64,000 bases of DNA. Source: Streptomyces sp. JB150. GTDB taxonomy: Bacteria; Actinomycetota; Actinomycetes; Streptomycetales; Streptomycetaceae. Position 1 is the first letter of the stretch. Each line of letters opens with the position of its first letter. Location: NCBI RefSeq assembly GCF_011193355.1, contig NZ_CP049780.1:2071307-2135306 (forward strand), read 5' to 3'. A program made the position numbers and the translations under genes. Shown here piece after piece: positions 1-64,000 of the stretch. The notes beneath the pieces are model-generated. The model did not search any database, was not told the origin of the DNA, and saw only the letters and a program-made list of their open reading frames with translations.

Positions 1-209
1 TGCGGGTCGTAGGCGGCGTAGCGCACGGCCCAGCCCGCCGCCTCCTCGACCGCGATCACCGGTCCGCGTCCGGCGACCACGACCGCGCCGGCCGCCCAGG
101 GGCGGTCGCCGGTGGTGAGGTCGCGGACCTCGCGGACCAGGTGCTCCAGTTCGGCCGGGTCGAGCCCGGCCCGTTCCGGTGTGCCGCTGCGCAGTTTCGG
201 TGCGCTCAG
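1..209 (-). CDS. Serine hydrolase (class C beta-lactamase-like), N-terminal part only
   Basis: The first 69 codons of a minus-strand gene that continues past the left edge. The translation opens SAPKLRSGTPERAGLDPAEL and continues with VVAGRGPVIAVEEAAGWAVRY, the start I associate with streptomycete serine hydrolases of the beta-lactamase/D-Ala-D-Ala carboxypeptidase type. The catalytic SxxK lies outside the window, so the family rests on the N-terminus alone. No ATG, GTG or TTG fits. The best start is CTG (209..207), eight bases after a GGGAGGAG run, and it shares the bases CTGA with the stop of the exporter upstream, which suggests translational coupling. Family assignment is tentative. Confidence 0.6.
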   Translation of the reverse strand, partial: MSAPKLRSGTPERAGLDPAELEHLVREVRDLTTGDRPWAAGAVVVAGRGPVIAVEEAAGWAVRYAAYDP

Positions 210-1546
210 CGCTCCTCCCCCTCCTCGTTCCGCTTCGGCGCGTCCGCGCGCGAAACAACCGCCCCTTCGGTGCTCGTGCCCGCCTCCCAGGGGCGGCACA
301 GTGCCACGAAACACGCCGTGGCGACCAGTGCGGCCACCAGCTGGACGACCGCCATCGGTACGGCGGTGTCCTCCCCGGCGATCCCGACGAGCGGGGAGGC
401 GACGGCCCCGATGAGGAAGGAGGAGGTGCCGATCAGCGCGGAGGCGGAGCCGGCCGCGTGCCGGGTGCGCATGAGGGCGAGCGACTGGGTGTTGGGCAGC
501 GTGATGCCCATCGCGGACATCAGGACGAACAGCGCGGCGGCCACGGGGGTGAGCCCGGTTTCGCCGAAGACGCCGAGCGACATCAGCAGCAGCGCGGTGG
601 CGGCCAGGACGACGGTGGTCAGGCCGACGGCGAGGACCCGGTCCAGCCGGACCCGCCCGATCAGCAGCCTGCCGTTGATCTGCCCGGCGAGGACGAGGCC
701 GACCGAGTTCAGGCCGAACAGCAGGCTGAAGGTCTGCGGGGAGGCGCCGTGGATCTCCTGGATGACGAACGGGGAGGCGGCGATGTAGGCGAACAGCGCG
801 GCGAAGGCGAAGCCGCCGGCGAGGAGGTAGCCGGTGAACGGGGCGTCGGAGAGCAGGCCGCGCATCGAGCGCAGGGTCTCGCCGACGCCGCCGGAGTGGC
901 GGCCGGCGGGCGGCAGCGTCTCGGGGAGCTTCGCCCACACCACCACGGCGAGCAGCGCGCCGACGACGGTGAGGACGACGAACACGCCCCGCCAGTCGGT
1001 GACCCGCAGGACCTGTCCGCCGATCAGCGGGGCGACGATGGGGGCGACCCCGGAGATCAGCATCAGGGTGGAGAAGAAGCGGGCCATCTCCACGCCGTCG
1101 TAGAGGTCGCGCACGATCGCGCGGGCGATGACGATGCCGGCGGCGCCCGCGAGGCCCTGGGCCAGGCGGAAGGCGACCAGGGTCTCGACGGTGGGCGCGA
1201 ACGCGCACAGGGCGGTGGCGACGACGTACACGGCGAGCCCGGTGAGCAGCGGGCGGCGGCGGCCCCAGCGGTCGCTCATCGGACCGGCCACGAGCTGGCC
1301 GAGCGCCATGCCGGCCAGGCAGGCGGTGAGGGTGAGCTGGACGGTGGCGGCGGGGGCGTGGAGGGCGCGGGTGACCTCGGGCAGGGCGGGGAGGTACATG
1401 TCCATCGCCAGCGGGGGCGTGGCGGTGAGGCCACCGAGGACCAGGGTCAGCAGCAGTCCGGCGGCGCGCCGGGCACGCAGGGGCGGCCGTGCCTCGGGGG
1501 CGGCCGCCTGTGACAGTTCCGGTATGGATGCCCCGCCTTCGGGCAT
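206..1546 (-). CDS. MFS multidrug exporter, Bcr/CflA type
   Basis: A 446-residue inner-membrane proton antiporter expected to pump small toxic molecules out of the cell. After a hydrophilic N-terminus of about 30 residues, TM1 carries PPLAMDMYLPALP, typical of the Bcr/CflA (DHA1) branch. The loop 2-3 motif A appears as GPMSDRWGRRRP, and the TM4-5 stretch has ARAIVRDL. Twelve hydrophobic segments follow in the usual spacing and the length is normal for the family. The ATG start has a GGGAGGG ribosome-binding site. The gene is translationally coupled through CTGA to the serine hydrolase downstream. The substrate cannot be read from sequence. Confidence 0.9.
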   Translation of the reverse strand: MPEGGASIPELSQAAAPEARPPLRARRAAGLLLTLVLGGLTATPPLAMDMYLPALPEVTRALHAPAATVQLTLTACLAGMALGQLVAGPMSDRWGRRRPLLTGLAVYVVATALCAFAPTVETLVAFRLAQGLAGAAGIVIARAIVRDLYDGVEMARFFSTLMLISGVAPIVAPLIGGQVLRVTDWRGVFVVLTVVGALLAVVVWAKLPETLPPAGRHSGGVGETLRSMRGLLSDAPFTGYLLAGGFAFAALFAYIAASPFVIQEIHGASPQTFSLLFGLNSVGLVLAGQINGRLLIGRVRLDRVLAVGLTTVVLAATALLLMSLGVFGETGLTPVAAALFVLMSAMGITLPNTQSLALMRTRHAAGSASALIGTSSFLIGAVASPLVGIAGEDTAVPMAVVQLVAALVATACFVALCRPWEAGTSTEGAVVSRADAPKRNEEGEER

Positions 1547-1633
1547 GTGGCCCTCCCTTTTTCCGCAGTACGGTCCCTATGCTCTCAGCTCGAACGGAGT
1601 GCCTGGTGTCACTGAGCGGAGCGTGGGCGGGGA

Positions 1634-2680
1634 ATGACGGCGGACAGCGTGCGGTGGGGAATTCTGGCGACCGGCGGGATCGCCGCCGCGTTCACGGCGG
1701 ATCTGGTGGATCTGCCGGACGCGGAGGTGGTGGCGGTGGCGTCGCGCAGCGAGGCGTCGGCGGCGGCGTTCGCGGAGCGGTTCGGGATCGAGCGGGCGTA
1801 CGGCGGCTGGGAGGGGCTGGCGCGGGACGAGGGCGTGGACGTGGTGTACGTGGCGACCCCGCACGCGGCGCACCGGGCGGCGGCCGGGCTGTGCCTGGCG
1901 GCGGGGCGGAACGTGCTGCTGGAGAAGCCGTTCACGCTGAACGCGCGGGAGGCCGGGGAGCTGGTGGCGCTGGCGCGGGAGCACGGGCGCTTCCTGATGG
2001 AGGCCATGTGGATGTACTGCTCCCCGCTGATGCGGCGGCTGAAGGCGCTGGTGGCGGACGGGGCGGTCGGCGAGGTGCGCAGTGTGCAGGCGGACTTCGG
2101 GCTGGCGGGTCCGTTCCCGCCGTCGCACCGGCTGCGGGATCCGTCGCAGGGCGGGGGCGCGCTGCTGGATCTGGGGGTGTATCCGGTGTCGTTCGCGCAG
2201 CTGCTGCTGGGTGAGCCGGCCGGGGTCGCGGCGAGTGCGGTGCTCTCGGAGGAGGGCGTCGATCTCCAGACGGGTGCGGTGCTCTCCTACGAGAGCGGTG
2301 CTCTCGCTTCGGTGCACTGCTCCATCGTGGGCGGTACGCCGACGGCGGCGTCCGTGACCGGTTCGCTGGGCCGGATCGACATCCCGCAGGGCTTCTTCCA
2401 CCCGGAGCGGTTCGTGCTGCACCGCGCGGGACGCGAGCCGGAGGAGTTCGTGCACGACAAGGCGGCCGGCGCGCACAACAGCTTCAAGCACGAGGCCCGC
2501 GAGGTGATGCGGGCGCTGCGGGCCGGCGAGACCGAGTCCCCGCTGGTCCCGCTCGACGGCACCCTCGCGGTGATGCGGACGCTCGACGCGATCCGGGACC
2601 GCGTCGGCGTCCGCTACCCGGGTGAGACCCCCGACGCGGACCCCACCGGGGACTCCGCCGGCGACCTCATGCCGGTGTGA
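1634..2680 (+). CDS. Gfo/Idh/MocA family NAD(P)-dependent oxidoreductase
   Basis: A 348-residue cytoplasmic dehydrogenase, probably acting on a sugar, inositol or related polyol. The N-terminal Rossmann fold starts with VRWGILATGGIAAAF (dinucleotide-binding glycines), followed by VVAVASRS at the end of beta-2. The hallmark EKPFTLN, with the catalytic-region lysine of this family, is at about residue 97. The C-terminal alpha/beta dimerisation domain has the family-typical GGGALLDLGVYPV. The ATG follows the divergent exporter by 87 bp, so the two may share a promoter region. Its 3' end overlaps the convergent phosphatase gene by 14 bp. Substrate unknown. Confidence 0.88.
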   Translation: MTADSVRWGILATGGIAAAFTADLVDLPDAEVVAVASRSEASAAAFAERFGIERAYGGWEGLARDEGVDVVYVATPHAAHRAAAGLCLAAGRNVLLEKPFTLNAREAGELVALAREHGRFLMEAMWMYCSPLMRRLKALVADGAVGEVRSVQADFGLAGPFPPSHRLRDPSQGGGALLDLGVYPVSFAQLLLGEPAGVAASAVLSEEGVDLQTGAVLSYESGALASVHCSIVGGTPTAASVTGSLGRIDIPQGFFHPERFVLHRAGREPEEFVHDKAAGAHNSFKHEAREVMRALRAGETESPLVPLDGTLAVMRTLDAIRDRVGVRYPGETPDADPTGDSAGDLMPV

Positions 2681-4307
2681 GCCCCGGCTCCCCCGCGCGG
2701 GTGACGAAGGACGCGGCCGTCGTGACCGGCGCCCCGGGCGTGGTCACGTACGGCACGGTCCGGTAGTCGGCGCGTGCCTGCTCGCGGCCCAGGGTGACCG
2801 CGACGTAGCCGCGCCGGCCGTTGTAGAACCTCAGGTGCGGGTTGGCGCGCATGTAGGTGTCCCAGTTGGCGGGCTTGTCGGCGCCGTCGCGGCCGCTGGC
2901 GATCGAGGTGGCGACGATCTCGGCGCCGACGGTGCGGGAGTCCGGGTCGTCGAAGTCCTCCTTGATGTCGAAGCCGTAGCCGACGTGGACGTCGCCGGTG
3001 AGGACCATCAGGTTCTCGACGCCGGCCGCCCGCGCGCCGTCCAGCACCCGGCGGCGTGAGGAGCGGTAGCCGTCCCAGGCGTCCATCGACACCCGCGACG
3101 GCTCGGTCAGGTCGAACTTGCGCTGCGAGAAGACGACCTGCTGCGGCATGAGGTTCCACAGCGCCTTGGAGCGCTGCCAGCCGTCGAGCAGCCAGCGCTC
3201 CTGGGTCTCGCCGGTCATGGTGCGCGCCGGGTCGTCGACCTCGGGGCCGGGGACGCGGGCGCCGTCGCCGTAGGCCTGGTTGGTGCGGTACTGGCGGGTG
3301 TCGAGGATGTCGAACTGGGCGAGCCGGCCCCAGTGCAGGCGGCGGTAGAGCCGCATGTCGGGGCCTTCGGGGAGCTGGGGGCTGCGCAGGGGCTGGTTCT
3401 CCCAGTAGGCGCGGTAGGCGGCGGCGCGGCGCAGCAGGAACTCCTCGGGCGGGACGTCGTTCTCGGGGGTGTCGCCGGCGTAGTTGTTCTCGGTCTCGTG
3501 GTCGTCCCAGGTGACGACGAAGGGGTGCGCGGCGTGGGCGGCGCGCAGGTCGGGGTCGGTCTTGTAGAGGGCGTAGCGCAGGCGGTAGTCCTCGAGGGTG
3601 ACGGTCTCGCGGTTGAAGTGGGCGGGCAGGACGCGGTCGGTGTACCGGCGCTGTCCGCCGGCGGCGTCGACGGCGTACTCGTAGAGGTAGTCGCCGAGGT
3701 GGAGGACGAGGTCGACGTCGTCCTGGGCGAGGTGGCCGTAGGCGGTGAAGTAGCCGTCGTGGTAGGCCTGGCAGGAGACGGCGGCGAGGCGGAGCGCGGT
3801 GGTGGGATCGCCGGGGGCGGGGGCGGTGCGGGTGCGGCCGGTCTCGCTGGTCCAGTCGCCGGCGCGGAAACGGTAGTAGTAGACGCGGCCGGGGGCGAGG
3901 TGGGGGACCTCGACGTGGACGGTGTGGTGGAACTCGGGGTGGGCGTGGGCGGTGCCGCGTCTGACGGGGCGGCGGAAGCGCTCGTCGTGGGCGAGTTCCC
4001 AGTGCACGGTGACGCGCTCGGCGGGCAGGCCGCCGTCGGGCTGGTAGGGGGCGGGGGCGAGGCGGGTCCACAGCAGGACCGAGCCGGGCCGGGGGTCGCC
4101 GGAGGCGACGCCGAGGGTGAAGGGGTTCTCGGTGAGGCGGGCGGCGTCGAGTTCGGCGGCGCTCGCCGTGCCGGCGGCCGGGAGGCCGACGGCGAAGGCG
4201 AGGGCGGCGGCCGCGCCGGTGGCGGTGAGGAAGCGGCGGCGGCCGATGTGGCGGGCGGCGGCGCGCAGTTCGCGGGCGTGCTGTGGCTGACGGGCTGCGT
4301 GAGTCAT
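2667..4307 (-). CDS. phoD: Secreted alkaline phosphatase/phosphodiesterase, PhoD family
   Basis: A 546-residue Tat-exported metallophosphoesterase that releases phosphate from organic phosphodiesters outside the cell. The N-terminus has the twin-arginine signal RRRFLTATG at about residues 23-31, then a hydrophobic Ala-rich stretch ending TASAAE. A Fn3-like PhoD N-terminal domain ([20 protein letters not shown]) precedes the catalytic domain. Metal-ligand motifs seen are [23 protein letters not shown] and [13 protein letters not shown]. Length fits Streptomyces PhoD proteins. PhoD genes are commonly controlled by PhoP under phosphate limitation. I did not find convincing PHO boxes in the 134 bp between this gene and the divergent SDR gene. 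Which phoD paralogue this is cannot be told here. Confidence 0.9.
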
Positions 4308-4441
4308 CCGGTCCTCCCCTGACAGATGGATGCCTCACGCATTGGAGTGGCCGGGGACGACTCGCGATAGGCGCGTTCACGACAACCACATGTCGGATGG
4401 ATGAGTTCCGGATGGCGGACCCTCCCGTACGCTGCGGGCCC

Positions 4442-5224
4442 ATGAACGAGAAGCGAACGGGAAGCGGGGCGACGGGCCGGCCGGGGATCGCCGTGGTGAC
4501 CGGCGCGGGCTCCGGCATCGGCCGGGCGGTGGCCGTGGAGCTGCTGCGCGCGGGCTGGTCGGTGGCGCTGGCGGGGCGCCGGAGCGAGACCCTGGAGGAG
4601 ACGGCGGCGCTGGTGCCGCAGGGCGCCTCGCTCGCCGTACGGACGGACGTGTCACGCCCGCGGGACGTGGCGGCGCTGTTCGCGGCGACGGCCGGGCGGT
4701 TCGGGCGGGTGGACCTGCTGTTCAACAACGCGGGGACGTTCGGGCCGGGCGGCGTGCCGGTCGAGGAGCTGCCGTACGAGGCGTGGCGGCATGTGGTGGA
4801 CACCAACCTCAACGGGGCGTTCCTGTGCGCGCAGGCGGCGTACCGGCAGATGAAGGAGCAGGACCCGCAGGGCGGCCGGATCATCAACAACGGCTCGATC
4901 TCGGCGCACACGCCGCGTCCGCACTCGGTCGCCTACACCGCCACCAAGCACGCGCTGACCGGACTGACCAAGTCGCTGTCGCTGGACGGGCGGCCGTACC
5001 GCATCGCCGTCGGGCAGATCGACATCGGCAACGCGGCGACCGACATGACGGCGCGGATGGAGACCGGGGCGCTCCAGGCGGACGGACGGATCGTGCCGGA
5101 GCCGGTGATGGACGTGGCCGATGTGGCGCGCACGGTCCGGCACATGGCGGAGCTGCCGCTGGAGGCGAACGTGCAGTTCGCGACGGTGCTGGCGACGGCG
5201 ATGCCGTACGTGGGACGCGGCTGA
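4442..5224 (+). CDS. Short-chain dehydrogenase/reductase (SDR)
   Basis: A 260-residue classical SDR, NAD(P)-dependent and cytoplasmic. The cofactor motif TGAGSGIG is at residues 20-27 and the NNAG motif follows. The catalytic Ser-Tyr-Lys set is visible as NNGSIS and AYTATKHA. A possible start farther upstream in the same frame would add 53 residues of non-SDR sequence, so ATG 4442 is chosen although its ribosome-binding site is weak. The divergent neighbour is phoD. A CCCATCCG/CGGATGGG hairpin 35 bp after the stop may end the transcript. Substrate unknown. Confidence 0.88.
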
Positions 5225-5259
5225 CCGGCGGCCGGGCCCGCCCGGGCAAACGGAGTTTC

Positions 5260-5286
5260 CCCATCCGCCCCGTTGCCCCGGATGGG
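5260..5286 (+). terminator. Hairpin downstream of the SDR gene
   Basis: A perfect 8-bp stem, CCCATCCG (5260-5267) with CGGATGGG (5279-5286), around an 11-nt loop, 35 bp after the SDR stop. No T-run follows, which is usual for streptomycete terminators. Function as a terminator is inferred. Confidence 0.45.
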
Positions 5287-5370
5287 TGACATGTGCTCAA
5301 CTTCCTCCACAGGAACTTCACACTTGGAGTGCCGGGCTTCCGCTGACCATCACCGGGGTGGGGGGAGAGA

Positions 5371-5451
5371 CGGCAGCCGTTCCAGGGCACCGGGCCGGGG
5401 GGTCCCCGCGACACACCGCGGGGCGGGCACCGGGCCGTGGAACGGCTGCCG
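5371..5451. repeat. Nested inverted repeat with internal direct repeat upstream of doxX
   Basis: A perfect 14-bp inverted repeat, CGGCAGCCGTTCCA (5371-5384) against TGGAACGGCTGCCG (5438-5451). It encloses two direct copies of GGGCACCGGGCC, which flank a central hairpin CCCCGCG-ACACAC-CGCGGGG (5404-5423). It lies in the 399-bp gap between the SDR and doxX genes, about 170 bp before doxX. It could be a two-level RNA hairpin or a binding site for a dimeric regulator. The rest of the gap (5452-5623) shows no gene. Confidence 0.6.
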
Positions 5452-5623
5452 TGTCACACCGCCCGCTCTCGGTCGGTCGCGTCGTGCGCGCGTGTGCGCC
5501 CGCTGTCACCCGAACGGCCGTCGCGGACGGGTCCCCGGGCGGCGGGGATGGAACCGTGGGCCGGGGGAACCGGGGCGGGGTCGCCTCACACGCTTGTTCC
5601 GTTCGTCTGCTCCGGGAGTCAAC

Positions 5624-6190
5624 GTGACGTTCTACGACCGACGTGATCTGGGCATGCTGCTGCTCCGGCTGGGCACGGGCGGCGTGCTCGTGGCGCACGG
5701 CACGCAGAAGCTGTTCGGCTGGTTCGGCGGCCACGGCATCGCGGGCACCGGCCAGTTCATGGAGTCCGTCGGCTACCGGCCGGGCAAGGCCAGCGCCACC
5801 GCCGCGGGCCTCGCCGAGACCGGCGGCGGCACCCTGCTGGCGCTGGGCCTGGCCACTCCGGCGGCGGGCGCCGCGGCGGCCGGCGCGATGGCGGGCGCCG
5901 CGGCCGTGCACACCCCGAACGGCTTCTTCAACCAGGGCGGTGGCTACGAGTACGCCGCCACCCTCGGCCTCGCCGCCACCGGCATCGCCGTCGCCGGGCC
6001 CGGCCGCCTCTCCCTCGACCACGCCCTCGGCCATGTGCTGGACCGCGGCTGGATGGTCCCGGTGGCGCTCGGCGCGGTGGCCGCCGGGACCGCGGTCGTG
6101 GTCGGCGCCCGGGTCAAGCGGCTCCAGCGGGAGGCGGAAGGAGAGGGCGGCGAGCAGGAGGCGCTGTTCGAGGAGACGACGGAGAGCTGA
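5624..6190 (+). CDS. DoxX family membrane protein
   Basis: A 188-residue integral membrane protein of the DoxX/quinol-oxidase-subunit-like family. The N-terminus has the family signature LLLRLGTGGVLVAHGTQKLF and GWFGGHGI. Four hydrophobic helices cover residues 10-160 and a charged cytoplasmic tail ends EEALFEETTES. Members have been linked to redox and thiol stress complexes at the membrane, but the role here is unknown. The GTG start at 5624 has GGGAG eight bases upstream. The same frame stays open back to 5273 but lacks family-like sequence there. A nested inverted repeat lies in its leader region. Confidence 0.85.
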   Translation: MTFYDRRDLGMLLLRLGTGGVLVAHGTQKLFGWFGGHGIAGTGQFMESVGYRPGKASATAAGLAETGGGTLLALGLATPAAGAAAAGAMAGAAAVHTPNGFFNQGGGYEYAATLGLAATGIAVAGPGRLSLDHALGHVLDRGWMVPVALGAVAAGTAVVVGARVKRLQREAEGEGGEQEALFEETTES

Positions 6191-6276
6191 GGGCTCGCCG
6201 CTCCGCGGACACCCCCTGGCTCAGCGCTCACCCTCACTCAGCAGACCACCCCCTCCGGCTCAGTGGTCCCCCCGGC

Positions 6277-7557
6277 TCAGCCCTCCCCCGCTCGGCCGTC
6301 GCCGCCGCACACCGGCAGTCGCTGCTCGACGCTGAGTTCCTGCAGGTGTCGCAACTGCTCGTCCAGCGCCTCCGGTTCGACGAGGTGGCGCAGCACCGCC
6401 TGGTGGAAGGCGTCGCGCAGGGTGCGGGGCATGGCGTCGGAGGCGTCCCAGCAGCGGGTCGGGCCGTCCTCGCGCAGTGTCCCGGCGATCCGGGCCTCGA
6501 TGGTGTCGGCGCCCGGGTTCTCGGTCGCGGCCCGGTTGACGGAGTGGTCGGGCAGGTCGGTGGCGGGGTCGGCGAGGTGGCGGATCAGCTGCCGGGCGTC
6601 CGGGTTGTCGGTCAGCAGGGCCGCGAGGTCGCCGGAGACCTCCCAGGCCCCCGCCTCGGGCCCGGCGCCCGGGATCACCTGGGCGGAGTGGACGTAGTCG
6701 CCGCCCGCCGCCCGCCAGTGGTCCGCGCGGAAGGACCCCTGGTGCTCCAGGCGCCCGGTGTCGGCGCAGTCCTCCGCGAACCCGGTCGTCAGCAGCTTCG
6801 CGGCGCGCTCGCGGTCGCCCGCGCCGACCGTCTCGCCCCAGGTGCGCCAGGCCTCGCGCACGTCGTCGTGGGTCCACCCCAGCGTGCCGTTCACCCAGTC
6901 CTCGTACCGTTCGGGCCCGGCCTGCTGGAGCAGGATGTCCTCGACCCAGTCGGTGCCGGGCCAGCCGGACGCGGCACCGTCCTCCAGGCCCAGGCACCAC
7001 CGGCCGGGGGTGTCCGCCGACGCCGCGGCCGGTTTGTCGCCCGTGTACCAGACCATGCTCTTCAGGCTGGTCTTGACCGGCAGCCAGTAGGTGTGGAGGG
7101 CGCCGCGCTCGCCCGGGACCCGGGGCGCCCACATCTCGTCGTACCGCATGGCGTCGAACAGCCCGTCGAGGGGGCGGAGCCGGCCGTCGCCGGCGTAGGT
7201 CAGCAGTTCGCCGGGGCCGGGCACGACCACCACGTCCGGCGGGTTGCCGGCCGCTATGTCGGCGGCCAGCACCTGGCTGAGCGCGGAGCTGCCCTGGTAG
7301 ACGACGTCGATGTCGTAGGCGTCCTCGAAGTCCTCGATGACCCGTTCCTCGAACTCCGTCGCCTCGCGGCCGGTCCAGCTGGCGAGCAGGGTGACCGTGC
7401 CCTGGCGGGCCTGCGCCCACCGCACCCCCGCGTACACACCGGCGGCGAGCAGCGCCAGGCAGACGGCGAGCGCGACGAGCGTACGCGGCCGAACGCGGGC
7501 CCGGGGACCGGGCGGGTCCTGGGGCACGGGCGGGTCCTGGGGCAGGGGCCGGCTCAT
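6277..7557 (-). CDS. Membrane-anchored extracellular solute-binding protein (GlnH-like role)
   Basis: A 426-residue periplasmic-type binding protein held by one N-terminal helix (LVALAVCLALLAAGVYAGV, about residues 25-43) rather than a lipobox. The mature part begins TVTLLASWTGREATEFEERV and includes NPPDVVVVPGPGELLTYAG, the pattern of family-1 solute-binding proteins, which fold as two alpha/beta lobes. No permease or ATPase gene lies nearby, so import is unlikely. It ends a minus-strand operon with a PknG-like kinase and a GlnX-like protein and overlaps the latter by ATGA. In mycobacteria GlnH and GlnX feed amino-acid signals to PknG, and a sensory role is inferred here by analogy. Ligand unknown. 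Confidence 0.8.
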   Translation of the reverse strand: MSRPLPQDPPVPQDPPGPRARVRPRTLVALAVCLALLAAGVYAGVRWAQARQGTVTLLASWTGREATEFEERVIEDFEDAYDIDVVYQGSSALSQVLAADIAAGNPPDVVVVPGPGELLTYAGDGRLRPLDGLFDAMRYDEMWAPRVPGERGALHTYWLPVKTSLKSMVWYTGDKPAAASADTPGRWCLGLEDGAASGWPGTDWVEDILLQQAGPERYEDWVNGTLGWTHDDVREAWRTWGETVGAGDRERAAKLLTTGFAEDCADTGRLEHQGSFRADHWRAAGGDYVHSAQVIPGAGPEAGAWEVSGDLAALLTDNPDARQLIRHLADPATDLPDHSVNRAATENPGADTIEARIAGTLREDGPTRCWDASDAMPRTLRDAFHQAVLRHLVEPEALDEQLRHLQELSVEQRLPVCGGDGRAGEG

Positions 7558-8495
7558 CGTGTCCCCCGGAACCGGTACTCGGCGATCCGCGGCCGCAGCC
7601 CCCACAGTGTCAGTGCCATCACCACGGCCCCTCCCCACAGCACCCAGTCGGACAGCGACGACCACAGGCCGGCGTCCGCCAGCGACCGTTCCACGTTGTC
7701 GGCGACCTCCGGGACGAGGTCCGGGTCCTGGCGGCGTACGCGGATCCAGCCGAGGGTGTCGGCCATCGCGCCGTGCGCCTCGATCGTGAGCCACGCCAGC
7801 ACCGGCACGCCCAGCGCGCACACCCCGGTCGCGGCGAGCAGCCGCAGCTGCACGGGCTTGCGGAAGCGGCGCCGCAGGAACCGCTGGGCCTCCAGCAGGG
7901 CCAGGCACAGCGCGACGTACAGGGCGGCGACCGCGCTCCACCACAGGGCCTGCTGCCAGGTGAACGCCGCCTGCCGCTCGGCCTCGGCGAGCTGCTCGGC
8001 GCGCAGGGCGTCGAGGCGGCTCATGACGTCCCCGTCGGTGCCGGGCGCGCTGTCCAGGCCCAGCACCCGTTCCGCGTAGTGCAGGTACGCGGCGCGCAGC
8101 GGGGAGCCGGTGTCGGTTTCCTGGCCCCAGCGCTCCACCCAGGCCGAGTAGACGGCGATCAGCCCGGTGATGGTCTGCAGGTCGTGGCGGCCCTTCGCAC
8201 CGGTGACGTTCTCCGACGCGGCGAGGGCGAGGCTCTGGTGGGCGACCGAGGTCCAGGTGTGGAACTCGCCGCTGATGTCGCCCTCCGGGCCGCTGTCGCG
8301 GATCTCCTCGTGGGCCTGGCGCATGGCGTGCCGCGCGGTGTCGACGGCGAGGATGCCGGGGGTGCTGGAGGAGGCGAGCGGCACGGTGTCGTCGTGGACG
8401 CCGCGGTAGGCGACGAACAGGACGCAGGTGGTGGCGAGGGCGAGGGCGAGCAACCGCCGCAGGCGGCGCACCAGTTCCTGGCGGGTGGTACTCAT
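7554..8495 (-). CDS. Four-TM membrane protein, GlnX-like sensor partner
   Basis: A 313-residue membrane protein. TM1 is LLALALATTCVLFVAYRG (about 15-32). A predicted extracytoplasmic helical region of about 150 residues follows. TM2 (ALWWSAVAALYVALCLALL) and TM3 (LLAATGVCALGVPVLAWLT) come next, then a short external loop and TM4 (WVLWGGAVVMALTLWGL). This topology matches GlnX, the mycobacterial membrane partner of GlnH that signals to PknG. I saw no sequence signature strong enough to name it. It overlaps the VWA gene upstream and the solute-binding gene downstream by 4 bp each, so the three are co-translated. It may relay ligand binding outside to the VWA or kinase inside. Confidence 0.75.
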   Translation of the reverse strand: MSTTRQELVRRLRRLLALALATTCVLFVAYRGVHDDTVPLASSSTPGILAVDTARHAMRQAHEEIRDSGPEGDISGEFHTWTSVAHQSLALAASENVTGAKGRHDLQTITGLIAVYSAWVERWGQETDTGSPLRAAYLHYAERVLGLDSAPGTDGDVMSRLDALRAEQLAEAERQAAFTWQQALWWSAVAALYVALCLALLEAQRFLRRRFRKPVQLRLLAATGVCALGVPVLAWLTIEAHGAMADTLGWIRVRRQDPDLVPEVADNVERSLADAGLWSSLSDWVLWGGAVVMALTLWGLRPRIAEYRFRGTR

Positions 8496-10033
8496 GGCCG
8501 CTCCGCGAAGGGGTGGCCGCAGTAGGTGCAGAACCGGGACGTCGCCGGCACCTTCCGGTGGCACGCCGGGCAGGGTACGGTCGCTCCCGCGCTCTCGCCC
8601 GTCCCGCCGGCGCCCGCGGCGCCCGAGGTGCCCGAGGCGTCGATGCCGGAGACGGGGCCGTAGGTGCTGTGGCTGCTCGCGGTGATCAGGTGCTGGAAGT
8701 CGATCGCCGTCACCTCGGGACGCAGCCTGACCTGTGCGGCCCCGGCGTCGACGATCTCCACCAGGCGGGCCAGCCGCGCCAGTTGCTCGTCGGCGCCCAT
8801 GGCCTGCGCGAGCTGGGCGGCCCGGCCCAGCTGGTGTTCGGCGAGGTCGCGCTCGCCGCGCCGGTGGGCGTCGGCCGCGGCGGCGACGGCCTCGCCGAGC
8901 CGCTGGTGCTGTTCGAAGTGCTCGACCTGGGCGTCGGTGTGCCGGGACAGGGCGGGGTTGTCGGTCCAGTGGACGACGCAGGGCTGCGGGGGCGGCAGAA
9001 GCACCTCGCCGCCGGGGACGCCGACGGAGACGACGGCGAGCTGGAGGTCCACCCCGCGCGGGTGGCCGGTGGGGTCGGCGGACAGGCACAGCTGGTAGCG
9101 GCGGGTCTCGTCGCCCCAGGCGCGGGTGACGAACCGGATGCCGCCCGTGCCGCCCGTGCCGTCCGTGCCATTCGTACCGTCCCTGCCGTCCCTGCCGTCC
9201 GTGCCCTCCTCGGCCGGCTCCGCGACGAGTTCCACCTCGGTCGGGAAGACCTGCTTGAGGTAGCGCACGGCTGACCCGCCCATGGGGGTCACGGAGACCG
9301 TCAGCTCGGGCACGGTCTTGGTGAGCAGGCGGGCCATCAGCTTCTCGTACTCCGCCGGGAGGTCGGCCTCGTCGTGCACGGAGGAGGCGCTGCCGTGCAG
9401 TCGGCTGGTGATCCGCAGCAGCTCGTGGGCGTCCCAGCCGTCGCCGATGCCCCAGGCGTCGCAGACGAACCGGCCCGCGCAGGTCTCCAGCACCCGGGCG
9501 AGCGGCATCTGCTCGTCGTGCTGGTTCTTGCCGTCGGTGAGCAGCAGGACGTGTCCGATGGGCGCGTCCTGCTCGGCGAGCAGCCGGCGGGACAGGTCGA
9601 GCCAGGCGCCGATGCAGGTGCCGCCGCCCGCGACGAGCCGGAGCACGGCCCGCTCGGCCTCGGCCCGCCGCCGGGCGTCGGCGCGGGCCATGCCGGGCGT
9701 GTCCGGATACACCATGGCCGCCCGGTCGTCGCCGCGGACCACCGCGAACGGGGTGCCGTCGGGCAGCATCCGGATCGCGGCGACGGCCGCCTGCTGGGCG
9801 GCGTGCAGCTTGTCCGGGGGCCAGGACATGGAGCTGGAACAGTCCACCGCCAGCACCTGCGCGAGCAGCGGCCCGGCCGACCCGCCGCCCCCGGTGCCGT
9901 CCACGCGCACGCTGAGGATGGCGTGCATCTGCGGGTCGTCCCCCTCGCTCGACAGGTACTTCCACTGGCTGATCTCCAGCCCGACCGTGACCTGCCCGGC
10001 CGTTCCGCCCGCCCGGGGCTCTCCCGTCTCCAC
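8492..10033 (-). CDS. VWA-domain protein with C-terminal zinc ribbon
   Basis: A 513-residue cytoplasmic protein. The von Willebrand A fold begins near residue 55. Its MIDAS motif DCSSS (DxSxS) is at residues 64-68 and LLLTDGKNQ supplies the later aspartate. A beta-rich region and a helical stretch follow. The extreme C-terminus is a zinc ribbon, CPACHRK...CTYCGHPF. A Gly/Asp-rich insert (RDGRDGTNGTDGTGGTGG) sits near residue 255. The GTG start at 10033 has GAGG nine bases upstream; the open frame extends 37 codons further into repetitive DNA, which I exclude. VWA proteins with intact MIDAS usually bind partner proteins through a metal ion. The partner here is probably the kinase or GlnX-like protein. 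Confidence 0.85.
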   Translation of the reverse strand: METGEPRAGGTAGQVTVGLEISQWKYLSSEGDDPQMHAILSVRVDGTGGGGSAGPLLAQVLAVDCSSSMSWPPDKLHAAQQAAVAAIRMLPDGTPFAVVRGDDRAAMVYPDTPGMARADARRRAEAERAVLRLVAGGGTCIGAWLDLSRRLLAEQDAPIGHVLLLTDGKNQHDEQMPLARVLETCAGRFVCDAWGIGDGWDAHELLRITSRLHGSASSVHDEADLPAEYEKLMARLLTKTVPELTVSVTPMGGSAVRYLKQVFPTEVELVAEPAEEGTDGRDGRDGTNGTDGTGGTGGIRFVTRAWGDETRRYQLCLSADPTGHPRGVDLQLAVVSVGVPGGEVLLPPPQPCVVHWTDNPALSRHTDAQVEHFEQHQRLGEAVAAAADAHRRGERDLAEHQLGRAAQLAQAMGADEQLARLARLVEIVDAGAAQVRLRPEVTAIDFQHLITASSHSTYGPVSGIDASGTSGAAGAGGTGESAGATVPCPACHRKVPATSRFCTYCGHPFAERP

Positions 10034-10274
10034 GTCCGTGCACCTCGCCCTCGTCGTCGCCGCCGTACGCCGTCTCACGCCGTGCCGTGTCTTCCGCCGT
10101 GCCGTGTCTTCCGCCGTGCCGTGCCACCTGCCGTGCCGTGCCATCCGCCGCGTCCCGTCACCCAGCGCGCCTTGTCACCCACCGCGCCATGTCACCCCCC
10201 GTACTCCGTCACTCGCCGCGCCCTCCTCCCCCCCCGGCCCTGTCACCGCCGTGCCGTCACTGCCACGCCGCCCG
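10034..10274. repeat. Short degenerate direct repeats between the kinase and VWA genes
   Basis: A 241-bp gap inside an otherwise tightly overlapping operon. It holds repeats of about 17 bp around GCCGTGCCGTGTCTTCC (two near-perfect copies near 10080-10115), grading into GCGCCTTGTCACCC-like units to about 10250. I see no gene here; frames that stay open through it have repeat-derived, low-complexity translations. It may carry an internal promoter or an mRNA processing site. Confidence 0.55.
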
Positions 10275-12818
10275 TCAGGCCGCGCGCCGCTGCCGCCGCT
10301 GCCGGCGCGCCCGCAGCCGCTCCCGCAGGCCCGCCGGTTCGGGCAGGACCGCGTACGCCCGGTCGAGCAGGTCGCCGCGCTCGTCCGCGCTGCCGGCCTG
10401 ATCCGCGAGCCGTTTCAGCGACCGGGACAGCAGGGCGCGCAGCGCCTCGGGGGTGTCCTCGGGGCCGAACAGTGCCCCGGCGGGGAAGCCGTCGCCCCAG
10501 CCACCGGGCGGCCGGCACACCAGCGCGTACTCCCGTACCTCGGTGACCAGCCGGTCGCGCGCCGGCTGCTCGCGGGAGCCGGCGTCGTCCAGGCCCGGTC
10601 CGGCCGGCCGCTCGGCGGCGGCGGCCGCGGTCGCCCGCGCGGTGCCGGGCCCGCTCGCGTCGGGCAGCCGCTCGGCCAGCCGCCGGGCGGCCTCGGCGAG
10701 TTCGCCGGTGCCGGGCCCGGTCCCGTCGGGCAGCCGCCCGGCCAGCACCCGGATCGCGGCGACGCGCGCGGCGTCGTGGTGGCGTGCCGTGGGCGGCACC
10801 TCGTCGAGTACGGCGACGGCCCCACGCCGGTCGCCGCCGCGCAGCCGGATCCGGGCCAGGCCGAAGGCGGCGCTGCCCTGGGTGGGGTCGCGCCGCCGGA
10901 CGGCCTCGTAGAACTCCTCCGCCTGCCGCTCACGGGCCTGGGCCCGCCGGGCCTGCGTCCCGTCGGGGCGGTGCGGCCGCCCCGCGGCCCTCCCGGCGTC
11001 CACGGCCACCGCGCTCTCCCGCGCCGCCGACTCCCGCAGCCGCCCGGACAGGTACTCCGCGCAGTAGCCGAGGGCCAGTTTGGGCGCGGCCTCCCCGGGG
11101 AGCGCGTCGTAGGTCGCGGCGAACGCGCCCTCGGCCTTCTCGACGTCGCCGGCTACGAGATGCAGCAGGCCGCGATGCCAGTGCGTCCGCCAGTCGAGGC
11201 GGCCGTTGCGGTTCTCGGCCGTCTCCAGCCACTCCTCGGCGCGGCCCGTCTCGCCCGCGTCCAGGTAGGCGCGGCACAGCCACAGCGCGGCCTCGACGGT
11301 GTGCAGCCGGGTGTCCTGGCGGGCCTGGTCGGCGATGCGGTCGGGGGTGTCGGCGGCGAGGCCGTCGAGCAGCAGGGCGGCGCCGTCGGCGGGGTCCGGG
11401 ATCGGCACGGGCAGGGCGGCGGCCGTCGCCCGCGGGGCGGGGGCGTCCACGGGCAGCCGCGGGGGCTCGCCGCCGGGCCGGCCGGTCCAGTGCTCCAGTC
11501 CGGGGACGGCGCCGAGCCGGCCACCGAAGACCTCGGCGGTCGGCTGGAAGCGGGTGGAGCGCTCCGGGTACGGCTCGTGGCCGCCGAGCGCCAGGTGTTC
11601 GCGCAGCACCTCCCAGAGCTGGCGGGACATCTCGGCCGCCGAGGTGAACCGGGCGGTCACGTTGCGCTCGGTGGCGCGGTGGATCAGCTTCTCGAAGGAG
11701 CGGGCGGCCAGTCCGACCGGCGGGGTGGCGCGGTCGGCGAGGGACTTGAGGGTGCGGCCGACGGTGTACAGGTCGCTGTCGATGTGGAAGCCGCGCTCCT
11801 TCAGCTCCGTGGGCGGGGGCGCGAAGCCGCTCGTGTAGGTCAGGGTGGAGCTGCGGTCGCCGATCGAGCGGATGGCGCCGAGGTCGAGGACCTTGATGCG
11901 GCGCCCGTAGTGGATGACGTTCTCCGGCTTCATGTCGCAGTAGAGCAGGCCCTGGCCGTGCAGGTACTCCAGGGCGCCGAGGATCATGCAGCCGTAGGTG
12001 ATCACGTGCCCGAACTCCAGGGGGCCGCCGAGCAGCCGGGTCAGCTCCTCGTCGGGGGCGTACCGCAGCCAGGCGAGGGAGCGCCCGCCGACGTACTCCA
12101 TGACGGTGTAGCCGGTGGGCTGGGCGTCACCCGGCGCCTGGTGCTCGACGTAGGTGATGATGCGGACGATGTCCGGGTGGTGGAGCGTGGTGAGCGAGCG
12201 GCGCTCCTCGACGGCCGCCCGGCGGGCCACGGCGTCCCCGGTGTTGACCAGCCCTTTGAGGACGACGTGGAGGCCGGGGACGCGGGTGTCCTCGGCGAGG
12301 TGGATCCAGCCCTGGCCGCCGACCGCGAGGTAGCCCAGCACCTTGTAGTGGCCGCCGACGAGGTCGCCGGGGTGCAGTTTGGGCCGCAGCGAGTACGCGG
12401 TGCCGCACTGCGGGCAGAAGCCCTCGTCGGGTGCCGGGCCGCCGTCGTAGGAGATCCCGATGACGCCGGTGCAGTTCGGGGTGCCGCAGCGGCGTCCCCC
12501 GGTGGGCGGGCGGGCGGTGGTCTCGGCGGCCTCCGACGGGGCGGGGGACGGCAGGTACGGCAGCACCGGCAGGCCGTCGCGGTCGAGTTCGACGGAGCCG
12601 GGGCCCGGCGTGGCGGGCCGCCGTCCGCCGCCGCCCCCGTCCCCCTCGCCCCGGCCCTGGCTCTGGCCCGGGGGTGCGGTGCCGGGTGGCCGCGCGGTGC
12701 CGGCGGCGTCCGGCGGGGTCGTGGGGGCGAGCGGCCGGCGCAGGCAGGTGTCGCAGAACCCGGTGGCCATGATGTGGCCGCCGTCGCAGTCGGGTCTGAC
12801 GCAGGCCGGGCCGGTCAT
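10275..12818 (-). CDS. PknG-like serine/threonine protein kinase with two N-terminal zinc ribbons
   Basis: An 847-residue soluble kinase. Two Cys4 sites precede the catalytic domain: C6/C11/C22/C25 and C111/C116/C135/C138 (CGTPNC...CPQC), the second in the position of the PknG rubredoxin-like domain. The kinase domain (about 155-430) has a glycine loop VGGQG, the ATP-binding lysine VVLKGL (K188), the catalytic loop LLYCDMKPEN (D295) and DLGA in place of DFG, as in mycobacterial PknG. The C-terminal half is helical and fits the TPR region of PknG. PknG links amino-acid status to central metabolism in actinobacteria. It overlaps the protease gene by ATGA and precedes the VWA, GlnX-like and binding-protein genes. 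Confidence 0.9.
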   Translation of the reverse strand: MTGPACVRPDCDGGHIMATGFCDTCLRRPLAPTTPPDAAGTARPPGTAPPGQSQGRGEGDGGGGGRRPATPGPGSVELDRDGLPVLPYLPSPAPSEAAETTARPPTGGRRCGTPNCTGVIGISYDGGPAPDEGFCPQCGTAYSLRPKLHPGDLVGGHYKVLGYLAVGGQGWIHLAEDTRVPGLHVVLKGLVNTGDAVARRAAVEERRSLTTLHHPDIVRIITYVEHQAPGDAQPTGYTVMEYVGGRSLAWLRYAPDEELTRLLGGPLEFGHVITYGCMILGALEYLHGQGLLYCDMKPENVIHYGRRIKVLDLGAIRSIGDRSSTLTYTSGFAPPPTELKERGFHIDSDLYTVGRTLKSLADRATPPVGLAARSFEKLIHRATERNVTARFTSAAEMSRQLWEVLREHLALGGHEPYPERSTRFQPTAEVFGGRLGAVPGLEHWTGRPGGEPPRLPVDAPAPRATAAALPVPIPDPADGAALLLDGLAADTPDRIADQARQDTRLHTVEAALWLCRAYLDAGETGRAEEWLETAENRNGRLDWRTHWHRGLLHLVAGDVEKAEGAFAATYDALPGEAAPKLALGYCAEYLSGRLRESAARESAVAVDAGRAAGRPHRPDGTQARRAQARERQAEEFYEAVRRRDPTQGSAAFGLARIRLRGGDRRGAVAVLDEVPPTARHHDAARVAAIRVLAGRLPDGTGPGTGELAEAARRLAERLPDASGPGTARATAAAAAERPAGPGLDDAGSREQPARDRLVTEVREYALVCRPPGGWGDGFPAGALFGPEDTPEALRALLSRSLKRLADQAGSADERGDLLDRAYAVLPEPAGLRERLRARRQRRQRRAA

Positions 12819-14542
12819 GAGGAGAACTCCTCGCCGCGGTGCGGCTGTTCGACGCGGCGGGTGTAGGCGCGCACCGCCGCCTCGGCCGCCCGGATGTCAC
12901 AGGGTCTGCTCTGGAGCAGTTCGTGTGCCCGCAGGTACAGGGCGTCCACCACCGGATCCTCCTTGCCGTGGGTGGTGCGCTGGTGCAGGACGTGGTAGCT
13001 GCGCAGCCGGCCGCGGAGTTCCTCGCGCCGGTCGATCAGCCGGTCGAGCCGGGCGACGGTCCCCGCTAGCCGGGTGGCGACCCGGTCGGCCAGCCGTTCG
13101 TAGCCGCCGAGGTCCGGCCCGTGCGGGGGGCCGTCCCCGCCGTGGGTGCGCCCGTCGGTGCGCCGGTGAGTGAGATCGGCTAGGGCTGCGTGCGCGGCCA
13201 CCAGGTCGGCGTCGAAGGGCCGGACGCCGTACGGCACGACGGTGGCCCGGCGTTCGTGCAGCGCCCGGGCGAGCGGTCCGGTGATCTCCCTGAGCCGTTC
13301 GACGAGCCGTGCCCGGCGCTCCAGCGCGGGCTCGGTCACCAGCCGTCGGCACGCCTCGTCGTGGCAGTCGCCCGCGGTGCGGAAGACGAGGAGCAGCCGG
13401 CTGCCCCCGGCGCGCAGCACGTCCAGCAGGTCCAGCAGGGCGCGCGGGTCCCGTGCCTCGTCGACGCCGAAGACGACGAGCGAGACGGTGACCTTCGCGT
13501 CCCTGATCCGGTCGACGGCGGGCCGCTCCGGGGGGTTGCGCAGACCCATGCGTTCGGCGATGCGCCCGGCGATCTCGGCGGTGGTCTTCCGGGTGGCGTC
13601 CAGGGCCAGGTCGTGGCCGCCGGCCGAGGGGACCGTGTCCGGCGGGTCCAGAGAGGCGCGGTCGACGGACACGGGGGTGCGTAACTCGCGGTCGGCGAGG
13701 GTGATGGTGCGGCGCAGGGTGGCATCGCGGACTGCTTCGTCGTGGCGGACCACGCTGATCTTCACCTGCCGGGCGTCGTCCCCGCGCAGCCAGGCGGTGA
13801 GGCGCTGGGCGAACGGCTCGTCGAGCGGCGCCTCGGAGGTGTCGTCCGCGGTGGATCTCAGCGCGGCGTCGACGGCGGTGGGGCCCTCGGTCCAGCGGTG
13901 CACGCCGGGCAGGTACCGGACGATGGTCTCGGCGGGGCTCATGTACGAGAACCGATTGCCGTTCCGGTCCACCTTGCGGTTCAGGACGATGCCGATGACC
14001 TCGCCGGTCGGGATGTCGACGACTCCGGCGCCGCTGCAGCCGCGGGTGGCCACCTCGCCGGGAGTGGCGGGGGCGAGCTGCACGAGTCCGTCGCGGCCCG
14101 TGCCGCCGACGGCGGTGGCACGGAACCATACGCCGCCGTCGTAGCCGACCGGGAAGCCGTACATGCGCACCTGGCGGTCGGGGGCGGACAGCCGGTGCAG
14201 CCGGGTGGGAGCCTCCTCGGGCCTGGGCCGTGCCAGCCGCAGCAGGGCGAGGTCCCCGCTGTACTCGCCGTCGGCGTCCACGACGTTCGGGACCAACGCC
14301 TCCACGTGGGCTTCCACCGCGGGCACGGCGCCGTTGCCGGGGCCGGCCGCGGCGACGAACTCCGCGGTGATCCGGTCCGCCGCCTCTTCGACGACATGGG
14401 CGCAGGTCAGGACCCGGTCGGGACTCAGCAGTACGCCGGCCCCCACAATCTTCCCGTCCGCCCCCCGGATGCGCACCGCCCAGCTCGGCGTCCTCGTCGA
14501 CGAGGCGGCTCCGACTCCCCCGCCAGCAGCCATATTCGGCAC
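12815..14542 (-). CDS. Trypsin-like serine protease with a large uncharacterised C-terminal region
   Basis: A 575-residue protein and first gene of the kinase operon. Residues 15-220 form an S1 chymotrypsin-fold protease with catalytic His49 (LTCAHVV), Asp97 (SGDLALLRL) and Ser170 (TRGCSGAG). There is no signal peptide, so it probably acts in the cytoplasm. Residues 250-420 form an alpha/beta region (VTVSLVVFGVDEARD, SRLLLVFRTAGDCHDEAC), and the last 150 residues are helical. Cytoplasmic trypsin domains joined to such modules occur in NTP-dependent conflict and signalling systems, but I do not recognise the C-terminal domain. The ATG at 14542 is followed by CGGTGT-free sequence and the ribosome-binding site is weak. 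Confidence 0.82.
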   Translation of the reverse strand: MPNMAAGGGVGAASSTRTPSWAVRIRGADGKIVGAGVLLSPDRVLTCAHVVEEAADRITAEFVAAAGPGNGAVPAVEAHVEALVPNVVDADGEYSGDLALLRLARPRPEEAPTRLHRLSAPDRQVRMYGFPVGYDGGVWFRATAVGGTGRDGLVQLAPATPGEVATRGCSGAGVVDIPTGEVIGIVLNRKVDRNGNRFSYMSPAETIVRYLPGVHRWTEGPTAVDAALRSTADDTSEAPLDEPFAQRLTAWLRGDDARQVKISVVRHDEAVRDATLRRTITLADRELRTPVSVDRASLDPPDTVPSAGGHDLALDATRKTTAEIAGRIAERMGLRNPPERPAVDRIRDAKVTVSLVVFGVDEARDPRALLDLLDVLRAGGSRLLLVFRTAGDCHDEACRRLVTEPALERRARLVERLREITGPLARALHERRATVVPYGVRPFDADLVAAHAALADLTHRRTDGRTHGGDGPPHGPDLGGYERLADRVATRLAGTVARLDRLIDRREELRGRLRSYHVLHQRTTHGKEDPVVDALYLRAHELLQSRPCDIRAAEAAVRAYTRRVEQPHRGEEFSS

Positions 14543-14885
14543 TATACGGGCGGTTGGTGGTGCCGTATACCGATGTGACGATTATTCAACAAGTGGCTGG
14601 GGCAATTGCGTTGACCGACGCGCCCGAACCCGGTTCCCCGGCTTCTCGGGTTCCCGCCCGACCCGGAACGTGAGCCGGAAGCCCCCCGGGCCAGCCCGAC
14701 GGCCCCTCCCCCACAGCCACCGGCCTACCGACTGCTCACCCTCACCCCGGAACTGGTCCCGGACACACCCGCCCCCATACCCTCCCCCGCTGAGAGCGAC
14801 TCGCTGCGAGCGACTCCGCTGAGAGCGGCTTCGCCGGCAGCGGTTCGGCGGCGGCGCGGCGGCGCGGGAAGAGAGGGACGGTCCG
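14543..14885. other. Intergenic region between divergent operons
   Basis: A 343-bp gap that separates the minus-strand protease/kinase operon from a plus-strand membrane-protein gene, so it must hold promoters in both directions. The stretch at 14570-14600 (ACGATTATTCAACAAGTG) is unusually AT-rich for this genome and is the likeliest core-promoter site. No gene or RNA was recognised. Near 14790-14840 there are short repeats of GAGAGCG and GCGAGCG. Confidence 0.4.
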
Positions 14886-16394
14886 ATGACACAGACCCGC
14901 TACGACCAGCGGGTACGGGTCTTCGTCGAGGTCCGGGGCGGGCAGGACGACTGGCAGGAGGCCGAGGACCGGTTCGCCCGGCACGGCTGGCCGGTCCGCG
15001 CCCATCACCCGGCAGGCCGGGGCCCGTTGGGCGACGCCGTCGCCCCCGACCCGGACGCGCGGGTCTACGAGATCGAGGTACGGCTCTTCGGCATCGCCCG
15101 GGGCTGCGACCGGGGCGCCGCGGCGCGGGTCCGCAAGATGGCGCGCGCCGCGCGGCTGGAGGCGTACGTGCTGCGCGCCGACCCGCTCCACCGGGACCGG
15201 GAGACGCGCTCGACGTGGCGCGTCATCGACGCGCGGCGCAGACGGAGCGCCCTGCGCTCCCCCTGGCGTTCGCGCCTGGCCGGCTGGGCGCTGACGCGCG
15301 GCTCCTACGACACCGGCGGCATCGTGACCGGCCCGGCGCGCCAGGCACTGCGCCTGGCCCGCGCCGGGCGTCCGGCGGACCCGTCCGCGGTGGCGGTGCG
15401 GCCGCTGGACGGCATGTGGAAGGACCCGGTGCGGCGCTGGCCGGAGGAGGAGGGCGAGCGCCGGGCCGTGCACGCGGTCGCGTGGGCGTTCGTACCGGCC
15501 CTCGCCCTGGTGTGCGCCGCCCACGCCGTCCCGGCGAGCTGGTGGTTCTGGGGTGTGCTGACGGCCGTCGGCGCCGCCGGCACCGCCCGCGCCGGGTGGC
15601 GCCTGTTCCCCGACGGCCGGCTGACGGGCGCCGTCGTGACCCTCGCCGGTTCCGGCTTCTTCACGGTGACGGGCCTGGGCCTGGCCGGCGGTGACGGCTG
15701 GACGCCGCCGGACCTCTTCCGCACGGCTCTCGTCCTGGGCGTCGTCACGGGTCTGTGGCTGCTGGTGCGGCAGTGGACGTGGGGCGAGTGGGTGGCGTGG
15801 GCGGTGCCGCTCGTGGTCACCCTGGCGGTGTCGAGCTTCGTCGCCGCGGGTTCCGTGCTGCACGCCCTGTACGCCGACGCGCTCGACCTGAGCACCGGCG
15901 ATCTCGACGTGCCGCCGGTCTGGCAGCTCCTCGCCTCGCTGAAGCTGCTGTCGACCCTGGCGTACGTGCTGCTCCTGCCCGCCTGGTGGGGTGTGGCCCG
16001 GCACCGCCACCACTCCTACGCCGCGCCCGGCGAACGCACCAACGTCATCCTGCACGTGCTGTTCTTCATCGCCGTCCTGGCCGTGGCGGGCGGCTTCGCC
16101 CTGGACTCCGCGGGCACGGCGGCGGAACGCACCCGGACCGCCGCCGAACGCGGCACGCGGCCGCCCGCGTACTTCGGCGTCGAACCCTCCTGGACCTGCC
16201 TGCACCCCACGACGGCCCTTCGGTCCGTCCCCGGCGAGGGCCCCGCCCTGCACCCCGACCGCCCCTACCTGCTCATCAACGTCGCGGGCGGCACGATCGT
16301 CCTGTGGGACCACTCCACCGACCAGCCGGTGAAACTCCCCGCGAACAGGGCGTGGCTGGCGCCGGCGGAGGGGGGTGGGGACACGTGCGGGTGA
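14886..16394 (+). CDS. Uncharacterised multi-pass membrane protein
   Basis: A 502-residue protein that I do not recognise. Residues 1-115 are a soluble alpha/beta region (VRVFVEVRGGQDDWQEAEDR) with several Arg-rich helices. About eight hydrophobic helices follow, starting AVHAVAWAFVPALALVC near residue 197 and ending VILHVLFFIAVLAVAGGFAL near 400. The C-terminal 85 residues are predicted to be outside and contain paired cysteines (SWTC near 438, DTCG at the end), which could form a disulfide. A GGAAGAGAGGGACGG stretch lies before the ATG. It ends 18 bp from the 3' end of the convergent rnpB. The adjacent divergent protease/kinase operon is a possible but unproven partner. Confidence 0.75.
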   Translation: MTQTRYDQRVRVFVEVRGGQDDWQEAEDRFARHGWPVRAHHPAGRGPLGDAVAPDPDARVYEIEVRLFGIARGCDRGAAARVRKMARAARLEAYVLRADPLHRDRETRSTWRVIDARRRRSALRSPWRSRLAGWALTRGSYDTGGIVTGPARQALRLARAGRPADPSAVAVRPLDGMWKDPVRRWPEEEGERRAVHAVAWAFVPALALVCAAHAVPASWWFWGVLTAVGAAGTARAGWRLFPDGRLTGAVVTLAGSGFFTVTGLGLAGGDGWTPPDLFRTALVLGVVTGLWLLVRQWTWGEWVAWAVPLVVTLAVSSFVAAGSVLHALYADALDLSTGDLDVPPVWQLLASLKLLSTLAYVLLLPAWWGVARHRHHSYAAPGERTNVILHVLFFIAVLAVAGGFALDSAGTAAERTRTAAERGTRPPAYFGVEPSWTCLHPTTALRSVPGEGPALHPDRPYLLINVAGGTIVLWDHSTDQPVKLPANRAWLAPAEGGGDTCG

Positions 16395-16412
16395 CGGATC
16401 GGAGAGGGGCGA

Positions 16413-16825
16413 GGCAGACGAGTCGGGCTGTACGCCGGGTTCTGTTCCGGCGGGTCCTCGCGGGCCCGCCGGCGACGGCCATCCATCTAGGGCCGGCGTT
16501 GCCGCCGGCCTCGTGCGGTCTACCCGCGGACTCGGGCGGGCAGCCCTCATGCGTCCGCGCAGAGCACCTTTTACAGCGCTCCTTTTGACCTTGCTCCGGG
16601 TGGGGTTTACCTAGCTGCCCAGGTCACCCTGGGCACTGGTGGTCTCTTACACCACCGTTTCACCCTTACCGAGGGCCGAGGCCCCCGGCGGTCTGTTCTC
16701 TGTGGCACTGTCCCGCGGGTCACCCCGGGTGGCCGTTAGCCACCACCCTGCCCTGTGGAGCCCGGACGTTCCTCGGGAAGCCCCCTAGGGGGACTCCACG
16801 CGGCCGTCCGCCCGGCTCGTCTGCC
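16413..16825 (-). ncRNA. rnpB: RNase P RNA, bacterial class A
   Basis: The catalytic RNA subunit of RNase P, which trims tRNA 5' leaders. Read on the minus strand, the ends pair as helix P1: GGCAGACGAGCCGGGC at the 5' end with GCCCGACTCGTCTGCC at the 3' end. Between them are conserved blocks: GAGGAACGTCCGGGCTCC, CAGGGTGGTGGCTAACGGCC, GACAGTGCCACAGAGAACAG, GGTAAGGGTGAAACGGTGG, GTAAGAGACCACCAG, and GTAAACCCCACCCGGAGCAA towards the 3' side. Length, about 413 nt, fits streptomycete class A RNAs. Exact ends are set by P1 pairing and could be off by a few bases. The 3' end of an EamA transporter gene overlaps the first 41 nt on the same strand. Confidence 0.97.
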
Positions 16826-17717
16826 GTGTCGACCATGGTACCCGGCGGACCTCCCGCCGCGGACCGGTGGCGGCCGTCGCGAGGACGGAGCCGGCCAGGA
16901 TCAGGGTGAAGGCGACGCCGATGCCGAGGGTGAGGTCCTCGCCGAGGAAGAGGGCGCCCGCGGCGACGGCGACCGCCGGGTTGACGTACGTGATGACTCC
17001 GGCGCGGGTCGGGCCGATCTCCCTGATCAGCTCGAGGAACACCACGAACGCGACGGCCGTGCAGATGACGCCGAGGCCGGCGAGGGCGGCCAGGACCTCG
17101 CCCGAGGGCATGGCGGCGGGCCGGGTCAGGAAGGCGGCGGGCGCGTAGACGACGGCGGCCAGGACGAGGCAGGGGGTGATCAGCTGGAGGGTGGGGACGT
17201 CCTTGAGGTGCCGGGCGGCTATCAGCGGGGCGGTGGCGTAGCCGACCACCGTGACCAGCACCTCGGCCAGGGAGCGGGCGTCGCCGCCGGTGAGGTGCGG
17301 CACGGTGAGGACGGCGACGCCCGCGAGGCCGAGGGCGAGGCCGGTGATCCGGCGGGCGCCGACGTGTTCCTCGGCGCCGAAGAAGCGGGCCAGCAGGACG
17401 CCGACGATGGGCACTCCCGCGATGAGGAGCCCGGCCGTGGAGCTGGACAGGTGGCGCTCGGCGTCGGTCAGGGTCCACCAGGGGCCGACGATCTCGATGA
17501 CCGCGAAGGCCAGCATGGGCTTCCAGTGTGTCCGTACGGTGCGGGCTAGGCCGCCCTGGCGGAGCGCGAAGGGCAGCAGGAGCGCGGCGCCGAGCGCGCA
17601 CCGCGCGAACACCACCACCGACGGGGACAGCTCGTCCACCGCCACCTTGATCATCAGATAGGGGATGCCCCAGACGACTCCCATCAGGGAGAACAGGGCC
17701 CAGCCACGTGCGGTCAT
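16785..17717 (-). CDS. EamA-type drug/metabolite transporter (DMT superfamily)
   Basis: A 310-residue membrane exporter of ten helices in two EamA repeats, starting ARGWALFSLMGVVWGIPYL. The second repeat begins near VLAALAGLGVICTAVAFVVF and includes RAGVITYVNPAVAV. ATG 17717 is the family-typical start. The last 13 codons (RQTSRADGRVESP) are encoded by the 5' end of rnpB, and the TAG stop sits inside the CCCCCTAGGGGG hairpin of that RNA. Those residues lie beyond the last helix. The 23-bp spacing suggests it is co-transcribed with the AraC regulator upstream, whose inducer may be linked to the exported compound. Substrate unknown. Confidence 0.87.
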   Translation of the reverse strand: MTARGWALFSLMGVVWGIPYLMIKVAVDELSPSVVVFARCALGAALLLPFALRQGGLARTVRTHWKPMLAFAVIEIVGPWWTLTDAERHLSSSTAGLLIAGVPIVGVLLARFFGAEEHVGARRITGLALGLAGVAVLTVPHLTGGDARSLAEVLVTVVGYATAPLIAARHLKDVPTLQLITPCLVLAAVVYAPAAFLTRPAAMPSGEVLAALAGLGVICTAVAFVVFLELIREIGPTRAGVITYVNPAVAVAAGALFLGEDLTLGIGVAFTLILAGSVLATAATGPRREVRRVPWSTRQTSRADGRVESP

Positions 17718-17740
17718 GCCCCACAGTGTCGGGCCGGCGC

Positions 17741-18577
17741 TCACCGGCCGTCTTGAACGCTGTTGCGGTACGCCGCCGGGGTCACCCCGAGCACCCGCCG
17801 GAACCAGCGCGTCAGATGCGCCTGGTCGGCGAAGCCGACGAGCGGGGCCACGTCCGCCGGGCGCAGTCCGCACTCCAGCAGGCCGCGCGCCCGGTGCACC
17901 CGGTACTGGGCGAGCCAGGCGTACGGCGGCACGCCCATCGCCGTACGGAACGCGCGCAGCAGCTGGTACCGGGACAGGCCGAGGTCGGTGGCGAGGGCGG
18001 CGAGGGAGGGCGGGTCGGTGAGTTCGTCGGCGAGGCGGTCGCGGACGGCGTGCGCAATGGCGTCGGCGCCCGGCACGGTGTCGCTCACCGCGCGGGCGGT
18101 GGAGTGCCGGCGGGCGAGCGCCGTGAGCAGCCACGGCAGCCGCGACTCGGCCTCCAGCGGGTCGGGGCAGGCGCTCAGCTCGGTGTGGGTGCGCAGCAGG
18201 GCGGTGGCCAGCTCGGGGTCGTCCAGTACGGGTTCGCGGAAGTGGCGCGGGCCGGTGCCGAGGGTTCCGTCGGCGAGCAGGTCGGGGGTGGCGTACAGGG
18301 CGCGGTAGGCGTAGCCGCCGTCCGGGCCGGCGGGGCCGCCGGTGTGTATCTCGCCGGGTTCGAGGATGACGATCGAGCCCGGTCCGGAGTGGATGCGTCC
18401 GCCCCGGTAGTCGATGACCTCCAACCCGCCGACGGTCACCCCGATCGTGAACTCGTCGTGCGCGTGCGGGGCGTAGACGTGCCGGTCGAAGCGGGCGGTG
18501 AGCAGGTCGAGTGCCGGCCCGCACCGCCCGAGCCGGGCCCGTGTCCACCGGGCGTCTTCCCGTATCCGTACGCTCAC
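17741..18577 (-). CDS. AraC family transcriptional regulator
   Basis: A 278-residue regulator. The N-terminal cupin sensor domain contains the pattern FDRHVYAPHAHDEFTIG, followed by GSIVILEPGEIHTG. The C-terminal two helix-turn-helix units begin SLAALATDLGLSRYQLLRAF, with MGVPPYAWLAQYRVHRA and VAPLVGFADQAHLTRWFRR, the AraC signature. It is the upstream member of a pair with the EamA exporter, an arrangement common for AraC regulators controlling LysE- or EamA-type transporters. The start is the ATG at 18577, with GGGGGTGCGAGGTG just upstream. Ligand unknown. Confidence 0.92.
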   Translation of the reverse strand: MSVRIREDARWTRARLGRCGPALDLLTARFDRHVYAPHAHDEFTIGVTVGGLEVIDYRGGRIHSGPGSIVILEPGEIHTGGPAGPDGGYAYRALYATPDLLADGTLGTGPRHFREPVLDDPELATALLRTHTELSACPDPLEAESRLPWLLTALARRHSTARAVSDTVPGADAIAHAVRDRLADELTDPPSLAALATDLGLSRYQLLRAFRTAMGVPPYAWLAQYRVHRARGLLECGLRPADVAPLVGFADQAHLTRWFRRVLGVTPAAYRNSVQDGR

Positions 18578-18600
18578 CTCGCACCCCCGGGGACAGGGGA

Positions 18601-19170
18601 TCAGAGGAAGTCGGCCGTGTCCAGGTCGAAGCCGAAGGGGTCGGGGACGGCGATGGCCTTGCCGAAGGGCCGGGTGCAGTGCTCGCGGTAGTCGTGCCCC
18701 TCCGGGTCGCTGAAGAGGGTGACCGCCGAAATGTCGCGATCGACCAGCAGATGGAGGGGGATGCTGCCCCGGGCGTAGCAGCGGCGCTTCACCTCACGGT
18801 CGACGTCGGGCTTGGATGAGGTCACTTCGAGCACCATGGCCACGCCCTCGCAGGGCATCCAGGGGTCGGCGCCCCGGTAGAGCCGCCGCTCCCTGGGGGC
18901 GAAGGTGCCGTCCGGGATCACGTGGTCCCTCGGGCAGCCTTCCAGTTTCAAGCCCTTCGTCCCGGCGAACTGCATGCGCGTCGCCGACCGCATGAGGACC
19001 TGCTCCACGATCAGCCCGATGTAGTCCTCGTGATCCCCGTCCGGCGGCGGCGTCACAACGATCTCCCCCTCGATCAGCTCGGCCCGGAAACCCTCCGGGG
19101 TGTCCAGGGCGAGGAAGCCCTCCAGCAGGATCTCTTCCTGCGTGAGCGGCTGGTGGGCCACGGCAGTCAT
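18601..19170 (-). CDS. Uma2 family protein (PD-(D/E)XK nuclease fold)
   Basis: A 189-residue Uma2/DUF820-type protein, a putative endonuclease widespread in multicellular actinobacteria and cyanobacteria, with few members studied. The fold is visible as ELIEGEIVVTPPP near residues 32-44, HVIPDGTF (active-site Asp region) and AMVLEVTSSKPDVDREVKR (E-x-S-K-like, then the lysine helix), followed by IPLHLLVDRD. The start ATG at 19170 has a strong AAGGAGGGG ribosome-binding site; longer starts lack one. It sits alone between an AraC gene and an RNB ribonuclease gene. Function in the cell is not known. Confidence 0.85.
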   Translation of the reverse strand: MTAVAHQPLTQEEILLEGFLALDTPEGFRAELIEGEIVVTPPPDGDHEDYIGLIVEQVLMRSATRMQFAGTKGLKLEGCPRDHVIPDGTFAPRERRLYRGADPWMPCEGVAMVLEVTSSKPDVDREVKRRCYARGSIPLHLLVDRDISAVTLFSDPEGHDYREHCTRPFGKAIAVPDPFGFDLDTADFL

Positions 19171-19271
19171 GTCACGCCCCTCCTTCGGTCGCTCGCCAGA
19201 CTGGGACATGGGCCGATCACCTGACCGTGGGTACGGGAACCGTTCCCTCGATCGTGGCACAGCCCGCGCCG

Positions 19272-20708
19272 CTACGCGGGCACGAACCGCACCGTCGCCC
19301 GCGCCGGGTCCGCCTCCGTCAGCCGCACCCGGAGCCGTTCCCCCAGCGGCAGCCGTGCGCCGTCGACGCGGCCGATGACGGCGGGGTCGGTGAGCTGGAC
19401 CGTGCCGGTGGTGGGGCGGCGTTCGTCGAGGTCGACGACGCAGGCGTCGAAGGTGTCGCCGACGCGGTCGGCCAGCACCGCCGCCTCGACGGCGTTCACG
19501 CACTCCCGTTCCACCGTGCCCGCCCGCCGCGCGCCCGCCGTCATCTCGGCGGGCAGCCTCTCCAGTGCGGCGAGCACCCAGTCCGGTGGGTCCTGTCCGG
19601 CCGCGGCGGCCAGGCACAGCTCGGTGGTGTAGCGGTCGGCGAGGCGGCGCAGCGGGGCGGTGCAGTGGGTGTAGGGGGCGGCGACGGCGGAGTGGGTGGT
19701 GAGGGGCGGGAGGGCGCCGTCGCGGAAGACGGTGTAGCCGGCGCCGCGCAGGAGGGTGGTGCATTCGAGGAGGAAGGCGGCGTGCTGGGGCCGGTGCGGG
19801 TCCAGGGTGCGGATCAGGCCGGCGTACGAGACGTGGTGCGGCCAGTCGATGCGCAGGGCGCGGGCGGTGCGGCGCAGCCGGCCGACGGCGCCGTCGGGGG
19901 CGGCGGGCAGGGTGCGCAGGACGCCGGTGCCGGAGGCGAGCAGGAGGTCGGCGGCGGCCATGCCGGTGAGCAGGGAGATCTGGGCGTTCCAGGCGTCGGC
20001 GGGGAGCGGGGCGCGGTAGGCGAGGGCGTAGCCGCCGTCCCGCGGGACGATCTCCTGCTCGGGGACGCCGAGGGAGATCCCGCCGCGTTCGGCCTCCAGG
20101 CGGGCGCGCAGCACGCCGACCGTCTTGAGCAGGGCGAGCGGCTTCTCCGCGCGCCCGTCCTCGATCTGCCGCTGCACCGAGGCGTAGTCCAGCCGGGCCC
20201 GGCTGCGGACGAGGGCGCGGCGGACGTCGACGGCGCGGGTGCGGCCGTCCGCGTCGAGGTCGATCGTCCACAGGGCGGCGGGGCGGGGGCCGTCGGGGAG
20301 CAGGCTGGCGGCGGCCTCGCCGAGGGCGGGCGGGTGGAGGGGGACGCGCTCGTCGGGGAAGTAGAGGGTCATCACGCGGCGGTGGGTCTCCGCGTCCAGG
20401 GGCCCTCCGGGGGTGACGAAGGCGGCGACGTCGGCGATGGCGTAGCGGACGCGGTAGCCGGTGCCGCGGCGGGAGAGGTGCATCGCCTGGTCGAGGTCGG
20501 TGGAGCCGGGCGGGTCGATGGTGAAGAGGGGGATGCCGGTGGCGTCGTACGACGGCAGCCGCGGCTCCCGCGCCGCCCGTTCCGCCTCGGCCAGGGCCTC
20601 GGGCGGGAAGCCGGCGGGGACGCCGAGTCGGGCGCGCAGCGCGGTGAGGGCGGCCCGCAGCGGGTCGTCGGGGGCGGCGCCGGTCACGCGGAGGGGGCGG
20701 CGGGGCAT
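19272..20708 (-). CDS. RNB-domain exoribonuclease (RNase II/R family)
   Basis: A 478-residue 3'-5' exoribonuclease-like protein. The RNB catalytic region starts LPSYDATGIPLFTIDPPGS and has the metal site TDLDQAM. RNase II and R have D-D at the last two acidic positions, while this protein has D-Q. Later RNB features include YAIADVAAFV, ALWTIDLDADG and YTHCTAPLRRLADRY, with the RNA-binding arginine near the end of the domain. The C-terminal 70 residues look S1-like. N-terminal cold-shock domains are missing, so it is a short RNB type. The start MPRRPLRV at 20708 is preferred to one 21 codons upstream. It diverges from yaaA. Confidence 0.85.
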   Translation of the reverse strand: MPRRPLRVTGAAPDDPLRAALTALRARLGVPAGFPPEALAEAERAAREPRLPSYDATGIPLFTIDPPGSTDLDQAMHLSRRGTGYRVRYAIADVAAFVTPGGPLDAETHRRVMTLYFPDERVPLHPPALGEAAASLLPDGPRPAALWTIDLDADGRTRAVDVRRALVRSRARLDYASVQRQIEDGRAEKPLALLKTVGVLRARLEAERGGISLGVPEQEIVPRDGGYALAYRAPLPADAWNAQISLLTGMAAADLLLASGTGVLRTLPAAPDGAVGRLRRTARALRIDWPHHVSYAGLIRTLDPHRPQHAAFLLECTTLLRGAGYTVFRDGALPPLTTHSAVAAPYTHCTAPLRRLADRYTTELCLAAAAGQDPPDWVLAALERLPAEMTAGARRAGTVERECVNAVEAAVLADRVGDTFDACVVDLDERRPTTGTVQLTDPAVIGRVDGARLPLGERLRVRLTEADPARATVRFVPA

Positions 20709-20782
20709 ACAGCGAGCGTAGGGCGGGGGGCGCGGGGTGGCACGCCGTACGCTGGCGGGGAGCTGAGACATAAGGAGTACGT

Positions 20783-21565
20783 GTGCTGGTCCTGCTGCCG
20801 CCCTCGGAGGGTAAGGCCTCCTCCGGCCCGGGCGCCCCGCTGAAGCTGGAGTCGCTGTCGCTGCCCGCGCTGACCGAGGCCCGTGCGGCCGTGCTCGGCG
20901 AGCTGGTGGAGCTGTGCGCGGGCGACGAGGACAAGGCGCGCGAGGTGCTGGGGCTGAGCGAGGGTCTGCGCGGGGAGGTCGCGAAAAACGCGGAGCTGCG
21001 CACGGCCGGCGCGCGGCCCGCCGGGGAGATCTACACGGGTGTGCTGTACGACGCCCTGGACCTGGCCTCGCTGGGCCGCGCCGCGCGGGAGCGGGCCGCG
21101 CGCTCGCTGCTGGTGTTCTCGGGGCTGTGGGGGGCGGTGCGGGTGACGGACCGGATCCCGTCGTACCGGTGCTCCATGGGCGTGCGGCTGCCGGGGCTCG
21201 GCGCGCTGGGCGCGTACTGGCGTACGCCGATGGCCGCGGCGCTGCCCGAGGCGGCCGGGGACGGGCTGGTGCTGGATCTGCGGTCGGCGGCGTACGCGAC
21301 GGCGTGGAAGCCGAAGGGCGAGACGGCGGGGCGGACGGCGACCGTGCGGGTGCTGCACGCGCCGACCCGGAAGGTCGTCAGCCACTTCAACAAGGCGACG
21401 AAGGGCCGGATCGTGCGGAGTCTGCTGACCGCCGGGGCGGAGCCGTCGGGGCCGGCGGAGCTGGTCGAGGCGCTGCGGGATCTCGGCTACGAGGTGGAGG
21501 CGCAGGCTCCGGCGACAGCGGGGCGGGCGTGGGCGCTGGATGTGCTGGTGGAGGAGGTGCACTGA
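20783..21565 (+). CDS. yaaA: YaaA family peroxide-stress protein (DUF328)
   Basis: A 260-residue cytoplasmic protein. The first residues MLVLLPPSEGKA carry the family signature LPPSEGK. Internal matches are YTGVLYDALD, SGLWGAVRVTDRIPSYR and HFNKATKGRIVR, all in the usual order for the family. In Escherichia coli YaaA lowers free iron and protects DNA under peroxide stress, and its fold binds DNA. The role in streptomycetes is untested as far as I know. GTG 20783 has AAGGAG six bases upstream; an overlapping GTG two bases earlier is out of frame. Confidence 0.9.
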   Translation: MLVLLPPSEGKASSGPGAPLKLESLSLPALTEARAAVLGELVELCAGDEDKAREVLGLSEGLRGEVAKNAELRTAGARPAGEIYTGVLYDALDLASLGRAARERAARSLLVFSGLWGAVRVTDRIPSYRCSMGVRLPGLGALGAYWRTPMAAALPEAAGDGLVLDLRSAAYATAWKPKGETAGRTATVRVLHAPTRKVVSHFNKATKGRIVRSLLTAGAEPSGPAELVEALRDLGYEVEAQAPATAGRAWALDVLVEEVH

Positions 21566-21714
21566 GCTGCACCTAGCTGGGCTGAGCTGGGACTGCGCTT
21601 CACTGAGCCGAGCCGGGCCTGACGCCTCCGCCGAGGCGAACACGAGGGCGATTGCAGCATGCGCAATGACCTTTGCGCGGTGTGCTTCACGGTGGGCAGG
21701 ATGAGGGCATGGTC

Positions 21715-22359
21715 ATGTCCTCGTCCCCGTCCGTGCTGGATCTCGCGCCCGTCCTCCCCGTCGTGGTCGTCGCCGACCCCGCCGACGCCGTGCCGCTGGC
21801 CCGCGCGCTCGTCGCCGGGGGGCTGCCCGCGATCGAGGTGACGCTGCGGACGCCGGGCGCGCTGGAGGCGATCCGGGCGATCTCCGGCGAGGTGCCGCAG
21901 GCCGTGGTCGGCGCGGGGACCGTCCTGACGCCCGCGCAGGCCGAGGAGTCCGTCGCGGCCGGGGCCCGGTTCCTCGTCAGCCCCGGCTGGACCGACGCGC
22001 TGCTGGCCGCGATGCGGGCGTCCGGGGTGCCGTACCTGCCGGGGGTGTCCACCACGTCGGAGGTGGTCGCGCTGCTGGAGCGCGGCGTACGGGAGATGAA
22101 GTTCTTCCCGGCGGAGGCGGCTGGCGGTACGGCCTATCTGCGGTCACTGTCCGGACCGCTGCCGCAGGCCCGGTTCTGCCCCACCGGCGGAATCGGCCCC
22201 GGCTCCGCGCCCGCCTACCTCGCCCTGCCCAACGTCGGCTGTGTCGGCGGCAGCTGGATGCTGCCGGCGGACGCCTTGGCGGCACGGGACTGGGCCCGCG
22301 TCGAACACCTGGCCCGGGAGGCCGCGGCGCTGGGCGGCGAGGGGGCGGGGCGGGGGTAG
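21715..22359 (+). CDS. eda: 2-keto-3-deoxy-6-phosphogluconate aldolase (KDPG/KHG aldolase)
   Basis: A 214-residue class I aldolase that splits KDPG into pyruvate and glyceraldehyde-3-phosphate, the last step of the Entner-Doudoroff route and of some uronate pathways. Seen in sequence: LPVVVVADPADAVPLARAL at the first beta strand, the conserved Glu-Thr-Arg site as AIEVTLRTPGALEAI, GAGTVLT, and the Schiff-base lysine in REMKFFPAEAAGG. The phosphate loop is CPTGGIGP. ATG 21715 has GAGGG at a good seven-base spacing; an ATG at 21709 is the alternative. It is not next to an edd gene. Confidence 0.9.
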   Translation: MSSSPSVLDLAPVLPVVVVADPADAVPLARALVAGGLPAIEVTLRTPGALEAIRAISGEVPQAVVGAGTVLTPAQAEESVAAGARFLVSPGWTDALLAAMRASGVPYLPGVSTTSEVVALLERGVREMKFFPAEAAGGTAYLRSLSGPLPQARFCPTGGIGPGSAPAYLALPNVGCVGGSWMLPADALAARDWARVEHLAREAAALGGEGAGRG

Positions 22360-22379
22360 CGGGGGCGGGTGCGCGCGGT

Positions 22380-22625
22380 GGGGCGTGGTCTGGGGCAGGT
22401 GTGTGCGGCGGGCGCGGGTGGGCGCGGCGTGGTGTGGCCTGGCGCAGGTGGGCACGGCGGGCGCGGCCTGGCGCAGGTGGGCGCGGCCTGGCGCAGGTGG
22501 GCGCGGCGGGCGCGGCCTGGCGCAGGTACGCCACGGCGGGCACGGTCTGGCGCAGGTGCGCGCGGCATGGTGTGGCCGGGCGCAGGTGGGCACGGCGGGC
22601 GCGGCCTGACGCGGGTGCGCGCGGC
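22380..22625. repeat. GC-rich imperfect tandem repeats
   Basis: Most of the 276-bp gap between the convergent eda and RNase H/phosphatase genes. The unit is about 18-35 bp, built from GGCGCAGGTGGGCGCGGCC and GGGCGCGGCCTGGCGCAGGT blocks, with at least six recognisable copies and substitutions increasing towards the ends. Open frames across it have repeat-only translations and are not genes. Possibly slipped-strand expansion of a terminator region. Confidence 0.7.
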
Positions 22626-22635
22626 GCGCTCTCGC

Positions 22636-24156
22636 TCAGCGCAGGTGGGACGTGTCGTTGAGGAGGCGGACGCTGGCGTTGCCGTCGGCGTAGTACGCGA
22701 CGACCGACAGGGAGGCCGCCGACAGTTCCATGCGGAACATGGACTCCGGCGGGGCGCCCAGGGCGAGGCGGACCAGTGTCTTGATCGGGGTCACGTGGGT
22801 GACGAGGAGGACCGTGCGGCCCGCGTGGGCGGCGACCAGTTTGTCGCGGGTCGCGGCGATCCGGGTGGCGGTCGTGGCGAAGCTCTCGCCGCCGCCGGTG
22901 GGCTCCGCGTCCGGGGAGGCCAGCCAGGCGGTCAGGTCCTCGGGGTGGCGTTCACGCACCTCGGCGAAGGTCAGGCCCTCCCAGGCGCCGAAGTCCGTCT
23001 CGCGCAGCCCGTCGTCGATGCCGACCTCCAGGCCGAGGCGGGCGGCGACGATCCCGGCGGTCTCCCGGGAGCGGGCCAGCGGCGACGACACGATCGCCTG
23101 GATCGTGCCCCGCCGCGCCAGCGCCGCCGCGACCCGCTCGGCCTGCTCCCGGCCGACGGCGGAGAGGGACGGGTCGCTGCCGCCGCTGCCGGAGAAGCGC
23201 TTCTCGGGGGTGAGCGGTGTCTCGCCGTGCCGCAGCAGCACGAAGGTGGCCGGCGCGCCCAGGTCCGGGGCGGAGCCCCAGCCGACGGAGGGGGTCGCGA
23301 CGGTACGGGCGGCCCGGAGGTCGGCCCGCGCCTTCTCGGCACCGCCACCGGGGGCGGGCTCGTTCTGCGTGGCGGTCCCGGCTTGGGCGGCAGCCTTGCC
23401 GTGAGAGGCGGTCCCGGCCTGCGCGACGGCCTCACCCTGAGCGGCGGTCCCCGCGTGTGCGCCGGTCCCGGCCGGCGCGACGGGCTGACCCTGCGCGGCA
23501 CTCCCGGCCTGAACGGCACCCTCGCCCTGGGCGGCGGTCCCGGCCCGAACGGCGTCCTCGTCCTGGGCGGCGGTCCCGGCCTGAACGGCGGCCTCGCCCT
23601 GCACGGCGAGCCGGCCCTGCGCGGCAGTCCCGCCCTGCGCGGCAGTCCCGCCCTGCGCGGCAGTCCCGCCCTGCGCGGCAGTCCCGCCCCGCGCGGCAGT
23701 CCCGCCCCGCGCGGCAGTCCCGCCCTGCGCGGCAGTCCCGCCCTGCGCGGCAGTCCCGGAGTCCATCGCCTCGTTCGCCAGCCGGTCCGCGTGCTTGTTC
23801 AGCTCGCGCGGGATCCACTCGTACGTCACCTGACCGGGCGGGAAGATCCGGGACGCCTCCATGGCGAGCGGCTTCATGTCGGGGTGCTTGATCTTCCAGC
23901 GGCCGGACATCTGCTCGACGACCAGCTTGGAGTCCATGCGGACGTGGACGCGGGCGGCCGGGTCGAGGCCGTGCGCGGCGCGCAGCCCGGCGAGCAGGCC
24001 CCGGTACTCGGCGACGTTGTTCGTCACCGTGCCCAGGAACTCCGACCGCTCGGCCAGCGTCTCGCCCGTGGCCGCGTCGGTCACCACGGCCCCGTAGCCC
24101 GCGGGCCCCGGGTTGCCCCGCGACCCGCCGTCGGCCTCGACGATGAACTCCCGCAC
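22636..24156 (-). CDS. Bifunctional RNase H / histidine phosphatase with expanded repeat linker
   Basis: A 506-residue two-domain enzyme. Residues 1-132 are RNase HI: EADGGSRGNPGPAGYGAVV (first Asp), NNVAEYRGLL (Glu), RMDSKLVVEQMSGRWK (Asp) and HADRLANEAM (last Asp). The C-terminal 200 residues are a histidine-phosphatase domain with the catalytic LLRHGET, then ERVAAALARR and VTHVTPIKTLV carrying the second histidine. The two are joined by a linker of about 140 residues of GGTAAQ-type repeats. The mycobacterial homologue (Rv2228c) degrades RNA in RNA-DNA hybrids and has phosphatase activity. Upstream neighbours are the zinc-ribbon and Nif3 genes, the same trio as in mycobacteria. Confidence 0.93.
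   Translation of the reverse strand: MREFIVEADGGSRGNPGPAGYGAVVTDAATGETLAERSEFLGTVTNNVAEYRGLLAGLRAAHGLDPAARVHVRMDSKLVVEQMSGRWKIKHPDMKPLAMEASRIFPPGQVTYEWIPRELNKHADRLANEAMDSGTAAQGGTAAQGGTAARGGTAARGGTAAQGGTAAQGGTAAQGGTAAQGRLAVQGEAAVQAGTAAQDEDAVRAGTAAQGEGAVQAGSAAQGQPVAPAGTGAHAGTAAQGEAVAQAGTASHGKAAAQAGTATQNEPAPGGGAEKARADLRAARTVATPSVGWGSAPDLGAPATFVLLRHGETPLTPEKRFSGSGGSDPSLSAVGREQAERVAAALARRGTIQAIVSSPLARSRETAGIVAARLGLEVGIDDGLRETDFGAWEGLTFAEVRERHPEDLTAWLASPDAEPTGGGESFATTATRIAATRDKLVAAHAGRTVLLVTHVTPIKTLVRLALGAPPESMFRMELSAASLSVVAYYADGNASVRLLNDTSHLR
23625..23760. repeat. 18-bp in-frame tandem repeat array inside the RNase H/phosphatase gene
   Basis: About seven to eight near-identical copies of the 18-bp unit CCCTGCGCGGCAGTCCCG, with a CCCCGCGC variant in two copies, read on the minus strand as GGTAAQ or GGTAAR. 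The unit is a multiple of three, so copy changes lengthen or shorten the linker without breaking either catalytic domain. Less regular related units continue to about 23400. Confidence 0.9.
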
Positions 24157-24167
24157 CCCGAGGCCCC

Positions 24168-24911
24168 CTACAGCCCCGACTCGGCCGTACGCACGAGGAT
24201 GCGGCGGCAGTTCTCGCAGCGCACCACCGTGTCGGGCGCGGCCTTGCGAATCTCGTTCAGCTCGGTGATGGCCAGCTCCTGCCGGCAGCCCTGGCAGGTG
24301 CGCGCGTACAGCTTCGCCGCGCCGATGCCGCCCTGCTGCTCGCGCAGCTTGTCGTAGAGCTTCAGCAGGTCGGCGGGGACGGACCCGGCGACGACCCCGC
24401 GCTCCTTCGTCACGGACGCCGCCTCGCCGTCGATCTCCTCGAACGCGGCGTCCCGGCGCGCGGTCGCGTCGTCGATCTTCGACTGCACCGAGGCCACGCG
24501 CTCGGTCAGCTCGGCGACCCGCGCCTGCGCGGACTCACGACGCTCCATGACCTCCAGGACGATGTCCTCCAGGTCGCCCTGGCGGCGGGCCAGCGAGGCG
24601 ATCTCGCGCTGGAGGTTCTCGAGGTCCTTCGGCGAGCTGACCGCGCCGGAGTCCAGCCGCTGCTGGTCGCGGGCGGCCCGCTGGCGCACCTGGTCGACGT
24701 CCTGCTCGGCCTTGGTCTGCTCGCGGGCGCAGTCGCTCTCCTCGGTCTGCGCGGCCACCAGCAGGTCGCGCAGCTGCGTGAGGTCCTTGGTCAGCGACTC
24801 GATCTCGGCGTGCTCGGGCAGCGAGCGGCGCTTGTGCGCGAGCTGCTGGAGGCGGACGTCGAGGTCCTGGAGGTCGAGCAGGCGGATCTGGTCGGCGGGC
24901 GCGGCGTTCAG
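24168..24911 (-). CDS. C4-type zinc-ribbon coiled-coil protein (DUF164 family)
   Basis: A 247-residue cytoplasmic protein, made mostly of a long helical hairpin (residues about 10-180, heptad-rich) and ending in a zinc ribbon with CQGC and CENC pairs. The family occurs across actinobacteria and its members are often annotated as nucleic-acid-binding. Function is unproven. Homologous protein starts correspond to NAAPADQIRLLDLQ, and the codon there is CTG (24911..24909) with AGGAG seven bases upstream; no other start is possible in this frame near it. That CTG shares CTGA with the Nif3 stop. It is the middle gene of the Nif3 / zinc ribbon / RNase H-phosphatase trio. Confidence 0.9.
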   Translation of the reverse strand: MNAAPADQIRLLDLQDLDVRLQQLAHKRRSLPEHAEIESLTKDLTQLRDLLVAAQTEESDCAREQTKAEQDVDQVRQRAARDQQRLDSGAVSSPKDLENLQREIASLARRQGDLEDIVLEVMERRESAQARVAELTERVASVQSKIDDATARRDAAFEEIDGEAASVTKERGVVAGSVPADLLKLYDKLREQQGGIGAAKLYARTCQGCRQELAITELNEIRKAAPDTVVRCENCRRILVRTAESGL

Positions 24912-25768
24912 TTGGGGGCTCCTGCAGTTGATGTGGTGGACGCCGCGTGGGCGGTCCAGGGGTCGGTGACCGTCCGGGAGACGTGGACCCGCAGGTCCCA
25001 TCCCTTCCGGTCGGAGATTTCGTCGAGCTGGCTCGCGGCCAGCTCGCACCAGGGCCACTCGGTGGCCCAGTGCGCCGCGTCGAGCAGCGCGAGGGGGCTG
25101 GGGGCCACGGCCGCCGTGAATTCCGACGCCGGGTGGTGGCGCAGGTCCGCGGTGAGGAAGGCGTCGACGCCGGCCGCGCGGACGTGGTCGAACAGGCTGT
25201 CGCCGGAGCCGCCGCTGACGGCGACCGTGCGGACGGTCGCCTCGGGGTCGCCGGCCACGCGGATGCCCTGCGCGGTGGCGGGCAGCCGCTCGGCGGCGCG
25301 GGCGGCCAGCTCGCGGACGGTCAGCGGATGGTCCAGTTCGCACACCCGGCCGAGGCCGCGGCGGCCCCGCGGGTCGGTGGGGTCCGGCACCAGGGGCCGT
25401 ACGACGCGCAGGTCCAGCGCGCCCGCGAGGGCGTCCGAGACACCGGGGTCGGCGGTGTCGGCGTTGGTGTGGGCGACGTGCAGCGCGATGTCGTTCTTGA
25501 TCAGCGTGTGCACGACCCGGCCCTTGAACGTGGAGGCCGCGACCGTCGTCGTCCCGCGCAGATAGAGCGGGTGGTGGGTGACCAGCAGGTCGGCGCCGAG
25601 CTTCACGGCCTCGTCGACGATCTCCTGGACGGGGTCGACGGCGAACAGGACCCGGGTGACCTCCTGGCCGGGGTCGCCCACGACCGTGCCGACCGCGTCC
25701 CAGGACTCCGCCCGCTCGGCGGGCCACAGGTTCTCCAGCGCGGTGATGACTTCAGACAGACGGGGCAC
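24908..25768 (-). CDS. Nif3-like dinuclear metal-centre protein
   Basis: A 286-residue member of the Nif3/YbgI (GTP cyclohydrolase I type 2) family, a toroidal hexamer with a two-metal site of uncertain substrate. Metal ligands are seen in LLVTHHPLYLRG, the central HTNADTADPG and the C-terminal AAHWATEWPWCE. An ESWDAVGTVVGDPGQEV segment near residue 20 is family-typical. The start is GTG 25768 (VPRLSEVITALENLWPAERA); a longer frame reaches 25993 but its extra 75 residues are Arg-rich and not family-like. First gene of the trio, divergent from the propeller-like gene. Confidence 0.9.
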   Translation of the reverse strand: MPRLSEVITALENLWPAERAESWDAVGTVVGDPGQEVTRVLFAVDPVQEIVDEAVKLGADLLVTHHPLYLRGTTTVAASTFKGRVVHTLIKNDIALHVAHTNADTADPGVSDALAGALDLRVVRPLVPDPTDPRGRRGLGRVCELDHPLTVRELAARAAERLPATAQGIRVAGDPEATVRTVAVSGGSGDSLFDHVRAAGVDAFLTADLRHHPASEFTAAVAPSPLALLDAAHWATEWPWCELAASQLDEISDRKGWDLRVHVSRTVTDPWTAHAASTTSTAGAPN

Positions 25769-25967
25769 GGGAGACAGGCTACCTGCCTGTTCCGCACGCC
25801 TGTACCGGTGCCGCCGCCGCGCACGAGGCGGTCGCCCCGTGGAGCACACGCGCCCCCCTTCCCTCAGACGAACCGCTGCGGGGCCACCCGTATGTGTGAA
25901 GCGCCGGTCGGCCCCTCCCCCGTCTGTGCGTACGAAAACTAGCTTCGTCGCCGGAGGTGACCGAACG

Positions 25968-27536
25968 ATGACAGCCTGTGCGATCGAGCCCACGGCGGGA
26001 GACCGGGACGGGGACCTGAACGGCGGCCCGAGAGGCGCCCTGAACGGCGGCCCGGGCGGCGCCCGGAACGGCTACTCCGCGCGGCCGGGCTGCGTGATCA
26101 CGGTGGACGGTGGTTACGCCGCGCGTCTCGCCCGCAGCGGCGACTCCTGGTTCCCGGAGCGCTGGACCCTGGACGGCCCCGAGCCCTACGCCGTGCCGCT
26201 GCCCGGCAACCAGCCGGAGGAACCCGGCACCGAGGTGCAGCCGATGACCGACGGCCGGGTCCTCATCCGCCGCCACGCCGACGGGCGGCACCTCTTCTCG
26301 CTGCTCTACCCGACCGGTCCGGGCACCGGCGAGCTGCCGCTGGGCGCGGTCGAGTGCGGGGACGCCGAGCTGCGGCTGCTGCCGCCCGCACCGGGCGGTC
26401 ACCGCGCCTACGCCCTCGCCGCCGGTCCGCGCTCCGCCACCGTGTGGCTGGTCGCGGGGGGCGCCTTCGGGCCGGAGCGGGTGGCCGAGGTGCCGGGGCA
26501 CTGCTCGGGCGGGGTGTGGCTGGACCGGGCGGGGCGGATGCTCGCGCTCGACCGGGCGCTGGACGGCCGGACCAAGGCCGTCGTCGTCGATCTGGAGCGG
26601 GGCGGGCAGGTGTCGCCGCTGTTGCAGATCGCCGCGGGCAGCGACGACCGGCTGCTGCTCGCCGACCCCGACAGCGGGCTGCTGCTGATCCGCTCCGACG
26701 CGCCCTCCCCCGGACACGCCCGGCTCGGCTGGGGGGTGCTCGGCAGCACCCTGCCGGTGCGGTTCCCGGACTGTCTGCGGGTCGCGGAGGACTGCGCGGT
26801 GACGCCGTTCGCCATCCAGCCGGGGCAGGTGCTCACGCCGGAGAGCTGCGGGGTGGCGCTGCGGTTCGACGGTCCGGCGGGGAGCTGGATCGGCGTCTGG
26901 CGCCCGGCCCAGCGGCAGGTCGCCCACCTCCCGGCCCCCCAGGGCTGGCTCGCCGGGGTCGGCCTGTGGACCCGCGACGGCGTACTCCGCCTGCCGTACG
27001 CCACGCCGGGCACCCCGTGCGGAGTGGCGGAGGTGGCCGCGCCGGAGCGGGGCGAGGGGGGTCCGGAAAGCGAGCGGGAGCCGGAAGGCGAGAGGGAGAG
27101 GGAGAGGGAGAGGGAGAGCCGGGTTGCCGGTGGGGCGGATGTGGGCGGGGGTGGTCACGCGGGCCCTGGAGGTGGCGATGGGGTGCGAGGCCCGGCGTAT
27201 GCGTGGGATTTGACGGGCACGGGCGGCGGCCAAGGAGCCTGGGCGGGTCCGGGAGCCGTGAGACCCGCGGAGGGCCTGGGGACCGCAAGACGCACGGAGG
27301 GCGCGGAGGGCTCAGGGACCGCGGGGGCCGTGGGGGCCGTGGGGGTGGCGGGGGCCGTGGGGGCCGTGGGGGCCGTGGGGGACGTGAGCCCGGAGGGTCC
27401 GGTCCGGAACGGCACGGCTTCGCCCTCGGGGAAGCCGTCGGAACCGGACCCTCCGGCCCCCGCCGCGCCACGGCCGGTGCCGCTGCAGCAAGCACCCCTG
27501 GCGGGCCCCGCGTTGGGACGACTCGTAACGAAATAA
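25968..27536 (+). CDS. Uncharacterised beta-propeller-like protein with low-complexity tail
   Basis: A 522-residue protein that I cannot assign. Residues 45-360 have regular short beta repeats resembling a propeller (VLIRRHADGRHLFSLLY, SATVWLVAGGAF, GGVWLDRAGRMLALDRAL, TKAVVVDLERGG). The first 40 residues carry two copies of a NGGPRGA-type motif. After residue 360 the chain becomes low complexity: Glu/Arg-rich (GERERERERES), then Gly/Ala/Val repeats (GAVGAVGVAGAVGAVGAVG), ending with a Pro-rich region. No signal peptide is seen. ATG 25968 has CCGGAGG 14 bases upstream. The tail is probably disordered and, being repeat-coded, variable between strains. Confidence 0.75.
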   Translation: MTACAIEPTAGDRDGDLNGGPRGALNGGPGGARNGYSARPGCVITVDGGYAARLARSGDSWFPERWTLDGPEPYAVPLPGNQPEEPGTEVQPMTDGRVLIRRHADGRHLFSLLYPTGPGTGELPLGAVECGDAELRLLPPAPGGHRAYALAAGPRSATVWLVAGGAFGPERVAEVPGHCSGGVWLDRAGRMLALDRALDGRTKAVVVDLERGGQVSPLLQIAAGSDDRLLLADPDSGLLLIRSDAPSPGHARLGWGVLGSTLPVRFPDCLRVAEDCAVTPFAIQPGQVLTPESCGVALRFDGPAGSWIGVWRPAQRQVAHLPAPQGWLAGVGLWTRDGVLRLPYATPGTPCGVAEVAAPERGEGGPESEREPEGERERERERESRVAGGADVGGGGHAGPGGGDGVRGPAYAWDLTGTGGGQGAWAGPGAVRPAEGLGTARRTEGAEGSGTAGAVGAVGVAGAVGAVGAVGDVSPEGPVRNGTASPSGKPSEPDPPAPAAPRPVPLQQAPLAGPALGRLVTK

Positions 27537-27632
27537 TGCCGGTCGGCGTGGCCGTCTGGATTCGGCCCGAGGCGTGCCGGTTAGACTCCCCCGGCTGTAA
27601 AAGGATCATGTTTGACGGGGTGAACACTTCCG

Positions 27633-27791
27633 ATGAGCGACGCCAGCACGTCCCAGCCGCTGCCCGCCGACGGCGCCACGGCACCCGGCCACGGCAAGCA
27701 CCGCGGTCCGGTCTCGGCGCACGACACCGAGACGGCCCCCCGCGGCCGGCACCGCAAGCCGGTGGAGCAGCAGACCGAGGCGGCTGCCTGA
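27633..27791 (+). CDS. Small hydrophilic protein of unknown function
   Basis: A 52-residue ORF opening MSDASTSQPLPADG and ending KPVEQQTEAAA, rich in His, Arg and Pro, with no hydrophobic segment. The two halves hold similar basic motifs, HGKHRGP and RGRHRKP. A GGGG run is 11 bases before the ATG. It lies alone between the propeller-like gene and the convergent MaoC gene. Codon use is typical for this genome, which supports it being real, but no family is recognised. Confidence 0.6.
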   Translation: MSDASTSQPLPADGATAPGHGKHRGPVSAHDTETAPRGRHRKPVEQQTEAAA

Positions 27792-27875
27792 CGGTTCGTC
27801 AGTCAGTACGGCGCCCGGCCCCGTTCACCACAAGGTGGGCGGGGCCTCGTCGTGCGCGCGAGCGGAGGAACGGAG

Positions 27876-27949
27876 GCACACCCCGCACGCCATGCGTGCC
27901 GTGCAATGCCACGCACACCCCGCACGCCATGCGTGCCGTCCACTGCCAC
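27876..27949. repeat. 37-bp tandem duplication
   Basis: Two adjacent copies of a 37-bp unit beginning GCACACCCCGCACGCCATGC, differing at two bases. Each unit holds the near-palindrome GCACGCCATGCGTGC. It lies in the convergent gap between the small protein and the MaoC gene; the rest of that gap (27792-27990) has no recognisable gene. Confidence 0.8.
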
Positions 27950-27990
27950 GCACGCCACCCACGCCACGCACTCCGCACACTCCCGTCGGC

Positions 27991-28848
27991 TCACCCCAAC
28001 CGGACGACGGTGTCGGCGAGCACGGGCGCCCCGTCCCGCTCGACGGCGCCGGCGCTCACCCGGATCTCCCCCACGCCCCGCCACATCCGCAGCCTCAGCG
28101 TCTCACCCGGGTAGACCACCCCGGCGAAGCGGGCCGTGTAGCCCCGCACCCGCGTGACGTCCCCGCCGAGCAGCGTGTCCACGACCGCCTTGAGCGTGAT
28201 GCCGTAGGTGCACAGCCCGTGCAGGACGGGCCGCTCGAAGCCGGCCCGCCGGGCGAACTCGGGGTCGGCGTGCAGCGGGTTCCCGTCGCCGCAGAGGCGG
28301 TAGAGCAGTGCCTGGTCCTCGCGGACGGGCCGTTCGACGGTCAGGTCGGGCGGACCGGCGGGCGGCTCGCGCCGGGTGGCCGGGCCCCGCTCGCCGCCCC
28401 AGCCGCCCTCGCCCCGCACGTGGATCCACGCCTCGCCGGTCCACAGCGGGCCCTGCGCGTCCGCGACGTCGGTGCGCAGGACGAGGAGGGCCGCCTCGCC
28501 CTTGTCGTACACGGCGGTGATCCGGTCGGTGGCGGTCGCGGTGCCCGCGGCCGGGAGGGGCCGGTGCGGGGTCAGTGACTGCCCGGCGTGCAGGACGCGC
28601 GCGAGGTCGACGTCCACACCGGGCATGGACAGGGCGCTGATCACCCCCGGTGAGCCGGCGCCCGCGACGGTGGCGAAGCTCGGCAGGACGTGCAGCCGGG
28701 ACTCCAGGGTGTACCGCAGCTCGGCCGGGTCGGTGGCGGGGCGGCCCGCGCCGATGCCGAGGTGGTAGAGGAGGACGTCCTTCGGGCTCCAGGTGATCTC
28801 GCCGGTCCGGGGTGCGGCGGCGAGCACCTTCGCTGCGTCGATGGGCAT
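27991..28848 (-). CDS. MaoC-like double hot-dog enoyl-CoA hydratase/dehydratase
   Basis: A 285-residue hydratase made of two hot-dog folds. The C-terminal half carries the hydratase-2 motif LCGDGNPLHADPEFARRAGF with the catalytic Asp and His, followed by RPVLHGLCTYG. The N-terminal half (DVLLYHLGIGAG) is the degenerate partner fold, as in actinobacterial FAS1-like or HTD2-like hydratases. It hydrates trans-2-enoyl-CoA in fatty-acid or sterol side-chain breakdown. Start at ATG 28848 (MPIDAAKVL); a TTG three codons upstream is the alternative. It is divergent from a GNAT gene 83 bp away. No other beta-oxidation gene is adjacent. Confidence 0.9.
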   Translation of the reverse strand: MPIDAAKVLAAAPRTGEITWSPKDVLLYHLGIGAGRPATDPAELRYTLESRLHVLPSFATVAGAGSPGVISALSMPGVDVDLARVLHAGQSLTPHRPLPAAGTATATDRITAVYDKGEAALLVLRTDVADAQGPLWTGEAWIHVRGEGGWGGERGPATRREPPAGPPDLTVERPVREDQALLYRLCGDGNPLHADPEFARRAGFERPVLHGLCTYGITLKAVVDTLLGGDVTRVRGYTARFAGVVYPGETLRLRMWRGVGEIRVSAGAVERDGAPVLADTVVRLG

Positions 28849-28931
28849 GGCGCCCAACGGTACGTCAATTATCGCTGTGCACCCGGGCTTTGGGGCCCGT
28901 TCTTCGGGCCTCCAAGATCACGTGGCGCACA

Positions 28932-29549
28932 ATGGCCCGTATGCCGATCAAGCACACACCGCGGCCGACGACCGCCCACGACGCGCCCTTCGTCGGCCGC
29001 ACCCTGGCGGCCGCCTTCGACGACGACCCGATGATGCGCTGGTTCTTTCCCGGCGACGCCACCCGCGGCTCGGGCCTGACCCGGTACTTCACCACCCTTC
29101 TCACCCGGCAGTACGGCCGGCACGGCGTCTGCGAGCACACGGACGCCGCGGCCGCCTTCTGGGTCCCGCCGGAGGGACAGGAGAAGGCCGTCCCCGACGA
29201 GGAGACCGTCCGGCAGCTCCAGGAGATCCTCGGCGACCGCGCCCCGCTGTTCCGGGACGCCGTCCAGGCCGCCGCCGAGCACGGCCCGCGGGAGCCGCAC
29301 TGGTACCTCGCGGTGATCGGCGCCGACCCGGCCGCCCGGGGGCAGGGGCACGGGGCGGCCCTGCTGCGCGCGGGCCTGGCGCGGGCGGACGCGGCCCGAC
29401 TGCCCGTGTGGCTGGAATCCTCCAAGCCGTCCAACCTCCCCTTCTACGAGCACTTCGGTTTCGCGGTACGGGCCGAGCTGCGGCTGCCGGGTGGCGGCCC
29501 GCCGCTGTGGGCGATGCGCCGGGACCCGCAGCGTCCGGCCGGCACGTGA
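28932..29549 (+). CDS. GNAT family N-acetyltransferase
   Basis: A 205-residue acetyl-CoA-dependent acyltransferase. The acetyl-CoA pyrophosphate loop is visible as DPAARGQGHGAALLRAGL, preceded by the strand PHWYLAVIGA and followed by VWLESSKPSNLPFYEHFGF, which is motif B. The N-terminal region AFDDDPMMRWFFPGD is common in streptomycete proteins of this subfamily. There is no clear ribosome-binding site; ATG 28932 (MARMPIKH) or ATG 28941 (MPIKH) are both possible. Substrate unknown. Confidence 0.88.
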   Translation: MARMPIKHTPRPTTAHDAPFVGRTLAAAFDDDPMMRWFFPGDATRGSGLTRYFTTLLTRQYGRHGVCEHTDAAAAFWVPPEGQEKAVPDEETVRQLQEILGDRAPLFRDAVQAAAEHGPREPHWYLAVIGADPAARGQGHGAALLRAGLARADAARLPVWLESSKPSNLPFYEHFGFAVRAELRLPGGGPPLWAMRRDPQRPAGT

Positions 29550-29565
29550 CGGCGCCCCGAGCGGT

Positions 29566-30396
29566 CTAGTCGGCGTGCCGGGTCACCTCCGCCGACGCGT
29601 ACTCCGCGCCCTTCGGCGCGAGGCACACGAACCAGTCGACCGGTGAGCCCGTGTCGTGGCGGATGAACTCCGGGCCGGTCGGGACGTCCTCGTCCTCGCG
29701 GGGCCGGTCGACGACCGTGCGGGTGCCGTCCGTCCAGGTGCAGGTGACCTGCCCGACGGATTTGGTGACCTGGCCGACGACCAGGCGGTGCGGGCCGTCG
29801 TCACCGGGCTCCAGGGGGACCGCGGCCGTCTCGAGGTCCTGGGGCGGGGCGCCGCCCTCCGGAAAGGCCGCCCACATGACCGGCGACTCGTCGTCGCCGA
29901 CGACGCGGTGCACGACGTACAGGCTGCTGCGGACCAGTTGGTAGGCGTGGCGGGTCTGGTCGGGGATCGCCCCGTACTCGGCCATCGCGTCCAGCTGTGC
30001 CTGGGCCTGTGCCGCGTCGCGCGGCGCGGGCCACACGTCGAGGACGACCGACCACTGTGTGCCCTGGTCGCTGCCGGTGGCCAGCGTGGTCCGCCGCGCC
30101 CCGTACGGTTCCGGTGTCGCGGAGTGCGACCGCCCGGCCGGCGGCGCCACCCGGTCGCCGTCCCCGCCGGGCAGTCCCGCGACCGCCAGCGTCGCCGACG
30201 AGCCGCTGACCACCAGCGCCGTGACCGCCGCCACCGCCCAGCGGCGGGCTCTGCGGCGGCGTCCGCCCCGGATCACCGACTGGTAGGGGGCTATACCGAT
30301 CTCGACCTCGTCCGCGGCCTCGGCCAGCAGGAAGGCGATGTCCGCGTGCGACGTGTGCGCCATGTCGTGCTCGGTCTCCCGGTTCGCGCCCATCAC
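29566..30396 (-). CDS. Single-pass membrane protein coupled to the sigma factor
   Basis: A 276-residue type II membrane protein. A cytoplasmic N-terminus of about 48 residues is followed by a basic patch (GGRRRRARR), one helix (WAVAAVTALVVSGSSATLAVAG) and an external domain of about 190 residues with one pair of cysteines (VTCTWTDG and WFVCLAPKG). No zinc-binding anti-sigma motif HxxxCxxC is visible. Its GTG start shares GTGA with the sigma gene stop, so the two are translationally coupled. It is probably the sensor or regulator of that sigma factor, inferred from context only. Confidence 0.8.
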   Translation of the reverse strand: MMGANRETEHDMAHTSHADIAFLLAEAADEVEIGIAPYQSVIRGGRRRRARRWAVAAVTALVVSGSSATLAVAGLPGGDGDRVAPPAGRSHSATPEPYGARRTTLATGSDQGTQWSVVLDVWPAPRDAAQAQAQLDAMAEYGAIPDQTRHAYQLVRSSLYVVHRVVGDDESPVMWAAFPEGGAPPQDLETAAVPLEPGDDGPHRLVVGQVTKSVGQVTCTWTDGTRTVVDRPREDEDVPTGPEFIRHDTGSPVDWFVCLAPKGAEYASAEVTRHAD

Positions 30397-30932
30397 TTCC
30401 GCCCTCCGTACGTCACCATCTCGGCCAGCTCCGGTATGGCGCGGAGTTTGGCGATGCCTTTCGCCGCGTTGCTCTTGACCGCGCCCACCGAGCAGCCCAT
30501 CGCCTCCGCCGCCTGTGTCTCCGTCAGGTCCTCCCAGTACCGCAGGACCACCGCCTGCCGCTGCCGCGGGGGCAGTTGGGCGAGCGCCTTCAGCAGCGCG
30601 TTGCGGTCGTCCGCCTGGGAGATGCGGTCACCGGTGTCGGGCTGCTCGTGCGCGAGGCCGGAGTCGTCCTTCGGCGCCAGGAACTCCCGCAGTCGTCTGC
30701 GGTGTTTGCGCGCGTGCGCGTTGATCATCACGCGCCGTACATACGCCTCCGGCTCGTCGGCCGAGCCGACCTTGCGCCAGGCCACGTAAACCTGCTCGAA
30801 CGTCGACTGGACCAGGTCCTCCGCGGCGTGCTGCTCCCCCGTGAGGAGAAATGCCGTGCGCATCAGCCGCGGCCAGCGGCCGATCACGAAGGCCTGGAAC
30901 TCCTCGTCCCGTGCCTGCTTCCGATCCCCCAT
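30393..30932 (-). CDS. ECF RNA polymerase sigma factor, SigE family
   Basis: A 179-residue group IV sigma factor with regions 2 and 4 only. Region 2 reads AFLLTGEQHAAEDLVQSTF and then VYVAWRKV, with YVRRVMINAHARKHRR. Region 4 is LPPRQRQAVVLRYWEDLTE followed by the recognition helix QAAEAMGCSVGAVKSN. This matches the SigE-family sigma factors common in Streptomyces. ATG 30932 has a perfect AGGAGG five to six bases upstream; the GTG two codons before it would lie over that site and is rejected. It is coupled to the membrane protein downstream. Target promoters are not known. Confidence 0.92.
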   Translation of the reverse strand: MGDRKQARDEEFQAFVIGRWPRLMRTAFLLTGEQHAAEDLVQSTFEQVYVAWRKVGSADEPEAYVRRVMINAHARKHRRRLREFLAPKDDSGLAHEQPDTGDRISQADDRNALLKALAQLPPRQRQAVVLRYWEDLTETQAAEAMGCSVGAVKSNAAKGIAKLRAIPELAEMVTYGGRK

Positions 30933-31081
30933 GGGCACCTCCTAGACACACAAAGGAGTCCACGGCCCACCGGAACCGTTGCCTCGTCGCACGGATTGTC
31001 TCCACGCGTGCCCTCGTGCGAGGGGAGGCGCCTGCCGCTGCGGGCTGCCCACGGCCACCGCCGGGCTGCCGGCCCCGGCTC

Positions 31082-33933
<2,852 letters not shown>

Positions 33934-34021
33934 GTGTAGCGGGAACTCGGTGCGCCGGGGCAACTATTCCGTTGCTTCGACGATCTAACGATGTCTTTGC
34001 GAATCATGTCGGGATCGACAT

Positions 34022-34032
34022 CGAAAGTTTCG
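34022..34032. promoter_or_regulatory. Xylanase-type operator, distal copy
   Basis: The perfect odd palindrome CGAAAGTTTCG, 185 bp upstream of the xylanase start and 89 bp upstream of the divergent exporter start. It fits the CGAA-N-TTCG type of element reported upstream of streptomycete xylanase genes and bound by xylan-responsive repressors. Its position lets it affect either gene. Confidence 0.6.
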
Positions 34033-34083
34033 CTTCCGATTCGACCTCAGCAGGCCAGAGTGAGTCGCAGCATCCCCGAGTGA

Positions 34084-35562
<1,479 letters not shown>

Positions 35563-35592
35563 CCTGCGCGGCAGCCCCACTCACCGGCGCTC

Positions 35593-35632
35593 ACTCGGTC
35601 GTACGACCCGTAACCGGGCCGTACGGCCGAGT
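35593..35632 (+). terminator. Terminator hairpin after the xylanase gene
   Basis: An 18-bp stem (35593-35610 with 35615-35632) around a TAAC loop, with one G-T wobble and one mismatch, beginning 31 bp after the xylanase stop. No T-run follows. The inverted repeat is clear; termination is inferred. Confidence 0.7.
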
Positions 35633-35692
35633 CACGCATGCGACGAAATGCCGAGGAAATGCCGATGCCGGGATCGCCGGCCGGTTGAGACC

Positions 35693-37237
35693 ATGGCACT
35701 CATGCTCCGAGCCACAGATACCACCGGCCCCGACGACCCCACTCACCCCACCCATCCCAGCAGCACCTCAGGCCGCACCCCGCCCGCCACCTGGCTCGTG
35801 GTGGCGCTCGCCTGCGCCGGACAGTTCCTGGTCGTGCTCGACGTGTCCGTCGTCAACGTGGCGCTGCCGTCGATGCGCACCGACCTCGGGCTGAGCGGTC
35901 CGGGACTGCAATGGGTGGTCAACGCGTACGCGATCGCCTTCGCCGGGTTCATGCTGCTCGGCGGGCGGGCCGGTGACCTGTACGGCCGCAAGCGGATGTT
36001 CCTCGTCGGGCTCGCGGTGTTCACCCTGGCCTCGCTGGGCGGCGGACTCGCGCAGGAGGGCTGGCAGCTGCTGGCCGCGCGGGCCGCGCAGGGCCTCGGC
36101 GCCGCCGTCCTCGCCCCCTCCACGCTCACCATCCTCACCGCCGCCGTCCCGGAGGGGGCCGCACGCGCCCGCGCCATCGCCACCTGGACGGCCGTCGGCG
36201 CGGGCGGCGGCGCGGCGGGCGGGCTCGTCGGCGGGCTGCTGGTCGACGGGCTGTCCTGGCGCTGGGTGCTGCTGATCAACGTCCCGGTCGGCGCCGTCGT
36301 CCTCGCCGCCGCCCTGCGGTGGCTGCCCGAGAGCCGCGCCGGGGAGCGCCGGCGGCTGGACCTGCCGGGCGCGGTGCTGGTCACCGCCGGGCTGGGGGCG
36401 CTGGCGTACGGCATCTCGCAGACCGAGGTGACGGGCTGGACGGCGACGGCCACCCTGCTGCCGCTGTGCGCCGGGCTGCTGCTCATCGGTCTGTTCCTGC
36501 TGGTCGAGGCGCGTACGGCGGCCCCGCTGATGCCGCTGCGGCTGCTCGCGCTGCGGCCGGTGTCCTCGGCGAACGCGGCGATGTTCCTCAGCGGCTCGGC
36601 GATGTTCTGCATGTGGTTCTTCATGACGCTGTACGCGCAGAACGTGCTCGGCTACACGCCCTTGGAAGCCGGTCTCGCCCTCGTGCCCAGCTCGCTCGCG
36701 GTGGTCGTCGGCTCCAAGGTGGCCCCGCGCGGCATGCGCCGTCTCGGCGCGCGCCCGGTCGCCGTCCTCGGCACGCTGACCGCCGCGGCCGGGTTCGCCT
36801 GGCAGTCGACGATGAGCGCCGACGGCACCTATCTGACCGGCATCATGCTGCCCGGCGTCCTCATGATGCTCGGCGCCGGTCTCGCCGCCACCCCGCTCGC
36901 CGCCCTCGCCACCTCCGGCGCGGAACCCGGCGACGCCGGACTGGTCTCCGGCATGGTCAACACCTCCCGCGTGATGGGCGGCTCCCTCGGCCTCGCCGTG
37001 ATGTCCACCATCGCGGCGGCGCGCACGGGCGCGAGCACGGGGGCCGTCGCGCTGACGGAGGGGTACGCGCTGGCGTTCCGGGTGTCGGCGGGCGTCCTGG
37101 TGGCGGGGGCCGGGGTGATGGCGGTGTGGCTGCCGCGGACCCGCGAGACCGGTGCCGACCCGGGCCCCGGTTCCGCTCCGGGAACGGCCGCGGAGGCCGC
37201 GTCCGACACCAGCCGGACCTCCCCGCCCACCCGGTGA
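35693..37237 (+). CDS. MFS exporter, DHA2 (EmrB/QacA) family
   Basis: A 514-residue, 14-TM drug:proton antiporter. TM1 has the DHA2 hallmark LVVLDVSVVNVALP, loop 2-3 has GGRAGDLYGRKRMF, and TM5 has motif C-like VGAGGGAAGGLVGGLL, followed by SWRWVLLINVPVG. Fourteen hydrophobic segments fit the length. ATG 35693 (MALMLRA) is the only sensible start, the upstream 15 codons being Arg/Cys-rich. The C-terminal 35 residues are hydrophilic. It has its own transcript after the xylanase terminator. A role in antibiotic efflux is likely; substrate unknown. Confidence 0.92.
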   Translation: MALMLRATDTTGPDDPTHPTHPSSTSGRTPPATWLVVALACAGQFLVVLDVSVVNVALPSMRTDLGLSGPGLQWVVNAYAIAFAGFMLLGGRAGDLYGRKRMFLVGLAVFTLASLGGGLAQEGWQLLAARAAQGLGAAVLAPSTLTILTAAVPEGAARARAIATWTAVGAGGGAAGGLVGGLLVDGLSWRWVLLINVPVGAVVLAAALRWLPESRAGERRRLDLPGAVLVTAGLGALAYGISQTEVTGWTATATLLPLCAGLLLIGLFLLVEARTAAPLMPLRLLALRPVSSANAAMFLSGSAMFCMWFFMTLYAQNVLGYTPLEAGLALVPSSLAVVVGSKVAPRGMRRLGARPVAVLGTLTAAAGFAWQSTMSADGTYLTGIMLPGVLMMLGAGLAATPLAALATSGAEPGDAGLVSGMVNTSRVMGGSLGLAVMSTIAAARTGASTGAVALTEGYALAFRVSAGVLVAGAGVMAVWLPRTRETGADPGPGSAPGTAAEAASDTSRTSPPTR

Positions 37238-37267
37238 TCCCCTGGCCCGACCGCTAGGGTGGCCCCC

Positions 37268-38218
37268 GTGTCGTACGCAGGTCCGGAATTCGAGCCTCCC
37301 CCCGCCCGTCGCCCGCGCCGCAGGCTGATCGCCGTGGTGGGGGGCGCGGTGGTGGTCGGGGCGCTGGCCGGGTGGCTGGCGGTGCAGGGGGCCGGGGGGC
37401 CGGGCGGAGGGGGTTCGCGGGCCTCGGGGACGGCCGCCCCGGCCGGCACCGCGTCGTCCGCGTCCACGCCGTCCGGGACGGCCTCGTCCTCCCCCTCCGG
37501 CGACGACAGGCCCGGCCCCGCTCCGACCGGCGCCGCGCCCTCCGGGCCGCTCAAGGGGAAGGTCGTCGTCATCGACCCCGGCCACAACCCGGAGAACTTC
37601 CGGCACACCGCCGACATCAACAAGAAGGTCGACATCGGGACGGGCCGCAAGGAGTGCGACACCACCGGTACGTCCACCGACGACGGGTACACCGAGGCGG
37701 AGTTCACCCTCGACGTCGCGCACCGGCTGCGCGACCTGCTGGAGGGGCAGGGGGCGACGGTGAAGCTGACGCAGGACGCCGACCGGCCGTTCGGGCCGTG
37801 CATCGACGAGCGGGCGCGGATCGGGAACGAGGCGGACGCGGACGCCGTGGTGTCCGTGCACGCCGACGGGTCGGGGGCCGGGAACCGCGGGTTCCATGTG
37901 ATCCTGCCGGGCGAGGTGCGGGCGGGTGCCGCCGACACCCGGGCCATCGTGGGCCCTTCGCGCGAGCTGGGTGAGCGCATCGCGGGGAACTTCGTGCGCG
38001 CGACCGGCAGCGCGCCCTCCAACTACGTCGGTGACGGCACCGGACTTGTCACGCGTGAGGACCTGGGCGGTCTCAATCTGTCAACGGTTCCGAAGGTGTT
38101 CATCGAGTGCGGGAACATGCGCGATAGCAAGGACGCGGCGTTGCTGACCAGCGGCGCGTGGCGGCAGGCGGCGGCGCGGGGGATCTCTGACGGAATCGTG
38201 AGTTTCCTGCGCGGGTAG
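37268..38218 (+). CDS. Membrane-anchored N-acetylmuramoyl-L-alanine amidase (Amidase_3)
   Basis: A 316-residue peptidoglycan hydrolase that cuts the bond between MurNAc and L-Ala. A basic N-terminus (RRPRRRL) and one helix (IAVVGGAVVVGALAGWLAV) anchor it, and a Gly/Ser/Pro/Thr linker runs to about residue 95. The zinc-dependent domain begins GKVVVIDPGHNPENF (first zinc His), then the Glu in DGYTEAEFTLDVAHRL, AVVSVHADGSG (second His) and VFIECGNMRDSKDA (catalytic Glu). It has an internal insertion, TADINKKVDIGTGRKECD. GTG 37268 is preferred to GTG 37259 on spacing to AGGGTGG. Confidence 0.93.
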   Translation: MSYAGPEFEPPPARRPRRRLIAVVGGAVVVGALAGWLAVQGAGGPGGGGSRASGTAAPAGTASSASTPSGTASSSPSGDDRPGPAPTGAAPSGPLKGKVVVIDPGHNPENFRHTADINKKVDIGTGRKECDTTGTSTDDGYTEAEFTLDVAHRLRDLLEGQGATVKLTQDADRPFGPCIDERARIGNEADADAVVSVHADGSGAGNRGFHVILPGEVRAGAADTRAIVGPSRELGERIAGNFVRATGSAPSNYVGDGTGLVTREDLGGLNLSTVPKVFIECGNMRDSKDAALLTSGAWRQAAARGISDGIVSFLRG

Positions 38219-38219
38219 T

Positions 38220-38235
38220 GATCAGCGCGCTGATC
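38220..38235. repeat. 16-bp perfect palindrome after the amidase gene
   Basis: GATCAGCGCGCTGATC starts one base after the amidase stop codon. It is a perfect palindrome with no loop, unlike the usual terminator, so it could be a protein-binding site as well as the foot of a hairpin. The downstream promoter region for the DUF5336-like gene (38236-38374) shows no other clear structure. Confidence 0.6.
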
Positions 38236-38374
38236 CGGGCGGACAGCCCCGACGGGCGGACGATAGGGTCGTCCGTACGATGAGGGGCCACCCCCGCGCT
38301 TCCCACCGGCCCCACGGCGACACGGTGACAGCGGCGCCTCTGCCGACGACGAGACGACTGACGAAGGACCTGAA

Positions 38375-39193
38375 GTGAATATCCGCTCCCTCACTAGAGG
38401 CGACGGCGTGGTGATCGGAGCAGCGGTATTGCTGTTCATCGCGTCGTTCCTCGACCTCTACTCGCTCGACGGGATCCCCGACGAGTACGACACGCCGAAC
38501 TTCTGGTCGAGCGGGCCGGCCCTCCTCGGTGTGGTACTCGCCGGCCTGATCGGTGCCGCACTCGTCGTCGTCTCCCGGGGGCTGCCGCAGCCGCGCAAGG
38601 TCGCGGGCCTTGAGCTGGGCCAGTTCGGTGTCGCCTTCACGGTGTTCGCCGCCTGGAGCGCGCTCGGCAACATCTTCGACCCGGCGGGCGGCGCGAACAA
38701 CGTCGGTGACACGACCGACGGCCCCGACGCCGGCACCGGCCTGATCCTCGCGCTCATCGCCACGCTGATCCTGGCCGCCGTCGCCGTCGCCACCCCGCTC
38801 GTCCCCGCCCTCAAGGCCCCCCTCGTCGGCGCCCCGCGCCCCGCCGCCCCGCAGCCCTACGGCGCCCAGCCGCCGCAGGGCGGTTACGGCTACCCGGGCG
38901 CCCAGGGCGGTCAGCAGCCGTCGTTCGGCGGGCAGCCGCAGCAGCCGTACGGCGCCCAGCCGCAGCAGGCGCAGGCCCCGCAGCAGCCCGCGGGCGACTT
39001 CTCGCCGTTCTGGTTCGCGGTGCCGGTGCCGCGGCCGCTGTTCGCGGAGGACGGCTCGCCGACCCCGATCGCCGAACTGGCGCCGGGCACCTGGTACCTG
39101 GCCGTCGAGCAGCGCGGCACGGCGCTGGTCGCGCAGACGCAGGACGGCCGCCGGGGCGTCCTGCAGGACACCAGCGGCATCCAGCGCGGCTGA
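38375..39193 (+). CDS. DUF5336-like membrane protein with Gln/Pro-rich linker
   Basis: A 272-residue actinobacterial membrane protein. Four helices occupy residues 12-145 (VVIGAAVLLFIASFLDLYSL, ALLGVVLAGLIGAALVVVS, VAFTVFAAWSALGNIF, ILALIATLILAAVAVA), as in the mycobacterial 34-kDa antigen family. A linker of PYGAQPPQGGYGYPG-type repeats (about 150-210) leads to a soluble C-terminal segment FWFAVPVPRPLFAEDGSPTP. GTG 38375 has GAAGGA seven to twelve bases upstream. Such Gln/Pro/Gly/Tyr tails are often low-complexity and flexible. Function unknown. Confidence 0.82.
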   Translation: MNIRSLTRGDGVVIGAAVLLFIASFLDLYSLDGIPDEYDTPNFWSSGPALLGVVLAGLIGAALVVVSRGLPQPRKVAGLELGQFGVAFTVFAAWSALGNIFDPAGGANNVGDTTDGPDAGTGLILALIATLILAAVAVATPLVPALKAPLVGAPRPAAPQPYGAQPPQGGYGYPGAQGGQQPSFGGQPQQPYGAQPQQAQAPQQPAGDFSPFWFAVPVPRPLFAEDGSPTPIAELAPGTWYLAVEQRGTALVAQTQDGRRGVLQDTSGIQRG

Positions 39194-39215
39194 CCCCGCC
39201 ACGGCACACACTCCC

Positions 39216-39248
39216 ACGGCCCCTCGCCCTTTCCGGGCGGGGGGCCGT
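39216..39248 (+). terminator. Terminator hairpin between the DUF5336-like and LLM genes
   Basis: A 14-bp GC-rich stem, ACGGCCCCTCGCCC (39216-39229) with GGGCGGGGGGCCGT (39235-39248), one T-G wobble and a TTTCC loop, 22 bp after the upstream stop. Probable terminator for that gene. Confidence 0.75.
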
Positions 39249-39300
39249 TGCCGTACAGTCGCGCCCGGCGACTGTGGCTGACGGTCCATCAGGAGGTGCT

Positions 39301-40311
39301 GTGCGACTCGGTCTCGCCCTCGGTTACTGGGGCCGCGGCCCCGACCCCGGGCAGGTGGCGCTGGCGCGGGAGGCCGAGCGGCTCGGCTATCACTCGGTGT
39401 GGACCTCCGAGTCCTGGGGGTCGGACGCGTTCACACCGCTCACCTGGATCGCCGCGCACACCTCCACCATCCGGCTCGGTACGGCCGTCGCGCAGATGGC
39501 GGCCCGCTCCCCCACCGCGACCGCCATGCACGCCCTCACCCTGGACCATCTCTCCGGCGGGCGGCTGCTGCTGGGCCTCGGGCTGTCGGGACCGCAGGTG
39601 GTGGAGGGGTGGTACGGGCGGCCGTTCCCGTCCTCGCCGCTGACCGCGACCCGGGAGTACGTCGACGTCGTACGGCAGGTGCTGCGCCGCGAGGCGCCGG
39701 TGCGGCTCGACGGGCGGTTCCACGCCCTGCCCTACCAGGGGGCCGACGGGACGGGGACGGGCAAGCCGCTCAAGCCGATCACGCATCCGCTGCGCGCCGG
39801 TCTGCCCGTGCTGCTCGGCGCGGAGGGGCCGCGCAACATCGCGCAGACCGTGCGGATCGCCGACGGCTGGCTGCCGTTGTACTGGTCGCCGGAGCGGACC
39901 GGGCTGTACGCGGACACGCTCGCCGGCGCCCCGGACGGGTTCATCGTCGCGCCCGTGGCCCAGGCCCGCGTCTGTGCCGACGTCGCCGAGGGGCTGCGGC
40001 CCGTCAAGACCATGCTCGCCCTGTACATCGGCGGCATGGGGCACGCGAAGCGCAACTTCCACGCCCGGCTGATGGGGCGCATGGGGTACGAGGAGGAGGC
40101 CCGCCGGGTGCAGGAGCTGTTCCTGTCCGGGCGGCGGGAGGCGGCCGTGGCGGCGGTGCCGGACGCGTTCGCGGACGAGATCTCGCTCGTCGGGCCGCGG
40201 CGGCGGATCGCCCGGCGGCTGGCGGCCTGGCGGGAGGGCCCGGTGACCGACCTGCTGGTGTCGGCACCGGACCCGGAGACCCTGCGCGCGCTGGCCGAGC
40301 TGAACTCCTGA
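39301..40311 (+). CDS. LLM-class F420-dependent oxidoreductase
   Basis: A 336-residue luciferase-like monooxygenase-fold enzyme that probably uses F420H2 rather than FMN, as most actinobacterial members of this branch do. Signature segments are MRLGLALGYWGRGPD, the LGYHSVWTSESWGSDAFTPL motif and GTAVAQMAARSPTATAMHA, then GRLLLGLGLSGPQVVEGWYG. The GTG 39301 start has AGGAGG four bases upstream; the open frame extends nine codons further. Its stop is separated by only 4 bp from the convergent membrane-protein gene, in a TGACCGGTCA palindrome. Substrate unknown. Confidence 0.92.
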   Translation: MRLGLALGYWGRGPDPGQVALAREAERLGYHSVWTSESWGSDAFTPLTWIAAHTSTIRLGTAVAQMAARSPTATAMHALTLDHLSGGRLLLGLGLSGPQVVEGWYGRPFPSSPLTATREYVDVVRQVLRREAPVRLDGRFHALPYQGADGTGTGKPLKPITHPLRAGLPVLLGAEGPRNIAQTVRIADGWLPLYWSPERTGLYADTLAGAPDGFIVAPVAQARVCADVAEGLRPVKTMLALYIGGMGHAKRNFHARLMGRMGYEEEARRVQELFLSGRREAAVAAVPDAFADEISLVGPRRRIARRLAAWREGPVTDLLVSAPDPETLRALAELNS

Positions 40312-40315
40312 CCGG

Positions 40316-41095
40316 TCAGAGGAAGATGGCCACCGGGTTCAGGGACAGCTCGCCCGTCTCGCCGTTCCACGTCTGCACCTTGCCGAGGCAGCGGGCCTGG
40401 AACTCGCCGGTGAAGTACTCCGCGTTCTGGAAGCCCTCGCGGACGCCGGCCGCCTCGCAGGTGACGCGGACGTGGGCCGGGTGCGGGCCGTCGCCGTAGG
40501 GGGCGCGCAGCACGATGTCGCCCGTGTCGGCGGAGCGGCTCGCCGTGAACCGGCCGGTGACGGAGACGAACGCCGACACCACCGCCACGGAGGTCAGCGG
40601 TACGCGCTCGCCGCGCTCGCGCAGGGTGTCGGTGAGGGCCCGGTTGGGGACGATCTGGCCGGTGGTGAGGTCGGCGTGGACGACCACGTCCTCCTTGCGC
40701 ATGGTGTCCATGAGCAGCCGTATCACGGTGATCGGGGTGCTCTGCCGGATGTAGGCGGTGACGCGTTCCTTGGTGACGTCGCGGTTGGCCTTGCCGCCGC
40801 CGAGGCCGAAGCGGGCGCGCAGGCCGATGCCGCTGGTGACGTTGATGCGGTCGGCGACCTCCTGTTCCAGGGCGGCGGAGAAGCCGCCCTGCTGGTAGAG
40901 GTCCATGACGCGTTTCTCGTGCAGGAAGAAGCACATGCCGTGGACCGTGCGGCCGCTCTGCCGGCGGCGCCGGCGCAGCCAGCCGACGCGGATCAGGGCG
41001 TACCGCAGCAGCACGGCCCAGCAGGCCGCCGTCGCCGCCCACACGACCAGCCAGGGCCACCACAGGGCCCACCACTCACTGTCGATGACACCCAC
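40316..41095 (-). CDS. Single-pass membrane protein of unknown function linked to a VWA lipoprotein
   Basis: A 259-residue protein with one or two N-terminal hydrophobic stretches (WWALWWPWLVVWAATAACWAVLL) followed by a basic stop-transfer RRRRRQSGR, then about 200 residues predicted to be cytoplasmic. The soluble part has a mixed alpha/beta pattern with ERVTAYIRQSTPITVIRLLMD and DVVVHADLTTGQIVPNRALT; no known motif was recognised. Its ATG lies inside the end of the VWA-lipoprotein gene (20-bp overlap), which shows co-translation. It is the last of three genes with the VWA/solute-binding fusion, and may pass their signal inside. Confidence 0.75.
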   Translation of the reverse strand: MGVIDSEWWALWWPWLVVWAATAACWAVLLRYALIRVGWLRRRRRQSGRTVHGMCFFLHEKRVMDLYQQGGFSAALEQEVADRINVTSGIGLRARFGLGGGKANRDVTKERVTAYIRQSTPITVIRLLMDTMRKEDVVVHADLTTGQIVPNRALTDTLRERGERVPLTSVAVVSAFVSVTGRFTASRSADTGDIVLRAPYGDGPHPAHVRVTCEAAGVREGFQNAEYFTGEFQARCLGKVQTWNGETGELSLNPVAIFL

Positions 41096-42722
41096 GGATC
41101 TCCTTGAACGCCTCGGAAAGGGAGCTGCGCCCGGCGTCGACCATGCGGCCGCCGGTGGCGTCGGCGGCCCGCCGCAGGGCGTCCGCGTCGGCTTCTCCCA
41201 GGTGGACGGGGAAGGTGGGCACGGCCTCGGATTCGGGCGCCAGCGCGCGGTGACGGCGCAGGAACTCGTCGTAGCCGATGCCCGCGTTGTTCTCGCCGTC
41301 GGTCATCAGCACGACGGCGACGGGGCGGCCGGGATCGTCGCGTACGGCGTCGGCGGCGACGCGGTAGCCGCGGTCGAGGGCGGACCACAGGGCGGTGGCG
41401 TCGTCGTAACCCCCGTGCGCCACGACGGAGTTCAGGTCGCGCAGGTCGGCGTCGCCGCGGACGGTGACCGTACGCTCCTCCAGCACCCGGCCGCCGAAGC
41501 GGACCACGGTGAGGCGTTCGCCGCGGAAGAAGCGGGCGAACTTGCCGGTCGAGGACTCGTCGGCGCCGCTCAGGCCCTGGAAGGCGGCGCGCAGCCCGGC
41601 CATGCGGGCGCCGCGCATGGAGGTGGAGAAGTCGAGGACGAAGACGACGTGGTCGGCGGTGCGGTCGTCCGGGTCGCCGTAGTCGGTGACCAGCCGCTCG
41701 ACGATGGACAGGCGGTCGGGGAAGGAGAGCGCGTTGCCGACGGGGGTGCGCAGCGGTCCGGTGGGGGTGACCTCCTGGTTGACCGGGCGGCGGTGGGTGC
41801 GTGCCATGAGGGCGCGCTGGGTGTCCGCGGCGAGCAGCCAGTCGACGGTCTCGCGGTAGGCCTGCCGCCGGGCGGGGTCGAGGAGCAGCAGGGGGAAGTC
41901 GGAGAGGACCATGCCGTCGTCGGGGTGGACGATCTCCAGGGGGGTGCGCAGCCGGCCGGAGGCGTTGAGCGCGAGGAGTTCGGACTCGTGGGCGATGAGC
42001 GTGTTGGTGTCGTCCTGGCGGCCGGGGTAGCGGTCGACCAGGTCGCGGGAGCTGACGGCGGTGAGGGTCTGGCCGGAGCGGAAGCCGCGCAGCCGGTCGC
42101 AGGAGACGTCCTGTTCACGCAGGGCGCTGCCGGTGCCGGCGGCGGCGGTGGCGACGCCGACGAGGGCGGCGCGGCCGGTGTCGCTGCGGCGCGGGTCGGC
42201 CATGCCGAAGCGGACGGTGCCGTCGGCGGCGGCGTCGGCGATGTCCGCCCAGGAGATCCGGCCGCCGGGGGCGTGGGCGCGCAGTTCGCGGGCGGTGGCG
42301 GGGGCGAGGCCGGCGACGACCGGGGAGCGCATGACCGGGGTGGACTCGGGGCGGTTGAGGCGGCCGTCGGAGTCGCGCACGCGCAGCAGGAAGGAGCGGT
42401 CGGAGGCGAGCCAGGCGAGGTCGTGGGCGGGGGCGCCGTCGCGGGCGGGGTACTGGCCGGCGAGGTCGGCGTTGGCCCGGTAGTCCAGCTCCAGCCGCAC
42501 GCCGGTGTCGTCCTCCAGGTCGTCCAGCAGGGGTGCGACGTCGGCGAGTTCGGGGCTGGCGAGGACGCGGAGGGTGACGGGGCCGTCGTCACGGGTGCAG
42601 CCGGAGAGGGCGGCGGCGAGCAGGACGAGGCCGAGGACGGCGCGTACGGCGGACCTGGCGGCCGTAGTGGGTTTGGCGGACGCGGCGGATGCGGCGGCCC
42701 TGGCGGTCGCGGCGGTCCTCAT
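41076..42722 (-). CDS. Lipoprotein with solute-binding region fused to a VWA domain
   Basis: A 548-residue secreted lipoprotein. The N-terminal signal has a lipobox LSGC with Cys42. Residues 48-335 form a solute-binding region (PVTLRVLASPELADVAPLLDD, DLAWLASDRSFLLRV, GGRISWADIADAA, RFGMADPRRSDTGRAALVG). Residues 355-548 form a von Willebrand A domain with an intact MIDAS (VFVLDFSTSMRG), RGERLTVVRFGG and VLMTDGENNAG. Both halves should be outside the membrane. The fusion joins in one chain two domain types that the 6-14 kb kinase operon encodes in separate genes. It shares ATGA with the upstream binding-protein gene. Confidence 0.85.
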   Translation of the reverse strand: MRTAATARAAASAASAKPTTAARSAVRAVLGLVLLAAALSGCTRDDGPVTLRVLASPELADVAPLLDDLEDDTGVRLELDYRANADLAGQYPARDGAPAHDLAWLASDRSFLLRVRDSDGRLNRPESTPVMRSPVVAGLAPATARELRAHAPGGRISWADIADAAADGTVRFGMADPRRSDTGRAALVGVATAAAGTGSALREQDVSCDRLRGFRSGQTLTAVSSRDLVDRYPGRQDDTNTLIAHESELLALNASGRLRTPLEIVHPDDGMVLSDFPLLLLDPARRQAYRETVDWLLAADTQRALMARTHRRPVNQEVTPTGPLRTPVGNALSFPDRLSIVERLVTDYGDPDDRTADHVVFVLDFSTSMRGARMAGLRAAFQGLSGADESSTGKFARFFRGERLTVVRFGGRVLEERTVTVRGDADLRDLNSVVAHGGYDDATALWSALDRGYRVAADAVRDDPGRPVAVVLMTDGENNAGIGYDEFLRRHRALAPESEAVPTFPVHLGEADADALRRAADATGGRMVDAGRSSLSEAFKEIRGCHRQ

Positions 42723-44014
42723 GGTGTGTCCCGGACGGGCGGTGGGCAGTCGCCGACGTGGTCGATGATGTCCTCCAGGACCTCCAGGTCGGGTTCGTAG
42801 ACCTTGGTGCGGTCGGTGTTCTCCTGCGGCACCTGAATGCCGTGCTCGGCGAGGTAGGCGTTGAGCTGTTCGCTGGTGCCGTCGGCGCCGGAGAAGCGCA
42901 CGCGGAAGCCCAGTTCGAGCGCGCGGCGGCGCAGGTCCTCGTCCCCGGCGATGATCTCGACGAGCCGGTCGCCCCGGTCGGTGAGGGAGATCAGCTGGGG
43001 TTCGGTGAGGGCGTAGGGCGTGGGGTAGAGCAGGACGCGGCTGGTGTCCTGCTCGCCGCTGCGGTCGTGGTGGGCGATCTGGTGGGCCAGGTACTGGTGC
43101 TCGTAGAGGAGGGAGATCGGCGCGATGGACTCGCCGAGGTCGGAGAAGTAGCTCTCGGCCTGTTCGTCGGCCCACATGCCCTGGAGGTCGATCAGGGGCT
43201 TGATCTCGGCGGCGAGGCGTTGCACGGCGTCGGCGGCGATCCGGCTGTCGTCGCCGTTGCGGGTGCCGGGGGTGCGGTTGTCGTTGGCGACGAAGGCGAG
43301 GAGGCTGAGGTAGGTGCCGGCGGCGTTGGACTCGCAGACGTTGGAGGTGCGCACCAGGACGCGGCCGCTGTTGCTGCTGCCGTCGCGGCTGATGTCGCCG
43401 TAGCCGATGCCGTTCCAGGTGTCGGCGGTGCGGCCGGTGCCGTCCCGCGGGTCGTCGCGGTCGTCGACGCCGTCGAGGAGGCGGGTGAAGCGGGCCATGT
43501 CGAGGTGGTAGTAGAGGGTGGTGGCGGCGCTGCCGTCGGGGGGCCGCTGGGGGGTGGCGACACCGGCCTCGACGAGGGTTTCGGCGTAGTCGCGGAAGGT
43601 GCCGAGGACGAGCGGGCTGACGAAGGGGCGCACCGAGCGCACGGAGCGGTCCTGCCGGTCCAGGACGAGTTTCGCGGCGGGCTGGCCGGACGGGAAGACG
43701 ACGTCCATGCCCGCCAGGGACTGGGTGGCGATGCCGCGGGAGCCGAGGCGGTGGATGTCGACGCGTACGCCGTGCCGCAGCAGCAGCCGCTGGACCTGCG
43801 GGTCCTTGAAGTAGTCGGACTTGGAGGCCATCCGGGCCTCGATGACGGTGATCCGCTCCAGGGGCCGCAGGGTGTTGCCCGACACCAGCAGGGAGATCAG
43901 GCCCGCCACGGCGAACGGCAGGACGGCGAGGACGTGCCGGGGCGGGCGGCGGCGGTCGGTGCGCCGGGTGGTCAGGCGGGGTTCCTCGGTGGTGGGTGCT
44001 CTGTCGTCGGACAA
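42719..44014 (-). CDS. Membrane-anchored solute-binding-like protein
   Basis: A 431-residue protein with one N-terminal helix (HVLAVLPFAVAGLISLLVS, about residues 27-45) and an extracytoplasmic region of about 380 residues. The mature part begins ERITVIEARMASKSDYFKDP and contains QSLAGMDVVFPSGQPAAKLV, a pattern like family-1 solute-binding proteins, with TPYALTEPQLISLTDRGDRL further on. No ABC permease lies nearby. The start is TTG 44014 with AGGAGG just upstream; no better start exists. It is the first gene of a three-gene minus-strand operon, coupled to the VWA lipoprotein by ATGA. Confidence 0.78.
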   Translation of the reverse strand: MSDDRAPTTEEPRLTTRRTDRRRPPRHVLAVLPFAVAGLISLLVSGNTLRPLERITVIEARMASKSDYFKDPQVQRLLLRHGVRVDIHRLGSRGIATQSLAGMDVVFPSGQPAAKLVLDRQDRSVRSVRPFVSPLVLGTFRDYAETLVEAGVATPQRPPDGSAATTLYYHLDMARFTRLLDGVDDRDDPRDGTGRTADTWNGIGYGDISRDGSSNSGRVLVRTSNVCESNAAGTYLSLLAFVANDNRTPGTRNGDDSRIAADAVQRLAAEIKPLIDLQGMWADEQAESYFSDLGESIAPISLLYEHQYLAHQIAHHDRSGEQDTSRVLLYPTPYALTEPQLISLTDRGDRLVEIIAGDEDLRRRALELGFRVRFSGADGTSEQLNAYLAEHGIQVPQENTDRTKVYEPDLEVLEDIIDHVGDCPPPVRDTP

Positions 44015-44153
44015 CGGCCCTCCTGCCGCTCAAGGGGGCAGGATTATCGAGGGCGCCGGCGAACGGCGGACGGCGGAAGCACCAACTCCCCGCAAAATCA
44101 GGCCAGATGGCCGCACACCGTTTCGAACCGCGGGGAGCGGCAACCCGACGGAC

Positions 44154-44441
44154 ATGTCCCCTCGATATCGCTCCACCCAGGCGGGCCGGGCCATCGCGAT
44201 CGTGGCCGACATCATGGCCCTCATCCTGGGACTGTGGATCCTGATGTATCTGTTCGAAGCCAACCGCGGCAACGACTTCGTGCAGTTCGTCCACGACGCG
44301 GCCCGCTGGCTGGCGGGCTGGTCACACGACCTGTTCACCTTCGACGAGGCCTGGGCCCGGGTGGTCTGCGGCTACGGTCTGGCCGCCGTCGTCTACCTGT
44401 TCGTGGGCCACGCCATAGCGAACCGCATCTACCGGCACTGA
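44154..44441 (+). CDS. Small two-TM membrane protein
   Basis: A 95-residue protein with two helices, AIAIVADIMALILGLWILMYL (residues 12-32) and VVCGYGLAAVVYLFVGHAIA (about 68-87), joined by a loop rich in aromatic and acidic residues (FVQFVHDAARWLAGWSHDLF). It is divergent from the solute-binding operon with a 139-bp shared upstream region and may be co-regulated with it. ATG 44154 is preceded by CGGGGAGCGG at some distance. No family was recognised. Confidence 0.7.
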   Translation: MSPRYRSTQAGRAIAIVADIMALILGLWILMYLFEANRGNDFVQFVHDAARWLAGWSHDLFTFDEAWARVVCGYGLAAVVYLFVGHAIANRIYRH

Positions 44442-44460
44442 CCCGGGTGCCGCGGCGCGC

Positions 44461-45537
44461 TCAGTCCGCGCAGCACTCCGGGTCCTCCAGCCCTCGCGGC
44501 AGCAGCTCGCCGCCGAACACGGCGCAGGTGGCCTCGTGGCCGCCGAGCGCGGCGACGGCGAGCAGCAGCGAGCCGGCGGTCCAGGTGGTCAGCTCGCGGG
44601 GCCAGACGGCGTCGTCGTCGAAGACGTAACCGGTCCAGTACAGGCCGGTCTCCGGGTCGCGCAGGTGCTGGATGGACTGCAGGATGTCCAGCGCCCGGTC
44701 GGATTCGCCGGTCGCCCACAGGGTGAGGGCGAGTTCGGCGGACTCCCCGCCGGTGACCCACGGGTTCGGCACCACGCACCGCACGCCGAGCCCGGGCACG
44801 ACGAACCGGTCCCAGCCCTCCTCCACGCGGGCCTTGGCCTCGGCGCCGGTGAGCGCGCCGCCGAGCACCGGGTAGTACCAGTCCATGGAGTAGCGGTCCT
44901 TGTCGAGGAACCGCTCGGGGTGCCGGCGTATCGCGTGCCGCAGCATGCCGACGGCCAGCTCCCAGTCCGGCTGGGGCTCCTCACGCTGCTCGGCGACGGC
45001 GAGCGCGCAGCGCAGCGCCTGGTGGATGGAGGAACTGCCGGTGAGCAGCGCGTCGGTGACGTCGGTGCCGTCGTCCTCGCGCTTCCAGCCGATCTGCCCG
45101 CCGGGCTGCTGCAGCCGCAGCACGAACTCGACGGCCGCGTACACGACGGGCCACATGCGGTCGAGGAAGGTGTCGTCGCCGGTGGACAGGTAGTGGTGCC
45201 AGACGCCCACGGCGACGTACGCGACGAAGTTGGTCTCGCGGCCGCGGTCGGTGACGGCGTCCGGGTCGCCGTCGGCGTACGCCGCGTACCAGGAGCCGTC
45301 GGCGTTCTGGTGCCGCGCGAGCCACAGGTACGCCCGCTCGGCGGCCTCGTGCTCGCCCGCCGCGTCCAGCGCCATGGCGGCCTCGACGTGGTCCCACGGG
45401 TCGAGGTGGTGGCCGCGGAACCAGGGGATCGCCCCGTCCTCCCGCTGCACCGCGAGGATGCCGCGGACGGTCGCGGCGGCCTGCTCGGCGGTGAGCACGC
45501 CGGGCAGGACCAGGTGTTCCGTGCGGGGGGTGGTCAC
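44461..45537 (-). CDS. Prenyltransferase/squalene-cyclase-like alpha-toroid protein
   Basis: A 358-residue alpha/alpha-barrel protein. Toroid repeats are visible as VQREDGAIPWFRG, HQNADGSWYAAYADG and LQQPGGQIGWKREDDGTDV, a QxxxGxW-like pattern of prenyltransferase and terpene-cyclase folds, with WDHVEAAMALDAAGE. No DxDD or related cyclase motif is seen, so it may be a glycosidase-like or binding toroid. It ends PECCAD. The GTG start at 45537 shares GTGA with the methyltransferase stop. As the third gene of an operon with a glycosyltransferase and a methyltransferase, it may act on a glycolipid or terpenoid-linked product; this is inferred from context. Confidence 0.78.
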   Translation of the reverse strand: MTTPRTEHLVLPGVLTAEQAAATVRGILAVQREDGAIPWFRGHHLDPWDHVEAAMALDAAGEHEAAERAYLWLARHQNADGSWYAAYADGDPDAVTDRGRETNFVAYVAVGVWHHYLSTGDDTFLDRMWPVVYAAVEFVLRLQQPGGQIGWKREDDGTDVTDALLTGSSSIHQALRCALAVAEQREEPQPDWELAVGMLRHAIRRHPERFLDKDRYSMDWYYPVLGGALTGAEAKARVEEGWDRFVVPGLGVRCVVPNPWVTGGESAELALTLWATGESDRALDILQSIQHLRDPETGLYWTGYVFDDDAVWPRELTTWTAGSLLLAVAALGGHEATCAVFGGELLPRGLEDPECCAD

Positions 45538-46325
45538 TTGGCGGCCGCCCGCGTGTCGGACTCGGCGGCGGTCGCGGCGGTTCCGGCGGTCCCGGTGTCC
45601 GGGATCCGCGGCAGGTGCGGCTTGGTCGCGTACACCACGAAGCTCTTGCCGATGAGCGGGTTCAGCGCCTGCTCGGCGACCCGGGTGGCCAGCGGCTTCT
45701 TCATGATGTCCCAGACCAGGAGCTTGTGGTACGCCCGCACGGGCAGCGCCTTGTCGTTGTCGACGCCGAACGCGCACTTCAGCCACCAGTAGGGCGAGTG
45801 CAGGGCGTGGGCGTGGTGGCTGCCGTACGGCTTGAGCCCGGCCTCCCTGATCTTGCCGATCAGCTCGTCCGCCTTGTAGATGCGGATGTGGCCGCCCTCG
45901 ACCTCGTGGTAGGCGTCGGACAGGGCCCAGCAGATCTTCTCGGGGCCGTAGCGCGGGACGGTCACCGCGATGCGCCCGCCCGGCTTGAGGACGCGCACCA
46001 TCTCGGCGAGGACGCCCTTGTCGTCGGGGATGTGCTCCATCACCTCGGAGATGATGACGACGTCGAAGGACTCGTCGGGGAACGGCAGCGCGAGGGCGTC
46101 GCCCTCCATGGCGGTGGCGGTCGCGCCCTCGGGCGCCTCGCCCGCCTCCTTCATCGCCGCGAACCACTTGGCGACCTCGCGGATCTCCTCGGCGTTGCGG
46201 TCCAGCGCCACGACCTGCGCGCCGCGCCGGTAGCACTCGAAGGCGTGCCGGCCGGCGCCGCAGCCGAGATCCAGGACGCGATCGCCCGGGGCGAGCGGGA
46301 ACCGGGAGAAGTCGACGGTCAGCAC
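45534..46325 (-). CDS. Class I SAM-dependent methyltransferase (UbiE/COQ5-like)
   Basis: A 263-residue methyltransferase. Motif I is DRVLDLGCGAGRHAFECYR, acidic loop VVALDRNAEEI, motif II DALALPFPDESFDVVIISEV, then MEHIPDDKGVLAEM and RVLKPGGRIAVTVPRYGPEK, all in Methyltransf_11 order. The C-terminal part (HALHSPYWWLKCAFG) is longer than the minimal fold. The GTG 46325 start overlaps the glycosyltransferase stop by 7 bp. It is the middle gene of a glycosyltransferase / methyltransferase / toroid operon downstream of the KstR-like motif. The C-terminal tail TGTAGTAATAAESDTRAAAK is low complexity. Substrate unknown. Confidence 0.9.
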   Translation of the reverse strand: MLTVDFSRFPLAPGDRVLDLGCGAGRHAFECYRRGAQVVALDRNAEEIREVAKWFAAMKEAGEAPEGATATAMEGDALALPFPDESFDVVIISEVMEHIPDDKGVLAEMVRVLKPGGRIAVTVPRYGPEKICWALSDAYHEVEGGHIRIYKADELIGKIREAGLKPYGSHHAHALHSPYWWLKCAFGVDNDKALPVRAYHKLLVWDIMKKPLATRVAEQALNPLIGKSFVVYATKPHLPRIPDTGTAGTAATAAESDTRAAAK

Positions 46326-47794
46326 GTGGCCCTGCTTTCGGGGTAGACGCTGGTGACGCTGGTGTTGCCGGGTGCGGCGCAGTCCGCGGCGACGCCGGAG
46401 TCGGCGGACGCGGCCGCGATGCCGGTCGTGCCCGAGCCACTCGGCGACGCGCCCGTGGCGGCGGCGATGGCCTCGCGGTAGCGGGCCACCGTGCCCTCGG
46501 CGGCGCGGGCCCAGGTGAAGCGGGCGAGGACCCGGTCGCGTCCGGCCGCGCCGAGCCGTCGGCGCAGCTCCTCGTCGCCCAGCAGCCGCTTCAGCGCGGC
46601 GGCCAGCGCTCCCGCGTCGCCCGGGGGCACGGCGAGGCAGGTCTCGCCGTCGCGGCCGGCGACCTCGGGGATCGCGCCGCCGGTGGTGGCGACGAGCGGC
46701 GTTCCGGTGGCCATGGCCTCGGCGGCCGGCAGGGAGAAGCCCTCGTACAGCGACGGCACGCACGCCACCTGCGCCGAGCGCACCAGGTCGACGAGTTCGG
46801 CGTCGGAGATGCCCTTGACGAAGTCGACGGCGCCTTCGAGGCCGTACCGTTCGACGGCCTGGGCGACGGGTCCTTCGGCGGGCCGCTTGCCGACGACGAC
46901 GAGATGGGCGTCGGGCTGCTCGGTGCGGACCTTGGCGAGCGCCTCGACGAGGAAGACGAGGCCCTTGAGGGGGACGTCCGCGCTGGAGGTGGTGACGATC
47001 CGTCCGGGCACGCGGGGCACCGACGGGTCGGGCGAGAACAGGTCGGTGTCGGCGCCGATGTGGACGACGTGGACACGGTCCTGGCGTACGCCGAGGTGGT
47101 CGACGATCTCCTGGCGGGAGGTGCCGGAGACGGTCAGCACGGACGGCAGCCGGCGCGCGACGCGCTTCTGCATGCGGGTGAACGCGTACCAGCGGCGCAC
47201 GGAGTAGCGGCGCTGCCAGGTGTCGGCGGCGTCCAGCTCCAGCTGCCGGTCGACGGTGATCGGGTGGTGGATCGTGGTGACGAGCGGCGCGCCGAGATCG
47301 CCCAGCAGCCCGTATCCGAGGGTCTGGTTGTCGTGCACGATGTCGAAGTCGCCGCGGCGGGCGCGCAGATGGCGGCGGGCGCGCAGCGAGAAGGTGAGCG
47401 GCTCGGGGAAGCCGCCGGTCCACATCGTCGCGACCTCGAGGGCGTCGATCCAGTCCCGGTACTCGTCGCGCTTCGGGGTGCGGAAGGGGTCGGGCTGCCG
47501 GTAGAGGTCGAGGCTGGGCAGCTCGGTGAGGCGCAGGTTGTCGTAGCCCTCGTCGAGGACGGGGTACGGCTGGGCGCCGATGACCTCGACGTGGTGCCCG
47601 AGGCGGGCCAGTTCGCGGGACAGGTGGCGGACGTAGACGCCCTGGCCGCCGCAGAACGGGTTCCCCTTGTAGGTGAGCAGTGCGATGCGGAGCGGTCGCG
47701 AACCGGTGGGGGCACCTCCCTGCCCGAGCGAAATCGCGAGCTCGGGGGACGCCGGGTCCTCCGGGGACCTGGCCTCCCTGGCCTCAGCGGTCAC
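46319..47794 (-). CDS. Glycosyltransferase family 4 (GT-B)
   Basis: A 491-residue retaining glycosyltransferase with two Rossmann domains. The N-terminal glycine loop is seen in TYKGNPFCGGQGVYVRHLS, then FDIVHDNQTLGYG and HHPITVDRQLELD. The C-terminal sugar-nucleotide site has PLKGLVFLVEALAKV and VPSLYEGFSLPAAEAMATG, the E-x7-E pattern of GT4. The GTG at 47794 has AAGGGGG six bases upstream; a GTG seven codons earlier is possible. The C-terminal tail after residue 430 is low complexity. First gene of a three-gene operon divergent from the KstR-like regulator. Confidence 0.92.
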   Translation of the reverse strand: MTAEAREARSPEDPASPELAISLGQGGAPTGSRPLRIALLTYKGNPFCGGQGVYVRHLSRELARLGHHVEVIGAQPYPVLDEGYDNLRLTELPSLDLYRQPDPFRTPKRDEYRDWIDALEVATMWTGGFPEPLTFSLRARRHLRARRGDFDIVHDNQTLGYGLLGDLGAPLVTTIHHPITVDRQLELDAADTWQRRYSVRRWYAFTRMQKRVARRLPSVLTVSGTSRQEIVDHLGVRQDRVHVVHIGADTDLFSPDPSVPRVPGRIVTTSSADVPLKGLVFLVEALAKVRTEQPDAHLVVVGKRPAEGPVAQAVERYGLEGAVDFVKGISDAELVDLVRSAQVACVPSLYEGFSLPAAEAMATGTPLVATTGGAIPEVAGRDGETCLAVPPGDAGALAAALKRLLGDEELRRRLGAAGRDRVLARFTWARAAEGTVARYREAIAAATGASPSGSGTTGIAAASADSGVAADCAAPGNTSVTSVYPESRATC

Positions 47795-47846
47795 TCTGGC
47801 CCCCTTCTCCTGCACTGTCCCGCGAGATTATGCCGGGACGCCGACC

Positions 47847-47860
47847 TAGAACAAGTTTCA
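47847..47860. promoter_or_regulatory. KstR-type operator
   Basis: TAGAACAAGTTTCA matches the TNNAACNNGTTNNA consensus of mycobacterial KstR at every fixed position. It lies 53 bp upstream of the glycosyltransferase start and 152 bp upstream of the divergent KstR-like regulator gene, so one site could control both. Confidence 0.7.
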
Positions 47861-48011
47861 GACTTGATCGTTCAAGAGGCTCCGAATCTACCGGCAGGTA
47901 GCGCCGCTGTGAGAAGTGGATCAGGTGATTCACGCCACGGCCCACACCGGTCCCGAACCCTGCCATGCTGTGTGGTCCCACACCCTCACGGACTGTCACG
48001 GAACGGGACCC

Positions 48012-48668
48012 ATGGAGAAGGTGGAAGCCGCCACCAGGCGCCCGGCCGCAGGCCCCGCCTCGCCCCTCACCGAGCGGCAGGAGGAGCGCCGGCGCCGCAT
48101 CCTGCGCGCGAGCGCGCGGCTGGCGAGCCGGGGCGGGTTCGACGCGGTGCAGATGCGGGAGGTCGCCGAGTCCTCCCAGGTGGCCCTGGGCACCCTCTAC
48201 CGCTACTTCCCCTCCAAGGTCCATCTGCTGGTCGCGACGATGCAGGACCAGCTGGAGCGCCTGCACGCCACCCTCCGCAAGAAGCCCCCGACGGGCGACA
48301 CTCCCGCCGAGCGCGTCGCGCAGACCCTGATGCGCGCCTTCCGCGCCCTGCAGCGCGAGCCCCATCTCGCCGACGCCATGGTCCGCGCCCTCACCTTCGC
48401 CGACCGCGGCGTCAGCCCCGAGGTCGACCAGGTCTCCCGCCAGACCACGGCGATCATCCTCGACGCCATGGGCCAGGAGGACCCGTCCCCCGCCCAGCTC
48501 TCCGCCGTCCGCGTCATCGAACACACCTGGCACTCGGCGCTCATCACCTGGCTGTCGGGGCGGGCGTCGATCGCCCAGGTGACGGTGGACATCGAGACGG
48601 TGTGCCGGTTGATCGACCTGCCGGACGACCACCCGGAACGAGACAGACCGGGACAGCCCAACGACTGA
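48012..48668 (+). CDS. TetR family regulator, KstR-like
   Basis: A 218-residue TetR repressor. The HTH domain (about residues 25-72) reads RRRRILRASARLASRGGFDA, then MREVAESSQVALGTLYRYFP and SKVHLLVATM, very close to the KstR pattern of sterol-catabolism regulators. The ligand-binding half is helical (TPAERVAQTLMRAFRALQ, VIEHTWHSALITWLSG). ATG 48012 has GGGA eight bases upstream; a longer frame reaches 47916. In mycobacteria KstR is released from DNA by a sterol-derived CoA thioester. No sterol-breakdown gene is visible nearby, so the inducer may be another acyl-CoA. A KstR-type motif lies in the shared divergent promoter. Confidence 0.9.
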   Translation: MEKVEAATRRPAAGPASPLTERQEERRRRILRASARLASRGGFDAVQMREVAESSQVALGTLYRYFPSKVHLLVATMQDQLERLHATLRKKPPTGDTPAERVAQTLMRAFRALQREPHLADAMVRALTFADRGVSPEVDQVSRQTTAIILDAMGQEDPSPAQLSAVRVIEHTWHSALITWLSGRASIAQVTVDIETVCRLIDLPDDHPERDRPGQPND

Positions 48669-48856
48669 GCGACGGGCGGCACGCGACTGACCGGACGGAC
48701 GGCGCGCGACACGGCGTCAGCGTCGGGCGGCACGGAACGGAGAGGGCGGGGCGGGGCGACTTGCCGCCCGCTGTGGGGACTTACGCCGTGCCGTGATGTC
48801 CGGTGGGGCTCCCGTCGACCGCATCGCCGAACGGGGCGGCCACAAAGGGAGAACTC

Positions 48857-49112
48857 TTGCTGTCAGATCGCGTGGACAAGGACAAGGCGATCGACGATCG
48901 AGGACCTTGAGGGAGTCACATGGCCGGCTCCCCCGTCGGACAGCACTCTTTGGTCCGCGGCGTACACGAGTTGAGGAAGCGTCCGCTCAAAAGACCTCAC
49001 GGTGGAGGACCTGCGCCGGCCCATCGGGCAGGACGTCGGCCTTCGACGGGTGAAGCCGCTGACCCTGGACCACTTGCGGGAGACGGCTCCGGACGAAGCC
49101 GTCACCGGCTGA
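48857..49112 (+). pseudogene. Frame-damaged remnant of a CdiI-like immunity protein
   Basis: Three frames must be joined to make sense. The piece IEDLEGVTWPAPPSDS is in one frame. HSLVRGVHELRKRPLK is in another, starting near 48942. DLTVEDLRRPIGQDVGLRRV continues in the first frame to the stop at 49110-49112. Together they read like the family of contact-dependent growth-inhibition immunity proteins (pattern SIEELEG...DSHLVR...L..KPL..LTVEDLR..IGQ). A one-base loss near DS and a one-base gain in the AAAA at about 48990 would restore it. A TTG with AAAGGGAGA upstream could be the old start. The C-terminus (LDHLRETAPDEAVTG) is shorter than usual. Family recalled from memory, unverified. Confidence 0.6.
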
Positions 49113-49149
49113 CGCGTGACGAACCACTCGGATCACCCCCGCTGACCGC

Positions 49150-49290
49150 CCGGTAAAGTGGCCGCGTCGTATCACACCCGTACGGGGGAAAGCCGGTGTA
49201 AATCCGGCGCCGGCCCTTCCCCGAGTTCTCGACTTCGCTCGAACAGGGGAGACCCCTGTCCGTGAGCCGAACCCGCGCAGGGGCCGGCGA
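49150..49290 (+). ncRNA. Cobalamin riboswitch
   Basis: A leader RNA about 115 bp before the alpha-barrel gene, with the conserved core GGGGGAAAGCCGGTGTAAAT-CCGGCGCCGGCCC near 49184-49215 and the B12 box CAGGGGAGACCCCTGTCC near 49244-49261, followed by GTGAGCCGA. Core stems pair (CCGG with CCGG; CAGGGG with CCCCTG). It should repress the downstream genes when cobalamin is plentiful, by hiding the ribosome-binding site or ending transcription. Ends are approximate. It is the main reason for assigning the ECF operon to cobalamin or cobinamide transport. Confidence 0.85.
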
Positions 49291-49406
49291 GCCGGATCGC
49301 CCCGTGCGGACGTGGAACGGCTCAGCACCGTCGAGGTTCACGGAGCCGAGCCGCCCGGGTCCTCCGGTGCTGCCCGGCTCCCCGCAGGAGAGGGCATCCG
49401 CCGATC

Positions 49407-50633
49407 ATGAACGTCCGCCGCACCGCCGCGGCCCTGGCCGCCGCCGCAGTGATCGGCGCCGTCGCGGCTCCGGTCGCCCACGCCGCCGACCCGTCCCCGT
49501 CCGCCTCGCCGTCCGCGGCCCTGCCCTCGGGGCTGTACGGCACGGGCGACCCGACCTACGACGGTGTGTGGCGGCAGTCGCTCGCGCTGCTCGCCCAGGA
49601 CGCGGTGGGCGTGCGGCCCGCCGGGAAGGCGGTGGACTGGCTCACCGGGCAGCAGTGCGCGAACGGCGCGTTCGCCTCCTACCGCGCGGACACCGGCAAG
49701 GCCTGTGACGCCAAGACCATGCTGGACACCAACGCGACCGCCGCCGCCGTGCAGGCGCTCGCCGCGCTCGGCGGGCACGACGCCGAGACCGGCAAGGCCG
49801 TCAGCTGGCTGAAGTCGGTGCAGAACGAGGACGGCGGCTGGGGCTTCGGCGCCGGGTCGCCGACCGACACCAACTCCACCTCCGTCGTCATCGGCGCCCT
49901 CGCCGCCGCCGGGGAGAAGCCCGCCGAGGTGACGAGGAAGGGCAACTCGCCGTACGACGCCCTCCTCGCCCTGGCCCTCCCCTGCGACGAGGACGGCGGC
50001 GGCGCCTTCGCCTACCAGCCGGACAAGAAGGGCAAGCTCGCCGCCAACGCCGACGCCACGGCCGCCGGTGTGCTGGGCGCGCTCGGCAAGGGGCTCGGTG
50101 CCGAGGCGGGCGAGCCGGGCAACGCGCCCGAGTGCGCCGACGCCGAGTCCCCCGAGCAGGCCGCCGCCAACGGCGCCGCCTACCTCGCGGACGCCGTCGC
50201 CGAGGACGGCCACCTCGTCTCCGCCCTGCCGGGCGCCGAAAACCAGCCCGACTACGGCAACACCGCCGACGCGGTCGTCGCGCTCGCCGCGCAGGGCGGT
50301 GCCGAGCGGGCCGCGAAGCCCCTGGAGTGGCTCCAGCGGAACTCCGCGGACTGGGCGAAGCAGAACGGCCCCGCCGCCTACGCCCAGCTGATCTTCGCCA
50401 CGCTGGCCACCGGCGGCGACCCCCGTGACTTCGGCGGCGACGACCTCGTCGAGCGGCTGAACGCGACCGGCCCGGCCCCGCAGGCCGCCGGCGCGGACGA
50501 GGGCGAGCGGGACGACTCGGCCGAAGAGGAGAGCGACACCAGCATGCTGTGGGTGGTCGGTGCCCTCTTCGTCGGCGGTATCGGCGTCGGTTTCCTGCTC
50601 AGCGGCAGGAAGAAGAAGGGGCCGCAGGCGTGA
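49407..50633 (+). CDS. Secreted alpha/alpha-barrel protein, transcobalamin alpha-domain-like
   Basis: A 408-residue surface protein. The Sec signal peptide ends APVAHAADPS (about 28). The mature part is a repeat barrel of the prenyltransferase fold, with QSLALLAQDAVGVRPAGKAV, WLTGQQCANGAFASYRADTG, WLKSVQNEDGGWGFGAG and ANADATAAGVLGALGKGLG. Three or more toroid units are clear. A C-terminal helix (SMLWVVGALFVGGIGVGFLL) with the tail SGRKKKGPQA anchors it. No enzyme motif is present. Vitamin B12 carriers in animals use this same barrel. Being first after the cobalamin riboswitch and ahead of an ECF transporter, it probably captures cobalamin or a precursor at the cell surface. Confidence 0.82.
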   Translation: MNVRRTAAALAAAAVIGAVAAPVAHAADPSPSASPSAALPSGLYGTGDPTYDGVWRQSLALLAQDAVGVRPAGKAVDWLTGQQCANGAFASYRADTGKACDAKTMLDTNATAAAVQALAALGGHDAETGKAVSWLKSVQNEDGGWGFGAGSPTDTNSTSVVIGALAAAGEKPAEVTRKGNSPYDALLALALPCDEDGGGAFAYQPDKKGKLAANADATAAGVLGALGKGLGAEAGEPGNAPECADAESPEQAAANGAAYLADAVAEDGHLVSALPGAENQPDYGNTADAVVALAAQGGAERAAKPLEWLQRNSADWAKQNGPAAYAQLIFATLATGGDPRDFGGDDLVERLNATGPAPQAAGADEGERDDSAEEESDTSMLWVVGALFVGGIGVGFLLSGRKKKGPQA

Positions 50634-51340
50634 TGCTCCGCCGTGCCGCCGTCCTGCTCCTGGCCGTGCTGTTCGGGTCGCTGAGCACCGGCCCGGCACA
50701 GGCCGCCGGCTACCGCTACTGGTCCTTCTGGGAGCGCGACGGCGACCGCTGGACGTACGCCACCGAGGGCCCGGCCACCGCCCGGCCGTCCGACGGCGAC
50801 GTGCAGGGCTTCCGCTTCGCCGTCAGCGCGGACTCCGGCGACGCCGCCCGGCCGCGCGGCACGGCGACGTTCGACGTCATCTGCGCCCGTACGCCCGCGC
50901 GGGACGGCCGGAAGCGGGTCGCGCTCGTCCTCGACTTCGGTACGGCGGCCCACGCCCCGTCGGGCGAGACACCGCCCGCCCGCCGGACCGTGTGCGCGAG
51001 CGTGGCGCCCGACGCGACGACCGCGGAGGCGCTGGCCGCCGTCGCCAAGCCCCTGCGCTACGACACCAACGCGCTGCTGTGCGCCATCTCCGGCTATCCG
51101 GCGAAGGGCTGCGGGGAGCAGGTGAGCGGGAGCGGTACCGGCGGGAAGGACACCTCCCCGGAAGACGCCTCCCCGCAGGACGCCTCCCCGGAGAGCGCCG
51201 CCCCGGAGGACGCCGCCGAGGGAACGGCCGGCGGGCAGGACGACGGCGGGCCCTCCCTCGGTCTCCTCGCGGGCGGCGCGGCGGTGGCGGTCCTGGGCGC
51301 GGCCGCGATCTGGCAGACCCGGCGACGCGGGAATGGGTGA
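50633..51340 (+). CDS. Secreted beta-domain protein (SCO2322-like), possible transcobalamin beta-domain
   Basis: A 235-residue surface protein. Signal peptide LLLAVLFGSLSTGPAQAAG, then about 130 residues beginning YRYWSFWERDGDRWTYATEG and ARPSDGDVQGFRFAVS. The pattern YW-x(n)-G-x(n)-PxDG-x-V/I-x-x-R/F resembles the C-terminal half of transcobalamin and DUF4430 proteins. It has three cysteines (ICARTP, TVCASV, LLCAISGYPAKGCG). A Ser/Pro/Glu/Asp linker of DASPQDASPES-type repeats leads to a C-terminal helix GLLAGGAAVAVLGAAAIW. Overlaps its neighbours by 1 and 8 bp, so all are co-translated. The transcobalamin match is my inference. Confidence 0.78.
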   Translation: MLRRAAVLLLAVLFGSLSTGPAQAAGYRYWSFWERDGDRWTYATEGPATARPSDGDVQGFRFAVSADSGDAARPRGTATFDVICARTPARDGRKRVALVLDFGTAAHAPSGETPPARRTVCASVAPDATTAEALAAVAKPLRYDTNALLCAISGYPAKGCGEQVSGSGTGGKDTSPEDASPQDASPESAAPEDAAEGTAGGQDDGGPSLGLLAGGAAVAVLGAAAIWQTRRRGNG

Positions 51341-52409
51341 CACGGTCCACCCCGGTGCCTGGTGGCTGTGGGCCCTGTCCCTCGGCATCGCCGCCACCCG
51401 CACCACCAATCCCCTCCTCCTCGCGCTCCTCATCGCGGTCTCGGCGTACGTCGTCGCGGTGCGCCGCCCGGACGCCCCGTGGGCCCGCTCCTACGGCGCC
51501 TTCCTCAAGCTGGGCCTCGCGGTGCTGCTGATCCGCCTGGTGTTCGCCGTCGTGTTCGGTTCGCCCATCCCCGGCACGCACACCCTCCTCACCCTCCCCG
51601 AAGTGCCGCTGCCCGACTGGGCGCAGGGCATCCGTCTGGGCGGCGAGGTGACCGCGGAGGTGCTGCTCCGGGCGTTGTACGACGGTCTGAAGCTGGCCGC
51701 GCTGCTGATCTGCGTGGGCGCCGCGAACGCCCTCGCGAGCCCGTCGCGGCTGCTGAAGTCGCTGCCGGGCGCGCTGTACGAAATGGGGGTCGCGGTGGTC
51801 GTGGCCCTGACCTTCGCGCCGAGTCTGGTCGCGGACGTGCGGCGGCTGCGTGCCGCCCGCCGGCTGCGCGGACGGCCGGACAAGGGGGTCCGGGGCCTGC
51901 TCCAGGTGGGCCTGCCGGTCCTGGAGGGCGCGCTGGAACGGTCGGTGGCGCTCGCCGCCGCGATGGACTCGCGCGGCTACGGCCGTACGGCCGCGGTGCC
52001 GCCCGCGGTGCGCCGTACGACGGCCGCGCTCACCCTCGGCGGGCTGCTCGGGGTCTGCGCGGGGACGTACGGGCTGCTCACCGCGGAGGGCGGCACGTAC
52101 GGACTGCCGGTGCTGCTCGCGGGGGTGGGGGCCGCGCTCGCCGGGCTGTGGCTGGGCGGCCGGCGCTCGCCGCGCACCCGGTACCGCCCGGACCCGTGGG
52201 GCGCGCGGGCCTGGCTGGTCTCCGGCTCCGGTGCCGCGGTCGCCGCCTCGCTCGTCCTGGCCGCGTCCGCCGACCCGGCGGCCCTGCATCCGGGGGTGGT
52301 CCCGCTGACCGCCCCGAGCCTTCCCGTGTGGCCGGCGGCGGCCGTCCTGCTGGGCCTGCTCCCGGCCTTCGTGACCCCGTCGCCCGAGAACTCCGAGGAG
52401 TCGACGTGA
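51333..52409 (+). CDS. ECF transporter T component (CbiQ/EcfT family)
   Basis: A 358-residue membrane protein that couples the ATPases to the substrate-binding S component. The family's two Ala-Arg-Gly-type coupling motifs are seen as RRLRAARRLRG and AAAMDSRGYGR, in the large cytoplasmic loop. About seven to eight helices surround them, with NPLLLALLIAVSAYVVAV near the start and AAVLLGLLPAFVTP at the end. ATG 51333 overlaps the previous stop by 8 bp. The GTGA overlap with the ATPase gene shows tight coupling. T components work only together with A and S genes, both present here. Confidence 0.93.
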   Translation: MGDTVHPGAWWLWALSLGIAATRTTNPLLLALLIAVSAYVVAVRRPDAPWARSYGAFLKLGLAVLLIRLVFAVVFGSPIPGTHTLLTLPEVPLPDWAQGIRLGGEVTAEVLLRALYDGLKLAALLICVGAANALASPSRLLKSLPGALYEMGVAVVVALTFAPSLVADVRRLRAARRLRGRPDKGVRGLLQVGLPVLEGALERSVALAAAMDSRGYGRTAAVPPAVRRTTAALTLGGLLGVCAGTYGLLTAEGGTYGLPVLLAGVGAALAGLWLGGRRSPRTRYRPDPWGARAWLVSGSGAAVAASLVLAASADPAALHPGVVPLTAPSLPVWPAAAVLLGLLPAFVTPSPENSEEST

Positions 52410-54163
52410 TCCGCTTCGAGGACGTCTCCGTGACGTACGACGGAGCCGCCGAACCGACCGTCCGGGGCGTGGACTTCGAGGTCCCGGAGGGCGAACTGGT
52501 GCTGCTGGTCGGGCCGTCCGGCGTCGGAAAGTCGACGATCCTGGGCGCCGTCGCGGGGCTCGTCCCGCACTTCACGGGCGGCACCCTGCGCGGCCGGGTC
52601 ACGGTCGCCGGCCGCGACACCCGCACCCACAAGCCGCGCGAGCTGGCCGACGTGGTCGGCACGGTCGGCCAGGACCCGCTGTCGCACTTCGTCACCGACA
52701 CCGTCGAGGACGAACTCGCCTACGGCATGGAGTCGCTGGGCCTGCCCCCGGCGGTGATGCGCCGCCGGGTGGAGGAGACGCTGGACCTGCTGGGTCTCGC
52801 GCCGCTGCGGGACCGCCCGATCGCCACGCTGTCCGGCGGGCAGCAGCAGCGGGTGGCCATCGGCTCGGTGCTCACCCCGCACCCGAGCGTGCTGGTCCTC
52901 GACGAGCCGACCTCGGCCCTCGACCCGGCCGCCGCCGAGGAGGTCCTCGCCGTCCTGCAGCGGCTCGTCCACGACCTGGGCACGACGGTGCTGATGGCCG
53001 AGCACCGCCTGGAGCGGGTCGTGCAGTACGCCGACCAGGTCCTGCTCCTGCCCTCCCCCGGCGCACCGCCCGTCCTCGGCACCCCCGCCGAGATCATGGC
53101 CGTGTCGCCGGTGTATCCGCCCGTGGCCGGCCTGGGCCGGCTGGCGGGCTGGTCCCCGCTGCCGCTGACGGTGCGCGACGCCCGCCGCCGGGCGACGGAC
53201 CTGCGCGCCAGCCTGCGGAACCTGGACCCCTCTCCCGCTCCCGCCGCCGGGCCGGCCACCAGTACACCCACGGCCGACGCGGCCACGACCGAGACCGCGA
53301 CCGCCCCTGGCGTCCCCGCCCCCGTCTCCCCCGCCGACGCCGAGCCCTCCTCGCCCCGGCCCCGCCGTTGGGTGCGCAGGCACCGGCCCGCCGCGCCCGC
53401 CCCCGCCTCCCCGTACGCCGCCGAGGTGCGCCACCTCGCCGTACGCCGCGGCCGGGTGCGGGCGCTGCGCCGCGTCGACCTCACCGTCTCCCCCGGCGAG
53501 ACCGTCGCGCTCATGGGCCGCAACGGCGCCGGGAAGTCCACGCTGCTGTCCTCGCTGGTGGGGCTGGTCGAGCCGGACTCCGGCTCGGTGCGCGTCGGCG
53601 GCGCCGCGCCGCACCGCACGCCGCCCCGCGACCTGGTCCGCCGGGTGGGCCTGGTCCCGCAGGAGCCGCGCGATCTGCTGTACGCCGACACGGTCGCCGC
53701 CGAGTGCGCGGCGGCCGACGAGGACGCGGGCGCCGCGCCGGGCACCTGCCGGGCCCTGGTCTCGGCGCTGCTGCCGGGGATCTCCGACGACACCCACCCG
53801 CGTGATCTGTCCGAGGGGCAGCGGCTGACGCTCGCCCTGGCGGTGGTGCTGGCCGCCCGTCCGCCGCTGCTCCTGCTGGACGAGCCGACCCGGGGTCTGG
53901 ACTACGCGGCGAAGGCGCGGCTGGTCGCGCGGCTGAGGGAGCTGGCGGCGCAGGGGCACGCGATCGTGCTGGCCACGCACGACGTGGAGCTGGCCGCCGA
54001 GCTCGCCGACCGGGTGGTGCTGCTCGCGGAGGGCGAGGTGATCGCGGACGGCCCGACGGCGGACGTGGTGGTCTCGTCGCCGTCGTTCGCGCCGCAGGTG
54101 ACGAAGATCCTCGCGCCGCAGCGGTGGCTCACGGTCGCGCAGGTGAGAAAGGCGCTGGCATGA
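52406..54163 (+). CDS. ECF transporter A component, fused tandem ATPases
   Basis: A 585-residue protein with two ABC ATPase domains in one chain, equivalent to EcfA1-EcfA2. Domain 1 (1-235): Walker A GPSGVGKST, signature LSGGQQQR, Walker B VLVLDEPTSALD. Domain 2 (about 345-575): Walker A GRNGAGKST, signature LSEGQRL, Walker B LLLLDEPTRGLD. A Pro/Ala-rich linker of about 80 residues with TATAPGVPAPVSPADAE joins them. GTG 52406 has GAGGAG just upstream and shares GTGA with the T gene; ATGA joins it to the S gene. It powers uptake of whatever the S component binds. Confidence 0.95.
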   Translation: MIRFEDVSVTYDGAAEPTVRGVDFEVPEGELVLLVGPSGVGKSTILGAVAGLVPHFTGGTLRGRVTVAGRDTRTHKPRELADVVGTVGQDPLSHFVTDTVEDELAYGMESLGLPPAVMRRRVEETLDLLGLAPLRDRPIATLSGGQQQRVAIGSVLTPHPSVLVLDEPTSALDPAAAEEVLAVLQRLVHDLGTTVLMAEHRLERVVQYADQVLLLPSPGAPPVLGTPAEIMAVSPVYPPVAGLGRLAGWSPLPLTVRDARRRATDLRASLRNLDPSPAPAAGPATSTPTADAATTETATAPGVPAPVSPADAEPSSPRPRRWVRRHRPAAPAPASPYAAEVRHLAVRRGRVRALRRVDLTVSPGETVALMGRNGAGKSTLLSSLVGLVEPDSGSVRVGGAAPHRTPPRDLVRRVGLVPQEPRDLLYADTVAAECAAADEDAGAAPGTCRALVSALLPGISDDTHPRDLSEGQRLTLALAVVLAARPPLLLLDEPTRGLDYAAKARLVARLRELAAQGHAIVLATHDVELAAELADRVVLLAEGEVIADGPTADVVVSSPSFAPQVTKILAPQRWLTVAQVRKALA

Positions 54164-55074
54164 CCCGCGAGGTCCGCCGGGTCCCCCAGGACCGGCACGT
54201 CCGACCGGTCCGGCAGGTCCGCCCGATCCGTCTGGGCCCCCGCACGGTCGCCGTACTGGTGCTGACCGGCGCGGTCGGTGCGGCGGCGCTGCTGTGGCCG
54301 TTCCTGTCCCCGCCCGCCGCGGCGGTGGCGGGGCACAGCCAGGACGCCCCGTGGCTCTTCGCGGGGCTGCTGGTGCTGCTGGTCGCCGTGGTGGGCGCGG
54401 CGATCGCGGAGTCCGGGCTGGGCGCGAAGGCGGTGGCGATGCTGGGGGTCCTGGCGGCGGCCGGGGCGGCGCTGCGGCCGATCGGCGCGGGCACGGCGGG
54501 CATCGAGCCGATGTTCTTCCTGATGGTGCTGAGCGGCCGGGTCCTCGGGCCGGGATTCGGCTTCGCCCTGGGTTCGCTGAGCATGTTCGCGTCCGCGCTG
54601 CTCACCGGGGGTGTGGGGCCGTGGATGCCGTTCCAAATGCTGGCGATGGGCTGGTTCGCGATGGGGGCGGGGCTGCTGCCGGGCCCGCACCGGCTGCGCG
54701 GCCGCGGGGAACTGCTGCTGCTGGCCGGGTACGGCTTCCTGGCCGCGTTCGCGTACGGCCTGGTGATGAACGCGCAGGGCTGGCCCTTCCTGCCGCGGGA
54801 CGGTTCGGACATCGCCCCGGATCCGGCCGCGGGCACCGCCGCGAACCTCGCCCGTTTCGCCGCCTACTGCCTGGCCACCTCGCTCGGCTGGGACCTGGGC
54901 CGCGCCCTGGTGACGGTGGTCCTCACGTTCACGCTCGGTCCGGCCGTGCTGAAGGCCCTGCGGCGGGCCACCCGGCGCGCCGCCTTCGAGACCGCGGTCA
55001 CATTCGAGGCCCCCGAAGAGGCCCCCGGGCGTGAACCGGCCCACAGGGCGCAGATCACATACGACCGGAAATAG
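54160..55074 (+). CDS. ECF transporter S (substrate-binding) component
   Basis: A 304-residue integral membrane protein, last of the operon. After about 30 basic residues (RRVPQDRHVRPVRQVRPIR) come six to seven helices, starting TVAVLVLTGAVGAAALLWPF and including FFLMVLSGRVLGPGFGFALG with MFASALLTGGVGPWMPFQML. This pattern is typical of ECF S components. The terminal 40 residues are hydrophilic. Substrate is inferred as cobalamin or a related corrinoid from the upstream riboswitch and barrel protein; the sequence does not show it directly. A hairpin about 105 bp after the stop may end the operon. Confidence 0.88.
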   Translation: MTREVRRVPQDRHVRPVRQVRPIRLGPRTVAVLVLTGAVGAAALLWPFLSPPAAAVAGHSQDAPWLFAGLLVLLVAVVGAAIAESGLGAKAVAMLGVLAAAGAALRPIGAGTAGIEPMFFLMVLSGRVLGPGFGFALGSLSMFASALLTGGVGPWMPFQMLAMGWFAMGAGLLPGPHRLRGRGELLLLAGYGFLAAFAYGLVMNAQGWPFLPRDGSDIAPDPAAGTAANLARFAAYCLATSLGWDLGRALVTVVLTFTLGPAVLKALRRATRRAAFETAVTFEAPEEAPGREPAHRAQITYDRK

Positions 55075-55178
55075 TAGACAAATCGGACGCCATGCTCACG
55101 TCAATGTGCGGGCTGACCTGGGCATTGAGAGCCACGTCACACAAGCGACCTTCGTCTCGAATGCGACCACAACTAGTA

Positions 55179-55202
55179 AAGGGGGTCATTGCGGACCCCC
55201 TT
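55179..55202 (+). terminator. Terminator or leader hairpin after the ECF operon
   Basis: A perfect 9-bp stem, AAGGGGGTC (55179-55187) and GACCCCCTT (55194-55202), around ATTGCG. It lies in the 264-bp gap between the ECF operon and the SLT-domain gene, so it may end the first or sit in the leader of the second. No T-run. The remainder of the gap has no gene. Confidence 0.65.
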
Positions 55203-55338
55203 CCGGACTGCTTCTCTGGATGACGTCGCACGGCGCCGACGAGCCCCACGGGCCTCGGCGCCGAGGCATGTTCCCGCCCCGCACCGCGTGGTCACGGACT
55301 GCCGCGACACCCCCGGTCCCCGAAGGAAAAGGTTCTCC

Positions 55339-55758
55339 GTGTCCGTCGCCCGCATCGCCCGCCGCATCGCGTCCCCGAAGAAGGCCCTCACCACCGCCGC
55401 CGTGGCCGCCGCCGCCACCGGCATGGCGCTGACCGCCGCTCCGGCGCACGCCGCGACGACCGCTTCGCCCGCCCAGGCGAAGGCGATCGCGAAGCAGATG
55501 ATCCCGAACGCCGCCCAGTACAACGCCTTCAGCAAGATCGTCGAGCACGAGAGCGGCTGGGACGTCGACGCCACCAACCCGTCCTCCGGCGCCTACGGCC
55601 TGGTCCAGGCCCTGCCCGGCTCCAAGATGTCCGCCGCCGGCTCGGACTGGAAGACCAACGCCAAGACCCAGATCGAGTGGGGTCTGGACTACATGAACTC
55701 CCGCTACGGCAGCCCGGTCGGCGCCTGGAAGTTCTGGCAGGCCAACGGCTGGTACTGA
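55339..55758 (+). CDS. Secreted SLT-like peptidoglycan hydrolase
   Basis: A 139-residue secreted protein. An N-terminal signal (RRIASPKKALTTAAVAAAAT, ending APAHAAT) precedes a small lytic-transglycosylase-like domain: NAFSKIVEHESGWDVDATNP (catalytic Glu), SSGAYGLVQALPGSKM and AKTQIEWGLDYMNSRYGSPV, ending AWKFWQANGWY. This is the short, single-domain form common in Streptomyces. It should cut the glycan backbone of peptidoglycan during growth or spore germination. The GTG at 55339 has AAAGG six bases upstream. It is followed by a strong terminator. Confidence 0.9.
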   Translation: MSVARIARRIASPKKALTTAAVAAAATGMALTAAPAHAATTASPAQAKAIAKQMIPNAAQYNAFSKIVEHESGWDVDATNPSSGAYGLVQALPGSKMSAAGSDWKTNAKTQIEWGLDYMNSRYGSPVGAWKFWQANGWY

Positions 55759-55797
55759 GCCGCCAGGCTCCCGGCCGGACCCCCGCCCCCGCAAGCA

Positions 55798-55849
55798 CGC
55801 CCGAAGGCGGCGGCCCCCGATCCCCTGGGCCGCCGCCTTCGGGCGTTTC
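55798..55849 (+). terminator. Strong terminator after the SLT-domain gene
   Basis: A perfect 19-bp stem (55798-55816 with 55827-55845) around a 10-nt loop, followed by TTTCTC. It lies 40 bp after the stop and faces the convergent GT87-PAP2 gene, so it may end both transcripts. Confidence 0.9.
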
Positions 55850-55933
55850 TCCCGCCCGGACGCCGGCCCGTTCCGGACTGCGGCCCCTCACGGACGACGG
55901 CCTCTTTGGACGGGGCCCTCCGGAGTGCGCCCC

Positions 55934-58051
55934 TCAGCCGGCCCGCGCGGTGGATCCGTCCGGGTCCGAGCCGGTTTCGTACCGGCCCGAGGTCTTCCCG
56001 TGCCGACCCGGGGTCTTCCCGTCCGGGCCCCCCGCGCGAAGCCCGTCCGACCTCTCCGCGGGAACGGTCACGCCCCTCGGCCCCTGGAGGACGTGGACGA
56101 GACCGCAGCCGGCGAGGACGGCCGCCGCGCCGCCGGCCGCGTCCAGCACCCAGTGGTTGCCGGTGGCGACGATGGCCATGCCGGTGAACAGCGGATGCAG
56201 CAGCCCCAGGACGCGCACCCACCACCGGCGCGTGACGACCACGACGACCAGCCCGGCCCACAGGGCCCAGCCGAAGTGCAGCGAGGGCATCGCGGCGTAC
56301 TGGTTGGTCAGCTGGGTGAGCGTGCCGTAGTCGGGCCGGGAGAAGTCCTGGACGCCGTGGACGGTGTCGATGAAGCCGAGGTCCGGCATGAGGCGCGGCG
56401 GCGCGAGCGGGTAGGCCCAGAAGCCGGCGAGGGCCGGCAGCGTGGTCAGGCCCAGCGTCGAGCGGGCCCAGCGGTAGTCGGCGGGGCGGCGCCGGTAGAG
56501 GACGCCGAGGAGCGTCAGCGGGACGGCGAAGTGGAAGGACGTGTAGTAGCAGTCGAAGAATCCGCGCAGCGGGCCGATGCCGGCGACGGTGTGGTTGACC
56601 GCGTGCTCGATGTCGATGCCCAGGGCGCGTTCGACCGACAGGATCTGCTCGCCGTGGCGCTCGGCCCGCTCCCGCCCGCCCGAGGTGGTTCCTCCGGTCG
56701 CGGCGAGCCGGACCTGCTCGTACGCGGCGTAGGTGACGCGCAGGAGCAGCACTTCGAGGAGCAGGTTGGGGCGGTCCAGGACCCGGCGCGGCAATGGCAG
56801 CGCGGGCACCTTCCGTGGGCGCGCCGGGGCGGGGGCGGCGTACCGCGTGGGGACGGGAGCGCGGAAGTACGGCGAGGTCCGGGGGAGGAAGGGCAGGGCT
56901 GCGGCGGCGAGCAGGGCCGCGAGCACCACCAGGTTGTCCCGCACCGGGTGCAGGAGGCCCAGGTCGGGCAGTGTCCACGACGCCGGGAGCGTCATGACGA
57001 GGAGGACGGCGGCCGGCCAGACCCGGCGGTCGGACGCCCGCCTGCCGACCCGGCCGGCGACCGCGAGCAGCAGCCACAGCAGTTGGTGCTGCCAGGTGGC
57101 CGGCGAGATCACGATCGCCGCGCAGCCGGTGACGGCGACGGCGAGCAGCAGCTGTCCGTCGCGCGCGTAGCGCACCGCGCGGCGCACGCCGAGGACGGCG
57201 GTTCCCGCGCCGAGGGTGAGGAAGAGGCCGGTCTCCAGGGGGCCGGAGAGGCCGAGGCGGAGCAGGGCGCCGTGCAGGGACTGGTTGGCCAGGTCGTCGG
57301 CCGGCCCGCCCGGACCGGTGCCCGCCAGGTGGTGCACCCAGTAGGTGTGCGTGTCGTGCGGCATCGCCGCCCAGGCCGACACCGTGCACGCGGCGAAGGT
57401 GGCGACCGCGCAGCCGGCGGCGCGGCGGCGGCCGGTGCACCACAGCAGCGGCGCGAACAGCAGGACGGTGGGCTGGAGGGCGGCGGCGAGGCCGACGAGG
57501 GCGCCGCCGGCCCGTTCGCCGCGCACGGTGCAGCAGCCGAGCAGGACCAGCAGCACGGGGAGGACGCCGGTCTGGCCGGGCCGGAACGCGTCGCGGACCG
57601 GCAGCGACAGCAGCAGCACACTGATCGCCACGGGGGCCGCGAGCAGGGCCGTACGGCGGCTGACGGGGCAGGGCAGGGCGCGGGCGGCGACCAGACCGAG
57701 GGCGACGACGAGCAGGAGCGTGCCGAAGGTCCAGCCCCAGCCGAGGGCCTGTTCCGCCGAACGGGTGAGGGGTGTGAGGACGAGTCCCCCGAAAGGGGTG
57801 CCCGTGAAGCGCGTCGAGTCGTGGAGCGAGCCCTCGACGCGCGGCACGCCGTCCGGTCCGAGCCAGGTCTCCAGGTCGGTCAGCCGTTCGCCCGACGGGG
57901 TCGCGAGGACCACCGCCGACTGCCGTACGGCCAGGAAGGCGGCGACCAGCCACAGGCCGGCGCGGGCGGCGCGCAGCCGCGCCGCGGTCGCGCCGGCCGC
58001 CGTCGCTGCCGGGGTCCCGGCCGGCCGGTCCGTCTGCTCCGCGTTCACCAC
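55934..58051 (-). CDS. GT87-like mannosyltransferase fused to a PAP2-superfamily domain
   Basis: A 705-residue membrane protein of two parts. Residues 20-410 are a multi-TM polyprenol-dependent glycosyltransferase-like region (DUF2029/GT87 type) with VALQPTVLLFAPLLW-like helices and FRPGQTGVLPVLLVLLGC. Residues 450-660 form a PAP2/inositol-phosphorylceramide-synthase-like domain, with catalytic-site motifs as PPRLMPD, AAMPSLHFGWALW and GNHWVLDAAGG. The Arg/Pro-rich linker between them is hydrophilic. The C-terminal 45 residues are charged. GTG 58051 is the chosen start (GGGAGG ten bases upstream), with GTG 58114 as an alternative. Probably modifies polyprenyl or glycolipid intermediates at the membrane. 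Confidence 0.85.
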   Translation of the reverse strand: MVNAEQTDRPAGTPAATAAGATAARLRAARAGLWLVAAFLAVRQSAVVLATPSGERLTDLETWLGPDGVPRVEGSLHDSTRFTGTPFGGLVLTPLTRSAEQALGWGWTFGTLLLVVALGLVAARALPCPVSRRTALLAAPVAISVLLLSLPVRDAFRPGQTGVLPVLLVLLGCCTVRGERAGGALVGLAAALQPTVLLFAPLLWCTGRRRAAGCAVATFAACTVSAWAAMPHDTHTYWVHHLAGTGPGGPADDLANQSLHGALLRLGLSGPLETGLFLTLGAGTAVLGVRRAVRYARDGQLLLAVAVTGCAAIVISPATWQHQLLWLLLAVAGRVGRRASDRRVWPAAVLLVMTLPASWTLPDLGLLHPVRDNLVVLAALLAAAALPFLPRTSPYFRAPVPTRYAAPAPARPRKVPALPLPRRVLDRPNLLLEVLLLRVTYAAYEQVRLAATGGTTSGGRERAERHGEQILSVERALGIDIEHAVNHTVAGIGPLRGFFDCYYTSFHFAVPLTLLGVLYRRRPADYRWARSTLGLTTLPALAGFWAYPLAPPRLMPDLGFIDTVHGVQDFSRPDYGTLTQLTNQYAAMPSLHFGWALWAGLVVVVVTRRWWVRVLGLLHPLFTGMAIVATGNHWVLDAAGGAAAVLAGCGLVHVLQGPRGVTVPAERSDGLRAGGPDGKTPGRHGKTSGRYETGSDPDGSTARAG

Positions 58052-58249
58052 GCTTCGTCGGCCTCCCGCCCCGTCCGTCCCCGTGTGTCCGTTACGTGGG
58101 TATGCGTTGCGCACCCTACGAGGCTCCCGGCGCCCCCGCAGGAAGACGCGGGCCCCTCCCGTTCGCCTGATGTATGCCGTTCTGACGTCCGAGAACGGTC
58201 GCCGCGCCGTGCAGGTGTCCCGGCGCCCCGGATGGGAGAGGCTGAGCGC

Positions 58250-58921
58250 ATGAGCGAGTCGCAGATCTGGGACACCGTCGACGAGTACGTCTCCGCCCGT
58301 CTCTCACCCGACGACGAGGTACTGCGGGCGGCGCTGCGCGACAGCCGGGCCGCCGGGCTGCCGGAGATCGGCGTCACCGCGCCGCAGGGCAAGCTGCTCC
58401 AGCTGCTGGCCGAGATCCAAGGGGCGCGGCACATCCTGGAGATCGGCACGCTCGGCGGGTACAGCACCATCTGGCTGGCCCGCGCGCTGCCCGCCGACGG
58501 CAGGCTGATCTCGCTGGAGTACGACCCGAAGCACGCTGAGGTCGCCACCCGCAACCTCGCCCGCGCGGGGCTGGACAAGGTCGCCGAGGTGCGGGTGGGG
58601 CCGGCGCTGGAGTCACTGCCCCAGCTGGCCGACGAGAACCCGCCGCCGTTCGACCTGGTCTTCATCGACGCGGACAAGGCCAACAACGCCGGCTATGTGG
58701 AGTGGGCGCTGCGGCTCACCCGCGCGGGGAGTGTGATCGTCGTCGACAACGTGGTGCGCGGCGGTCGCGTCGCCGACGCGGACACCGACGCGCCGGACGT
58801 GCGCGGCACCCGCGCGGCCATCGACCTGATCGCCTCCCACCCGAGGCTGAGCGGGACGGCGATCCAGACGGTGGGCGCGAAGGGGTACGACGGGTTCGCG
58901 CTGGCCCGGGTGGTGGGATGA
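58250..58921 (+). CDS. O-methyltransferase (Methyltransf_3/catechol type)
   Basis: A 223-residue SAM- and metal-dependent O-methyltransferase. Motif I is HILEIGTLGGYSTIWLARAL, then GRLISLEYDPKHAEVATRN, the metal-site strand FDLVFIDADKANNAGYVEWA and VIVVDNVVRGGRVADAD. Length and order match the family that methylates catechol-like hydroxyls, including caffeoyl-CoA-type enzymes. ATG 58250 has GGGAGAGG upstream at 11 bases. It is divergent from the GT87-PAP2 gene. Substrate unknown, possibly a diphenolic secondary metabolite. Confidence 0.93.
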   Translation: MSESQIWDTVDEYVSARLSPDDEVLRAALRDSRAAGLPEIGVTAPQGKLLQLLAEIQGARHILEIGTLGGYSTIWLARALPADGRLISLEYDPKHAEVATRNLARAGLDKVAEVRVGPALESLPQLADENPPPFDLVFIDADKANNAGYVEWALRLTRAGSVIVVDNVVRGGRVADADTDAPDVRGTRAAIDLIASHPRLSGTAIQTVGAKGYDGFALARVVG

Positions 58922-58922
58922 G

Positions 58923-59000
58923 GGCGGCCGGCCGAGGGCGGGGGCGGGGGCGAGGAGGCGGCGGTGTGGGGGCGGCCGGTTGAGGGCGGGGGCGGGGAGG
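58923..59000. repeat. Imperfect 48-bp-spaced GC-rich duplication
   Basis: Two copies of GGCGGCCGG(CC or TT)GAGGGCGGGGGCGG, at 58923 and 58971, in the convergent gap between the O-methyltransferase and AraC genes. No gene is seen in the gap. Confidence 0.6.
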
Positions 59001-59056
59001 CGGCGGGTTCCGGCTGCCTCACCCCGCCCGCGGCGGGACCCGGAGGGGACGCGCGG

Positions 59057-60100
59057 TCACCGTACGCCCGCCACGCCCCGGCCGTCGCCCACGGCACCCC
59101 CGCCGTCGCCCGCCGCGCCCCGGCCGTCTCCCGCCATGCCGTGGACGCGGTGCCGTCGCCACTCGCGCGGGGTGACGCCGTAGGCCGCCCGGAACCGGCG
59201 GGTGAAGTGGCTGGGGCTGGTGAAGCCGCAGCGGGCCGCCACGGCGGCCACGGGCAGCCCGGCGTGGCGGGGCGAGGCGAGCAGCCGGCAGGCCGCCTCC
59301 AGCCGCTCGCCGATGATCCACTGCTCCAGCCCGATGCCCGCCCGGCCGAGCACCACGTACAACTGGCGCAGGGACACGGCGTGCTCCCGCGCGATGCGCT
59401 CCGGGCTCAGCTCCGGATCGGTCAGGTGGCGGCGCACGTACGCCATGATCCGCACGGCCAGCGAGTCGTCCAGGGCCGACCGCACCCGCCGGTCGTCCTC
59501 GTCGTGCGCCGCCGAGACCAGCAGCGCCCGGACCAGCTCGGTGGTGGCGCCCGCCAGGGCGGCGGCGCCCGGGTCGACCTCCAGGCGGGCGGGGTCCCGC
59601 CAGAGGGTGCGCAGGTGGCCCAGGACCAGGTCGTGCATGGGGCTGGCGCGCAGGCGCAGGGAGGCGCGCACGACAACGTCGACGGGCACGCCCAGGTGGT
59701 CCATGTCGATGGTGAGGGCCTGGGAAGCCCCGTGCCCGGACCAGCCGTAGCGGCGCGGCGCCAGCTCGTGGAAGACGGCGATGTCGTCCGGGCCCAGGTG
59801 GTAGCGCTGCCCGCCGTTCGCGGCGCGGTGGACGCCCTCGGTCTGCAGCGAGACGGAGACCACCGGCCGCTCCCGGTGCCGGCGCACGTGCCGGGCCGTG
59901 CGCCGGACCTCGAATCCGCTGCTGCGCGCGGTGAACAGGTCCAGTCCGCCCACCCGCCACAGCTCGAACCGGGCGTGTATCCCGGTCTCGGGCTCCTCGT
60001 GCACGACGTCGTTCGGCACCGACCCGTCCGTCAGCGCGTGATGGAAGGCGTCCGCCCGCTCCCGCGGCGCGATGGTGTCGAGGTCCAGCAGCAGCACCAC
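59057..60100 (-). CDS. AraC family transcriptional regulator with N-terminal AraC_binding_2-like domain
   Basis: A 347-residue regulator. The N-terminal half (about 1-190) is the AraC-binding-like-2 type cupin (FELWRVGGLDLFTARSSGFE, PVVSVSLQTEGVHRAANG). The C-terminal double HTH begins SPERIAREHAVSLRQLYVVL and contains GFTSPSHFTRRFRAAYGVTP, the AraC signature. A low-complexity tail of AGDGRGAAGDGGGAVGDG-type repeats follows. GTG 60100 has GAGGGGG six bases upstream; longer frames are Arg-rich. It is divergent from two alpha/beta-hydrolase genes and probably controls them through the 206-bp shared region. Confidence 0.92.
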   Translation of the reverse strand: MVLLLDLDTIAPRERADAFHHALTDGSVPNDVVHEEPETGIHARFELWRVGGLDLFTARSSGFEVRRTARHVRRHRERPVVSVSLQTEGVHRAANGGQRYHLGPDDIAVFHELAPRRYGWSGHGASQALTIDMDHLGVPVDVVVRASLRLRASPMHDLVLGHLRTLWRDPARLEVDPGAAALAGATTELVRALLVSAAHDEDDRRVRSALDDSLAVRIMAYVRRHLTDPELSPERIAREHAVSLRQLYVVLGRAGIGLEQWIIGERLEAACRLLASPRHAGLPVAAVAARCGFTSPSHFTRRFRAAYGVTPREWRRHRVHGMAGDGRGAAGDGGGAVGDGRGVAGVR

Positions 60101-60306
60101 GTCCCGCCCCCTCAGTCCGTGTGACCTGGCTTCTGCGCATTGTCGGGTGCCGCGGCGCCGACTGCCAGATGAGGCCGTGCATCCAGGGGCAAGTCCCCTG
60201 CGCGCAGGGGCGACCCGTGCGGCCGGCGCGCGCATACGGTTCCTGCGTCCCCGCGGCCGAGGCGCGGGAACGCGGCGCCCGCCCCCGTCCCCGTGAGAGG
60301 CCGAAC

Positions 60307-61275
60307 ATGACCGACCACCGCCCCGTCGCTCCCGTCCTGGAACCCGCCGCGGCGGCGTTCGCCCGGGCCACGGCCGAACCGCCGTATCTGTACGAGCTGC
60401 CGCCGGCCGAGGGCCGCAAGGCCGTGGACGAGGTGCAGTCCGGCCCCGTGGCCCTGCCCGAGGTCGACGAGGAGTGGGTGACGGTCGCCGGCGGTCCCAC
60501 CGGGGAGGTGCGGGCCCGTGTCGTCCGGCCCGCGGGGGCCTCGGGCCGGCTGCCGGTCGTCCTCTACGTCCACGGCGCGGGCTGGGTGTTCGGCAACGCC
60601 CACACCCACGACCGGCTGGTGCGGGAGCTGGCCGTCGGCACCGGCGCGGCCGTGGTCTTCCCCGAGTACGGCCTCGCGCCCGAGCACCGGTACCCGGTCG
60701 CCCTCGAACAGAGCTGGACGGTGGCCCGCTGGATCGTCACGGACGGCGCCGCGCACGGCCTGGACGGCGCCCGCCTCGCCGTCGCGGGGGACTCGGTCGG
60801 CGGCAACCTGAGCGCCGCGCTGACCCTGCTGGCCAAGGAGCGGGGCGGGCTGCCGCTGCGGCAGCAGGTGCTGTTCTACCCGGTGACCGACGCCTCCTTC
60901 GACACCGCCTCCTACGAGCAGTTCGCCGAGGGCTACTTCCTGCGCCGCGACGCCATGCGCTGGTTCTGGGACCAGTACACGACGGACGCCGGGGAGCGCG
61001 CCCGCGTCACCGCCTCGCCGCTGCGCGCCACCACCGGGCAACTGGCCGGGCTGCCCCCGGCGCTGGTCGTCACGGCCGAGGCCGATGTGCTGCGCGACGA
61101 GGGCGAGGCGTACGCGGCCAAGCTGCGCGCCGCGGGCGTACCGGTCACCGCCGTCCGCTACCAGGGCGCCATCCACGACTTCGTGATGCTCAACGCGCTG
61201 CGCGAGACGCGGGCGGCCGAGTCCGCGATCGAGCTGGCGGTGAACACGCTGCGGCGGGCGCTGGCCGAGGACTGA
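60307..61275 (+). CDS. Alpha/beta hydrolase, hormone-sensitive-lipase type esterase
   Basis: A 322-residue esterase. The oxyanion-hole motif appears as YVHGAGWVFGN (HGGG variant HGAG), the nucleophile elbow as VAGDSVGGNLS, the acid in VVTAEADVLRDEGE and the base in GAIHDFVML, giving the Ser-Asp-His triad. No signal peptide, so it is cytoplasmic. ATG 60307 has GAGAGG about eight bases upstream. It is followed 94 bp later by a second alpha/beta hydrolase and both are divergent from an AraC regulator. Substrate unknown, probably a short- or medium-chain ester. Confidence 0.92.
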   Translation: MTDHRPVAPVLEPAAAAFARATAEPPYLYELPPAEGRKAVDEVQSGPVALPEVDEEWVTVAGGPTGEVRARVVRPAGASGRLPVVLYVHGAGWVFGNAHTHDRLVRELAVGTGAAVVFPEYGLAPEHRYPVALEQSWTVARWIVTDGAAHGLDGARLAVAGDSVGGNLSAALTLLAKERGGLPLRQQVLFYPVTDASFDTASYEQFAEGYFLRRDAMRWFWDQYTTDAGERARVTASPLRATTGQLAGLPPALVVTAEADVLRDEGEAYAAKLRAAGVPVTAVRYQGAIHDFVMLNALRETRAAESAIELAVNTLRRALAED

Positions 61276-61369
61276 GCCGCGCCGCGCGCCCGCGACGACC
61301 GAGCCACCGCGGACGCCGGCCGCGATCCCCTCGGCGCCGGCCTCCGCCCCACCCCCACAGGAGCCAGCC

Positions 61370-62293
61370 GTGACCCGTCCCGCGCCCACTCCCCCGTCCC
61401 CGACCCCGACCTCGTCCCCGTCCACCGACTCCTCCGCCCGCGACCTCGCGCTGATCGAGCGGGCCAACGCCACGGGCCGCGTCCCGGCGGTGTTCGTGCA
61501 CGGCCTGTGGCTGCTGCCCACCAGCTGGGAGCGGTGGGCGGCGCTGTTCGAGGAGGCCGGGTTCGCCGCCGTGGCCCCGGGCTGGCCGGACGACCCGGAG
61601 ACGGTCGAGGCGGCCCGCGAGCACCCCGAGGTCTTCGCGGGCAAGAGCGTCGGCCAGGTCGCCGACCACTTCTGCGACCTGATCCGCCGGCTGGACCGCG
61701 CGCCCGTGGTGATCGGCCACTCCTTCGGGGGCCTGATCGCCCGGATCAGCGCGGGACGCGGGCTGTCCCGGGCGACCGTCGCGATCGACCGGGCCCCGTT
61801 CCGCGGGGTGCTGCCGCTGCCGCTGTCCTCGCTGCGCGCGGCGAGCGTGGTGCTCGGCAACCCGGCGAACCACCACCGGGCGATGCCCCTGACGTACGAG
61901 CAGTTCCGGTACTCCTTCGCCAACGCCGTCGGCGAGGACGAGGCACGCGAGCTGTACGACATCTACGCCGTCCCGGCGTCCGGGGAGCCGCTGTTCCAGG
62001 CGGCGGCCGCGAACCTCAACCCGTGGACCGAGGTCAGGGCCGACATTACCGCTCCCGAGCGCGGCCCCCTGCTGATCATCTCCGGCGAGCAGGACAACAC
62101 CGTGCCGTGGGCCATCGCCAACGCCTCCTGCAAGAAGCAGGCCCGCAACCGGCACGCCGTCACCGAGATCACCGAACTGCCCGGCCGCGGTCACGCGCTC
62201 ACCATCGACCACGGGTGGCGCGAGGTCGCCGAGACGGCGCTGGCGTTCGTCCGGCGGTTCGTCGACCCGGCCGCGCCGGAAACGGCCGTATGA
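61370..62293 (+). CDS. Alpha/beta hydrolase
   Basis: A 307-residue alpha/beta hydrolase of a different subfamily from its neighbour. Motifs seen: AVFVHGLWLLPTSWERW (oxyanion HG), the nucleophile VVIGHSFGGLIARISAG, the acid in IISGEQDNTVP and the base in ELPGRGHALTI. The first 25 residues are a Pro/Thr/Ser-rich stretch that does not look like a signal peptide. GTG 61370 has CAGGAG six to seven bases upstream. Its stop is 3 bp from the convergent FHA-like gene. It may act with the preceding esterase under the divergent AraC regulator. Confidence 0.9.
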   Translation: MTRPAPTPPSPTPTSSPSTDSSARDLALIERANATGRVPAVFVHGLWLLPTSWERWAALFEEAGFAAVAPGWPDDPETVEAAREHPEVFAGKSVGQVADHFCDLIRRLDRAPVVIGHSFGGLIARISAGRGLSRATVAIDRAPFRGVLPLPLSSLRAASVVLGNPANHHRAMPLTYEQFRYSFANAVGEDEARELYDIYAVPASGEPLFQAAAANLNPWTEVRADITAPERGPLLIISGEQDNTVPWAIANASCKKQARNRHAVTEITELPGRGHALTIDHGWREVAETALAFVRRFVDPAAPETAV

Positions 62294-62296
62294 CCG

Positions 62297-62689
62297 TCAG
62301 ACCTCGTGGTAGAAGCCCACGTTGACGCTGCGCGCGGCGGTGCGGTCCTGGATGACGACCTCTCCGTTGCCGCCGCGCGGGAGGGGCAGCGTGCCGCCGT
62401 ACGCGAGGGGCTGCGCGTGGTCGCCGACGGTCAGCCGGACCTCGGAGGACGGCTCCGCCTGGGAGCCGTGCAGCCAGGTGAGGTGCCAGGCACCGTCGTG
62501 GCCGCACAGGAACTCCAGGTGCACGCGGGAGACGAACAGCCAGTCCTCCGGCGTCGCCAGGCGGCACACCGAGGTGTCCCGGCCCACCCGCAGCACGGCT
62601 CCCGGCTCGCTGGGCGCGTCGGCCATGAGCATGCCGGCCGTGGCGCCCGTGTCCGTGCCCGAGACGGAGGCCATGGTCAGTTCGAGCAC
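62297..62689 (-). CDS. Small FHA-like protein
   Basis: A 130-residue protein resembling a lone forkhead-associated domain: VLRVGRDTSVCRLATPEDWL followed by FVSRVHLEF, which carries the family GR...SRxH pattern for phosphothreonine binding, with TWLHGSQAEPSSEVRLTVGD later (normally NG...T). An N-terminal VSGTDTGATAGMLMADAPSE stretch is flexible. GTG 62689 has AAGGAG six bases upstream. It may bind a phosphorylated partner of one of the Ser/Thr kinases, for example the PknG-like one, but the loci are 48 kb apart. Confidence 0.75.
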   Translation of the reverse strand: MLELTMASVSGTDTGATAGMLMADAPSEPGAVLRVGRDTSVCRLATPEDWLFVSRVHLEFLCGHDGAWHLTWLHGSQAEPSSEVRLTVGDHAQPLAYGGTLPLPRGGNGEVVIQDRTAARSVNVGFYHEV

Positions 62690-62781
62690 GTGCCGCTCCT
62701 TCGTGTCCGGTGGCGCCGGCGTCCGTCGGCGCCGCTGCATGATAGATCGCCCGGTGCGGCCGCGTCCGGCACAATGGCCGC

Positions 62782-63198
62782 ATGACCGAGCGGAAGCCTC
62801 CCGGCGTGAGCTTCGAGTCCTGGACCGACAAACAGATCCGTGACGCGCTGGCCCGCGGCGAGTTCGAGCACCTTCCCGGAGCGGGCAGACCGCTGCCGAG
62901 CGACATCGAGGCCGACTACGACGAGCGCTGGTGGATCCGGCGGAAGCTGGCCCGCGAGGGCGTCTCGGTACTGCCCCCGACGCTGGCCCTGCGCAAGGAG
63001 GCGGAGGACGCGCTGGTCGCGGCACTCGCCGCCCCGTCGGAGCGACTGGCCCGCAAGATCATCGAGTCGGTCAACGTCAAGATCCGCGACATGATGTTCA
63101 AACCCCCGCCCGGCCCCCCACTGGGCCTGAAGCCCTACGACGTGGAGGACGTCGTACGCCGGCGGCGGGAGACCCGCGAGGACCGCGGGAACGGCTGA
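62782..63198 (+). CDS. DUF1992 domain protein (DnaJ homologue subfamily C member 28-like)
   Basis: A 138-residue cytoplasmic protein. The conserved opening SFESWTDKQIRDALARGEFE with LPGAGRPLPSD is typical of DUF1992, and RWWIRRKLAREGVSVLPPTL follows. The remainder is helical and highly charged (VEDVVRRRRETREDRGNG). There is no J domain. The function of this family is not known in bacteria. ATG 62782 has no strong ribosome-binding site. It is divergent from the FHA-like gene. Confidence 0.92.
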   Translation: MTERKPPGVSFESWTDKQIRDALARGEFEHLPGAGRPLPSDIEADYDERWWIRRKLAREGVSVLPPTLALRKEAEDALVAALAAPSERLARKIIESVNVKIRDMMFKPPPGPPLGLKPYDVEDVVRRRRETREDRGNG

Positions 63199-63208
63199 CG
63201 GACACGGC

Positions 63209-63240
63209 ACGGCGCCGGCGGCCCGAGCCGCCGGCGCCGT
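63209..63240. terminator. Perfect bidirectional terminator
   Basis: A perfect 14-bp stem, ACGGCGCCGGCGGC (63209-63222) with GCCGCCGGCGCCGT (63227-63240), around CCGA. It separates the convergent DUF1992 gene and the collagen-like repeat gene, and probably ends both. Confidence 0.85.
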
Positions 63241-63269
63241 CCGCGGTGTCCGGTGGTGCTCAGTGGTGC

Positions 63270-64000
63270 TCAGTGGTGCAGGAGCCGGTCGGCGAGTTCG
63301 CGGTAGTCGCGCAGCGCCAGCCGCAGTTGCTCGGTGTCCGTCGCCGGCGGGGTGGACTCGTCGGTCGACTCCCAGGAACGGCGCAGGGTGCGGCGCCGCT
63401 GGGCCACCGCTTCCGCGAAGCGGTTCGCGATGTCCTCCAGGACGTGGTCGGCCTCCTCCACGGCCGCCCGCGGCCCGTCGACGAACCCGGTCACCGCGTG
63501 CTGGAGCCGCTGCGCGAGCTTCTCCGCCTCGTCGTGCGGCAGCAGCGGGGCGAGGTGGGAGGCCTTCTGCGCGCGGGGCGCACCCGCCTCGACGCCGGAC
63601 CCGGCGGGGGTGCCGGCCGAGTGGCCGGGTGTGCCCGCCGATCCCGGTATGCCCTGCGGGGTTTCCGTGCCCGTGGGGCCGGGCTCGCCCTGCGTGCCGG
63701 GCGTACCGGCAGTACCGGTACCGGCAGTACCGGACGCGCCGGGACCGCCGGGTGTCCCCGTGGCGCCGGACGCACCTGCGGTGTGCGGCGCGCCCTCAGT
63801 GCCCGGGAACCCGCTCGTGCCCGCCGGGCCCCCTGTGCCCGCTGTGCCCGGCGTGCCGAACGCGCCGTACGCACCGGGCGTGCCCGCCGTGCCGGGTGTG
63901 CCGGCCCCGGGTGGGGCCTGGCCGGCGGCGGTGCCCCCGGACGGGGTCTCCCCGGCGGTGCCGGACCGGCCCGCCCCGCCGGTGCCTTCCGGCGCGGCAC
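63270..64000 (-). CDS. Collagen-like repeat protein, C-terminal part
   Basis: The last 243 residues of a minus-strand gene that runs off the right edge, so its start and full length are unknown. About 145 residues are Gly-rich, of the type GTPGTAGTPGAYGAFGTPG and GTSGFPGTEG, a collagen-like G-x-T/P pattern. A helical domain then begins near HLAPLLPHDEAEKLAQRLQH and ends DYRELADRLLHH, containing FVDGPRAAVEEADHVLEDIA. This helical unit resembles the conserved C-terminus of some streptomycete proteins with a flexible linker. The stop is read through a CAGTGGTGCT direct repeat. No function is recognised. Confidence 0.72.
   Translation of the reverse strand, partial: AAPEGTGGAGRSGTAGETPSGGTAAGQAPPGAGTPGTAGTPGAYGAFGTPGTAGTGGPAGTSGFPGTEGAPHTAGASGATGTPGGPGASGTAGTGTAGTPGTQGEPGPTGTETPQGIPGSAGTPGHSAGTPAGSGVEAGAPRAQKASHLAPLLPHDEAEKLAQRLQHAVTGFVDGPRAAVEEADHVLEDIANRFAEAVAQRRRTLRRSWESTDESTPPATDTEQLRLALRDYRELADRLLHH

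Follow-up and report, generated by a model that had tools for sequence, protein, structure and literature searches.

A probable corrinoid-uptake operon of Streptomyces with two apparently permuted transcobalamin-like surface proteins and an ECF transporter

Introduction

Transcobalamin, intrinsic factor and haptocorrin, the B12 carriers of animals, combine an alpha/alpha toroid with an SLBB/DUF4430 domain, and the two sandwich one B12 molecule (PMC1796856); the DUF4430 domain stands at the end of transcobalamins (PMC4350170). In 2007, bacterial SLBB-toroid proteins were described in operons with CbiO and CbiQ genes, mostly in bacteria without B12 synthesis, and B12 scavenging was proposed for them (Burroughs et al. 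2007, PMC1796856). An ECF-type transporter, ECF-CbrT of Lactobacillus delbrueckii, has been proposed for cobalamin, with CbrT as the only substrate-binding component described (PMC5997447), and in Bacteroides the BtuG surface lipoproteins capture B12 at the surface ahead of a transporter. Statements on these publications refer to the excerpts of them that were available.

Here we describe an operon within a 64,000-nucleotide stretch of Streptomyces sp. JB150 (contig NZ_CP049780.1), hereafter the window. It fits the kind described in the available part of PMC1796856, with which it has in common a secreted SLBB domain, an alpha/alpha toroid, a CbiO-like ATPase, a CbiQ-like protein, surface proteins that are fused or paralogous, and a proposed role in B12 scavenging. 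It differs in that both domains appear permuted and reside on two proteins, in that Pfam DUF4430 misses it, and in its CobN-bearing host. With the animal carriers it shares the pairing of toroid and SLBB/DUF4430 domain, but those are single polypeptides with the toroid first, an unpermuted beta domain and no transporter partner, and no Cobalamin_bind match is found here. Its transporter is of the ECF type, as is ECF-CbrT, but no sequence match between its S component and CbrT was found in the PDB. The BtuG proteins, in contrast, belong to unrelated families and to Gram-negative outer-membrane transport.

In the open-access literature no paper was found on permutations in SCO2321 or SCO2322, the families of the two surface proteins, or on a palindrome-bearing aptamer, and the word stem 'permut' is absent from PMC1796856. 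The sole paper found that names SCO2321, available in part, employs its signal peptide as a delivery peptide. As far as these searches show, the permutations, the spread through actinomycetes, the beta-only version of the operon and the palindrome in its aptamer are new.

Results

Five overlapping genes behind a cobalamin-type aptamer

The operon consists of five genes (49407–55074) downstream of a cobalamin-type aptamer (Table 1). All five are free of internal stops, with products of 408, 235, 358, 585 and 304 aa, and they overlap at all four junctions (50633; 51333–51340; 52406–52409; 54160–54163), as the earlier note on this DNA had reported. Inspection revealed a signal peptide and a C-terminal anchor in the products of genes 1 and 2. 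A TetR-type regulator gene lies upstream of the operon (47916–48665, + strand), and a class A RNase P RNA was found at 16415–16819 (− strand, 285.5 bits). A candidate hairpin hiding the ribosome site before gene 1 (49365–49409) had a z of −1.88, with 11 of 200 shuffles equally good; four relatives (z −0.92 to 0.32) do not bear it out.

Table 1. Features of the operon and its leader in the window.
Feature	Position	Strand	Evidence
Cobalamin-type riboswitch aptamer with insert (predicted)	49176–49310	+	Model R1, 54.3 bits, E 2.1e-9
Palindrome-bearing block within the aptamer	49216–49258	+	Core recurs in five Streptomyces genomes
Likely B12-box region, GGCGAGCCGGATCGCCCCG	49286–49304	+	Paired in the alignment with the relatives' conserved 3' part
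Gene 1, SCO2321-family secreted alpha/alpha toroid with C-terminal membrane anchor; by profile, circularly permuted versus other ECF-linked toroids	49407–50633	+	NCBIfam SCO2321_fam (NF053823) 616.5 bits (cut-off 300); PF13243 30.8 bits (cut-off 26.1)
Gene 2, SCO2322-family secreted protein, predicted permuted DUF4430/transcobalamin-beta-like domain, GPS-CTERM sorting domain	50633–51340	+	NCBIfam SCO2322_fam (NF040672) 233.6 bits (cut-off 85)
Gene 3, EcfT (CbiQ-like) transmembrane component	51333–52409	+	PF02361 CbiQ 32.0 bits (cut-off 25)
Gene 4, EcfA-A', fused double ATPase	52406–54163	+	PF00005 191.5 bits, two domains; motifs
Gene 5, EcfS substrate-binding membrane component	54160–55074	+	PF12822 29.0 bits (cut-off 30.7)

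A palindrome inside the aptamer

A cobalamin riboswitch had been proposed here by the earlier note, together with an Rfam scan as a check. That scan, at gathering level, gave zero riboswitch matches in the window; the best RF00174 match (49186–49255, E 0.0087 in a 601-base search) scored 19.5 bits, under the gathering score of 31.5. Model R1, built from the aptamers of 10 relatives with the window excluded, was more telling. It recognised the aptamer with a runner-up match of 17.3 bits, and the core and B12-box region were those common to the riboswitches of orthologous operons. With filters off (48000–50500), R1 returned a shorter match, 49176–49264 (36.9 bits), which takes GGAGACCCC of the palindrome as the 3' part; the longer extent is preferred because its own 3' part agrees with the relatives. 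As a predicted aptamer the riboswitch is upheld by R1 and by the relatives' upstream matches, its RF00174 score lying below Rfam's gathering level. The positions first given for its parts (49244–49261) had to be revised: GGTGTAAAT of the core was found at 49195–49203, and GGGGAGACCCC, taken for the B12 box, is part of the palindrome block.

In the R1 alignment the window has 47 bases where the model has 6, and this extra block contains TCTCGACTTCGCTCGAACAGGGG. Searched with at most one mismatch, the block pattern had 4, 2, 3, 20 and 4 copies in five Streptomyces genomes, and a reversed control pattern had 0 copies in the same five. Copies of the short palindrome TCTCGRCTTCGCTCGA..GGGG are scattered over Streptomyces genomes, 20 of them in a single genome (G009). 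A similar block was seen at the same aptamer position in two other Streptomyces loci (L159 and L163, the L159 copy being degenerate), making 3 of the 12 Streptomyces aptamers aligned. Insertion of this dispersed palindrome is probably why the aptamer falls under the Rfam cut-off, and it is the probable account of a missed riboswitch.

The cobalamin clan was sought upstream of related operons in 60 regions of 961 bases; a hit to RF00174, RF01482 or RF01689 was counted if it lay on the operon strand and had E≤1 in a search of 19 kb. Matches were present in 52/60 regions (46 at E≤0.01, and 23 at or above the gathering score), that is in 16/20 Streptomyces regions, 19/20 other SCO2322 loci and 17/20 mixed loci; for one miss (L186) the scanned region was misplaced and lay above the gene of an unrelated ATPase. 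R1, itself drawn from 10 of these regions, added aptamers in two Streptomyces regions (L154 and L165) and found no aptamer in two others (L161 and L169), which brings the Streptomyces count to 18/20. Cobalamin-type regulation of the operon is supported by these data. In five loci (L195, L196, L197, L202 and L203) both strands carried cobalamin riboswitch matches, a pattern that would fit B12 control of two divergent transcripts. The window's genome has three further RF00174 matches above cut-off elsewhere.

Gene 2 resembles a circularly permuted DUF4430 domain

The Pfam copy used gave zero families for gene 2, PF14478 (DUF4430) included, and PF14478 was equally without match in the rest of the window's genome; a newer accession, PF28005.1, is listed for the protein in a protein database. 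Its relatives were more informative. The SCO2322 profile matched 122 reading frames of the loci examined, 92 of them over the full length and 30 not, and wherever both parts were visible in these 30 their order was swapped (in L108, profile positions 79–157 precede 15–82). Such usual-order relatives read V-V-V-D...C...TG..AL...C.I.G.P...C followed by YW.YW...W.YS..GA...P..GS.EGW.F, which is the DUF4430 order; SCO2322 departs from the strand/helix order usual for DUF4430 in the manner of a circular permutation.

Profile comparison gave the same picture. Unrotated, SCO2322 scored 94.9 over 52 columns against the 30 usual-order relatives; rotated at residue 56–68 of its 146-column domain, it scored 148.7–148.9 over 117–118 columns, the best of 30 column shuffles reaching 22.3 and the reversed control 13.6. 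In the rotated joint alignment one Cys and one Trp were each present in 54/54 and 30/30 sequences, another Cys in 53/54 and 28/30, and another Trp in 53/54 and 30/30. On this sequence evidence SCO2322 is a circularly permuted relative of the usual-order DUF4430-like proteins. Mapped on trees, which give no clear single origin for it, the permuted state requires at least four changes on the ECF tree and one on the beta tree, there with a support of only 80; these trees and the toroid tree were quick ones, with SH-aLRT alone and permuted rows trimmed to the window's columns.

Since Pfam scans with PF14478 missed the usual-order relatives as well, the link to DUF4430 had to be sought by profile comparison. 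A profile of 29 PF14478 hits was matched by the usual-order relatives (40.0) and by rotated SCO2322 (41.9, 99 columns), with shuffle maxima of 11.8 and 15.7, respectively, in 30 shuffles; profiles of the other operon proteins scored at most 21.7. Rotation adds little against DUF4430 itself (39.95 to 41.90). Rotated SCO2322 shows the similarity over most of the domain; on differently built alignments the usual-order relatives were weaker, at a probability of 50%. Searched against the PDB, a DUF4430 profile of 19 of the 29 hits picked up 3u7z, a RUMGNA_00854 protein (E 0.0008). It also matched a translation factor (E 0.005), which we put down to chance, and, third of 13 and weakly, human transcobalamin-1 (4kki, residues 368–427, E 0.03). 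Transcobalamin was not found in the PDB with the profile of SCO2322 or of its usual-order relatives, and no credible match came from searching the PDB directly by sequence (P0002, A1 and A6). The comparisons support SCO2322 as a distant DUF4430, transcobalamin-beta-like domain, the chain to transcobalamin being indirect. The resemblance to DUF4430 and the transcobalamin beta-domain proposed earlier for gene 2 is supported once circular permutation is allowed for.

Gene 1 encodes an apparently permuted toroid

The family matches of gene 1 agree with its first description as a secreted, membrane-tethered alpha/alpha barrel. Pfam Cobalamin_bind (PF01122), the animal transcobalamin alpha domain, had zero matches to SCO2321, and the PDB hits of the SCO2321 toroid profile included terpene cyclases, prenyltransferases and complement C4 but not transcobalamin. 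Squalene-hopene cyclases are indeed the best Pfam and PDB sequence matches of SCO2321, as would be expected if SCO2321 were a terpene cyclase or prenyltransferase fortuitously grouped with transporter genes. We regard this as extremely improbable, for the protein is secreted and membrane-tethered, and the toroid is linked to SCO2322 and ECF genes across families and fused to beta-like domains. Neither a DXDD nor a DDXXD motif is present, and a role as squalene/terpene cyclase was rejected.

Compared with 22 relatives whose halves are swapped, the toroid profile scored 343.6 over 189 columns unrotated; rotation at residue 216 of 351 raised this to 480.4 over 293 columns. Judged by these profiles, SCO2321 is a circular permutation of related toroids, and the toroid tree requires at least two changes of order. 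In two loci (L071 and L073) a toroid of the window's order is joined to a usual-order beta domain. A toroid protein with S-layer homology domains was seen in L077 (946–2754, − strand).

In three loci, stop-to-stop frames hold a beta-like domain and two tandem toroids (L107:9736–13419; L112:14676–17654; L113:6813–9494). In the latter two the best fit of the curated SCO2321 model spans the toroid-toroid junction (402–720 and 357–679, respectively). This arrangement is the one expected of an intermediate if the permutation arose by duplication. The L112 frame (− strand) has a sortase-like LAxTG sorting region at its end, which scores below the curated cut-offs.

The transporter genes and their possible ligand

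The ECF transporter named by the earlier note is confirmed: a T component, two A domains and an S component are encoded together, the last just below its PF12822 cut-off. The fused ATPase has two ABC domains, and the Walker A, LSxGQ and LDEP motifs each occur twice in it. Against TIGR04518 the S component scored 21.7 bits (cut-off 60), and its sequence matched none of the cobalamin S components known in the PDB.

The T component belongs to the CbiQ 'cobalt transport' family, and ECF Co/Ni importers can follow B12 riboswitches (PMC2667541, available in part), so that a transporter for cobalt or another ligand, merely B12-regulated, has to be weighed. We consider it improbable: neither Pfam nor NCBIfam identifies the S component as CbiM/NikM, the DUF4430-like and toroid partners suggest a corrinoid, and one beta-only operon (L116) lies among late B12 genes, adjoining CobN-, CobB-, CobD/CbiB- and CobT-like genes. 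CobN was found in 12/30 genomes, including the window's, where it lies 2.7 kb beyond an RF00174 match. The corrinoid reading is weakened by this, because the organism may make B12 itself.

A constant beta-like protein and an apparently optional toroid

In a sample of the class, SCO2322 was detected above cut-off in 103/296 genomes and at E≤0.001 in 125/296; the window's genome (a single contig of 7.3 Mb) has one match. Among 20 non-Streptomyces loci, nine had the order toroid-beta-T-AA-S (one of them, L093, with an extra ATPase hit upstream), six had beta-T-AA-S without a toroid, three had toroid and beta with no adjoining ECF hit (L089, L091 and L097), and two had beta alone. More distant genomes of the phylum gave five loci with the order DUF4430-T-AA-S-toroid (L212–L216, picked because both hits shared one contig); among five others, three combine DUF4430 with ECF genes, an arrangement not seen in the remaining two.

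In this distribution the beta-like protein is the constant partner, and the toroid has the look of an optional addition. SCO2322 might serve the ECF transporter alone in corrinoid import, with the toroid anchoring, storing or binding another partner. Beta-only T-AA-S operons with a riboswitch exist (for example L179, L184, L206 and L178), and a SCO2321-family match (E≤1e-5) occurred in 0 of the 13 genomes whose SCO2322-ECF locus has no adjoining toroid, one of these genomes being only 75% complete and the search blind to other toroid families. However, beta-like and toroid domains share one frame in L107, L112 and L113, and the window has the two parts each in permuted form; on balance a SCO2322-only system seems rather unlikely. 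The natural fusions and the 2007 prediction for other bacteria support the idea that the two domains cooperate. The split, two-part carrier proposed at first is supported to that extent, and the 13 toroid-less genomes speak against its being obligatory.

Discussion

The operon, its aptamer, the domain families, the permutations and the conserved linkage to ECF genes are results at the level of sequence. They make it likely, in our judgment, that this is a corrinoid-uptake operon in which two permuted transcobalamin-like surface proteins feed an ECF transporter. The riboswitch would turn the operon down when B12 is plentiful. Both surface proteins would work at the outer face of the membrane, SCO2322 with a permuted DUF4430/SLBB domain that resembles the beta half of transcobalamin, SCO2321 with a permuted toroid that resembles the alpha half. 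They may capture corrinoid there and deliver it to the S component of the transporter, which would be powered by the T and double-A subunits. The ligand, its joint binding, the hand-over to S and the direction of regulation are what we infer here; that the carrier is obligatorily two-part we hold with clearly lower confidence than corrinoid uptake.

A broader proposal, to which we give even chances, is that circular permutation affected both transcobalamin-like halves in actinomycetes, two or more times in the case of the toroid, and left the tandem-toroid fusions as surviving duplication intermediates, that the halves still form a two-part corrinoid receptor for the ECF transporter, and that the aptamer tolerates a dispersed palindrome in a conserved loop.

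A curated DUF4430 model can miss a relative because the order of its parts has changed. Corrinoid uptake by this operon would tie two widespread, unnamed Streptomyces surface families to B12 capture and connect both with the ancestry of human B12 carriers. The coexisting beta-only, two-protein and fused versions would offer a natural test of which domain, toroid or beta, holds the ligand.
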